This document shows positions 1 to 37,952 of a DNA stretch of 37,952 bases, in pieces. The notes beneath the pieces are model-generated. The model did not search any database. It was not told the DNA's origin and saw only the letters and a program-made list of their open reading frames with translations. A program made the position numbers and the translations under genes. Numbering within the stretch: position 1 is the stretch's first letter; every line of letters starts with the position of its first letter. Origin of the DNA: Propionivibrio sp. (GTDB lineage Bacteria > Pseudomonadota > Gammaproteobacteria > Burkholderiales > Rhodocyclaceae); the NCBI RefSeq assembly GCF_029255185.1, contig NZ_JAPUVO010000063.1:1-37952 (forward strand). Reading direction: 5' to 3'.

Positions 1-126
1 CGCCTCGTCCTCAATCTTTTCCGCCTCGACACCTCCAAGAAAAAAGGGGGTATCTATACTCGTCGCATTCTCGCCGCTTCTTCCGATGCTTATCGCGCCA
101 GTCTCCTCGGGTTAAAGGGAATTTGA
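1..126 (+). CDS. C-terminal fragment of a probable DDE transposase
   Basis: Frame 1 is open from the first base to a TGA at 124-126 and encodes 41 residues, beginning RLVLNLFRLDTSKKKGG and ending with SLLGLKGI. The pattern 'LNL-R-D-S-K-G----RR--AA--D-YR--LLGL' resembles the C-terminal tails of ISAs1/IS4-type DDE transposases, which end with an 'ALNLLRQDK...KRLKAGWD..YLL'-like stretch. The catalytic part lies outside the window, so the family cannot be fixed. The frame overlaps the 3' end of the phasin-like gene on the other strand by 37 bases, which suggests that an insertion sequence ends just downstream of position 126. Codon use looks coding, but 41 residues is short and the recognition is from memory of the family. 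It could instead be the tail of an unrelated protein. Confidence 0.5.
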   Translation, partial: RLVLNLFRLDTSKKKGGIYTRRILAASSDAYRASLLGLKGI

Positions 127-461
127 TGCAATTGCCCTGCCTCTGCCGCGGCAACAGCCGCTTCTGCTGCTGCATCGGCCGATGCTTTTGCCGCCTCCAA
201 AGCCATATCCGCGACTTGAATCGCTCCCATAATAATCGCGTCTTTGGCGGCTTGTGCCGCGAGATGTCCGGCAACGAGTGACTTTTCGGCAGATTCTGCT
301 GCCTTGGCTGAAGCCTGAACGGTGTTGGTTGTCAGTTCCCGCACCATGGTCAATAAGGAGGAGTATCGCCGCTTTGTCTCGTCGCCGCCCTCAAGCAAGT
401 CGGCATAATCCTTTTCAAGCTTGGCGAGCCTTGCATTCAGTTTCACAAATTCCTCATTCAT
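90..461 (-). CDS. Phasin-like alanine-rich coiled-coil protein, possibly 3'-truncated
   Basis: The product has 123 residues if the ATG at 461 is used. That start has a clear AAGGAG ribosome site about 7 bases upstream and gives the N-terminus MNEEFVKLNARLAKLEKDYA. Longer upstream starts in the same frame lack such a site. The protein is almost entirely predicted helix, with a heptad-like N-terminal third and an alanine-rich second half (residues about 50-110, many A/E/K). It has no signal peptide or membrane segment. This composition matches phasins, which coat polyhydroxyalkanoate granules, but also other small helical granule or stress proteins, so the function is only suggested. The last 13 residues (LHQIPFNPRRLAR) change sharply in composition and lie in DNA shared with the neighbouring transposase end. 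The original C-terminus may therefore have been replaced by insertion of that element. Confidence 0.6.
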   Translation of the reverse strand: MNEEFVKLNARLAKLEKDYADLLEGGDETKRRYSSLLTMVRELTTNTVQASAKAAESAEKSLVAGHLAAQAAKDAIIMGAIQVADMALEAAKASADAAAEAAVAAAEAGQLHQIPFNPRRLAR

Positions 462-568
462 GGTCTTCTCCTTTTGCCTCGTTGTGCGAGTGGACATAGG
501 GGTGAGCTTCCCCCGAAATTTGGGAATATGAGGACAGACCATGGTTTCTATTCCGGTTTGATGAGTGA

Positions 569-600
569 GGGTAGGCGAAAGCCTGCTCTCTGCTCTACCC
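569..600. other. Inverted repeat downstream of the kor cluster
   Basis: GGGTAG at 569-574 pairs with CTACCC at 595-600. Nested inside is AGGC-GAAA-GCCT (573-584), a short hairpin with a GNRA-type loop. It lies 32 bases beyond the stop of the last kor-cluster gene and could slow or end minus-strand transcription. The minus strand has no T-run after it (the T-rich side faces the plus strand), so it is not a classical intrinsic terminator for that operon. Confidence 0.3.
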
Positions 601-631
601 TATTATTTTATTAGTCGGCCGCGCCGAAAAA

Positions 632-2803
632 TCACAGAAAAACCTCGGCGCGCTTGAGCAGCTCCTCTAGCCCCGCTTCGTTTGGGTTGCGCGGTTTGCC
701 CGGGTGGATGATCGATACCTGGCAATTCTCGGCGGCTTCGACCAGTTGCGCGTAGGTGCCGGCGCTGACATCGGCGATATACGCTTGCTTGTTGCCATCG
801 TAGGCAAACATCTTGTTGTTGATCTGGGTGCATTCGTTGCAGGTCGAGCAGCGCGCTGTTTCTATGTAGGCTTCGTCGGGAGACCTTTCGGCTTCCTGCT
901 CTGCGGGCGTGGCAGTGGCTGGCGTCGCTGCTGCTGCCGTAGGCGCCACCGTGGCGGGTGGTGCAATGTGCTGAGCTGCGTCTTCCCAGGCTTTCTTTTC
1001 GCTCGCCAGCAATTTTTCCGCGTGCGAATTATGAATCCCACCGAGTTCTTGCAGACTGTTCCACATCGAGCGGCAACGGCGTGCCTCGCGGATCAGCTTT
1101 TCGTCGACGATGACTTTTTGCAGTCTGTTGTCAGGGTCGACCATCATCAGACAGGGCACACTATCGAGCTGTCCTCGGCCTTCCTGCGCCACGGTTTCTC
1201 CAACCGGCGTCAGGATAGCGTTCCAGTGCGTTCTCGGTACACAGGCAAAGTGTTTGCTGTAGCGCGAGTCGCAGGCGACGAAATCAATCAGGGTGAACGG
1301 GATCTGTTCCGAAACGGCCTGATTGCTTGCATCTTCATAGGCGAATCCGCACCGGGGCCAGTCAAGTTCGGCCTGCGGATTTTTCGCCAGGGAGAAGCGC
1401 GAAGCCCAGTCCCGACCGGCTGACGGGTCGAAGGTAAATGCCGGAAACACCCGTGATTCGAGCGCGGCTGCCCCGATCAGATAGGGCGACAGTCCGCCGG
1501 TGGTACTGGCTGCACCCGAGAAAACGCTGAACAGTGCCGGGCCTGAATAGTCGAGCCCGCTCTGGATCTGGGTGCGCAACTGGTACAGGCTTGAAGCGGG
1601 CGATTGCAGCACGAACACCGCGTTGATGCCGATGGTCATGCTGGCCAATTGTCTGCTGCGCAGGGCAAAGGCCAAGTGTCCATGGCCGAGCGGCGATTCC
1701 TCGATGACGTCATCGGTCTGAACCAGTATCTTGATCGGCAAATCGACCGCCAGAATCTCGTTCAACTGGCTCTGCTCTGCGCCGGTCAGCTTTCCGTAAT
1801 TGAGGCGCACCAGGTAATCGGGCAGGAGCGCCAGTTCCCCGGCATCCAGCCCGTTTTCGCCGAACGACTCGAACAGCGCATCGTGCTTGGCCTCGCTGTA
1901 TTCGCCCTTGATCTCCAACTCGGCCATGGCGATGGCCTTGGCCAGTTCGATTGCTTTGGGCAATCGCTCGCGATAGGCTTTGAGTGCGTCGCTGCAGGTA
2001 TCAAAAGCGAAGGAATAGGGCGCTTCAGCCTGGGCTGTTGTGGTCGGGAAAAACTTCTGGTTTTGCAGCACGGAAAGCAGGTTTTGCACACGCTGGCGCC
2101 GGCTCTCCGACAGATTTTTCTTGGGCGTCGATTTTATGAGAATGCGCGACATGGCTTCAAAATTGAAGCTGTCCATCGGACCGGTGCCGAACGATGCTCT
2201 CAGGTTTTCAGCGCTTTTGCCGGCATCCGAGTTGACGAAGTCGGCCTTGATGATATCGGAGAGCTTGAGCACCAGCCGGTTGATATCCTTGCCAAATTTT
2301 CTGGCACGCTGCGTCTGGGTGATTGCCCAGGCGTGGCTGAGCAAGTGGTAAGGCATCGACGCATCGCAATCGACCACGTCACCATCGATTTTCAGGTTGG
2401 CGCGGGCGCGGGACAGGCTGTCCGCAATCAGCTTGTCGTCTTTGCCGAGCACCGGTGCGGCCTGATCCCACAGCGCTGACAACAAACCACGATCCCCCTT
2501 GGCTACCCGCGTGCGAATTTCCTGCTCAAGGCGTAAGACATGTTTCCTGATCCGCTCACCATCGTCGCCCCGGGCAATTTTGTCGAGAATGGCGTCGATC
2601 AGGCCAGACAGGGATTCGACAAAGCCGCCGTCCGGTCGGTCACTGACCAGGACCAGAGGGAAGTCATAACGCAGGCGGGTGAGGTCGCGATAGTTCGAGA
2701 AGAGGGCGGGGCGCAGCTTGAGCCCGTCGACGGCCAGCAGGTGGGAACTTGCTCTCTTGCCGGTCAAATAAAAAGCAATGTGCGTTTGCAGATCAGCATC
2801 CAT
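632..2803 (-). CDS. Large Kor-associated protein with C-terminal single-cluster ferredoxin-like domain
   Basis: The 723-residue product is encoded 37 bases after korB in the same direction. I do not recognise the first ~380 residues. The middle (about residues 380-560) contains GLDYSGPALFSVFSGAAS and ALESRVFPAFTFDP, which vaguely recall stretches of multidomain pyruvate:ferredoxin oxidoreductases; this is tentative. After an Ala/Pro/Thr-rich linker (about 620-645) comes a domain with CSTCNEC near residue 659 and a fourth cysteine in ENCQVSIIHPGKP near 702. That spacing, CxxCxxC then C after about 37 residues, fits a single [4Fe-4S] ferredoxin, with the usual Pro after the last Cys replaced by Gln. 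No signal peptide is seen. The gene ends a run of five co-directional genes, so the protein is probably a subunit or built-in electron carrier of the 2-oxoacid oxidoreductase. That role is inferred from position and the Cys motif only. Confidence 0.75.
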   Translation of the reverse strand: MDADLQTHIAFYLTGKRASSHLLAVDGLKLRPALFSNYRDLTRLRYDFPLVLVSDRPDGGFVESLSGLIDAILDKIARGDDGERIRKHVLRLEQEIRTRVAKGDRGLLSALWDQAAPVLGKDDKLIADSLSRARANLKIDGDVVDCDASMPYHLLSHAWAITQTQRARKFGKDINRLVLKLSDIIKADFVNSDAGKSAENLRASFGTGPMDSFNFEAMSRILIKSTPKKNLSESRRQRVQNLLSVLQNQKFFPTTTAQAEAPYSFAFDTCSDALKAYRERLPKAIELAKAIAMAELEIKGEYSEAKHDALFESFGENGLDAGELALLPDYLVRLNYGKLTGAEQSQLNEILAVDLPIKILVQTDDVIEESPLGHGHLAFALRSRQLASMTIGINAVFVLQSPASSLYQLRTQIQSGLDYSGPALFSVFSGAASTTGGLSPYLIGAAALESRVFPAFTFDPSAGRDWASRFSLAKNPQAELDWPRCGFAYEDASNQAVSEQIPFTLIDFVACDSRYSKHFACVPRTHWNAILTPVGETVAQEGRGQLDSVPCLMMVDPDNRLQKVIVDEKLIREARRCRSMWNSLQELGGIHNSHAEKLLASEKKAWEDAAQHIAPPATVAPTAAAATPATATPAEQEAERSPDEAYIETARCSTCNECTQINNKMFAYDGNKQAYIADVSAGTYAQLVEAAENCQVSIIHPGKPRNPNEAGLEELLKRAEVFL

Positions 2804-2840
2804 AGGAGTCTAGTCGTCTCGATTAAGTCGTCAGGGTTGA

Positions 2841-3794
2841 TCAGACCGAGTACTTGTCGAGCTCGGCTTCAAAGCCTTTTCTCACCGTCTCGGTTGTGCG
2901 CAAGACACCGGTTTGCCGTGTTTCCTCATAGCGGGGTATTTCCCGATTTTGGTAGAGGATGCCGACGGGGATGATGTCTTCGTGGCCGGAAATTTCCCGC
3001 GCCCGGTTCATATCCATGGGGTCATGCACCAAATGATTTTTATAGACTTTGGCCAGACCAGGAGAGAGGTGCAATGCGTTCTCGTGGTGCAGCAACTGAA
3101 TCCTGTCCGGGTCCTGCATCCAGGGATCAAGCGACTTTGGCAACCACTCCGGGCAGCGTTGCAGGATGCGGACAAACGACAGTCCCTGATGGTGATACGC
3201 CGCCTTGACGATGTCGAAAAGACTTTCCGGGATCCAGTCGACGGCCTGCGCGACGAACGAGGCATTGGCCACGCCCAGCGTTATCGTCAAGGGATTCAAG
3301 GCGTCGAGATAACTTCCGCGCGGCGTGGTGTTGCTCTTGGTACCAATGGGCGAGGTCGGTGAGGCCTGTTTTTTGGTCAGACCGTAGATCTGATTGTCGT
3401 GCAGGAAAACGGTCAGGTTCATGTTGTAGCGAATGGCGTGGATCCAGTGCGCTGCGCCGATGCTGCAACAGTCGCCATCACCGGTGTTGACGAACACGGT
3501 CAGGTCCGGCCTGACCATCTTGATGCCTTCGGCGACCGGTAGCGCCCGTCCATGGATGCCGTGGAAACCATAGGTCTTCATGTAATGGGGGAAACGGCTT
3601 GAGCAGCCGATGCCTGAGACGAATACGGTTTTCTCCGGGCGCAATCCCTCGTCACGGCACAGGCGCTGGACGGCGGCGAGGATGGCGTTATCGCCGCAAC
3701 CGGTGCACCAGCGCGGGACGCCGCTCTGGTAGTCTTCCAGTCCATGTTGCTCGTCGTACAACTTGAGCAGGCAGTCGGTGGCAGAAGATTTCAT
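2841..3794 (-). CDS. korB: 2-oxoacid:acceptor oxidoreductase beta subunit (KorB-type)
   Basis: This is the thiamine-diphosphate-binding beta subunit (317 aa) of a CoA-dependent 2-oxoacid oxidoreductase, which decarboxylates a 2-oxoacid to the acyl-CoA and passes two electrons onward. The TPP/Mg motif is clear: GDGD at 105-108 followed by DNQIYGLTKKQ at 133-143. Cysteines at 30 and 33 (WCTGCGD), 64 (GIGCSSR) and 214 (LQRCPEW) match the four ligands of the single [4Fe-4S] cluster in two-subunit enzymes of this family. The subunit has no fused ferredoxin domain. Length is normal for the family. It starts 13 bases after the korA stop, so the two genes are surely co-transcribed. 2-Oxoglutarate is the likely substrate by analogy to KorAB of Azoarcus; pyruvate or another 2-oxoacid cannot be excluded from sequence. 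Confidence 0.92.
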   Translation of the reverse strand: MKSSATDCLLKLYDEQHGLEDYQSGVPRWCTGCGDNAILAAVQRLCRDEGLRPEKTVFVSGIGCSSRFPHYMKTYGFHGIHGRALPVAEGIKMVRPDLTVFVNTGDGDCCSIGAAHWIHAIRYNMNLTVFLHDNQIYGLTKKQASPTSPIGTKSNTTPRGSYLDALNPLTITLGVANASFVAQAVDWIPESLFDIVKAAYHHQGLSFVRILQRCPEWLPKSLDPWMQDPDRIQLLHHENALHLSPGLAKVYKNHLVHDPMDMNRAREISGHEDIIPVGILYQNREIPRYEETRQTGVLRTTETVRKGFEAELDKYSV

Positions 3795-3807
3795 GGTTTT
3801 CTTTCCC

Positions 3808-5685
3808 TTACTTCTTTAGCTTGGCAAGTGCGATGCGGCGGATGGTGCTCGGCTTGACCGGCTGGCCCCTGACCTCGCTCCAGCAATCCACATCAACCAG
3901 GTAACGCGAGCGGAGCAGGATCGCCAGAGAGGAATAGCGACGGTTGGCTTCGTCGATGATTTCTTCATCGGGGTTGTCGCTCCAGTTGATTTCTATGGTC
4001 ATGACTTTCTTGAAGCGCTGCATGATCTCCTTGATCCCGGGCTGCATCGGCTGCAGGAAGCGCAGGTTGATAGCGGACACTTTCTCGCCCTCGGCGCGCA
4101 GGGCATCGACGGCTTCATCGATGGCGCCTTTGGTGCTGCCCCAGCCGATGAGCAGAAGATCGCCCTTGGCCTCGCCATGGACCTCGGGGGCGGTCAGTGT
4201 CTTTTGCAAGGCAGCGAGTTTCAGGCTGCGCGCGCGCAAGCTCTCCTGGTTGATGTCCGGGTCGTAGGCGACATGGCTGTCCCGGTCATGGGCGAGCCCG
4301 GTCACGGTGTGCATGCCGCCAGGCTGACCGGGAATGAAACGGCGGGCCAGGCCGGTGGTGGCATCCCAGTCGTAAGGTCTGGCGCCTTCTGGAACCGGGC
4401 TTTGATCAATTGGAGGGGCCAGCCACGACTCGTTGAACTGCGGTCGGTTAAAGGGTTGCTGCGAAGAAGACAGGCTGGCATCGCTTAATACGACCACGAC
4501 CATATTGAAGGCTTCGGCGATCTTGCGTGCGGTGATGATCGAGTAAAAGCAGTCCTCGATGGTGGCTGGAGCCATGACCACCTTGGGTGCATCGCCATGG
4601 CTGCCAAAGATGGCGCACATCAGGTCGCCCTGCTCGATTTTGGTCGGCTGGCCGGTGCTCGGCCCGCCGCGCTGGACGTTAACGACGACCAGTGGGATTT
4701 CGGCCATCACCGCCAGGCCGATGGCTTCCTGTTTGAGCGAATAGCCCGGTCCGGAGGTGATGGTGATCGTGCATTTGCTGGCATAAGAGGCGCCGATGGC
4801 AAAAGCGCAGGCAGCGATTTCGTCTTCGGCCTGGTGCACGATGCCGCCGACTTTCTCGAAAACATCGGACAGATAGTGCGATGCCGAGGTGGCGGGGGTG
4901 ATCGGATACATCGAGCACAGCTCCATGCCTGACGCCATGACGCCGAGCGCCAGCGCGGTATTGCCGTTGGTGACGATCTGCGGCTGCTGGGTCGGCGTTG
5001 CCGGAATGCTGAAGCTAAAATCAAGATTGGCGACGGCCCATTTATGGCCGGCTTCGAGCAGCTTGACATTGGCATCGATGACGCTCTGTGCCTTTTTGCC
5101 GAAGGTGAGCGCAATCTGCTCGCGCGCCATCTGCAAATCGAAGCTGTAGATGTAACAAAGCATACCCAGGGCGAACATGTTCTTGCCGCGTTTCGGATCC
5201 GCGTTGAGCAACTGGCATTCCTGTTCCATCGGCGTTTCGCGCACGTTGTACCCGGCAGCCACCAGCCGGTCGTAGGTTTCGCTGTAGGCCGTTGAAATAT
5301 TCAGGTCGGGGTGCTTGCGCCACATGCTTTCGAGAATGATGATGCACCCCGGCTTGAGTTCGCGATCGCGAACCCGTCCGAGCAAAACCTGTTCGTTGAA
5401 CGCCACCACCAGATCGGTCTGGTCGCCGCCATTGGTGATGTAGCTGGAACCGATGCGAATTCGATTGCCGCTGGCACCGGCGACGCTGCGTGCGGGCGGA
5501 CGAATTTCGGCCGGGATGATCTCGGTGGTCCAGATGCCGTTGCCCATCCGGGCGGCAATCGATCCGAGCGATTGCCCGCAGCGCTGAGCGCCTTCGCCGG
5601 AGTCGCTGATGATTTCGACGATGTGTTCCTTCAAGGTAAGGGTCGCGCTTTTGCCAGATTTTTTCATGGGGTTTTTTGCGGTCAT
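3808..5685 (-). CDS. korA: 2-oxoacid:acceptor oxidoreductase gamma-alpha fusion subunit (KorA-type)
   Basis: The 625-residue product fuses the gamma domain (about residues 20-220) to the alpha/pyrimidine-binding domain (about 240-620), the arrangement of two-subunit 2-oxoglutarate oxidoreductases. YPITP at 260-264 is the family's hallmark next to the substrate and CoA site, and RGGPSTGQPT at 339-348 is the second typical motif. The C-terminal part (SAINLRFLQPM, then residues that bind the partner subunit) is complete. The ATG at 5685 has GGAAAG about 8 bases upstream; a second Met at residue 7 is possible. The gene sits 64 bases after the NfnB-like gene and 13 before korB. Together KorA and KorB should form the catalytic core that oxidises a 2-oxoacid with CoA. 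The acceptor is probably not a soluble ferredoxin alone, given the flavoprotein genes upstream. Confidence 0.92.
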   Translation of the reverse strand: MTAKNPMKKSGKSATLTLKEHIVEIISDSGEGAQRCGQSLGSIAARMGNGIWTTEIIPAEIRPPARSVAGASGNRIRIGSSYITNGGDQTDLVVAFNEQVLLGRVRDRELKPGCIIILESMWRKHPDLNISTAYSETYDRLVAAGYNVRETPMEQECQLLNADPKRGKNMFALGMLCYIYSFDLQMAREQIALTFGKKAQSVIDANVKLLEAGHKWAVANLDFSFSIPATPTQQPQIVTNGNTALALGVMASGMELCSMYPITPATSASHYLSDVFEKVGGIVHQAEDEIAACAFAIGASYASKCTITITSGPGYSLKQEAIGLAVMAEIPLVVVNVQRGGPSTGQPTKIEQGDLMCAIFGSHGDAPKVVMAPATIEDCFYSIITARKIAEAFNMVVVVLSDASLSSSQQPFNRPQFNESWLAPPIDQSPVPEGARPYDWDATTGLARRFIPGQPGGMHTVTGLAHDRDSHVAYDPDINQESLRARSLKLAALQKTLTAPEVHGEAKGDLLLIGWGSTKGAIDEAVDALRAEGEKVSAINLRFLQPMQPGIKEIMQRFKKVMTIEINWSDNPDEEIIDEANRRYSSLAILLRSRYLVDVDCWSEVRGQPVKPSTIRRIALAKLKK

Positions 5686-5749
5686 ATCAGGCTTTCCATT
5701 GTCGCTGTGAAGCGTGGGTGACTGTATTCAATACCTGGTGTTTTGCCAG

Positions 5750-7243
5750 TCAAGCCACACGCACACGGGTAAAGTTCCGTTCGCGCAGATCGATGCCGAA
5801 CAGCTTTTCCCCGTCGTTGGCATAGGGCAGGGTGCTGTCGCGAATTCCGAGATAGGCCTTCATGCTGGCGGCGGCCTTGCGTCCGGCGCCCATCGCTTCG
5901 ATCACCGTTGCCGCACCGGTAACGATGTCGCCGCCAGCGAATACCCCGGCCAAGGAGGTGGCCAGACTGAGGTCGGTATCGATGTAACCCCATTTGTTGA
6001 GTCTGAGCTTTGAGGTCTGCCCCATGATCGGATTGGCATTGGTGCCGATGGCATAAACGATCAGGTCGCATTCGAAGTCGAATTCGCTGCCGACTACCGG
6101 AACCGGGCGGCGGCGACCGGACTCGTCCGGCTCACCGAGTTCCATGCGCACGCAACGCAGGCCGCGGACGCTCCCTTTGCCATCGTCCAGAACCGCCACC
6201 GGATTGGTCAGCCAGTTGAATTCGACACCTTCCTGTTCGGCATGATGCACCTCCTCGACCCGCGCCGGCGCCTCTTTGCGCGAACGCCGGTAGATGCAAT
6301 AGACCTTTTCCGCACCCAGTCTGACCGAGACGCGCATCGCATCCATCGCCGTGTTGCCGGCGCCAACCACCGCAACCCGTTTGCCAATCGGCTGCGGCGT
6401 GTCAAAGTTCGGGAATTCCTTGGCGCGCATCAGATTGCAGCGAGTCAGCAACTCGTTGGCCGAGAGCACACCATTAAGGGAGTCACCGGGAATCCCTAGC
6501 ATCGTCGGATAGCCGGCGCCAACGCCAACAAAGACCGAGTCATAACCCATTTCGGTAATCATCTGTTCGATGGTGAACAGTCGGCCGACCAGGGTATTGC
6601 ATTCGAACTTGACGCCGAGTTTCCTCAGATTGCCGATTTCGGCGTCGATCACCGAATTGGGCAGACGGAAATCGGGAATCCCGTACTTCAAAACGCCGCC
6701 CGGCTGATGGAAGGCTTCGAACACGGTAACGTCGCAACCGGCTTTGGCCATGTCGGCCGCACAGGCCATTCCTGCCGGGCCAGAGCCGATAATGCCGACC
6801 TTGTAGTTGTTCGTTTCGATATACGGAATATTGACCCAGCCCTCGCGGATGGCCGTGTCACCGACAAAGCGTTCCAGCCGGCCAATGGCCACTGCCTCAA
6901 GCGATTCACCGACGGTGCACACGCCTTCGCACTGGTTCTCCTGCGGACAGACGCGGCCGCAGATGGCCGGCAAGAGGCTCGTTGCAGTCAGGATGTCATA
7001 GGCGCCGCGCAGATCCTTCTCGCCAATTTTCTTGATGAAACCGGGGATGTTGATTCCCACCGGGCAACCCGAGACACACGGCTGGTCCGGACACATCAGG
7101 CAGCGATCTGATTCACGCAAGGCATCGTCCGGATGATAACCACAGGCGACTTCTTCAAAATTTTTCGAGCGCACTGCCGGGTCCTGCTCGCGCATCGGTG
7201 TGCGTTCTTGGGGAATGGTCCGAATCGTCTTTTTCTTGGCCAT
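5750..7243 (-). CDS. GltD/NfnB-like FAD-NAD(P) oxidoreductase with two [4Fe-4S] sites
   Basis: The 497-residue product belongs to the glutamate-synthase small-subunit family (GltD, NfnB/SudA). The N-terminal iron-sulfur domain has C48, C51, C56 and C60 (CLMCPDQPCVSGCP) and C95, C99, C105 and C109 (CGRVCPQENQCEGVC). An FAD-binding GSGPAG lies at 153-158 with the family's PGGVLKYGIP at 181-190, and a second nucleotide-binding AVVGAGNTAM lies at 291-300, normally for NADPH. No glutamate synthase large subunit is nearby. The preceding gene is its NfnA-like partner, 22 bases upstream, so this is better read as the large subunit of an NfnAB-like pair than as GltD. Downstream come korA and korB. I infer that the pair links electrons from KorAB to NAD(P). 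Confidence 0.88.
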   Translation of the reverse strand: MAKKKTIRTIPQERTPMREQDPAVRSKNFEEVACGYHPDDALRESDRCLMCPDQPCVSGCPVGINIPGFIKKIGEKDLRGAYDILTATSLLPAICGRVCPQENQCEGVCTVGESLEAVAIGRLERFVGDTAIREGWVNIPYIETNNYKVGIIGSGPAGMACAADMAKAGCDVTVFEAFHQPGGVLKYGIPDFRLPNSVIDAEIGNLRKLGVKFECNTLVGRLFTIEQMITEMGYDSVFVGVGAGYPTMLGIPGDSLNGVLSANELLTRCNLMRAKEFPNFDTPQPIGKRVAVVGAGNTAMDAMRVSVRLGAEKVYCIYRRSRKEAPARVEEVHHAEQEGVEFNWLTNPVAVLDDGKGSVRGLRCVRMELGEPDESGRRRPVPVVGSEFDFECDLIVYAIGTNANPIMGQTSKLRLNKWGYIDTDLSLATSLAGVFAGGDIVTGAATVIEAMGAGRKAAASMKAYLGIRDSTLPYANDGEKLFGIDLRERNFTRVRVA

Positions 7244-7265
7244 GTTTTTTTACCGTTGAGCGTTG

Positions 7266-8147
7266 TTAATCAATCGTGCTATCGACGGCTTTCTGCAAGC
7301 GACAACCCTTTTCCTTGTCCTTTTCCCAGTGGTCGAGCGCCATGCGTTCTTCCTTGGTGTAGCGCTTCAAGCGCGTCATCAGATCGTCGAAGTCAACCAG
7401 GTGACCATCAAAATCTGGCCCGTCGACGCAGGCGAATTTCACCTGATCGCCGATCTTGACCCGGCAACCGCCACACATTCCGGTCCCGTCGACCATCACC
7501 GGGTTGAGGCTGACCATGGTCTTGATCTTGTAAGGGCGTGTCGTATCGGCACAGCCCTTCATCATGATCGGTGGGCCGATGGCGATGACCTCGTCGATGT
7601 CCGGGTGCTTTTCGATCGCCTGCAATATCCCTGCGGTGACCATCCCCTTGATTCCGGCAGAGCCGTCGTCGGTGCAGATGATGAACTCATCGCAGCAAGC
7701 CCTGAATTTCTTTTCCCAAAAGACCAGGTCCTTGTTGCGGAAGCCGACGATACCGATGACATAAGCGCCGCTTTCCTTGAATCCGCGCGCTTGGGGATAG
7801 ATCGGGGCGACACCCAGGCCGCCACCGACACACACCACTTTTTTTGCGTGGCTGATCGGACTGGGGATGCCCATCGGGCCAACCATGGCGTAAAGCGACG
7901 TTCCCACCTGGCACTCCTGCTGCATTTGCCGGGTGGTCTTGCCGATCGCCTGGATCACCAGGGTGATCGTTCCCTTCTCACGATCGAAGTCGGCAATCGT
8001 CAGTGGGATTCGCTCGCCGTGTTCACCGAGCATGACAATTACAAACTGCCCCGGCTTCGCCGCTTTGGCCATCAAAGGATGACGTACCTCAAGCAGATAG
8101 GTCAGGTCGGAAAAATCCTCGCGGGTGATGATCTCAAAATTGGACAT
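7266..8147 (-). CDS. NfnA/PyrK-like FAD and [2Fe-2S] ferredoxin-NAD(P) reductase subunit
   Basis: With the ATG at 8147 the product has 293 residues; a TTG six codons earlier is possible. It is a ferredoxin-NADP-reductase-fold protein of the PyrK/NfnA group. A flavin-binding ERIPLTIAD lies at 45-53, a pyridine-nucleotide-binding CVGGGLGVAPIYP at 106-118, and a C-terminal cluster site at D220, C225, C228 and C240 (DGTGMCGGCRV...C). The Asp plus three Cys pattern is the one known for the [2Fe-2S] cluster of NfnA, the small subunit of NADH-dependent ferredoxin:NADP+ oxidoreductase. The family is also called the sulfide dehydrogenase alpha subunit. It heads the five-gene minus-strand run and its partner follows after 22 bases. 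No pyrD is nearby, which argues against a PyrK role. Confidence 0.87.
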   Translation of the reverse strand: MSNFEIITREDFSDLTYLLEVRHPLMAKAAKPGQFVIVMLGEHGERIPLTIADFDREKGTITLVIQAIGKTTRQMQQECQVGTSLYAMVGPMGIPSPISHAKKVVCVGGGLGVAPIYPQARGFKESGAYVIGIVGFRNKDLVFWEKKFRACCDEFIICTDDGSAGIKGMVTAGILQAIEKHPDIDEVIAIGPPIMMKGCADTTRPYKIKTMVSLNPVMVDGTGMCGGCRVKIGDQVKFACVDGPDFDGHLVDFDDLMTRLKRYTKEERMALDHWEKDKEKGCRLQKAVDSTID

Positions 8148-8209
8148 TTTGCTTGCTTTCAACAAAGGTCAATTTCCGGTGAGTCAGCTTATGGCGCCAG
8201 CAGCTTCAA

Positions 8210-8220
8210 GATGGTCCATC
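8210..8220. promoter_or_regulatory. Short dyad upstream of the kor/nfn run
   Basis: GATGG-T-CCATC is a perfect 11-bp dyad about 63 bases upstream of the NfnA-like start codon. On the minus strand the flanks read TTTGATGGACCATCTTGA, which only partly resembles an FNR/CRP-type site (TTGAT then ATCAA, here with a 5-base gap and mismatches). It might be an operator of the cluster, but so short a palindrome can occur by chance. Confidence 0.18.
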
Positions 8221-8288
8221 AAACAGGGTGTGCTTGGCAAGCGATATCGATTCACAGTGTTAGCGCAAAATAGCAATGTCCGCCGGTG

Positions 8289-9671
8289 CTACAGTGCTAT
8301 TGGGAGTACCCTCACTTTCCCGGACTTCAGGAACTTGTTGATGATGCGGTAGATGTCCGGATCGAAGCGCTCATCACTGTGCTTATCCAGAAGGTCATGC
8401 AGCGCCGCCTCGTCATGTACTGTACCCAGGTAGCGCCAGCAATCGAACAGATGGTAATCCTCGCGCATCCCGAACTCGTCGCGTTCAATCAAGGCCACCG
8501 GCCCGGCGAAAGGCCAGCCGCTGAGCTTGAACTTGGCCAGTGCCGTCATCAGGCGGGCGCTGTGCAGCGCTACCGCCTCCTTGCCGACACAAACACCGCG
8601 ACATGTTTTCTGCCTGAAGGCAACGCAGGCTTCCCCCGCTTTTGCTGCGCCAAGCCCGACCTGGTTATGGCACAGGCGGTGCACATCGGCGAGCTTGCGC
8701 AGGGCATGAATGGCCTCGCGCGAGTTCATGTATAGACCAAAAAGATCAGGGGTGCGAGAAAAGTCAGTATCCCGGGCATGAACCAGTTGCGGGCGAAAAT
8801 CTCCGTCGCCATGCCGGATTAATTGCCAGGCGCAAAGATCGGTGGCGGGTTTGCGCGCGCAAGCCGATAATTCGAGTTCGTGCAGCCGTGCGCCCAGTTC
8901 GCCGGCAGCCTCGCGCCACTCGACACGCCAGACATTGCGCACCAGTGCCGTGTCGCGGTTGGCCAGCGAAAAATGCGCCAGTATCTGCTGGCGCAGATTG
9001 CTGCTGCGCTTGGCGAGCAGCAGGTTGCCATCCTCAGCGTACATGGCGTAGGCTCCGGGCGCTTCCGGCAGATCGTCGATCAGTGCCGAATCGATTTGTT
9101 CTGGCAACTGTGGCCGTCCGACGATTGCATCGATTGCCTTGCGCACCGTCTCGACCGGCAACAACTCGTGCCAACGCTGCCATAGGCTCCATAGCACCTG
9201 GGCATCGGCCAGCGCGCGGTGGCGATCGCCCGCCGTGATGGAATAACGTGTGAGCAGGGCATCGAGGCTGTGGCGGTGATGTTCGGGAAACAGTCTGCGT
9301 GAGAGCTTGACGGTGCACAAGTTCGGCGCCCGAAAATCGATTCCCAGGCGCTTGAATTCGCGTTTAAGGAAGGTGTAATCGAAGCGGGCGTTGTGGGCGA
9401 TAAAAAGTCGGCCGCGCAGTTTCTCAAGAACCAGGGGCGCAAGTTGCTTGAAACTGGGGGCCGAGGAAACCATTACCGTATTGATTCCGGTCAGCCCGGT
9501 TATGAAATCTGAAACAGTCCCTCCAGGGTTGACCAGAGACGACCACTCACGAACGCCATGCTGATCAACCTCGACGAAACCGATTTCGATGATTCGATCG
9601 TTCGCAAAATTTGCGCCTGTAGTCTCCAGATCGACAAAAATCAGGGGGTCATGCGCCAAAAGTGGTGTCAT
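8289..9671 (-). CDS. DEDDh 3'-5' exonuclease fused to a UvrC/Cho-like GIY-YIG domain
   Basis: The product has 460 residues. The N-terminal ~170 residues form a DnaQ-like proofreading-type exonuclease: DLETTG (residues 14-19), AHNARFDYTF (about 92-101) and HRALADAQ (about 151-158) supply the DEDDh acidic and His residues. Residues ~203-280 resemble the GIY-YIG nuclease domain of UvrC and Cho: PGAYAMY, then NLRQQILAHF and a downstream HELELSACARKP with the conserved Glu. The second half of the signature, usually Y-V/I-G-K-S, is LLAKRS here, so the nuclease site looks degenerate. The C-terminal part (about 300-460) resembles the Cho/UvrC-associated tail (ACVAFRQKTCRGVC, FDPDIYRIINKFL). Such fusions are common in beta- and gammaproteobacteria and are presumed to act in DNA repair. 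The ATG at 9671 is preferred over a TTG one codon earlier. Confidence 0.82.
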   Translation of the reverse strand: MTPLLAHDPLIFVDLETTGANFANDRIIEIGFVEVDQHGVREWSSLVNPGGTVSDFITGLTGINTVMVSSAPSFKQLAPLVLEKLRGRLFIAHNARFDYTFLKREFKRLGIDFRAPNLCTVKLSRRLFPEHHRHSLDALLTRYSITAGDRHRALADAQVLWSLWQRWHELLPVETVRKAIDAIVGRPQLPEQIDSALIDDLPEAPGAYAMYAEDGNLLLAKRSSNLRQQILAHFSLANRDTALVRNVWRVEWREAAGELGARLHELELSACARKPATDLCAWQLIRHGDGDFRPQLVHARDTDFSRTPDLFGLYMNSREAIHALRKLADVHRLCHNQVGLGAAKAGEACVAFRQKTCRGVCVGKEAVALHSARLMTALAKFKLSGWPFAGPVALIERDEFGMREDYHLFDCWRYLGTVHDEAALHDLLDKHSDERFDPDIYRIINKFLKSGKVRVLPIAL

Positions 9672-9939
9672 CAATGCAGAGGTGTCTAAAGTTGATTTCT
9701 GGAAAACTGTTGCGAACAGGAGGAATCGCCCGCAGGATTCTCGCAGAATTACTTCACGCCACTAGAAAATATTTCGATTCAGCGAGCCGCCGTTACGTGA
9801 TCACACTTACGGCCGGCGTGGCAAAATCGGTTCTTGATATGAGTGCTGGCGCACAGACCGTACTGGTATCGAAGCTGATGCTGCGGGGATGATGGTGTTC
9901 CAATGCCGGCCTCATTGAACGGCTCCAAAGCGCGCACCT

Positions 9940-12090
9940 ATGAAAGACATTGCCATGCATAGACTATCCTTCTGCTCAAAGCTCTCGATCTTACTGGCCG
10001 GAATCGCAGCACTCGCACTAAGCGGCTGGGCCGCAGCAGAGCCACCTTTTCGTGCGGCACGCTTAAGCTATACGAGTGGCACTGTGAGTTTCTTGCCTGC
10101 GGGCCAATCCGATTGGGTACAGGCTATTGTCAACCGGCCACTGACCACTGGCGACGGCTTATGGGCTGACGCAAACTCGCGTGCCGAATTTCAAGTCGGG
10201 GGCGCGGCGATCCGCTTGGGTTCGGTTACCAGCGTGACTTTGTTGAATCTTGACAACCACATCGCGCAGATGCAGCTCTCACAAGGCACGCTGAAAGTGA
10301 GAGTGCGCCACGTAGGACCTAACCAAACCTTTGAAGTGGATACGCCCAATCTCGCATTTACGCTAAACCGCCCTGGTGAATACCGCATCGATGTGGCCCC
10401 AGTCGGTGACGCTACGGTCGTCATGGTGCAGAACGGGCAGGCTGAAGTGCATGCTGAAGGGACGTCGTATACGATTGATTCGAAACAAGGATATCGCTTC
10501 CACGGCCAAGGATTGTCCGACTCCGCTCTCGCAGCCTGGCACGACGACGATCTAGATCGCTGGGCGCTTGAGCGCGACCGGCGAGGCGACAACTCCACCT
10601 CCGCGCAATATGTTTCCTCCGATGTGATCGGCTATGAAGACCTTGATTCCAATGGGAACTGGCGTGCCGATCCGAACTACGGCAACGTGTGGACGCCGAC
10701 TCGCGTGGCAGCCGGCTGGACTCCCTATCGTGACGGTCATTGGGTCTGGGTCGATCCGTGGGGTTGGACTTGGGTAGATGACGCCCCTTGGGGCTTTGCC
10801 GTATCGCATTACGGCCGTTGGGCCAATATCCGGGGGGCTTGGGGCTGGGTTCCGGGACCGCCACGCGAGCAGGCGGTGTATGCGCCAGCGCTGGTTGCGT
10901 TTGTCGGCGGCAAGGCTTTTCATAAGGGCTCGCTGCCTATCAGAAACACCATCGGAGCTGTCATTGGCTGGTTCCCGCTTGCGCCACGCGAGGTCTACCG
11001 GCCCTCCTATCCGGTAAGCCGCAGCTATTTTGACAACATCAACCGTAGCAACGCCGTGATTGCCCCAACGACCATCAACAAGGTCTACAACACTACCATC
11101 GTTCAAAAAACACAGATCAATGTAAGCAAAATGGTTTATGTCAACCAGCAAGTGGCCGGAGCCGTGATCGCCGTGCCAGTTCAAGCGTTTGTGCAATCGC
11201 AACCCGTGGCCAAAGCAGCTATGCCGGTATCGAAAGAAACGGCCGCCAGTGCGCCTGTGGAGAATGTCGGCGTCGTGGCACCGGTTCAACACAGTGTGCA
11301 CGGTGGCGCCCCCGCAGTCGGTGCCAAGCCTCCGACCCATGAACGAGCCGTTGTCGTCCACACCTCCCCACCACCGCCGTCAGTCGCCTTTGCCATTCAG
11401 CAGCAACTGGCTGCTAAGCCCGGCTTGCCGATTGACGAAGTGCAACGTAAGAAATTAAAGCCTGCTACTGCACCGATACCGAAGGTGAGTGTGGTGACCT
11501 CTAGCCAAGCGCTGGCACCAAGCGCTCTGCCACCCGTAACACCCCCGGCCGCCAAATCACCCGAGGCGTGGAAAGCCGAAGCAGGAAAAGCAGATACAGC
11601 CAAAATCGAGGCTGCCAGGGGTGCTGCTACAAAAACGGACGCAGCGAAGGTCGATGCAGGCAAGATAGAAGCAGAAAAAGCCGCGACAGTAAAAAACAAA
11701 GCATTGCGAGTTGAGGAGGTGAAAGCCGACGCAGTTAAAGCCGATGCTGCAAAATCAGAGGCAGCTAAGGCCGAGGCAATGCGAGCAGAGACCGCAAAAA
11801 CTGAAGCCGCAAAGGCAGCGACAGCAAAAGCCGAAATAGCCAAGGCTCAGGCCGCTAAAGCTGAAGCAATCAAAGCTGAGTCGGTGAAAGCGGAAATAGC
11901 CAAGGCCAAGGCCGCGACTGCAAAAGCGGAAGCCTCACGGGCCGATGCTTTGAAGGCTGAATCGCTCAAAGCCAACGCCGCCAAGGCGGCGATAGCAAAA
12001 GCCGAAGCAGTACGGATCGAGGCGGTAAAAGCGGAAGAGGAGAAGAAAAAAGCTGAGGAAGCACGAAAGCACAAGCCTGGTGCCGGTTAA
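9940..12090 (+). CDS. Secreted FecR-domain/DUF6600 protein with long Ala/Lys-rich tail
   Basis: The 716-residue product starts with a Sec signal peptide (a hydrophobic stretch about residues 14-30 ending GWAAAEPP). Residues ~40-190 resemble the FecR domain, a beta-rich ligand- or sensor-type module (LTTGDGLWADANSRAEFQVG, LSQGTLKVRVR, NRPGEYRIDV, VVMVQNGQAEV). Residues ~235-330 are a Trp-rich segment typical of DUF6600 (GHWVWVDPWGWTWVDDAPWG, GRWANIRGAWGWVPGP). A Pro/Ala linker follows. Residues ~545-712 are a low-complexity helical tract of AKAEA-like repeats similar to the TolA stalk. The protein is presumably periplasmic or surface-attached. No sigma factor gene or TonB receptor is nearby, so FecR-type sigma regulation is not suggested. 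Starts at 9940 and 9955 are both possible; neither has a strong ribosome site. Confidence 0.8.
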   Translation: MKDIAMHRLSFCSKLSILLAGIAALALSGWAAAEPPFRAARLSYTSGTVSFLPAGQSDWVQAIVNRPLTTGDGLWADANSRAEFQVGGAAIRLGSVTSVTLLNLDNHIAQMQLSQGTLKVRVRHVGPNQTFEVDTPNLAFTLNRPGEYRIDVAPVGDATVVMVQNGQAEVHAEGTSYTIDSKQGYRFHGQGLSDSALAAWHDDDLDRWALERDRRGDNSTSAQYVSSDVIGYEDLDSNGNWRADPNYGNVWTPTRVAAGWTPYRDGHWVWVDPWGWTWVDDAPWGFAVSHYGRWANIRGAWGWVPGPPREQAVYAPALVAFVGGKAFHKGSLPIRNTIGAVIGWFPLAPREVYRPSYPVSRSYFDNINRSNAVIAPTTINKVYNTTIVQKTQINVSKMVYVNQQVAGAVIAVPVQAFVQSQPVAKAAMPVSKETAASAPVENVGVVAPVQHSVHGGAPAVGAKPPTHERAVVVHTSPPPPSVAFAIQQQLAAKPGLPIDEVQRKKLKPATAPIPKVSVVTSSQALAPSALPPVTPPAAKSPEAWKAEAGKADTAKIEAARGAATKTDAAKVDAGKIEAEKAATVKNKALRVEEVKADAVKADAAKSEAAKAEAMRAETAKTEAAKAATAKAEIAKAQAAKAEAIKAESVKAEIAKAKAATAKAEASRADALKAESLKANAAKAAIAKAEAVRIEAVKAEEEKKKAEEARKHKPGAG
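11572..12075 (+). repeat. AKAEA-type low-complexity coding repeat
   Basis: The 3' quarter of the FecR/DUF6600 gene encodes about 168 residues made of degenerate 3- to 6-residue units such as KAEAAKAEA, KAESVKAEI and KADAAKSEA. DNA-level repeats are imperfect, with synonymous changes between units, so the array is old or selected at protein level rather than recently amplified. It should form one long charged helix, as in TolA domain II, able to span the periplasm. Confidence 0.75.
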
Positions 12091-12177
12091 TTCAGACAAT
12101 ATGAGATTTTTAGCCAGAACGTCTCAATTTAACCGGACACTACTGACTTTGCTGACTTTGTATTCACAAAAACAACG

Positions 12178-13566
12178 ATGCATGATGAAAATATCAGCAG
12201 CGCCGAGTTCCTTTTTTTCGAGGGAAATCGGCATATGGCGGACGGCCGTATGCTTCTGGCAGAGCAGTGCTTTCGCGCGGCGATTGGGCTATGGCCCGAC
12301 TTTGCCGAAGCTCATGCCAACCTCGGCTTGCTTCTTGATCAGTGTGGTCTGAAGGTCGAGGCAGAAACGCATTATTTGCATTCCCTTGCCTGCAACCCTG
12401 ATGAAGGGCAGGTCCACCTGAACTTCGCTGTCCTGCTCGCCCAGCAAAAACGGTTTGACGAAGCTGATGCTGCGTATCGCGAGACGATCAGGCTGCTGCC
12501 GGCGTCCGCGGTGGCTTGGTCGAATCTGGGGGTGTTGCAAGCCTGCCGGAAACAGGAGGTCGAAGCCGAGTGCAGTTATCGGACGGCGATCGCTCTGGAT
12601 GCCAATTACAAACTGGCCCAGTTCAATTTCAGCTACCTCTTGCTGCGCCAGGGACGCTTTGAAGAAGGCTGGCGCTGCCTGGAGGCGCGCAACTGGTACG
12701 CTCCACTGGAGAAGCGTCTGGCCTGCCCGCGCTGGCGAGGGGAAAGCCTGCAAGGCAAGTCATTGTTGATCGGCTTCGAGGCCGGGCACGGCGACATGAT
12801 CCAGTTCTGTCGCTACGCGGCGGTATTGAAGGCTCAGGGTGCCGGAGAGATCAGCCTGCTCTGTCATCCGGCCTTGAAAACGTTGTTCGCTACTGTGGCC
12901 GGGGTCGATACCGTCATTGCCTTCGATGAAGCGCTGCCCACCTCCAGTTGGGATTTTTGGACGCCGCCGTTCAGTATCCCGTTCTATTGCCAAACCCGGC
13001 TCGATACCATTCCGGCCAGCTTGCCTTATCTGCGGGCCGATAGCAGCAGACGAGAGTATTGGTCAGCGCTGCTGCTCAGGGATAGCAGCCCGGCCGAGGT
13101 GCGTGTCGGCCTGGTCTGGAAAGGCAACCCGGTTTTTGAAAACGATGATCAGCGCTCGCTTCCCGCTCTAGACAGACTGGCGCCACTGGGCGCCAGCACC
13201 GGCGTGCGCTTCTTCAGCCTGCAAAAAGGGGCCGGTGAGGAGGAAGCGGCGCAGCCGCCGGCCGGCTTGCAACTGGTGAATCTGGGTCCGCAACTAGCTG
13301 ACTTCGCCGACACGGCGGCGGTGATCGAAAATCTCGATCTGGTGATTAGCGTGGACACCGCCGTTGCACATCTGACGGGCGCCCTGGGCAAGCCTTGCTG
13401 GCTGCTCCTGCCCGACTACAAAACCGATTGGCGCTGGCTGGCAGAACGCACAGACTCGCCCTGGTATCCGGGTGTCATGCGCCTCTTTCGGCAGCCGTGC
13501 ATGGGCGATTGGACGTCGGTGCTTGACGAGGTGAGCTGTGCGCTGCGCGGCTTTAAGCGAGCTTAA
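12178..13566 (+). CDS. TPR-repeat protein with heptosyltransferase-like (GT9-type) C-terminal domain
   Basis: The product has 462 residues. The N-terminal ~160 residues hold four tetratricopeptide-like repeats (for example LWPDFAEAHANLGLLLDQCG and LPASAVAWSNLGVLQACR). The C-terminal ~280 residues resemble the ADP-heptose:LPS-heptosyltransferase fold: VGLVWKGNP near residue 308, a FFSLQKGAGEEE region, and DLVISVDTAVAHLTGALGKP near 390-409. The last block is the nucleotide-sugar side of the fold. Such TPR-glycosyltransferase-like proteins are widespread, and their acceptor is generally unknown. It follows the FecR/DUF6600 gene by 87 bases in the same direction and may share its transcript. No LPS genes are adjacent. 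No signal peptide is seen, so it is cytoplasmic. No clear ribosome site is visible before the ATG. Confidence 0.8.
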   Translation: MHDENISSAEFLFFEGNRHMADGRMLLAEQCFRAAIGLWPDFAEAHANLGLLLDQCGLKVEAETHYLHSLACNPDEGQVHLNFAVLLAQQKRFDEADAAYRETIRLLPASAVAWSNLGVLQACRKQEVEAECSYRTAIALDANYKLAQFNFSYLLLRQGRFEEGWRCLEARNWYAPLEKRLACPRWRGESLQGKSLLIGFEAGHGDMIQFCRYAAVLKAQGAGEISLLCHPALKTLFATVAGVDTVIAFDEALPTSSWDFWTPPFSIPFYCQTRLDTIPASLPYLRADSSRREYWSALLLRDSSPAEVRVGLVWKGNPVFENDDQRSLPALDRLAPLGASTGVRFFSLQKGAGEEEAAQPPAGLQLVNLGPQLADFADTAAVIENLDLVISVDTAVAHLTGALGKPCWLLLPDYKTDWRWLAERTDSPWYPGVMRLFRQPCMGDWTSVLDEVSCALRGFKRA

Positions 13567-13581
13567 ACTTGGGAGGGGCGG

Positions 13582-13968
13582 TCAGCCATAGTTTACCGGG
13601 TTCTTGATCAGCCAGTGCTGGTCCCGTGTCGTTCCAATGCGCTTGCTGGCTCCATGTACCATAGCCGAGGTCAAGGGCCGTGTTTTCCAGGCAAAGCTAC
13701 CGGCAAAGCCAGCCGCTGCGCCAAGAAGCCCGCCGGTGATCACGCCCCGGAGCGGTTTGCGGTCATCCGTCAGTACGCCGAAGATGGCGCCCGCCAACAC
13801 ACCGATCGTCGCCGCTTGCCACGACTCCTGTGCAGCTGAAGTTACCATGTCGATTCTGTCTGTCGATTCAAGCGTCGCTTTGCGCGCGTCTTTCGCTCCT
13901 TCAACACCTGACTCAACCAATTCCTGGCCGTAAGCCAGGTTCGTTCTTATTTTCTTGGAAATGCTCAT
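13582..13968 (-). CDS. Small glycine-zipper membrane protein, function unknown
   Basis: The 128-residue product starts at an ATG with AGGAG about 10 bases upstream. The N-terminal half is helical and charged (SGVEGAKDARKATLESTDR). Two glycine/alanine-rich hydrophobic segments follow, about residues 52-66 (ATIGVLAGAIFGVL) and 76-94 (VITGGLLGAAAGFAGSFAW), separated by a polar turn with DDRKP. This looks like a glycine-zipper hairpin inserted in a membrane. I do not recognise a named family. It is convergent with the TPR/glycosyltransferase-like gene, with only 15 bases between stop codons, and divergent from pepN. Its charged C-terminus (TTRDQHWLIKNPVNYG) looks complete. Confidence 0.65.
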   Translation of the reverse strand: MSISKKIRTNLAYGQELVESGVEGAKDARKATLESTDRIDMVTSAAQESWQAATIGVLAGAIFGVLTDDRKPLRGVITGGLLGAAAGFAGSFAWKTRPLTSAMVHGASKRIGTTRDQHWLIKNPVNYG

Positions 13969-14160
13969 TTGATAATGCTCCTGTTTACAGGGTAGAAAAA
14001 ATGGACAACTTGTTTCGCATAAGTGTAAAACTGCTGCTAGATTACACCAAAGTGGTGGTTGGTCAGCGCAGTACGCCGAAAGTTACGTATCCTTTTCCCT
14101 GCATTTTTCTTGCGGCTTATCCGCTAACATCGCGGCTGGCCATCCTTTGGAACACGCTTA

Positions 14161-16764
14161 ATGCACAACGCTATTCTTGACCCCGTACGTCTTGCCGATT
14201 ATGCCCCGCCACCCTGGCTGGTCAACACCGTACATCTGGATGTCGATATTCGCCCGCAATGGACATTGGTTGTTGCCACGCTAAGTTGTGTGCGCAATGC
14301 TGTCGTTGCCGGCGATCACCCGCTGCTGCTTGATGGCGAGGATCTCGAAACCCTCTCGGTCAGCATCGATGGTCAGTTGCTTTCTCCGGTCGCCTACACG
14401 CTAAGCGCCGACCGGCTGGTCCTGCAACAGTTGCCCGAACAGTTCACGCTGGAAACGCGGGTACGCATTGATCCGGATAGGAACACGCAACTCTCGGGAC
14501 TGTATCGCAGCCATGACGGTTACTTTACCCAGTGCGAGCCGCAGGGCTTTCGCCGCATCACCTGGTTTATCGACCGCCCGGATGTCATGGCGCGGTACAC
14601 GGTTACCCTGCATGCTGACAAGGCCGCTTTCCCCTTTCTTCTTTCCAACGGTAACCCGGTGGGCGGCGGCGACGAGCCGCAGGGGCGTCATTTCGCTACT
14701 TGGGAAGATCCCTTCAGAAAACCCTGTTATCTCTTTGCGTTGGTCGCCGGCAAGCTCGATGTGCTGCGCGACAGCTACCGCACCACGTCCGGGCGTGATG
14801 TGCAACTGGCGATCTATGTCGAGCCGGGCAAGCTTGATCAATGCGTACACGCCATGGCTGCACTCAAGAAATCGATGCTCTGGGATGAAAAAACCTTTGG
14901 CCTCGAATGCGATCTTGACCACTACATGATCGTTGCCGTCGGCGACTTCAACATGGGCGCTATGGAGAACAAGGGGCTTAACATCTTCAACACCAAGTAC
15001 GTGCTGGCGCGCGCCGATGTCGCCACCGATGTCGATTTCGAGAATATCGACCGCGTTGTCGCACACGAGTACTTTCACAACTGGACCGGCAACCGTGTGA
15101 CCTGCCGTGACTGGTTCCAGCTTTCGCTGAAAGAGGGGCTGACCGTTTTTCGCGATCAAGAATTCGGCGCCGACACACACAGCCGAAAAACCGCCCGCAT
15201 CCGCGAAGTGCGCGGATTGCGTGCTGTCCAATTCCCGGAAGACGCCGGTCCGATGGCGCATCCGGTGCGTCCGGAGAGTTATCTGGAAATCAATAATTTT
15301 TATACCAGCACCGTCTATGAGAAGGGTGCCGAAGTCGTTCGCATGATCCAAACGCTGATCGGCAAGGACGCCTTCCGGTGCGGTATGGATCTCTACTTTG
15401 AGCGCCACGACGGGCAAGCGGTGACCTGCGACGACTTCGTCGCGGCCATGGGTGATGCCGCCGGTTTTGACTTCACGCCGTTCATGACCTGGTACCGCCA
15501 GGCCGGCACGCCGAAAGTGACGGCCCGTGGCGACTATGATGCCGCCTCCCGGCGTTACACGCTGACGTTGACACAGTCCTGCCCCACGTCACCAGGGCAG
15601 GTGGACAAAGCGCCTTACCTGATTCCCGTTGCCGTCGGCCTGGTTGGGCCGGAAGGCGGTGATCTGGTAAATACACGTGTGCTGCACCTCGACACACAGC
15701 AACAATCCTTCGTTTTCGAGAACATCCCACTGGCGCCGGTTCCCTCACTGCTGCGCAATTTCTCGGCGCCGGTCGTTCTTGAATATGACTACACACAGGC
15801 CGAACTTGCCCACCTGCTGGCGCACGACAGCGACCCCTTCAATCGCTGGGAAGCCGGTCAGCGACTTTTTGGGCAACTGATTCGCAGCGCCGTCGTCAGC
15901 CTCACGCGCGGCGAACCAGTCGACTGGCCAGCCAGTGTGCTTGATGCCGCGCGCAAGGTACTGATCGGTGCGGGCGATCGGGCCTTTATCGCCGAGGCGC
16001 TGACCCTGCCCGGCGAAGCAACCCTGGCCGAGCAGATGGAGGTGGTCAATCCGGAGTTTCTGCATATTGCCCGAACTGGTCTGGCGCGCTATCTGGCGAG
16101 CGGTCTGCAGAGCGATTTTTCCCGCCTCTATGACACGCTGGCGCCGCTTGGGCCCTATCAGCCGGAAACGCTAGCCGCTGGTCGGCGTCGCCTGCGCAAT
16201 CTGTGTCTGAGCTACCTTAACGAGCTTAATTCGGTCGAACACCGCACCCTGGCGCGATTGCAGTTCGATAATGCCAACAACATGACCGACCAGTTCGCTG
16301 CACTCAGTGTTCTGGCGAATGCGCAGGGCAAAGAGGGCGAAGCCGCGCTGGCTGCGTTCTATGTCCGCTGGCAGGGTGAAGCGCTGGTGATCGACAAGTG
16401 GCTTGCAGTTCAGGCGAGCAGCCGTTTGCCCGGAACACTGGCTCGGGTGGAAAGCCTGACCAGCCACCCGGCATTCGACTTGAAAAATCCCAACAAGATT
16501 TACGCACTGCTGCGCACCTTCGGTGCCAATCATCGGCACTTCCACGCCGGCGATGGTAGTGGATACCGCTTCCTCGCCGGACAAATCGCCGTGCTCGACC
16601 CGATCAATCCGCAAGTTGCGTCACGGTTGGCGCGCAGTTTCGATCGTTGGAAACGTTTCGATGCTGTACGCCAAAGCCATGCGCAGGTAGCGCTGGAATC
16701 ACTCAGGCAGCAGCCTGGGCTGTCGCGGGATGTATTTGAGGTAGTGGATAAGGCTTTGGGCTAG
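14161..16764 (+). CDS. pepN: Aminopeptidase N (M1 zinc metallopeptidase)
   Basis: The 867-residue product is a full-length PepN of the enterobacterial/proteobacterial type. The exopeptidase motif GAMEN is near residue 266 and the zinc motif HEYFHNW near 302-308, with the third zinc ligand Glu in LKEGLTVFRDQEFG about 20 residues later. The M1 N-terminal beta domain, catalytic domain and C-terminal helical domain (ending QQPGLSRDVFEVVDKALG) are all present. It removes N-terminal residues from peptides in the cytoplasm and completes protein turnover. The ATG has GGAA about 8 bases upstream. Its TAG stop lies within CTAG and overlaps the stop of the convergent pstS by 4 bases, so no separate terminator exists between the two genes. 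Confidence 0.96.
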   Translation: MHNAILDPVRLADYAPPPWLVNTVHLDVDIRPQWTLVVATLSCVRNAVVAGDHPLLLDGEDLETLSVSIDGQLLSPVAYTLSADRLVLQQLPEQFTLETRVRIDPDRNTQLSGLYRSHDGYFTQCEPQGFRRITWFIDRPDVMARYTVTLHADKAAFPFLLSNGNPVGGGDEPQGRHFATWEDPFRKPCYLFALVAGKLDVLRDSYRTTSGRDVQLAIYVEPGKLDQCVHAMAALKKSMLWDEKTFGLECDLDHYMIVAVGDFNMGAMENKGLNIFNTKYVLARADVATDVDFENIDRVVAHEYFHNWTGNRVTCRDWFQLSLKEGLTVFRDQEFGADTHSRKTARIREVRGLRAVQFPEDAGPMAHPVRPESYLEINNFYTSTVYEKGAEVVRMIQTLIGKDAFRCGMDLYFERHDGQAVTCDDFVAAMGDAAGFDFTPFMTWYRQAGTPKVTARGDYDAASRRYTLTLTQSCPTSPGQVDKAPYLIPVAVGLVGPEGGDLVNTRVLHLDTQQQSFVFENIPLAPVPSLLRNFSAPVVLEYDYTQAELAHLLAHDSDPFNRWEAGQRLFGQLIRSAVVSLTRGEPVDWPASVLDAARKVLIGAGDRAFIAEALTLPGEATLAEQMEVVNPEFLHIARTGLARYLASGLQSDFSRLYDTLAPLGPYQPETLAAGRRRLRNLCLSYLNELNSVEHRTLARLQFDNANNMTDQFAALSVLANAQGKEGEAALAAFYVRWQGEALVIDKWLAVQASSRLPGTLARVESLTSHPAFDLKNPNKIYALLRTFGANHRHFHAGDGSGYRFLAGQIAVLDPINPQVASRLARSFDRWKRFDAVRQSHAQVALESLRQQPGLSRDVFEVVDKALG

Positions 16765-17813
16765 CTGCCGAACAGCTTGATGGGACCATCTTCTGGCTGA
16801 ATCTCACCGATTTTTCGCACGGCTCTTGCCTGTATTGCAGGGGGCAGGGGTGCAAAGCCGGTGCCTTGAATCAGTTCATCACCCTTCAAAAACGCCCAGT
16901 AAAAAAACTTTACCGAAGCGTTGGCTTTTGCCGATGATTTTGGCGCAGCATCCATCAGCACATATGTGATGTCAGTAATTGGCCAGGCATCGGCGCCAGA
17001 GGCATTGATCAGAGTCTCGGCCATGATATCGTTCTTGCCCGCTCCGGCAAATCGTATGGCTGCTTGAAAAGCGGATTCGGAAGGCAGCACGAATTGCCCC
17101 GCCGCATTGCGCAATGCCACTGTCGCCAGGTCGTGGTACTGCACCCTGTCAAACGATACATAGCCGATTGCGCCAGGTGTTTTTTTTACGCTTTCAGCCA
17201 CGCCGTCATTCCCATTGACCGACAGGCTCCCCTCTTTCCACTTCACCTGTTTGCCAACGCCAACGGATGCTTTCCATGTTGGGCTCTGAGTAGCTAAATA
17301 CGAGGTAAACGTCTCGGTGCTTCCCGATCCTTCCGTACGAACAACGCGAACAACCTTGAGCGTGGGTAAGCGCATTCCCGGATTGAGCGCAGCAATACGT
17401 GGGTCATCCCAACTTTTGATTTCACCTGAGAACAGGTCTGCCAATACCGGTCCGGTGAGCTTGACAGAGCCGCCAGGCACATTCGGCAGGTTTACAACAG
17501 GCACAATTCCACCGACCATGGTTGGAAACTGAATGAGTTTGTTTATCTTCAGGTCTGAGGTGGATAAAGGGGAATCTGATGCACCAAAATCGACCTTGCG
17601 CTCCACGATCTGCTTGACGCCATCAGAAGAACCAGTCGCCGCATAACGCACGCTTGCACCTTGCTCCTTGGAATAGGCAAAGGCCCAACTCGTATATACC
17701 AACGCGGGAAAGGTTGCTCCAGCACCCGAAATTTCCTGTGCTTTCTGCTGTGCCCAGACCAATGAGGGTGAAGCGCTGACGGCAAAGACTATAAAGAGTA
17801 AACGCTGAAGCAT
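16761..17813 (-). CDS. pstS: Phosphate ABC transporter periplasmic binding protein PstS
   Basis: The product has 350 residues with a signal peptide (MLQRLLFIVFAVSASPSLVWA, then QQK). The mature protein starts with the PstS signature ISGAGATFPALVYTSWA and has the phosphate-binding segments ATGSSDGVKQIVERKVDFGAS and VRTEGSGSTETFTSYL, so it is a genuine phosphate-binding protein. The ribosome site GAGG lies 8 bases before the ATG. No pstC, pstA, pstB, phoU or phoBR is in the window, so the transporter that it feeds must be elsewhere or it acts alone, for example as a second, inducible binding protein. I could not find a convincing Pho box upstream. The stop overlaps the stop of pepN on the other strand. 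Confidence 0.93.
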   Translation of the reverse strand: MLQRLLFIVFAVSASPSLVWAQQKAQEISGAGATFPALVYTSWAFAYSKEQGASVRYAATGSSDGVKQIVERKVDFGASDSPLSTSDLKINKLIQFPTMVGGIVPVVNLPNVPGGSVKLTGPVLADLFSGEIKSWDDPRIAALNPGMRLPTLKVVRVVRTEGSGSTETFTSYLATQSPTWKASVGVGKQVKWKEGSLSVNGNDGVAESVKKTPGAIGYVSFDRVQYHDLATVALRNAAGQFVLPSESAFQAAIRFAGAGKNDIMAETLINASGADAWPITDITYVLMDAAPKSSAKANASVKFFYWAFLKGDELIQGTGFAPLPPAIQARAVRKIGEIQPEDGPIKLFGS

Positions 17814-17921
17814 GATTTTTCCTCAAAATTGGAGAAAACGCCAAAAATCGGTCCTTTATGTCTTTTATGTTACGCGAGTTTAGCTTCGAGGTGCAATTTT
17901 AAATTTAACTTATTGTTTTAT

Positions 17922-18009
17922 TGGCGGAAGCGGTGAGATTCGAACTCACGGATGGTTGCCCATCGCCGGTTTTCAAGACCGGTGCAATCGACCACTCTGC
18001 CACGCTTCC
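17922..18009 (-). tRNA. tRNA-Ser(TGA)
   Basis: On the minus strand the gene begins GGAAGCG and ends CGCTTCC-G-CCA, giving a perfect 7-bp acceptor stem with an encoded CCA. The anticodon arm is CCGGT-CTTGAAA-ACCGG with anticodon TGA at 17975-17973. The T arm contains GTTCGAATC, and the long variable arm (GCGATGGGCAACCATCC region) is typical of class II serine tRNAs. A TATGAT-like -10 box with a GC-rich discriminator lies just upstream, at 18053-18048 on the minus strand. Confidence 0.97.
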
Positions 18010-18148
18010 TGTTTAATTCGCCGGGCTAGCCCATTGCGGCGGGGCGTATCATAACACGTTACAATCTGTTACCCCTTATCTTGCAACTTCTGGCAACCTT
18101 GGGCAGCCTTAATAAGGCAGTAACCCCATTCTTTTGGAGGATAAACAG

Positions 18149-18841
18149 ATGCAACCGCAGTTTCAGATGACAGGTCAGGCAACTCAAGTAGTATCGCTGC
18201 AGCAGAACAAGGTCTTGCGCAACACCTATATGCTGCTCGCTTTGTCGATGCTTCCGACGGTCGCTGGCGCGCTTCTTGGCGTGCAGATGCAATTCTCGTT
18301 TTTTGCCGGCAGTCCGATGATTTCCTTCCTGGTCTTCATGGGCGTCGCTTTTGCCTTTATGTGGGGTATTGAGCGTACCAAAGAAAGCGCCACGGGCGTT
18401 TTTCTGCTGCTCGGCTTCACGTTTTTCATGGGCTTGATGCTCTCGCGCATCCTGCAAGTCGCACTCGGCTTCTCCAATGGGAGCTCGCTAATCGCTACGG
18501 CGGCGGGTGGCACCGGCGCAATATTCTTTACGCTGGCGGGTGTGGCGACGGTGACGAAGAAGGATTTTAGCTTCCTCGGCAAGTTCCTGTTGGTCGGTAT
18601 GGTCGTTGTATTGCTGGCGGCAGTGGCCAACATCTTCTTCCAGATTCCGGCGCTATCGCTGACCATCTCGGCCGTTGCCGTGCTGATCTTCTCGGCGTAT
18701 ATCCTTTACGATATCAGCCGAATCGTGAATGGCGGCGAGACCAATTACATTTCGGCGACGCTGGCCGTTTATCTTGATGTCTACAACGTTTTTGTCAGCC
18801 TGCTGAATTTGCTGATGGCCTTTGGCGGCAATCGCGACTGA
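18149..18841 (+). CDS. Bax inhibitor-1/YccA-family membrane protein
   Basis: The 230-residue product is encoded from an ATG at 18149 with a strong GGAGG 8 bases upstream; a TTG 15 bases earlier overlaps that site and is unlikely. It is very hydrophobic, with about seven membrane segments, and ends with the family pattern YDISRIVNGGETNYISATLAVYLD.VYNVF..LL. YccA in E. coli binds and restrains the membrane protease FtsH, and BI-1 relatives are pH-sensitive calcium leak channels. Which applies here cannot be seen. The gene stands alone between tRNA-Ser and a convergent deacetylase gene, with a strong hairpin just after its stop. Confidence 0.9.
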   Translation: MQPQFQMTGQATQVVSLQQNKVLRNTYMLLALSMLPTVAGALLGVQMQFSFFAGSPMISFLVFMGVAFAFMWGIERTKESATGVFLLLGFTFFMGLMLSRILQVALGFSNGSSLIATAAGGTGAIFFTLAGVATVTKKDFSFLGKFLLVGMVVVLLAAVANIFFQIPALSLTISAVAVLIFSAYILYDISRIVNGGETNYISATLAVYLDVYNVFVSLLNLLMAFGGNRD

Positions 18842-18857
18842 GATATTTCCTTGTGTT

Positions 18858-18887
18858 GACCAAGGGCGGCTGCGGCCGCCCTTGGTC
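18858..18887. terminator. Perfect 13-bp hairpin between convergent genes
   Basis: GACCAAGGGCGGC (18858-18870) pairs perfectly with GCCGCCCTTGGTC (18875-18887) around a TGCG loop. It sits 17 bases after the YccA-family stop and directly before the stop codon of the convergent ArnD-like gene. The very stable GC stem suggests a bidirectional terminator, although neither side is followed by a real T-run. Confidence 0.65.
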
Positions 18888-18889
18888 GT

Positions 18890-19768
18890 TCAGCCTTCCA
18901 GAAAGACCGATCCCTGCGTCATTCTCAGGCCGATCCGGCCGGGAACTTCGGCAAAGCGGATGGTGTGGCGCGGCAGCGTTTTCAAGTCGAGTTGCGAGTA
19001 AATGTCACGCAAGGCGACAAGCTGATAGCCCTTGCTCTTCCATCCACTAATCAGACGCTCGATCACGCCTGCGAACTTCATCCCCTCCAGTTCTGCACGC
19101 AAGGTAAATACGTGGTCACCGGCAATGGCGCTGGAGAACTGCAAAATTCGGTCGGCGGCTTGATTCAGAGAAGATCCGGGTTCCAACATGAGGATTTCGT
19201 CCAGGGCGGGGAGGGTTGTCGGAAGTTGTGGGCAAGCGACAATTTCCCCGTCAATAACCGGAACGAAGGGATGGTTGCCGCGACAATCACTGGCGTAGGA
19301 AAACCCAAGCCGCTGTGTCAGGCGCAGGGCATGGCGATTCATCTGCCATCCGGCAGCGCCATGGGCTTTTGCCGTATCCGCGAAAATTTCCTCAAAGCGC
19401 GTGCGTGCCTTACCCATTTCGGACTCAATCCACGAATTTTCGGCATGCTGAATGTTCTTTTCCCAACTCACACGGTCCCAGGCGTGAATACCGACCTCAA
19501 AGCCGGAATTGCTTGCCAGGCGTAGCGTCTCGGCGCATCGGCTGCCGATGCTTGGGCTGGGCAGCAAGCATCCGTTCAGGCGTGTGCTCAGACCGTAGTA
19601 GCGGTTCAGCGACGAGGCGCGCGCTTCACGACCACCATGGTCGGGGCCAAGCGAAAAAAAGAAAGTGCCCAATGCATCGTGTTGCTGGAGAAGTTCGATC
19701 AGTGCCGGGACGCCTGAAAGTGTGCCACGGTAGGTGTCGGCGTCGATCTTGAGAGCGATACGTTTCAT
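18890..19768 (-). CDS. ArnD-like polysaccharide deacetylase with altered metal motif
   Basis: The 292-residue product aligns by eye along its whole length with ArnD (4-deoxy-4-formamido-L-arabinose-phosphoundecaprenol deformylase): KIDADTYRGTLSGVP (7-21), FFFSLGPDHGGR, EVGIHAWDRVSWEK (91-104), AAGWQMNR, SDCRGNHPFVPV, LPTTLPALDEIL and FTLRAELEGMKF. The NodB-fold catalytic Asp is present. In ArnD the metal-binding motif is HAWDH, but here residue 99 is Arg, giving HAWDR, so one expected His ligand is missing. No other arn genes lie nearby, so a role in lipid A modification is not supported by context. It is followed upstream on the same strand by an Mth938-domain gene 27 bases away. It may be an undecaprenyl-linked sugar deacetylase of other specificity. 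Confidence 0.8.
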   Translation of the reverse strand: MKRIALKIDADTYRGTLSGVPALIELLQQHDALGTFFFSLGPDHGGREARASSLNRYYGLSTRLNGCLLPSPSIGSRCAETLRLASNSGFEVGIHAWDRVSWEKNIQHAENSWIESEMGKARTRFEEIFADTAKAHGAAGWQMNRHALRLTQRLGFSYASDCRGNHPFVPVIDGEIVACPQLPTTLPALDEILMLEPGSSLNQAADRILQFSSAIAGDHVFTLRAELEGMKFAGVIERLISGWKSKGYQLVALRDIYSQLDLKTLPRHTIRFAEVPGRIGLRMTQGSVFLEG

Positions 19769-19795
19769 TGAGAATGGGGAGCGGAACGATGCGAT

Positions 19796-20167
19796 TCAGG
19801 AAAAAATCAGCGCGGCAGCCACTTTCCGTCCTTCACCGATCAACACATTGTACGTGCGGCAGGCGGCTTGAATATCCATTACTTCCAGGCCTTTCTGCGC
19901 CTTGATGAGTGGTCGTAGCAGTTCCGGCCTGGGAAAGCGCAGTAGATTGCCGGTGCCAAGAAGAACGATCTCGGTATCGAGTGCAGCAAGCATCTCGAAA
20001 TCGGCGACGCGGAGCGTTTCAAAGCAAGCCTGAGTCCAGTCGGTGATCAAACGGTCAGGAAGTGCGATGAGGTTGCTGCTGTGGCGGACGGCGTTGACGC
20101 TGACATAACCCTCGCCATAAGCGGTAAAGGCATTCTGCCCTTCTGTTTTGGTGAGTTTCAACTTCAT
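19796..20167 (-). CDS. Mth938-like (DUF498) domain protein
   Basis: The 123-residue product starts at the ATG at 20167; a GTG five codons upstream is possible. It has the full family pattern, including NLIALPDRLITDW, LLGTGNLLRFPRPELL and EVMDIQAACRTYNVLIGEGRKVAAAL. The family has a small alpha/beta fold found in bacteria, archaea and in NDUFAF3, a mitochondrial complex I assembly factor. Its biochemical role in bacteria is unknown. A TATAAT box lies about 30 bases upstream, so this gene probably starts a two-gene transcript with the ArnD-like gene (27-base gap). It is divergent from alaA. Confidence 0.88.
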   Translation of the reverse strand: MKLKLTKTEGQNAFTAYGEGYVSVNAVRHSSNLIALPDRLITDWTQACFETLRVADFEMLAALDTEIVLLGTGNLLRFPRPELLRPLIKAQKGLEVMDIQAACRTYNVLIGEGRKVAAALIFS

Positions 20168-20198
20168 AAATTTGCGATGCACAATGCGGTAAAGTAGG

Positions 20199-20204
20199 AT
20201 TATA
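20199..20204 (-). promoter_or_regulatory. Candidate -10 box for the Mth938/ArnD-like transcript
   Basis: TATAAT on the minus strand, 32 bases upstream of the ATG at 20167, in the divergent region with alaA. The best -35 candidate, TTCGAA 18 bases further upstream, is a poor match, so the call rests on the -10 box and position. Confidence 0.4.
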
Positions 20205-20315
20205 GCTTTTTGCCACCAGTAATTCGAAGGCGCGCGGGCCTTGCGCCATTTGTGGCACTCAGGATGTGCTCAGAAAGGACGGTTTGTCTCAGGGCAGCCG
20301 CAAAGGTAGATCGTT

Positions 20316-21542
20316 ATGAAACCCGTACTCAAGTCCAATAAATTGGTCAACGTCTGTTACGACATTCGTGGCCCGGTGTTGCAGCAGGCCAAGCAGATGG
20401 AGGACGAGGGACACAAGATCATCAAGCTTAACATCGGCAATCTTGCGGCCTTTGGTTTCGATTCGCCGGAAGAAATTCAACTCGACATGATCCGCAATCT
20501 GCCGAACGCGGCGGGCTATTCCGATTCGAAAGGCATTTTTGCTGCGCGCAAGGCGGTCATGCATTACACCCAGCAGAAACGCATCAAGGGCGTGACGCTG
20601 GAGGATATCTACATTGGCAACGGCGTTTCGGAACTGATCGTCATGGCCATGAATGCGCTACTCAATGCCGGTGATGAAGTGCTGGTGCCGGCACCGGACT
20701 ATCCCCTGTGGACGGCGGCGGTCAGTCTTTCAGGCGGAACGCCACGACATTATCTGTGTGATGAAGAAAACGGGTGGTTGCCCGATCTTGACGACATGCG
20801 CGCCAAGATTACGCCGAACACACGTGCCATTGTGGTTATCAATCCGAATAACCCAACCGGCGCGCTTTATCCGGACAGCATGTTACTTGAGATCGTCGCC
20901 ATTGCACGCGAGCACGGATTGATCATCTACGCCGACGAGGTCTATGACAAAGTGCTTTACGATGGCGCGACGCACACGGCGATAGGTTCGCTGTCTGATG
21001 ACGTGCTGACAGTCAGCTTCAACGGCTTGTCGAAGAACTACCGTTCCTGCGGTTATCGCGCCGGGTGGATGATTGTCTCCGGCGATTTGCGTCAGGCCCG
21101 TGACTATATCGAGGGGCTCGACATGCTCGCTTCGATGCGCCTGTGTGCCAACGTGCCTGGGCAATACGGGATTCAGACGGCACTCGGTGGCTATCAGAGT
21201 ATCGATGATTTGATTGTGCCCAGTGGGCGCCTGTGCCGCCAACGCGATCTGGCGCACGAGTTGATTACGGCGATTCCCGGCGTAAGCTGCGTCAAGCCAA
21301 AAGCAGCGCTGTATATGTTTCCCAGGCTTGATCCAAAGATCTACCCAATCAAGGACGATCAGGCCTTCATTGCTGAGCTGTTGAATGAAGAACGTGTCCT
21401 GCTGGTTCAGGGTAGCGGCTTCAACTGGCCTGAACCAGATCATTTCAGACTTGTTTTTCTGCCACACGAAGATGATCTGCGCGAAGCGATAGCTCGTATC
21501 GCACGCTTTCTTGAGGCTTATCGCAAACGGCATGGGACCTGA
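20316..21542 (+). CDS. alaA: Glutamate-pyruvate (alanine) aminotransferase AlaA
   Basis: The 408-residue product is a class I/II pyridoxal-phosphate aminotransferase that closely follows E. coli AlaA (YfbQ) from its start (NKLVNVCYDIRGPVLQQAK) to its end (FNWPEPDHFRLVFLP). PLP-binding features are DYPLWTAAVSL, NPNNPTGALY, YADEVYDK and the Schiff-base lysine K240 in FNGLSKNYR. It makes alanine from pyruvate and glutamate in the cytoplasm. AAGG lies about 9 bases before the ATG. hom follows 76 bases downstream in the same direction, a pairing common in betaproteobacteria, so the two may be co-transcribed. Confidence 0.93.
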   Translation: MKPVLKSNKLVNVCYDIRGPVLQQAKQMEDEGHKIIKLNIGNLAAFGFDSPEEIQLDMIRNLPNAAGYSDSKGIFAARKAVMHYTQQKRIKGVTLEDIYIGNGVSELIVMAMNALLNAGDEVLVPAPDYPLWTAAVSLSGGTPRHYLCDEENGWLPDLDDMRAKITPNTRAIVVINPNNPTGALYPDSMLLEIVAIAREHGLIIYADEVYDKVLYDGATHTAIGSLSDDVLTVSFNGLSKNYRSCGYRAGWMIVSGDLRQARDYIEGLDMLASMRLCANVPGQYGIQTALGGYQSIDDLIVPSGRLCRQRDLAHELITAIPGVSCVKPKAALYMFPRLDPKIYPIKDDQAFIAELLNEERVLLVQGSGFNWPEPDHFRLVFLPHEDDLREAIARIARFLEAYRKRHGT

Positions 21543-21618
21543 GATGCAGCGGGTTGCCGTTATCAATGATTGAGGTGTGCTTACCGGTCGCCTCGTTCTG
21601 TTTTAGGAAAGCTTTGAA

Positions 21619-22929
21619 ATGAAACCAATCAACGTTGGACTTCTCGGCATCGGCACTGTCGGTGGTGGAACTTTTACCGTACTAAGACGCAACGCCGAGG
21701 AAATTGCTCGCCGGGCTGGGCGGCCGATTCAAATTACCGTCGTTGCCGACAAGAATCTTGAACTGGCAAGGAAGGTCACTGGCGGCGCGTGCCGGCTGAC
21801 CGACGACGCTTTTGCCGTCGTCGCTGATCCTGAAATTGACATTGTCATCGAGCTGATCGGTGGCTATGGCATTGCCAAGGAACTGGTGTTCAAGGCCATC
21901 GAGAATGGCAAGCACGTGGTGACCGCCAACAAGGCGCTGCTCGCCACGCACGGCAACGAGATTTTTGCTGCGGCCCAGAGCAAGGGAGTGATGGTTGCCT
22001 TCGAAGCCGCCGTGGCCGGTGGCATCCCGATCATCAAGGCGCTGCGCGAGGGCCTGACCGCCAACCGTATCGAATGGATTGCCGGCATCATCAACGGCAC
22101 CACCAACTTCATTCTTTCCGAGATGCGCGACAAAGGGCTGCCCTTCGCGACGGTACTTAAGGAAGCGCAACGCCTGGGTTATGCCGAAGCCGATCCAAGC
22201 TTCGATGTTGAGGGCATTGACGCTGCGCACAAGTTGACCATCATGAGCGCCATCGCCTTCGGCAATTCGATGAGCTTTGACAAGGCGCACATCGAAGGCA
22301 TCAGCAAGCTTGATGCAGCAGATATCAAGTACGCCGAGCAACTGGGCTATCGCATCAAACTGCTCGGCATCACCAAGCGTACTGCCGAGGGCGTTGAGTT
22401 ACGCGTGCATCCGACACTGATTCCGGCCAAGCGCCTGATTGCCAACGTTGAAGGTGCGATGAATGCTGTGCTGGTCAAGGGCGATGCTGTCGGCCCGACG
22501 CTCTATTATGGCAAGGGAGCGGGCGCCGAGCCGACTGCTTCGGCCGTGATCGCCGATCTGGTCGATGTGACGCGCATGCACACAGCGGACCCTGAGCATC
22601 GCGTACCGCATCTTGCCTTCCAGCCGAACGCGATGCTTGATCTGCCCATCTTGCCGTTGTCCGAGGTGGTCACCAGCTATTACCTGCGTTTGCGCGTTGA
22701 AGACAAGCCCGGTGTGCTGGCTGACATCACGCGCATTCTTGCTGACCAGCAGATCTCGATTGACGCCATGGTTCAGCGCGAACCTGACGAAGGCGAAGAG
22801 CAGACCGACATCATCATGCTGACGCACCAGACCCGTGAAAAGAACGTCGATGCCGCGATTGAGAAGATTGAGGCGCTGGCTGTAGTTAAAGGAAAACTCA
22901 CCCGTCTGCGTCTTGAGGAACTGCTGTAA
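21619..22929 (+). CDS. hom: Homoserine dehydrogenase
   Basis: The 436-residue product reduces aspartate semialdehyde to homoserine for threonine and methionine synthesis. The NAD(P)-binding GLLGIGTVGGGTF is at residues 7-19, the catalytic region includes TANKALLATHG and AGIINGTTNFILSEM, and YAEADPSFDVEGIDAAHKL is the classic substrate-binding block. A C-terminal ACT domain (about 350-430, LRVEDKPGVLADITRILADQQISIDAMVQ) suggests feedback control by threonine. AGGA lies 11 bases before the ATG. Threonine synthase (thrC), which commonly follows hom in related bacteria, is absent; typA starts 135 bases downstream instead. Confidence 0.96.
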   Translation: MKPINVGLLGIGTVGGGTFTVLRRNAEEIARRAGRPIQITVVADKNLELARKVTGGACRLTDDAFAVVADPEIDIVIELIGGYGIAKELVFKAIENGKHVVTANKALLATHGNEIFAAAQSKGVMVAFEAAVAGGIPIIKALREGLTANRIEWIAGIINGTTNFILSEMRDKGLPFATVLKEAQRLGYAEADPSFDVEGIDAAHKLTIMSAIAFGNSMSFDKAHIEGISKLDAADIKYAEQLGYRIKLLGITKRTAEGVELRVHPTLIPAKRLIANVEGAMNAVLVKGDAVGPTLYYGKGAGAEPTASAVIADLVDVTRMHTADPEHRVPHLAFQPNAMLDLPILPLSEVVTSYYLRLRVEDKPGVLADITRILADQQISIDAMVQREPDEGEEQTDIIMLTHQTREKNVDAAIEKIEALAVVKGKLTRLRLEELL

Positions 22930-23025
22930 GTGATCGAGAAACAATGCCTTGAACGATTGCGACGGGCATCACCGCGTTGATATGGATCACTCACAAAAGT
23001 TTTTGCAACGCAACAATCGCGCTTG

Positions 23026-23034
23026 TGCTAAGAT
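23026..23034 (+). promoter_or_regulatory. Candidate extended -10 promoter for typA
   Basis: TG-C-TAAGAT matches an extended -10 element (TGnTATAAT) 30 bases upstream of the typA ATG. A TTGCAA lies further up with a 20-base gap, too far for a good -35, which is less needed for extended -10 promoters. It suggests that typA has its own promoter separate from hom. Confidence 0.33.
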
Positions 23035-23064
23035 TGACGCCTTTTATCAAAGAGTTACCCTCAC

Positions 23065-24909
23065 ATGTCCCGTTCTGTTCGTAACATTGCCATCATTGCC
23101 CACGTCGACCACGGCAAGACAACACTCGTCGATAAGCTGCTACACCAGGCCGGCACTTTTTCCGCCCACCAGCACATCGCCGAACGAGTCATGGACTCGA
23201 ACGATCTGGAAAAGGAGCGGGGCATCACGATTCTGGCCAAGAATCTGGCCGTCGATTATCAGGGCGTGCATATCAATATCGTTGATACGCCTGGTCACGC
23301 CGACTTTGGCGGTGAGGTTGAGCGCGTGCTATCGATGGTCGATGGCGTGCTGCTGCTGGTCGATGCCGTCGAAGGGCCGATGCCGCAGACGCGTTTCGTC
23401 ACCAAGAAGGCGCTGGCACTTGGTCTGAAGCCGATTGTCGTGGTCAACAAAATTGACCGCGACGGCGCCCGTCCGGACTGGGTTGTCGATCACACCTTCG
23501 ATCTTTTCGACAAGCTTGGCGCCAACGACGAACAACTCGATTTTCCGGTGATTTACGCGTCGGCGATCAATGGCTATGCCACGCTTGATCTGGCTTTGCC
23601 GTCGCCCGACATGCGTCCGATGTTTGACGCCATTCTCAAGCATGTTCCGCCACCCGACGCTGACGAAATTGAGGGTCCGCTGCAACTACAGATTTCGGCG
23701 CTCGATTATTCGTCCTATGTTGGCCGCATCGGTATTGGGCGCATCCAGCGTGGTCGCTTGAAGCCGGCACAGCAGGTCACCGTGATGTATGGTCAGGCCG
23801 GTGCCGATGGCAAGTTCGAGCACGGCAATCCGAAAACGGCCAAGGTCAATCAGGTCTTTGGTTTTCGCGGCATCGAACGGGTTTCGCTGGACGAAGCCAT
23901 GGCCGGCGACATCGTTCTGGTGACCGGGGTTGATGACCTCTCGATCGGTTGCACGATTACCGACAACGACAAGCCTGAAGCCTTGCCAATGCTCAAGATC
24001 GACGAACCAACGCTGAACATGACCTTCATGGTCAACAACTCGCCCTACGCCGGCACTGAAGGCAAGTTCGTGACCAGTCGCCAGATCCGCGAGCGCCTGA
24101 CCAAAGAACTATTGACCAATATGGCGCTGCGTGTCGAAGAAACCAGCGAAACAGATTCCTTCCTTGTTTCCGGTCGCGGCGAACTGCACCTGACTATCCT
24201 GCTTGAAACCATGCGTCGCGAGGGTTTTGAACTGGCCGTCGGACGTCCGCGCGTGATCTACAAAACGATCGACGGCGTCGAATGCGAACCCTACGAAATG
24301 CTCACCCTGGATATCGAAGAAGCGCATCAGGGCGGCATCATGGAGGCGCTTGGCTACCGCAAGGGCGACCTGCAGGATATGGTTTCCGACGGTCGCGGTC
24401 GTGTCCGTCTCGAATACCGGATTCCGGCGCGCGGCCTGATCGGCTTTCAGGGCGAGTGCATGAACCTGACACGCGGCACTGGCCTGATGAGCCACGTGTT
24501 TGACGAATACGCACCGGTCAAGGGTGACATGCCCGGCCGTCGCAACGGCGTGCTGATTTCGTCCGAGCACGGCGAGGCGGTGGCCTACGCCTTGTGGAAG
24601 TTGCAAGACCGTGGACGCATGTTCTCGGTTCCGGGTGACCGTTTGTACGAAGGCATGATCATCGGCATCCACTCACGAGAGAATGATCTGGTGGTCAACC
24701 CGATCAAGGGCAAGCAATTGACCAACGTTCGCTCCTCGGGCACCGACGAGGCCGTGCGCCTGGTTCCGGCGGTTGATGTGACGCTGGAGAGTGCCGTTGA
24801 GTTCATCGATGACGACGAACTGGTTGAAATCACGCCCAAGACCATCCGCATCCGCAAACGCTTCCTCTCCGAGCATGAACGCCGCCGCGCCTCGCGTTCT
24901 GAGGGATAG
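23065..24909 (+). CDS. typA: Ribosome-associated GTPase TypA/BipA
   Basis: The 614-residue product has full TypA length. GTPase motifs are [10 protein letters not shown] (11-20), ERGITI with switch [13 protein letters not shown] and NKIDRDGA. Then come the EF-G-like domains and the TypA-specific C-terminal domain ([29 protein letters not shown], then [15 protein letters not shown]). It binds the 70S ribosome and aids 50S assembly at low temperature and stress responses. The end, [17 protein letters not shown], is typical of betaproteobacteria. It is convergent with the DUF1841 gene. Confidence 0.97.
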
Positions 24910-24913
24910 CTCA

Positions 24914-24934
24914 CTGCGGGTCAGTGTCCCGCAG
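24914..24934. terminator. Hairpin between typA and the DUF1841 gene
   Basis: CTGCGGG (24914-24920) pairs with CCCGCAG (24928-24934) around a 7-base loop, 5 bases after the typA stop. It overlaps the last codons of the convergent DUF1841 gene. No T-run follows on either strand, so termination strength is uncertain. Confidence 0.4.
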
Positions 24935-25349
24935 CGCGTTTGACGCAATCCAGATACTGATCGACGTCTATCGCACCTCCATTGCGCTGGGCTCGCCACA
25001 GCGCTTCGCCCAGGCATTCGAGGAGCGCGTGTTCCGTGTCGTGCACCTCATGCCGTTGACGCAGGGCGTGATAGGCGGCGCGAATTCCCGGCGGCTGGTC
25101 GATGCTGATCTGATCGGCAAGCGCCAGGTGCAGCGAGAGATGAAGAAAAGGGTTCATCTGCCCGCTTTCGGGAGTGAACTCCTGGTCCACGGCGGCGTCT
25201 GGTTTTTCCAGCAAGGCGTGGTATTCAGGATGCTGTTCGATGAGGTCGGCTGCGATGCTTTCGGCGCCTTCGAGAATCAGGTGCTGGCGGTGTTTTCGCC
25301 AGGCTTCGCAAAAGAAACGGCGGACCTGCTCACGTGATGGATTGAACAT
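24921..25349 (-). CDS. DUF1841 family protein
   Basis: The 142-residue product matches the DUF1841 family by its start (MFNPSREQVRRFFCEAWRKHR), the central QMNPFLHLSLHLALADQISID and the RHEVHDTEHALLECLGEALW segment. The family is small, cytoplasmic and found mainly in beta- and gammaproteobacteria. The conserved His and Glu residues (H in FLHLSLHL and HDTEHALLE) could bind metal, but the function is unknown. Its start lies 20 bases inside the 3' end of the FIST gene, so the two are translated from one transcript and probably coupled. Confidence 0.87.
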   Translation of the reverse strand: MFNPSREQVRRFFCEAWRKHRQHLILEGAESIAADLIEQHPEYHALLEKPDAAVDQEFTPESGQMNPFLHLSLHLALADQISIDQPPGIRAAYHALRQRHEVHDTEHALLECLGEALWRAQRNGGAIDVDQYLDCVKRAAGH

Positions 25350-26448
25350 GGGCTTTTTGTCTGCTGATCAGTGCGGTAACGACGGCGTTCTGCAACTGAC
25401 GGTTGCAGGGCTGCACGGCGCGGGGGGTCGGTGCGATCTGGCCGGTAGCATAGGTGCCAAGCACGGGCAGCGCGGGGAAGCGTTCGCACAGCAGGTTCAG
25501 GTCGCGGTCTTCGCCACCGTAAAAAAAAGGGCCCCGGCCGATGCACGAAAACATCAGGGCGCCAACCGGATCATTGGTCAAGGTGTTGGCGGCCAGTCGG
25601 TCAAGCATTTGCCGCATGTCGGCTTCGGCACTGAGGGTTTGCCGGATGGCCCAGGCCAGGTGCTGACCCGGCGCGACGTGTTCAGTCAGCGTCAGCGATT
25701 TGTCGGCGTTGGCGGCAATGATGGCCAGCGGGCGATAGCGGCCCTCGGCTAACGCATTTTCGGCCTGATCATCGCTATCGATTAGCACAGCGCTCAACTG
25801 ATGCAGTTGATGTGCGGTGTTCTGGCGCAATTCAAGGGGCAGAACACGGTTCAGGCTTCTCAGCGCAGCCTGACCGCCGAGTCTTTCCAGATCGTAACCG
25901 TTACTGCGTTCGACCGGCAAAGGCTCGCCGAGTAGTCGCAAGCCACTGGAGACGCCGATGTCCACGTCTGCGCCGAGCAGTTGCACGCTACAGCGCTGCT
26001 TTTCGGCAAGACGGCTCTGTTGCCAGATGACCGTTTCAGCGTAACCGACGCTGCCGGCAAAACTACCGCCAAAGCGAGTTCCAGAAGTGCTCCACTCAGG
26101 CGGGAAGTTGCCGCTGGCGTAGCTCAGGAGCGGCGCATCGCCAGCCTGCGGATGGCCCAGTGAGAGGCCCCTGCCAAAAACCATGACAGCCGCCGCCGGG
26201 CGATCGACGACCCAGCCGGACTCGGTAAAAACGCCTGCGGCAATACCCCCGGCGACCTGCGTGCACTGTGCCGCGCGCGCGGCAGCGGTGATCGTGTGCT
26301 GGGCATGGCGGGCGAACTCGGGAGTCAGGAAGAGCAGCACGCCATTGGCGTGAGTCAGCCCGGCCTTGGCTAGCGCCTGTCGGATCGCATCTTCGGCAAT
26401 TTGAGGCAGCGGATCGTTGCCTGATACGAGAGCGGTAGCGGCGGTCAT
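25330..26448 (-). CDS. FIST N- and C-terminal domain protein
   Basis: With the ATG at 26448 (GGAG 10 bases upstream) the product has 372 residues. The N-terminal half has FIST_N features (VLLFLTPEFARHAQ, VAGGIAAGVFTESGWV, AAAVMVFG) and the C-terminal half the FIST_C ending (GALMFSCIGRGPFFYGGEDRDLNLL, then LPVLGTYATGQIAP). FIST is a predicted small-ligand sensory domain, often fused to chemoreceptor or kinase outputs; here it stands alone with no output domain and no membrane segment. It lies between a DUF1015 gene (31 bases upstream) and a DUF1841 gene (20-base overlap), so it likely works with those proteins. The ligand is unknown. Confidence 0.87.
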   Translation of the reverse strand: MTAATALVSGNDPLPQIAEDAIRQALAKAGLTHANGVLLFLTPEFARHAQHTITAAARAAQCTQVAGGIAAGVFTESGWVVDRPAAAVMVFGRGLSLGHPQAGDAPLLSYASGNFPPEWSTSGTRFGGSFAGSVGYAETVIWQQSRLAEKQRCSVQLLGADVDIGVSSGLRLLGEPLPVERSNGYDLERLGGQAALRSLNRVLPLELRQNTAHQLHQLSAVLIDSDDQAENALAEGRYRPLAIIAANADKSLTLTEHVAPGQHLAWAIRQTLSAEADMRQMLDRLAANTLTNDPVGALMFSCIGRGPFFYGGEDRDLNLLCERFPALPVLGTYATGQIAPTPRAVQPCNRQLQNAVVTALISRQKAHVQSIT

Positions 26449-26479
26449 TAAGAGTTGCACTCCCAGGATTTTCGGGCAT

Positions 26480-27718
26480 TCAGTCGAGCACGTGCGACAC
26501 CATCCCGTCGGCCAGCTTCGGTTCGAACCAGGTCGATTTGGGCGGCATGACTTCGCCAGCGTCGGCGACGGACATCAGCTCGGTCATCTGCGTCGGGTGC
26601 ATGGCAAAGGCAACGGCCATTTCGCCGCTGTTGACGCGTCGTTCGAGTTCGCCGAGACCGCGAATACCGCCGACGAAATCGATGCGCGTATCGCGGCGCA
26701 GGTCGGCAATGCCAAGAATGGGAGCGAGGATCTGCTCGGAAAGCACCGAAACATCAAGCCGGCGAACCGGGTCTTGCACTGGCACGAGTTCGGGGCGAAT
26801 GGCCAGGTGATACCAGCGTCCGTCGAGGTACATGCCGAAGGTGCCACTGCGCTCCGGCGTAACGGCGCCGGCCGAGGCGGTGACGGTGCAGCGCTCGCCG
26901 ATGGCTCTGAGGAGGTCAGCGACTGAGTGGCCGTTGAGGTCGCGAACGACACGGTTGTAGTCCATGATGCGCATCTGCCGTGCCGGGAAGATCACCGCCA
27001 GGAAGTATTCGGCTGACTCCGGGCGCCCCTTGCCGCGCCGGGCGGCGGCGACGCGCGAGGCCGCCGCCGAGCGGTGGTGACCGTCGGCAATGTAAAGGCT
27101 GGGCAGGGCATCGATGACGGCGCTAATGCGTTCGATGGCGTTGGCCTCGTCGATCAACCAGATGCTGTGACGAATGCCGTCATCGGCCATCACATCAGCC
27201 ACTGGTGTGCTCTTGGTGGCGGCGGCGATCAGCTGTTCGGCCTCCTCGCTATCCGGATGCGCCAGCAGTACCGGCCCCGTCTGTGCATTGAGAGCCTCGA
27301 TCTGGCGAACGCGGTCGTCTTCCTTATCAGGCCGGGTGAATTCGTGCTTGCGGATGCGGTTGGCGTCGTAGTCAGCGACCGAGGCCGAGGCGATCAGACC
27401 GGTCTGTGTGTGCTCTCCCATAACCAGCCGGTAGGCGTAGTAGCAGGGCTTAGCGTCGCGGAAGAGGATGCCCGCGTCAATCAATTTTTTGAGATTTTCA
27501 GCCGATTTGGCATAAACCTCGGGGGCGTAATGGTCGACTTCCGGTGGCAGGTCGATTTCGGCCTTGGAGATGTGCAGAAAGGAGTAGGGTTTGCCGACAG
27601 CCCGCTGACGTGCTTCATCGCTGGAGAGAACGTCATAGGGTGGCGCGGCGACCGCAGCAGCATCTTCGCTGCGCGGACGCAGGCCGGTGAACGGACGGAT
27701 CAGGGGGCGGTGGGTCAT
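26480..27718 (-). CDS. DUF1015 (COG4198) family protein
   Basis: The 412-residue product starts at the ATG at 27718, with GGGAGAG about 8 bases upstream. Family hallmarks are IRPFTGLRP at the start, AAPPYDVLSSDEAR (about 25-38), RIRKHEFTRPDKEDDR (about 121-136), LYIADGHHRSAAA (about 208-220) and a C-terminal FVGGIRGLGELERRV followed by FAMHPTQMTELM and MPPKSTWFEPKLADGMVSH. The DGHHR block resembles the nucleotide-binding DGxHR motif of the ParB/sulfiredoxin fold, which also occurs in free-serine kinases such as SerK. In many anaerobes DUF1015 genes lie next to serA/serC, but no serine gene is seen here. It is the first gene of a three-gene run with FIST and DUF1841. The reaction is unknown. 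Confidence 0.87.
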   Translation of the reverse strand: MTHRPLIRPFTGLRPRSEDAAAVAAPPYDVLSSDEARQRAVGKPYSFLHISKAEIDLPPEVDHYAPEVYAKSAENLKKLIDAGILFRDAKPCYYAYRLVMGEHTQTGLIASASVADYDANRIRKHEFTRPDKEDDRVRQIEALNAQTGPVLLAHPDSEEAEQLIAAATKSTPVADVMADDGIRHSIWLIDEANAIERISAVIDALPSLYIADGHHRSAAASRVAAARRGKGRPESAEYFLAVIFPARQMRIMDYNRVVRDLNGHSVADLLRAIGERCTVTASAGAVTPERSGTFGMYLDGRWYHLAIRPELVPVQDPVRRLDVSVLSEQILAPILGIADLRRDTRIDFVGGIRGLGELERRVNSGEMAVAFAMHPTQMTELMSVADAGEVMPPKSTWFEPKLADGMVSHVLD

Positions 27719-27750
27719 CAATTGTCTCTCCCAGGTTGATTAACTTATGG

Positions 27751-27848
27751 AACCGCTTTCAACGCAGAGAGCGCAGAGGCGCAGAGTACGCAGAGATTGT
27801 TCCTTGGTTTTCTCCGCGTCCTCTGCGCTCTCTGCGTTGAAAGCGGTT
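27751..27848. repeat. Perfect 29-bp inverted repeat built on CGCAGAG units
   Basis: Bases 27751-27779 are exactly complementary in reverse to 27820-27848, around a 40-base centre. The left side holds four CGCAGAG copies starting at 27763, 27772, 27780 and 27789, so at 8-9 base pitch; the right arm carries the reverse complements, and the centre is partly symmetric too. It fills the gap between aroG and the DUF1015 gene, both on the minus strand. It resembles the intergenic 'CGCAGAG' palindromic repeats dispersed in many proteobacterial genomes. RNA from it would fold into a long hairpin that could end aroG transcription or protect its 3' end. Confidence 0.9.
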
Positions 27849-27855
27849 TGGTTTT

Positions 27856-28944
27856 TCATTGTTTTCGTTTCGACAGTACATTGCGCAACTGTTGGTCGGC
27901 GGCAAGCAGCATGGTTTCAGTGCCTTCCCAGTCGATGCAGGCGTCGGTGACCGAGCAGCCGTATTTGAGTTGCGTCAGGTCTTCGGGAATCGGCTGGTTG
28001 CCGGCGACCAGGTTCGATTCGATCATGACGCCGACCAGCGACGTGTTGCCGCTGCGAACCTGATTCACCACATCGGTCATGACCAGCGCTTGCAGTTCCG
28101 TTTTTTTGTAGCTGTTGGCGTGCGAACAGTCGACGACGATGTTGGGCGGCAACCCGGCTTTGAGCAGCGCCTGTTCGGTCATCTGCACGCTTACCGTGTC
28201 ATAGTTGGGGCGGCCTTCGCCGCCGCGCAGCACGACATGGCCATAGCGGTTGCCGCGTGTGCGCACAATCGACGTGTGGCCTTGACTATTGATGCCGAGG
28301 AAACTATGCGGTCGGGCCGCCGAGAGGATGGCGTTGATGGCGATGCCAACGTCACCATTGGTCCCATTTTTGAAACCAACGGGGGTCGACAGGCCGGAGG
28401 ACATCTCTCGGTGCGTCTGCGATTCGCTGGTGCGCGCACCAATGGCGGTCCACGCAATCAGATCGCCCAGATACTGCGGTGAAATTGGGTCGAGTGCCTC
28501 GGTGCCGGCTGGCAGGCCAATTTCTGCGACATCGAGCAGAAAGCGGCGTGCTTTCTTCATTCCCTGATCAACGTGGAAGGAGTCGTCCATGTCTGGGTCG
28601 TTGATGTAGCCCTTCCAGCCGGTTGTCGTGCGCGGCTTCTCGAAATACACGCGCATGACGACTAGTAGCGTCTGGCTCACCGTATCGGCCAGCACTTTGA
28701 GGCGGCGCGCGTAGTCAAGGCCGGCCACCGGGTCGTGGATGGAGCACGGGCCGACGACGACAAACAGGCGCTTGTCCTTGCGTTCCAGTATGTTGCGCAG
28801 CGCTTCGCGGCCTTGCATCACCGTGCGCGTAGCAACCTGCGAAAGCGGCAGAAAGGCGTGAATCGCCTCGGGCGAAGGCATCGGGTCGAAATCGAGAATA
28901 TTGACGTTCTCGATATCGGGTTTGATGATGGTTTTGTCGGTCAT
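27856..28944 (-). CDS. aroG: 3-deoxy-7-phosphoheptulonate (DAHP) synthase, class I
   Basis: The 362-residue product condenses phosphoenolpyruvate and erythrose 4-phosphate in the first step of the shikimate pathway. Signature blocks are VVGPCSIHDP (64-72, with the metal-binding Cys), MRVYFEKPRTTTGWKG (about 96-111), AWTAIGARTSESQTHREMSS, GFKNGTNGD and VDCSHANS. It has the E. coli AroF/G/H type layout with an N-terminal extension that mediates feedback control. Whether Phe or Tyr inhibits it cannot be told safely, so the aroG name is by common usage. Its ATG overlaps the mfd TGA (ATGA), and translation is probably coupled to mfd. A palindromic repeat follows the stop. Confidence 0.94.
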   Translation of the reverse strand: MTDKTIIKPDIENVNILDFDPMPSPEAIHAFLPLSQVATRTVMQGREALRNILERKDKRLFVVVGPCSIHDPVAGLDYARRLKVLADTVSQTLLVVMRVYFEKPRTTTGWKGYINDPDMDDSFHVDQGMKKARRFLLDVAEIGLPAGTEALDPISPQYLGDLIAWTAIGARTSESQTHREMSSGLSTPVGFKNGTNGDVGIAINAILSAARPHSFLGINSQGHTSIVRTRGNRYGHVVLRGGEGRPNYDTVSVQMTEQALLKAGLPPNIVVDCSHANSYKKTELQALVMTDVVNQVRSGNTSLVGVMIESNLVAGNQPIPEDLTQLKYGCSVTDACIDWEGTETMLLAADQQLRNVLSKRKQ

Positions 28945-31900
28945 GGTTTCAATTGCCTCAACAGATCCTTGACTGCGGCAACGCGATCAGCCAGCGTTGG
29001 CGAGTGCCGTTTAAGCGACAGTTTATCCTGTCCGGCGAGCCTGTAGTTTCTGTCCTTCTGGATCAGGTTGATGATGCGGATCGGTTCGATCGGGGGATTG
29101 GGCTCGAAATGCACGACGATATGTTCTGACGTGGCGTCCAGCTTGATGATGCCCAGTGGCTTACAAAGCAGGCGCAGGCGGTGACTGTCGAGCAGCGACT
29201 GCGCCTGCGGCGGTAGTTCGCCGAAGCGATCCACCAGCTCTTCATGCATGTCCGTGATGTCGTCGATCGATTGACCGTTGGCCAGCCGTTTATAGAGCGT
29301 CAGGCGTTCGTGTACGTCCGGCGCGTAGTCGCTGGGCAGCAGCGCCGGAGTGTGCAGATTAATTTCGGTGGCGATGTCGAGCGGTTGCGAGAGATCCGGG
29401 GCTTTGCCCTGCTTGAGCGCGGAAACGGCGCGGTTGAGCATTTCAGTGAATAGATTGAAGCCGACTTCCTTCATCTCACCCGACTGGCTCTCGCCAAGCA
29501 CTTCGCCGGCGCCGCGAATTTCAAGGTCGTGCATTGCCAGGTAGAAACCGGCGCCGAGCTCGTCCATCATCTGGATGGCTTCAAGACGTTGCCTGGCCTG
29601 TTTGGTCAGCCCGGAGTTTTCATTGACGTCGTTGTGCGTTAGCAGATAGGCGTAGGCCTGGTGGTGCGAACGGCCGACGCGGCCCCGTAACTGGTGCAAC
29701 TGGGCGAGGCCGAATTTCTCGGCGCGGTTAATGATGATGGTATTGGCGTGCGGATTGTCAATCCCGGTTTCGATGATCGTCGTGCACAACAGCAGGTTGG
29801 CGCGTTGCTGGGTGAAATCGCGCATCACCCGTTCGAGTTCGCGCTCGTTCATTTGCCCGTGGCCAACGACGATATGCGCTTCGGGCAGCAGCTTGCTCAG
29901 CTTCTCGCGCATGTTTTCAATGGTGTCGACCTCGTTGTGCAGGAAGTACACCTGGCCGCCGCGCTTGAATTCGCGCAGCAGTGCTTCGCGGATAATGCCG
30001 TCAGAAAATCGTGAAACGAACGTCTTGATCGCCAATCGCTTTTGCGGCGCGGTGGCGATAACCGAGAAGTCGCGTAGTCCCTCCAGCGACATACCCAGCG
30101 TGCGCGGGATCGGCGTGGCGGTCAACGTCAACACATCGACTTCGGCGCGCAAGGCCTTGAGCGCCTCCTTCTGACGCACGCCGAAACGGTGCTCCTCGTC
30201 AATGACAACGAGGCCAAGGCGGGGGAACTTTACATCCTTCTGCAGCAGCTTGTGGGTGCCGATGACAATGTCAACACGACCTTCGGCCAACTCCTTGAGC
30301 GCCAGCGTTGTTTCTTTTGCCGTCTTGAAGCGCGAGAGCTCGACGATCTTCACCGGCCAGTCGCTATCAATCTGCGCGAAGCGGTCGCTGAAGGTCTGGA
30401 AGTGCTGCTCGCAGAGCAGGGTGGTCGGGCACAGTACGGCTACTTGCTTGCCTCCGGCTACCGCACAGAAAGCGGCGCGTAGCGCGACTTCGGTTTTGCC
30501 GAAGCCGACATCGCCACAGACTAAGCGATCCATCGGGCGGCCTGATTTCATGTCGTCGATCACGGCGTTGATTACCGCCGCCTGATCGGGGGTTTCTTCA
30601 AAGCCAAAGCCGTCAGCAAAGGCATCGTAGTCATGAAGCTTGAATTCAAAAGCATGGCCCTGGCGTGCCGCGCGCAAGGCATAGAGCGCCAGCAGTTCGG
30701 CAGCGGTGTCGCGCGCTTGCATGGCGGCGCGACGTTTAGCTTTTTCCCATTGCGGTGTGCCGAGCGTGTGCAGCGGTGCGCTGTCCGGGTCCGGACTGGA
30801 GTAGCGCGAGATGAGTTGCAGTTGCGCCACCGGCACATAAAGCTTGGCCTCGTTGGCGTAGTGGAGTTCGAGAAACTCCATGTCTCCTTCGCCAAGGTCG
30901 AGGTGCACGAGTCCCTGATAGCGGGCGATGCCATGCTGTTCGTGCACCACCGGGTCGCCGACCTTCAACTCGGTGAGGTCGCGCAACCAGTTGTCGAGCG
31001 AGGCCTTGCGCTGCGCCGCGTGCCGGGTACGTCGCGCCGGGCTGCCCGCGTAGAGCTCAGTTTCGGTGATGAAAGCAAATTGGGCGAGGCGGAAACCATC
31101 ATGTAGCGGCGCGACGCCCAGCGACAGTTTGCTGTCGCTGGTGAGGAAACCGGTCAGATCGGCACTGGCGTCAGGCTTCAGGCCGTAGTCGGCAAACAGT
31201 CCGGCGAGGGTTTCGCGCCGCCCGGCTGATTCGGCAAGCAGCAACACGCGGCCGGGAAAGTCGCTGATAAAGGCTTTCAGGCTGGCGAGCGGGTCGTCGG
31301 CGCGGCGGGCAACAGCTACCGGCGGCAGGGCACCGGCCGGCCCATCGGGTCCGGCGGCCAGGATCAAGCGGGCATAGGGTTTGGCGGCGCTGAAGAAAGA
31401 TTCTTCGTCGAGGAAGAGATTACCCGGCGGCAACAGTGGCCGGCTGCGTTCGCCAGAAAGCATGTCGTAGCGTGATTTGGCGTCGCGCCAGAAGGCACGG
31501 ATAGCCTCGGGCACATTGTTGTGCAGGCAGATTACCGTGTCTTTGGGCAGGTAGTCAAAGAGCGTTGCCGTTTCTGCAAAGAAGAGTGGCAGCCAGTATT
31601 CGATGCCGGCTGACGCGATGCCATTGGATACATCCTTGTAAATTCCTGAGCGCGCCGGGTCGCCCTCGAAAATCTCGCGGAAGCGCTGGCGGAAATGCGC
31701 GCGGCCCTGATCGTCGAGCGGAAACTCGCGCGCCGGCAGCAGACGGACTTCCGGCACCGGGTAGAGCGTGCGCTGGGTGTCCACGTCGAAGGTCTTGATG
31801 CTTTCGATTTCATCGTCGAACAGGTCAAGGCGAAAAGGTAGCGTCGAGCCCATTGGAAAAAGGTCGACCAGCCCGCCGCGTACCGAGTATTCGCCCGGCG

Positions 31901-32402
31901 CGACAACCTGGGTGACGTGGGTATAACCGGCCAACGTAAGCTGGGCGCGGAAGCTATCGGCATCGAGTGTCTCGCCCTTCTTCAGGAAGAAGGTATAGGC
32001 TGCCAGATAGGCCGGCGGCGCAAAGCGGTAAACCGCCGTCGATGCCGGCACCAGCAGCACGTCGCATTCGCCGCGCAAGACGCTATAGAGTGTCGCCAGA
32101 CGTTCCGAAATGAGGTCGTGGTGCGGCGAGAAACTGTCGTAAGGCAGCGTTTCCCAGTCCGGCAACAGGCGCACGCGCAGGCCAGGCGCGAACCACGGGA
32201 TCTCGTCAAGCAGGCGCTGGGCATCGTTTGCGCTGGCCGTGAGAACGGTCAGCAGTTTGCCCCCCGCCAGTTGCGCAACGTGCAGCGCATCCGCCGAGCC
32301 GGCGAAGGTTGGCAATTGCGTGCGCTCGCCGGCCTTGAACGCGGGCAGGGGCAGCGAGAGCAAGGCAGCGGGCGCTTCGAGAACGGGTTTAGCTTGAGGC
32401 AC
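28941..32402 (-). CDS. mfd: Transcription-repair coupling factor Mfd
   Basis: The 1153-residue product is a full-length Mfd. It removes RNA polymerase stalled at DNA lesions and recruits UvrA. Order of domains: UvrB-like N-terminal module (from residue 1), RNA polymerase-interacting domain from about 474 (LKVGDPVVHEQHGIARYQG), superfamily 2 helicase/translocase motor with Walker A CGDVGFGKTEVALR near 634 and DEEHRFG near 736, then TATPIPRTL, the LCTTIIETGIDNPHANT block and the C-terminal TRCF autoinhibitory domain. The start is a GTG; no ATG lies near, and no strong ribosome site is visible. A TATAAT box is about 35 bases upstream. aroG overlaps its stop. Confidence 0.97.
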   Translation of the reverse strand: MPQAKPVLEAPAALLSLPLPAFKAGERTQLPTFAGSADALHVAQLAGGKLLTVLTASANDAQRLLDEIPWFAPGLRVRLLPDWETLPYDSFSPHHDLISERLATLYSVLRGECDVLLVPASTAVYRFAPPAYLAAYTFFLKKGETLDADSFRAQLTLAGYTHVTQVVAPGEYSVRGGLVDLFPMGSTLPFRLDLFDDEIESIKTFDVDTQRTLYPVPEVRLLPAREFPLDDQGRAHFRQRFREIFEGDPARSGIYKDVSNGIASAGIEYWLPLFFAETATLFDYLPKDTVICLHNNVPEAIRAFWRDAKSRYDMLSGERSRPLLPPGNLFLDEESFFSAAKPYARLILAAGPDGPAGALPPVAVARRADDPLASLKAFISDFPGRVLLLAESAGRRETLAGLFADYGLKPDASADLTGFLTSDSKLSLGVAPLHDGFRLAQFAFITETELYAGSPARRTRHAAQRKASLDNWLRDLTELKVGDPVVHEQHGIARYQGLVHLDLGEGDMEFLELHYANEAKLYVPVAQLQLISRYSSPDPDSAPLHTLGTPQWEKAKRRAAMQARDTAAELLALYALRAARQGHAFEFKLHDYDAFADGFGFEETPDQAAVINAVIDDMKSGRPMDRLVCGDVGFGKTEVALRAAFCAVAGGKQVAVLCPTTLLCEQHFQTFSDRFAQIDSDWPVKIVELSRFKTAKETTLALKELAEGRVDIVIGTHKLLQKDVKFPRLGLVVIDEEHRFGVRQKEALKALRAEVDVLTLTATPIPRTLGMSLEGLRDFSVIATAPQKRLAIKTFVSRFSDGIIREALLREFKRGGQVYFLHNEVDTIENMREKLSKLLPEAHIVVGHGQMNERELERVMRDFTQQRANLLLCTTIIETGIDNPHANTIIINRAEKFGLAQLHQLRGRVGRSHHQAYAYLLTHNDVNENSGLTKQARQRLEAIQMMDELGAGFYLAMHDLEIRGAGEVLGESQSGEMKEVGFNLFTEMLNRAVSALKQGKAPDLSQPLDIATEINLHTPALLPSDYAPDVHERLTLYKRLANGQSIDDITDMHEELVDRFGELPPQAQSLLDSHRLRLLCKPLGIIKLDATSEHIVVHFEPNPPIEPIRIINLIQKDRNYRLAGQDKLSLKRHSPTLADRVAAVKDLLRQLKP

Positions 32403-32436
32403 GAGGGGCGCTATGGGCAGTACAGAAAAGCCGGAT

Positions 32437-32442
32437 ATTATA
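32437..32442 (-). promoter_or_regulatory. Candidate -10 box for mfd
   Basis: A perfect TATAAT on the minus strand, 34 bases before the GTG of mfd. No good -35 element is visible at 16-18 bases. The position in the divergent mfd/parA region supports a promoter. Confidence 0.42.
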
Positions 32443-32495
32443 GCCGATCAGGCCAGACCGACATTTTCAGCCTGAATCCGCGTTCAGTTCTATGG

Positions 32496-32501
32496 CATAA
32501 T
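32496..32501 (+). promoter_or_regulatory. Candidate -10 box for parA-like gene
   Basis: CATAAT on the plus strand, 31 bases before the parA-like ATG, in the divergent region shared with mfd. The -35 region (TGAATC at 17 bases) is weak. Confidence 0.35.
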
Positions 32502-32532
32502 ACGAAGCCAGTGACCGAGACACGGAGAGTAC

Positions 32533-33303
32533 ATGAAACGAGTTGTCTTTAATCAAAAGGGCGGAGTTGGCAAGAGCACCATCGCTTGCAATCTGGCGGC
32601 GGTTGCCGCGGCTGCCGGCAAGCGCACCCTGGTGATAGACCTGGATCCGCAAGCCAACTCCAGTCGCTATCTGCTGGGTGATGCCGTAGACGAGTTGCAG
32701 CTCTCCGCAACCGAATTTTTTGACCAGATGCTCAACTTCAAGCTACGTCCGAAGACCACGCAAGAGTTTATCGTCGCCACGCCTTTCGCCAACCTGTCGG
32801 TACTGCCGGCCCATCTCTCGCTCGAGGAATTGCAGGCGAAGCTGGAGTCGCGCCACAAAATCTACAAGCTGCGCGATGCGCTCGACGCCCTGGATGACTA
32901 CGACCAGATCTGGATTGATGCGCCGCCGGCGATGCACTTCTACACGCTTTCGGCGCTGATCGCCGCCGACGCCTGCCTGATTCCTTTTGATTGCGACGAT
33001 TTTTCTCGCCGCGCCCTCTACACATTGCTCGAGAACGTCGCTGAAATCCGCGCCGACCATAACAAGTCGCTGGTTGTCGAAGGCATCGTGGTCAACCAGT
33101 TTCAGCCGCGCGCCAAGCTGCCCCAGCGTCTGGTGCAGGAGTTGCGCGACGAAGGTCTCCCCGTGCTCCACACCATGCTCTCCTCCTCGGTGAAGATTCG
33201 CGAATCACACGAACTGGCGAAGCCGATGATTTATTTCGATGCGCAGCACAAACTAAGCCGCGAATTCACGGCGCTATACAGCGAACTCGATCGATTAGCC
33301 TGA
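32533..33303 (+). CDS. ParA/MinD-type ATPase, orphan
   Basis: The 256-residue product has the deviant Walker A KGGVGKS at 9-15 with the first signature Lys, LVIDLDPQANSSRYLL (about 33-48) as the A' motif, and YDQIWIDAPP (about 117-126) as Walker B. It is a ParA-family ATPase of the chromosomal 'ParA family protein' type with no N-terminal DNA-binding domain. GGAGAG lies about 5 bases before the ATG. No parB or parS-like array and no chemotaxis or flagellar genes are nearby, so it is not an obvious plasmid or chromosome partition pair. Orphan ParAs can position other cargo. The cargo here is unknown. Confidence 0.88.
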   Translation: MKRVVFNQKGGVGKSTIACNLAAVAAAAGKRTLVIDLDPQANSSRYLLGDAVDELQLSATEFFDQMLNFKLRPKTTQEFIVATPFANLSVLPAHLSLEELQAKLESRHKIYKLRDALDALDDYDQIWIDAPPAMHFYTLSALIAADACLIPFDCDDFSRRALYTLLENVAEIRADHNKSLVVEGIVVNQFQPRAKLPQRLVQELRDEGLPVLHTMLSSSVKIRESHELAKPMIYFDAQHKLSREFTALYSELDRLA

Positions 33304-33314
33304 TTTGGCTGCGA

Positions 33315-33995
33315 TCAGGGCGATGTGCTTGAAGCCACCTTGAAGTGCCTGGCAAACCATTGTGCTGCTTCGCCAGCGGCAACTTGAAACCCGGTGGAGG
33401 TGGCGTAGTCGATGCCAATTTCAGGGGTCAGCTTGAGTTCCTTGAGGCAGTTAACTTCCTGCAATGCCCGGCGGTTGCTGGCGATGTGCTGTTCGTCCGT
33501 TTCTTCAACGAGTAGCAGCAGCGGTGATTTCAGCGAGCGCAGGTAGAGCATTCCGGCCAGGTCGATCAGACCGCCACGGCAGACGATGGCGGCAATGTCG
33601 TGATCGCGCAAGGCGGCCACACGAACGACGACTGGCGATGTGGTATTGGCAGCATAGAGGCCGATCGGTTGACTTTCGAGTTCGCCCAGCAGCATCCGGT
33701 TTTTCAGCAGGCCAAGGAAATCGAGCAGGCGCCTGGCTAGCAGGGGGATATTGTTGTGTGCATCAGCGAAACGTTCTTCCTGCCGGGACAGCAGGTCAAC
33801 ACTTAACGTCGACAGGCCAGCATGGCGGAAGATGTCGGCCAGGACATTTTCTCGGGCGTCCAGCGCCATGGCCGCATGTGCCAGCACGACAAGGCCGCGA
33901 GCCTCAGGCAGCAAAGCCAGTTGCCCGTGCAGCTGGCCATGTTCGGATGGTACGGAAATGGGTATGTCGAAACCGTCCGGCGTAATGCTAATCAT
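33315..33995 (-). CDS. Alpha/beta hydrolase (dienelactone-hydrolase-like)
   Basis: With the ATG at 33995 the product has 226 residues. It shows the start of an alpha/beta hydrolase fold (ARGLVVLAHAAMALDARENVLA), a strand-turn-helix around QPIGLYAANTTSPVVVRVAA and a late strand SPLLLLVEETDE. The usual nucleophile elbow GxSxG is replaced by GLYAANT, so a catalytic Ser is not evident and the enzyme may be inactive or differently built. Similar domains are often fused to phosphoribosyltransferases. The start overlaps the stop of the radical SAM gene (ATGA), so it is the last gene of the AmmeMemoRadiSam operon here. A role with that system is inferred from position. Confidence 0.72.
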   Translation of the reverse strand: MISITPDGFDIPISVPSEHGQLHGQLALLPEARGLVVLAHAAMALDARENVLADIFRHAGLSTLSVDLLSRQEERFADAHNNIPLLARRLLDFLGLLKNRMLLGELESQPIGLYAANTTSPVVVRVAALRDHDIAAIVCRGGLIDLAGMLYLRSLKSPLLLLVEETDEQHIASNRRALQEVNCLKELKLTPEIGIDYATSTGFQVAAGEAAQWFARHFKVASSTSP

Positions 33996-35089
33996 CGTCG
34001 TTCCAGCCTGACCGGGATGCGCTGGGCGCCGAAAGGCTTGTCGAATTTGCCGAAGCGCCCGGCGATCCGGGTCTGGCAATGCGGGCAGCGACCATCGTCC
34101 GGCAGGTCATAACGGAGGATGGCGTGCCAGTCGCGTTCGATCAGTGCGGCGTGGCACGTTGGGCAGAAGGTGGTGCCACCTTCGGTGTCATGTACATTGC
34201 CGGTATAGACATAGCGCAGGCCGGCGTCAATGGCGACGCGGCGGGCATGGGCCAGCGTCGATGGTGGCGTGCGCGGCAAGTTGTCCATTTTCCAGTCGGG
34301 ATGGAAGGCCGTGAAGTGCAGCGGGACATCCACACCCAGCTCGCGCGCGACCCAGTCGGAGAGCGCCTTGATTTCGCCGGCTGAATCGTTCTGGCCGGGG
34401 ATGAGCAGGGTGGTGATTTCCAGCCAGCAATCGGTTTCGTGATGGATGTAGGCCAGCACATCGAGTACCGGTTGCAGGTGCCCGCCACAGAGTTTGACGT
34501 AAAACGCGTCGCTAAATGACTTCAGATCGACATTGGCGGCATCCATCACGGCGTAGAATTCCCTGGCCGGTTGCGGGTGAATATAGCCGGCGGTGACGGC
34601 CACGGTTTTTATGCCGCGCGTTCGGCAGGCCAGCGCGGTGTCGATGGCGTATTCGGCGAAGACAACCGGATCGTTGTAGGTGAAGGCCACCGACTGGGCG
34701 CCGTAGGCCGCCGCCGCGCCGGCGATGCCCTCCGGGCTGGCTGCATCCATCAGGCGATCCATGTCCTTGGACTTGGAGATATCCCAGTTCTGGCAGAACT
34801 TGCAGGCGAGGTTGCAGCCGGCAGTACCAAAGGACAGGATGGCCGAACCTGGATGAAAATGGTTGAGCGGCTTTTTTTCGATCGGGTCGATGCAAAAACC
34901 CGAAGATCGACCGTAGGTCGTCAGCACCATCTGACCGTCAATGTTCTGACGAACAAAGCAGGCGCCACGTTGGCCTTCGTGCAGCTTGCAATCGCGTGGG
35001 CAGAGATCGCACTGGATGCGGTTATTTTCGATGCGGTGCCACCAGCGTGCCGGATACGCTGACTCAGGGATTTTTATGTTTCTTTCCAT
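33992..35089 (-). CDS. AmmeMemoRadiSam system radical SAM enzyme
   Basis: The 365-residue product has the radical SAM cluster motif CNLACKFC (C92, C96, C99). An N-terminal Cys set at 27, 30, 34 and 44 (CDLCPRDCKL, RGACF) probably binds a second cluster or zinc, and a C-terminal zinc-ribbon-like pair (FCPTCHAAL and CPHCQTR) is present. This is the arrangement of the TIGR 'AmmeMemoSam' radical SAM family, related to pyruvate formate-lyase activating enzymes. In such systems it co-occurs with MEMO1-like and AMMECR1 proteins, both encoded directly upstream here. The reaction and substrate are unknown. Its ATG lies 16 bases inside the AMMECR1 gene end, so translation is likely coupled. Confidence 0.92.
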   Translation of the reverse strand: MERNIKIPESAYPARWWHRIENNRIQCDLCPRDCKLHEGQRGACFVRQNIDGQMVLTTYGRSSGFCIDPIEKKPLNHFHPGSAILSFGTAGCNLACKFCQNWDISKSKDMDRLMDAASPEGIAGAAAAYGAQSVAFTYNDPVVFAEYAIDTALACRTRGIKTVAVTAGYIHPQPAREFYAVMDAANVDLKSFSDAFYVKLCGGHLQPVLDVLAYIHHETDCWLEITTLLIPGQNDSAGEIKALSDWVARELGVDVPLHFTAFHPDWKMDNLPRTPPSTLAHARRVAIDAGLRYVYTGNVHDTEGGTTFCPTCHAALIERDWHAILRYDLPDDGRCPHCQTRIAGRFGKFDKPFGAQRIPVRLERR

Positions 35090-35622
35090 TTTTTCACCCT
35101 ATAGCGAGCGAGGCTTATTTCCTCGTCCCAGAAATCGGCCGGCAAACCGGCCTTAAGTTTGAGTTGAGCCATAAATCGTCGGGGTTCGGGTAGCGATTCC
35201 CAGACCTGCGGCAAAAAGGTAGCGCGCCGATGGCCATGGGTCAGGATCAGGCCATCGACGCCCGGATGCAGATGGGCGATGGCGTCGGACTCGTCGGTAA
35301 AATTGATGGCTTGCGCGGTCTCGAGCAGCGAGACCTCGACGCGGGTGCGTGCCAGTTCGTCACGGCTCAATGGCGGAAAACGCGGGTCGCGAAAAGCGGC
35401 GGCGATGGCGTTTTCGGCGACATCGGTGGCCAGCGGACGGAAAGGTTCGAGGCTACCAATGCAGCCGCGCAGTTGCCCCTTTTGCGTCAGGGTGACGAAG
35501 CTTGCGCCAGGCTGTGAAAGCGCGTCATGCGGTGCTACGGCGCTCGACTCCAAGCCGAAACGCAGGCCAATGGCGTTGCGTGCGATACTCAGCAGAGCCT
35601 GGCCAAGCGGATCAATGGGCAT
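35074..35622 (-). CDS. AmmeMemoRadiSam system protein A (AMMECR1 domain)
   Basis: The product has 182 residues from the ATG at 35622, which has GAGG 9 bases upstream; an ATG five codons earlier is possible. The AMMECR1 signature LRGCIGSLEPFRPL lies at about 49-62, with an AAFRDPRFPPLSRDEL block and a C-terminal LPQVWESLPEPRRFMAQLKLKAG segment. AMMECR1-domain proteins have a conserved surface of unknown activity and are found in all domains of life. The start lies within the last codons of the MEMO1-like gene (11-base overlap), and the end overlaps the radical SAM gene, so the three proteins form one translationally linked unit. Confidence 0.92.
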   Translation of the reverse strand: MPIDPLGQALLSIARNAIGLRFGLESSAVAPHDALSQPGASFVTLTQKGQLRGCIGSLEPFRPLATDVAENAIAAAFRDPRFPPLSRDELARTRVEVSLLETAQAINFTDESDAIAHLHPGVDGLILTHGHRRATFLPQVWESLPEPRRFMAQLKLKAGLPADFWDEEISLARYRVKKWKET

Positions 35623-36418
35623 CTTGAATAGCCTCATGAAAAGCGAAAGCCGCGTAGCCGACCACGCGTGCCTTGTCGCCGGCTGTATCGCCCGAATTGC
35701 GCAGGTCGAGTAATTGTCCCTGCAAGCCATGGCGACGGGCGGCGAGCAACAGGCCATTGAGCGGTGTGGCGCCGCACGCCTGCTGATGATTCACCGGATC
35801 GAGATCCAGAATTTGCCCTGCCGTTTTCGCATCAATCTGCCGTGCGGCCTCGTAGGGCAAATAGTGCGAGAGGTCGGAGCTGATGACGATCAGGGTTTCG
35901 TCCCCACCCCATACGCGTTCCAGCACCTCAGCAACGGCTTGCGCTGTCGCCTGACCAACGGCCAGCGGCAGCAAGGAAAACTCGCCGAACACCGCTTGCA
36001 GGAAGGGTAGCTGTACTTCCAGCGAATGCTCCTGAGCGTGCGCGGCATCACTGACGATGACCTGGGGCAAGTCAGCAATGGCGGCCACCGCCTGTTGATC
36101 GACCGGAACGATGCCGAGCGGGGTGGAAAAGGCCCGGCTAGACGACAGCGCCAGACCATCGACGGCATACCGGTGCGTCGGGCCAAGCAGAACAACGCGC
36201 CGAATCACGCCGCGCAGTGCGGCGAGCGGTGCGTAAATGCTGGCCGCAACCGGCCCCGAATAAACATAGCCGGCGTGTGGAACAATGATCGCCTTTGGCC
36301 GCCGTAACTGATCCTGGGGCGCGGCAGCCAACATCCGCCCGACCTCTCGCGCCAAGACAAGATCGGACTCGGGATAAAACATGCCGGCGACAGCGGCAGG
36401 GCGAACACTCGAGTTCAT
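35612..36418 (-). CDS. AmmeMemoRadiSam system protein B (MEMO1-like)
   Basis: The product has 268 residues from the ATG at 36418; a GTG one codon upstream has slightly better spacing (7 bases) to GGGAG. It is a MEMO1-family protein related to class III non-heme iron dioxygenases such as LigB. Likely metal or active-site residues are His 48 (VPHAGYVYSG), His 82 (LLGPTHRY), His 131 (EHSLEVQLPF), the SSDLSHY motif (about 180-186) and Cys 215 (ACGATPLNGLL); human MEMO1 uses equivalent His and Cys residues to bind iron or copper. It is the first gene of the operon MEMO1-AMMECR1-radical SAM-hydrolase and is divergent from ispD. Confidence 0.92.
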   Translation of the reverse strand: MNSSVRPAAVAGMFYPESDLVLAREVGRMLAAAPQDQLRRPKAIIVPHAGYVYSGPVAASIYAPLAALRGVIRRVVLLGPTHRYAVDGLALSSSRAFSTPLGIVPVDQQAVAAIADLPQVIVSDAAHAQEHSLEVQLPFLQAVFGEFSLLPLAVGQATAQAVAEVLERVWGGDETLIVISSDLSHYLPYEAARQIDAKTAGQILDLDPVNHQQACGATPLNGLLLAARRHGLQGQLLDLRNSGDTAGDKARVVGYAAFAFHEAIQDAH

Positions 36419-36497
36419 CACAGGATTACTCCCCTTTCAATTTCATTATCGGTTGGCTGCCAGTAAATGCAAGAGGCGTTTCCGTTAGAATGGCGCC

Positions 36498-37187
36498 ATG
36501 CCACGTCATTACGCCATTGTCCCAGCCGCCGGTAGCGGCGCGCGCTTCGGTTCTGAAGTGCCAAAACAGTATCTTGAACTTGCTGGCAAGCCGCTGATCC
36601 ATCACGCGCTCGCTGTCCTTTGCCGCTACGAGCGGATTGAACGCGTCTGGGTCATCCTGTCGCCGGGGGACGCCTGGTGGGAGACGTATGACTGGACGGA
36701 ACTCGGCACTAAACTGCAGGCCCATTTTTGTGGCGGTATAACTCGCGCCGAAACTGTGTCGAATGGCCTGGCAGCCGCGGCCGGCATTCTGACTGACGAA
36801 GACTGGGTGCTGGTGCACGATGCGGCGCGTCCCTGTCTGTCACAGGACATGCTTGCTGTGTTGTGTGATGAACTGGCCGACGATCCGGTCGGTGGCCTGC
36901 TGGCGATTCCACTGGCCGACACCTTAAAACGCGCCGATGCGCAGCAGCGGGTCGCTGCGACCGAGCTGCGCGATGGCCTGTGGCAGGCGCAAACCCCGCA
37001 GATGTTTCGCTATCGCGTGCTGCATGAGGCGTTGGCCGGAAACTTTGCGCTCACCGACGAGGCAAGCGCCATCGAAGCTGCAGGTTTCAAGCCCCGTCTG
37101 GTACGTGCCGACGCGACCAATCTCAAAGTGACTTTTCCCGCTGATCTGCGTCTGGCGGAGCTTATTCTTCAGGGGAGAAGCGAATGA
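36498..37187 (+). CDS. ispD: 2-C-methyl-D-erythritol 4-phosphate cytidylyltransferase
   Basis: The 229-residue product is the third enzyme of the MEP isoprenoid pathway. It has the nucleotide-binding [20 protein letters not shown] at the start, [12 protein letters not shown] near 112-123 and the [13 protein letters not shown]-like block near the end ([13 protein letters not shown]). It transfers CMP from CTP to methylerythritol phosphate. Length is normal. A TAGAAT box lies just 6 bases before the ATG, which could give a leaderless message, and no strong ribosome site is seen. ispF overlaps its stop by ATGA. Confidence 0.95.
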
Positions 37188-37657
37188 TTCGTGTCGGGCA
37201 GGGCGGGGATATTCATGTGCTGCTTACCGGGCGCAGGCTGATCATTGGCGGCGTCGATATTCCCCATGAACGCGGCCTGCTCGGCCATTCTGATGCCGAT
37301 GTGCTGGTGCATGCAGTTATCGACGCACTGCTTGGCGCGGCCGGGCTGGGCGATATCGGCCGCCATTTCCCGGATAACGACGAGCGCTATCGTGGCGCTG
37401 ACAGCCGGATACTGTTGCGCGCCACCCGCGAAATGCTTGCCCAGGCCGGTTGGCGCATCGTCAACGTCGATTCGACGATCAACGCGCAGCGCCCGAAAAT
37501 GGCGCCGCATATTCCACAGATGGTGGCTAACCTCGCTGCTGATCTGCAACTGCCAACAGATCGCGTCAATGTAAAGGCAAAAACCGCCGAAGGCCTAGGA
37601 TTTGTCGGGTGTGAAGAAGGGATTTCTGCCGATGCGGTAGCGCTGATCGAAGCTTAG
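37184..37657 (+). CDS. ispF: 2-C-methyl-D-erythritol 2,4-cyclodiphosphate synthase
   Basis: The 157-residue product carries the IspF motifs [17 protein letters not shown] with the zinc-binding Asp-x-His at its start, [18 protein letters not shown] (about 34-51) with the third His, DIGRHFPD, and [19 protein letters not shown] near the end. It cyclises the CDP-ME phosphate to MEcPP and works as a trimer in the cytoplasm. The ATG overlaps the ispD TGA (37184-37187), with AGGGGAG upstream in the ispD end. The pair should be co-translated. Confidence 0.96.
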
Positions 37658-37952
37658 GTCTGAAATCCACGGCGCTACGATAGGCGAAATGCATATCATC
37701 AAATTTTAAGACGTGTCAATATATGACTATATTCTAATGGTTCTGATCCCTTTTTCTAGCGGTAGAACAAATTTACCCTGACGGGATTGCTGACTCGCTT
37801 GACACGGGCCGACTAATGGGAGGCCCCTTTCCTCAACGCCTAATGGTGATTATAAAATCAGAACCTTAGCGCGGCCGCTGGCCGCAACCAAAAGGTGCCG
37901 CTCCCGACGCCGGCGGATTGAATTTTCGAGGACAATATCCTCAACCTCACGA
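37658..37952. other. Terminal stretch without a complete gene
   Basis: The first ~200 bases after ispF are AT-rich (for example AATATATGACTATATT near 37718) and hold no convincing gene. GGTTCTGAT (37739-37747) is repeated inverted as ATCAGAACC (37857-37865). On the minus strand two frames are open from the window edge. One ends at TAA 37852-37850 after about 33 codons (REVEDIVLENSIRRRRER...). The other ends at TGA 37860-37858. Either could be the tail of a gene that lies beyond the window. I cannot choose between them or name a product. Confidence 0.3.

Follow-up and report, generated by a model that had tools for sequence, protein, structure and literature searches.

A rhodocyclacean gene cluster that may couple KorAB to NfnAB through a ferredoxin tethered to a PFOR-derived subunit

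The window, by which we mean the whole analysed stretch of 37,952 nucleotides of Propionivibrio sp. DNA, carries five genes arranged head-to-tail on the minus strand in the order NfnA, NfnB, KorA, KorB and large subunit (LSU), with intergenic gaps of 22, 64, 13 and 37 bases. A first-pass annotation of the same DNA had described five co-directional minus-strand genes with gaps of 13-64 bases, and both the open reading frames and the gaps were re-found. We also checked the flanks for further parts of the system and rejected two candidates: the downstream ORF at 90-542 had no match at any of 24 other loci, and the upstream exonuclease at 8289-9674 had one partial 51% match (L014), which did not adjoin NfnA. 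Sites resembling an FNR box (at most two mismatches) occurred 13 times in the window compared to 12.0 expected, so we have no evidence for such a box before NfnA. Scanning for promoters and terminators yielded fewer sites than the shuffled controls did.

KorA (3808..5685, minus strand, 625 aa) is a fusion of a gamma domain (POR) and an alpha part (POR_N and PFOR_II), and KorB (2841..3794, minus strand, 317 aa) is the predicted catalytic TPP subunit with the domain TPP_enzyme_C; all of these domains scored above their Pfam cut-offs. KorA matched TIGR03710 with 504.6 bits (cut-off 482.75), and its best solved match was the 2-oxoglutarate:ferredoxin oxidoreductase of Magnetococcus (6n2n_A, 264.5 bits). 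For KorB we obtained 247.6 bits against TIGR02177, the model of the pyruvate/2-ketoisovalerate subfamily, which is under the cut-off of 261.9. The best solved matches of KorB were the Sulfolobus 2-oxoacid enzymes 5b48_B (184.9 bits) and 5b46_B (182.7 bits), followed by Magnetococcus 6n2n_B with 167.2 bits. The score under the TIGR02177 cut-off and the lack of a 2-oxoglutarate enzyme among these nearest solved relatives tell against the reading that we prefer below. According to the alignment column counts the cysteines of its single [4Fe-4S] cluster (C30, C33, C64 and C214) are invariant in 39 of 39 rows and the GDG motif for TPP is present in all 39. The N-x-x-YG pattern was unmatched in two of 38 sequences, both of which read HDNHVYG. 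Judged by these domains and motifs KorA and KorB classify as a KorAB-type 2-oxoacid:acceptor oxidoreductase.

The NfnA-like protein (7266..8147, minus strand) is a predicted FAD/NAD(H) module of 293 aa when read from the ATG at 8147, with an in-frame TTG at 8165 as a possible alternative start. The NfnB-like protein (5750..7243, minus strand, 497 aa) has a predicted FAD, an NADP(H) site and two [4Fe-4S] clusters. NfnA scored 384 bits against NF004862 (cut-off 220), and its solved matches were the small subunit of P. furiosus NfnI (5jca_S, 326 bits), the T. maritima protein (242 bits), NfnII (175 bits) and PyrK (about 73 bits). The ligands of its [2Fe-2S] site (D220, C225, C228 and C240) are invariant in 23 of 23 rows. 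For NfnB the solved matches were T. maritima Nfn (4ylf_B, 560 bits), P. furiosus NfnI (489 bits), NfnII (459 bits) and GltD (302 bits); eight cysteines together with E102 and E106 are invariant in all 25 rows, and the NADPH and FAD motifs occur in 24 of 24 NfnB sequences. The NCBIfam model of NfnB is TIGR01316 (574 bits, cut-off 471.75), and its name, NADPH-dependent glutamate synthase, counts against the reading that we prefer below. The pair had been called NfnAB-like in the first-pass annotation and proved to be of the true Nfn kind, with NfnA nearest the bifurcating P. furiosus NfnI and NfnB nearest T. maritima Nfn, both well above GltD or PyrK. By their separate subunits, their ligands and their nearness to Nfn we assign the two proteins, on sequence grounds, to the NfnAB of pattern A.

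The most unusual component is LSU (632..2803, minus strand, 723 aa), a non-catalytic subunit that derives from the C-terminal half of pyruvate:ferredoxin oxidoreductase (PFOR) and has lost the TPP motif and the internal clusters while retaining the C-terminal [4Fe-4S] ferredoxin. Its core (residues 50-589, 1037..2656, minus strand) is a degenerate domain VI-like region, and a fold search with the predicted single-chain structure recovered domain VI of PFOR. LSU had been announced as a novel large subunit, which holds in so far as no NCBIfam model matches it, but a new fold is ruled out by the match to PFOR domain VI. The TPP motif, the proximal cluster and the two domain-V clusters were each found in 0 of 44 LSU rows (43 distinct sequences, as L007 and L008 are identical). 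As a positive control we searched 36 intact PFOR giants (35 distinct sequences, L059 being identical to L088) and recovered the proximal motifs in 31 and 34 and the domain-V motifs in 33 and 34 of them. LSU is homologous to the C-terminal half of these giants, tethered ferredoxin included, and the link to PFOR is based on the giants and the structure model; the LSU sequence profile matched the PDB in the ferredoxin tail only, apart from a meaningless match at an E-value of 0.66. The anti-phage models gave no match to LSU.

Behind the core lies an Ala/Pro-rich, disordered linker (residues 614-640, 884..964, minus strand, pLDDT <50), followed by a tail with a single-[4Fe-4S] ferredoxin (residues 643-723, 635..877, minus strand; C652, C655, C658 and C694). 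The match to Fer4_13 at residues 648-700 is borderline with 24.3 bits, just below the Pfam cut-off of 24.5, and the LSU family profile matched Desulfovibrio ferredoxin I at 5.2e-06. In the structural comparison the tail superimposed on D. africanus ferredoxin I (1fxr_A) with a TM of 0.80 on the target and an rmsd of 1.5, but the E-value of this match in the whole-model fold search was just 0.064, which counts against our preferred reading. The CxxCxxC of the tail is present in 43 of 44 LSU rows, and each of the 74 comparisons with the window showed stronger conservation in the tail than in the body. The Ala+Pro content of the linker exceeded that of the body in all 43 LSUs measured (mean 0.42 compared to 0.17; L048 was left out), though it spans 0.15-0.70 among LSUs, again a point against the preferred reading. 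In one relative (L038, genome G213) LSU ends in three tandem ferredoxin tails joined by Ala/Pro linkers. The earlier suggestions of a ferredoxin-like tail, and of a large subunit whose built-in ferredoxin could replace a soluble one, are thus borne out as far as the profile matches and the conserved [4Fe-4S] ligands go. LSU looks like a PFOR-related enzyme copy without catalytic ability, holding a small ferredoxin on a flexible tether through which electrons would reach NAD(P).

Apart from the window we had 24 uncut loci, and all 24 keep the five genes in the same order on one strand, which excludes a chance association. Across these loci identity was 42-79% for LSU and 67-94% for NfnA, NfnB, KorA and KorB. 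Gene content of loci was read by tblastn. The 24 loci with a name are all MAGs, a point against the preferred reading. Most loci were found via the LSU search, so the linkage of LSU and KorAB is biased. The searches of 150 genomes of the window's family with KorA and NfnB started independently of LSU: full-length LSU, a KorA of at least 72% and an NfnB of at least 73% fell in the same five genomes. Across the five proteins the pairwise distances show correlations of 0.73-0.92, a comparison confined to these linked genes. The counts exclude L054, which had at first been taken for an LSU but is a plain PFOR fragment, and the short loci L026-L030, L033-L035, L055-L058 and L091-L094, which duplicate genes already present; the giants L070 and L081 were left out of the tree. 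Among 33 other genomes with a match, inspection one by one covered 12 with a stand-alone LSU beside other genes and 6 further places; the remaining matches were short or fused. The five genes are thus co-inherited as the single unit that had been proposed.

A different picture emerged outside this clade. RnfB directly follows LSU in 12 of 12 Rnf-type loci, and no NfnAB was found in the fetched stretch of any of these KorAB-LSU loci. Independent variation of NfnAB and korAB, which the first-pass annotation had named as evidence against its reading, is therefore absent inside the clade but present in the wider KorAB-LSU family. PFOR giants with the same tail sit between rnfB and rnfC in five of the six loci examined, and a published account places PFOR genes between rnfB2 and rnfC2 in the Solemya velum symbiont (PMC4287430). 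The core of KorAB and LSU probably predates its link to NfnAB, and our best reading is that its acceptor module is swappable, either Rnf or Nfn. At genome level we found no exclusivity of Rnf and the Nfn-type cluster: RnfC scored above cut-off in six of ten genomes, the window's own included (the ten include G509, which has no cluster).

We then considered the substrate. The genes sucCD lie in four sister clusters (L041, L043, L047 and L048). The E1 of 2-oxoglutarate dehydrogenase is missing in two of nine cluster-bearing genomes (G420 and G473) and present in seven, and four of 11 Rnf-type genomes gave no match above the cut-off. G420 and G473 each have a second KOR alpha (34% and 32%), which rules out the cluster as the sole KOR where the dehydrogenase is absent. 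Because of this second KOR alpha and the dehydrogenase kept in 7/9 genomes, both the need for the cluster and its substrate are uncertain. 2-Oxoglutarate is the predicted substrate, with indirect support from the sucCD of sister clusters and the patchy loss of the dehydrogenase.

The cluster can be compared to several known systems. Both subunits, the ligands and the nucleotide motifs are common to the pattern A NfnAB (T. maritima 4YLF/4YRY and P. furiosus NfnI 5JCA), whereas here the pair is fixed in an operon with KorAB and LSU, whose tail probably replaces soluble ferredoxin. The Magnetococcus enzyme 6N2N and the conventional rhodocyclacean KorAB share the gamma-alpha fusion in KorA and the TPP/[4Fe-4S] KorB, but the LSU-linked KorA forms a separate clade. 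The conventional KorA of eight loci in the family are 33-36% identical to that of the window, and travel without LSU or NfnAB in the stretches fetched. Azoarcus evansii KorABC consists of KorA, KorB and KorC, a single GltD-like FAD subunit that reduces NADP+; like the NAD+-linked PadEFGHI, it is a 2-oxoacid oxidoreductase core with its own FAD subunit reducing NAD(P)+. In contrast, the window has a full NfnAB pair with two FAD subunits, and LSU. A second KOR cluster at L020 has a single GltD-like subunit (best model PRK12771, below its cut-off). The Rnf-linked PFOR giants (rnfB-PFOR-rnfC, about 1,650 aa) retain the TPP motif and internal clusters, whereas LSU is without both and has KorAB as its neighbour. 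Rhodopseudomonas palustris has AadN, described as a fused single-protein Nfn homologue feeding low-potential electron metabolism, and korAB and aadN never occur together among the ten strains tabulated (PMC9973337); the window also has an Nfn homologue, but as separate NfnA and NfnB. In the open-licence literature, to which this search was confined, no title or abstract opening described the five-gene unit or LSU.

On balance we favour the reading that the products of the five genes assemble into a single soluble 2-oxoglutarate:NAD(P)+ oxidoreductase with an LSU-tethered ferredoxin; the complex, the function of the tether, the substrate and the direction are all inferred. On its TPP, KorAB would oxidise 2-oxoglutarate with CoA, yielding succinyl-CoA and CO2, and its one [4Fe-4S] cluster would receive the electrons, as expected from the family and the motifs. 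The dead PFOR domain VI-like core may dock LSU onto KorAB, with the Ala/Pro linker carrying the ferredoxin domain. This domain would swing back and forth between the cluster of KorB and the [4Fe-4S] through which electrons enter NfnB, and a soluble ferredoxin would therefore be unneeded. There is no free ferredoxin gene in the 38-kb window, a scope in which this says little. NfnAB would then reduce NADP+ and/or NAD+, and confurcation is possible in the presence of NADH: 2-oxoglutarate + CoA + NADH + 2 NADP+ -> succinyl-CoA + CO2 + NAD+ + 2 NADPH. More tentatively, the assembly could resemble a dehydrogenase complex, with KorAB as E1, LSU as E2 with ferredoxin arms that swing on Ala/Pro linkers and NfnAB as E3, bifurcation being possible. 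The ferredoxin domains of LSU would stand in for lipoyl domains; one relative has three, and some E2s carry three lipoyl domains. As the LSU arm would plug into RnfB in relatives, the dead enzyme half would have become a general electron adaptor.

A rival reading, in line with the first-pass annotation and its proposed electron delivery at two potentials, is a substrate-fed bifurcating complex that would couple 2-oxoglutarate oxidation obligately to the simultaneous turnover of NAD(H) and NADP(H), possibly reversed for reductive carboxylation. We regard this as possible, if on the doubtful side. Bifurcation by the NfnAB of the cluster is possible, as the Nfn ligands of the [2Fe-2S] and [4Fe-4S] clusters are kept along with the NADPH and FAD motifs, and NfnA is far nearer NfnI than NfnII, but NfnB separates the two little. 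The known potentials favour oxidation, and the reverse direction is uphill. NfnII, the more distant one, is reported as non-bifurcating (PMC7483475), but according to a review sequence alone does not tell bifurcating Nfn from non-bifurcating Nfn (PMC6405883).

The five genes could also be an operon of separate co-expressed enzymes, in which KorAB reduces free ferredoxin, NfnAB is an ordinary transhydrogenase and LSU stabilises or regulates KorAB. NfnAB and two-subunit KorAB each function alone elsewhere, and according to the same review the redox gene cluster in which nfn genes lie differs from microbe to microbe (PMC6405883). We consider this explanation rather unlikely, given that LSU contains a ferredoxin with conserved ligands on a flexible linker, that all five genes are kept at every uncut locus of the clade, and that the 11-12 kb fetched for each of the eight conventional KorAB loci of the family contain no match to NfnAB or LSU. 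Activity on pyruvate or a branched-chain 2-oxoacid in place of 2-oxoglutarate is improbable: these families give no certain substrate, KorB fits TIGR02177 and the Sulfolobus enzymes best and most cluster genomes keep the dehydrogenase, but the nearest solved KorA is a 2-oxoglutarate enzyme, sucCD accompany four sister clusters and the dehydrogenase E1 is absent or below cut-off in six KorAB-LSU genomes.

The cluster raises the question of whether a substrate oxidase can feed Nfn inside one complex. If the favoured reading is true, the low-potential electrons of the TCA-cycle step from 2-oxoglutarate to succinyl-CoA go via a tethered, non-diffusible ferredoxin to an acceptor that is either an ion pump (Rnf) or an NAD(P) enzyme (Nfn). 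LSU would then show at work how half of an enzyme, once inactive, can be taken over as a subunit for electron transfer, and the system could help to explain the missing 2-oxoglutarate dehydrogenase in some of these bacteria.

The first-pass annotation had described five co-directional genes on the minus strand at 632-8147, and searches against Pfam and NCBIfam bore this out. Read from NfnA through NfnB, KorA and KorB to LSU, the genes are separated by 22, 64, 13 and 37 bases. NfnA is a DHODB-type Fe-S plus FAD/NAD module, NfnB (5750-7243) a Fer4_20/GltD-type flavoprotein, KorA a fusion of POR and POR_N, and KorB carries TPP_enzyme_C. For the 723-residue LSU, which consists of a degenerate PFOR-derived core, a linker and a ferredoxin tail, a borderline Fer4_13 match at the C-terminus was the sole domain match and no NCBIfam model matched. 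We checked seven other ORFs of the window. One had no match; the other six encode housekeeping functions (pepN, an aminotransferase, homoserine dehydrogenase, typA, DAHP synthase and mfd). Immediately upstream of NfnA, on the same strand, lies a DnaQ-type exonuclease fused with a Cho-like nuclease region (8289-9674), which is not conserved alongside the five-gene cluster. The 716-residue ORF at 9940-12090 has a long, repetitive C-terminus rich in Ala, Lys and Glu.

Scanning GTDB contigs for LSU gave 24 loci, every one from a MAG; 11 are labelled Propionivibrio, Accumulibacter or Rhodoferax and one Gemmatimonadetes. With loci from further genomes the LSU clade of the window grew to 32 members, and the complete five-gene set was found in 24 loci plus the window. 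A search for the same gene order in other genomes had been proposed in the first-pass annotation: the order is identical and on a single strand in all 24 complete loci, where aligned gene ends lie 4 to 407 bases apart. The cluster is cut by the contig end in the remaining seven members (L007, L012, L014, L015, L016, L017 and L101/L124). Within the window's family (150 genomes; E up to 1e-80 for KorA and up to 1e-140 for NfnB), exactly the same five genomes hold a full-length LSU, KorA at an identity of at least 72% and NfnB of at least 73%. Any LSU match was seen in 38 of the 150; beyond the five full-length ones all were partial, nearly all within the ORFs of giants, the ~1,650-residue Rnf-linked PFORs. 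In this search genome G484 showed a 55% NfnB match elsewhere, inside an 816-residue ORF, and G509, from the window's genus, had none of the cluster's LSU, KorA or NfnB; its conventional KorA matched at 36%. At E up to 1e-150 LSU was found in four of 300 genomes of the order, the window's among them. Across 349 genomes of the phylum (E up to 1e-40) the window alone had a stand-alone LSU, and the other nine matches all lay inside ORFs of 1,651-1,698 residues. Gene order in the complete loci and the counts at family, order and phylum level thus show that the five-gene unit is rare and patchily distributed, and that its genes are inherited together. As most loci were collected through LSU, the observed linkage of LSU to KorAB is search-biased and the family count is the fairer test. 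Between the five proteins, correlations of pairwise distances range from 0.73 to 0.92 (25 sets, all computed on linked genes only). LSU evolves fastest, with a mean identity of 0.58 versus 0.79-0.83 for the others. A locus titled Selenomonadales (L007/L008 pair) bears an LSU sequence-identical to one from a Propionivibrio MAG and is probably a mislabelled or contaminated bin.

LSU residues 614-640 were predicted with a pLDDT below 50. In 43 of 43 LSUs the linker exceeds the body in Ala+Pro (mean 0.42 versus 0.17, range 0.15-0.70), and its median length from the core to the first Cys is 69 residues. When the window's LSU is compared with 31 Nfn-type, 2 basal and 9 Rnf-type LSUs and 32 giants, conservation is always higher in the tail than in the body. 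The LSU of G213 (L038) carries three tandem ferredoxin tails, 76-97% identical, with Ala/Pro linkers between them. The E2 component of 2-oxoacid dehydrogenases carries lipoyl arms, and the Ala/Pro-linked tails may be likened to these in architecture.

For NfnA we observed bit scores of 326 with PfNfnI, 242 with T. maritima Nfn and 175 with NfnII; for NfnB they were 560 (T. maritima), 489 (NfnI), 459 (NfnII) and 302 (GltD), and the NCBIfam model above cut-off carries a glutamate synthase name. Ligand residues are invariant in NfnA (23/23 rows), NfnB (25/25) and KorB (39/39). Six additional Cys of NfnB (161, 170, 215, 269, 316 and 364) are also invariant in 25/25 rows, and five of them align with non-Cys residues in T. 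maritima. Bifurcation by Nfn cannot be read from sequence according to a passage of the review PMC6405883, and an extract of PMC7483475 reports NfnII as non-bifurcating.

In 12 further loci (L025, L037, L039-L048) an RnfB-like gene directly follows LSU. KorAB lies upstream of LSU in 11 of these Rnf-type loci, the contig of L045 stopping past LSU, and none of the 12 shows NfnAB within its fetched stretch. sucCD occurs in four (L041, L043, L047, L048), and FrdA- and NuoF-like genes in several. A second giant follows beyond RnfB, adjacent in most loci and ~4 kb further in L025. In all ten second giants compared (L025, L037, L039-L044, L047, L048) both domain-V clusters are kept and the ferredoxin tail is missing, and the TPP motif is mostly lost (GDG in 1/10, in L025; NT in 0/10). 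Judged by these motifs, the losses of the second giant complement those of LSU, and the two dead PFOR derivatives may share an electron path to Rnf. The LSUs are monophyletic (support 0.999) and include a single clade of all 32 NfnAB-type members (0.999); L025 and L037 branch just outside that clade. In a FastTree phylogeny LSU-linked KorA groups in a clade distinct from the conventional KorA found in the window's family. The simplest history would be that LSU first joined KorAB beside Rnf and that NfnAB later replaced the RnfB/giant module, once; we infer its direction, as both trees are midpoint-rooted. The Gemmatimonadetes-labelled L025 has two KorAB sets (4883-9915), in one of which KorB is fused to a gamma-less KorA in a 708-residue ORF (6795-8921), and upstream on the opposite strand NuoEF/HoxU/HoxY-like genes, of which NuoF was assigned by match and the others by eye. 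In L048 (G034, a single-contig genome) KorA and LSU are each split across more than one frame, reflecting either a decaying copy or sequencing error.

Among solved structures KorA is closest to the Magnetococcus 2-oxoglutarate enzyme; for KorB the Sulfolobus 2-oxoacid enzymes score ahead of the Magnetococcus one. Two genomes of the window's genus, G420 and G473, lack 2-oxoglutarate dehydrogenase E1 (TIGR00239); it occurs in the other seven cluster genomes tested and in G509 (8/10 overall). Seven of 11 Rnf-type genomes have it above cut-off, G336 has only a 25-bit match, and G102, G219 and G319 lack it. G420 and G473 each carry a second KOR alpha, which argues against a unique role of the cluster. 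RnfC is above cut-off in six of ten genomes (not in G213, G527, G615 and G778), and therefore the Nfn form exists both with and without Rnf. In vivo the potentials are ~-520 mV for 2-oxoglutarate, -370 mV for NADP and -280 mV for NAD; as a rough estimate from these values, confurcation yielding two NADPH would release ~10 kJ/mol, and its reversal would be uphill. Close to the Nfn-type cluster, L020 (12757-17482) and L016 (10090-12569) each have a second KOR cluster. The one in L020 contains just one GltD-like subunit (its best model, PRK12771, scores below cut-off), a layout resembling Azoarcus KorABC, a KOR with a single GltD-like subunit.

In the titles and abstract openings of the open-licence literature searched, neither the five-gene unit nor LSU is described. 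Related arrangements appear in extracts of several papers: the Solemya velum symbiont has PFOR genes that lie between rnfB2 and rnfC2 (PMC4287430), nfn genes occur in diverse redox gene clusters, with PFOR named among the neighbours in a legend (PMC6405883), and Endoriftia has a dimeric korAB as well as 'PFOR-like' isoforms (PMC11636981). The Nfn homologue AadN is required for aromatic degradation, and in the ten R. palustris strains of one table aadN and korAB never co-occur (extracts of PMC9973337). The proposal of one complex that oxidises 2-oxoglutarate and delivers electrons at two potentials, with LSU replacing soluble ferredoxin, is partly supported. The cluster is a KOR/Nfn variant that includes an unusual subunit, and its complex, tether and bifurcation are all putative.
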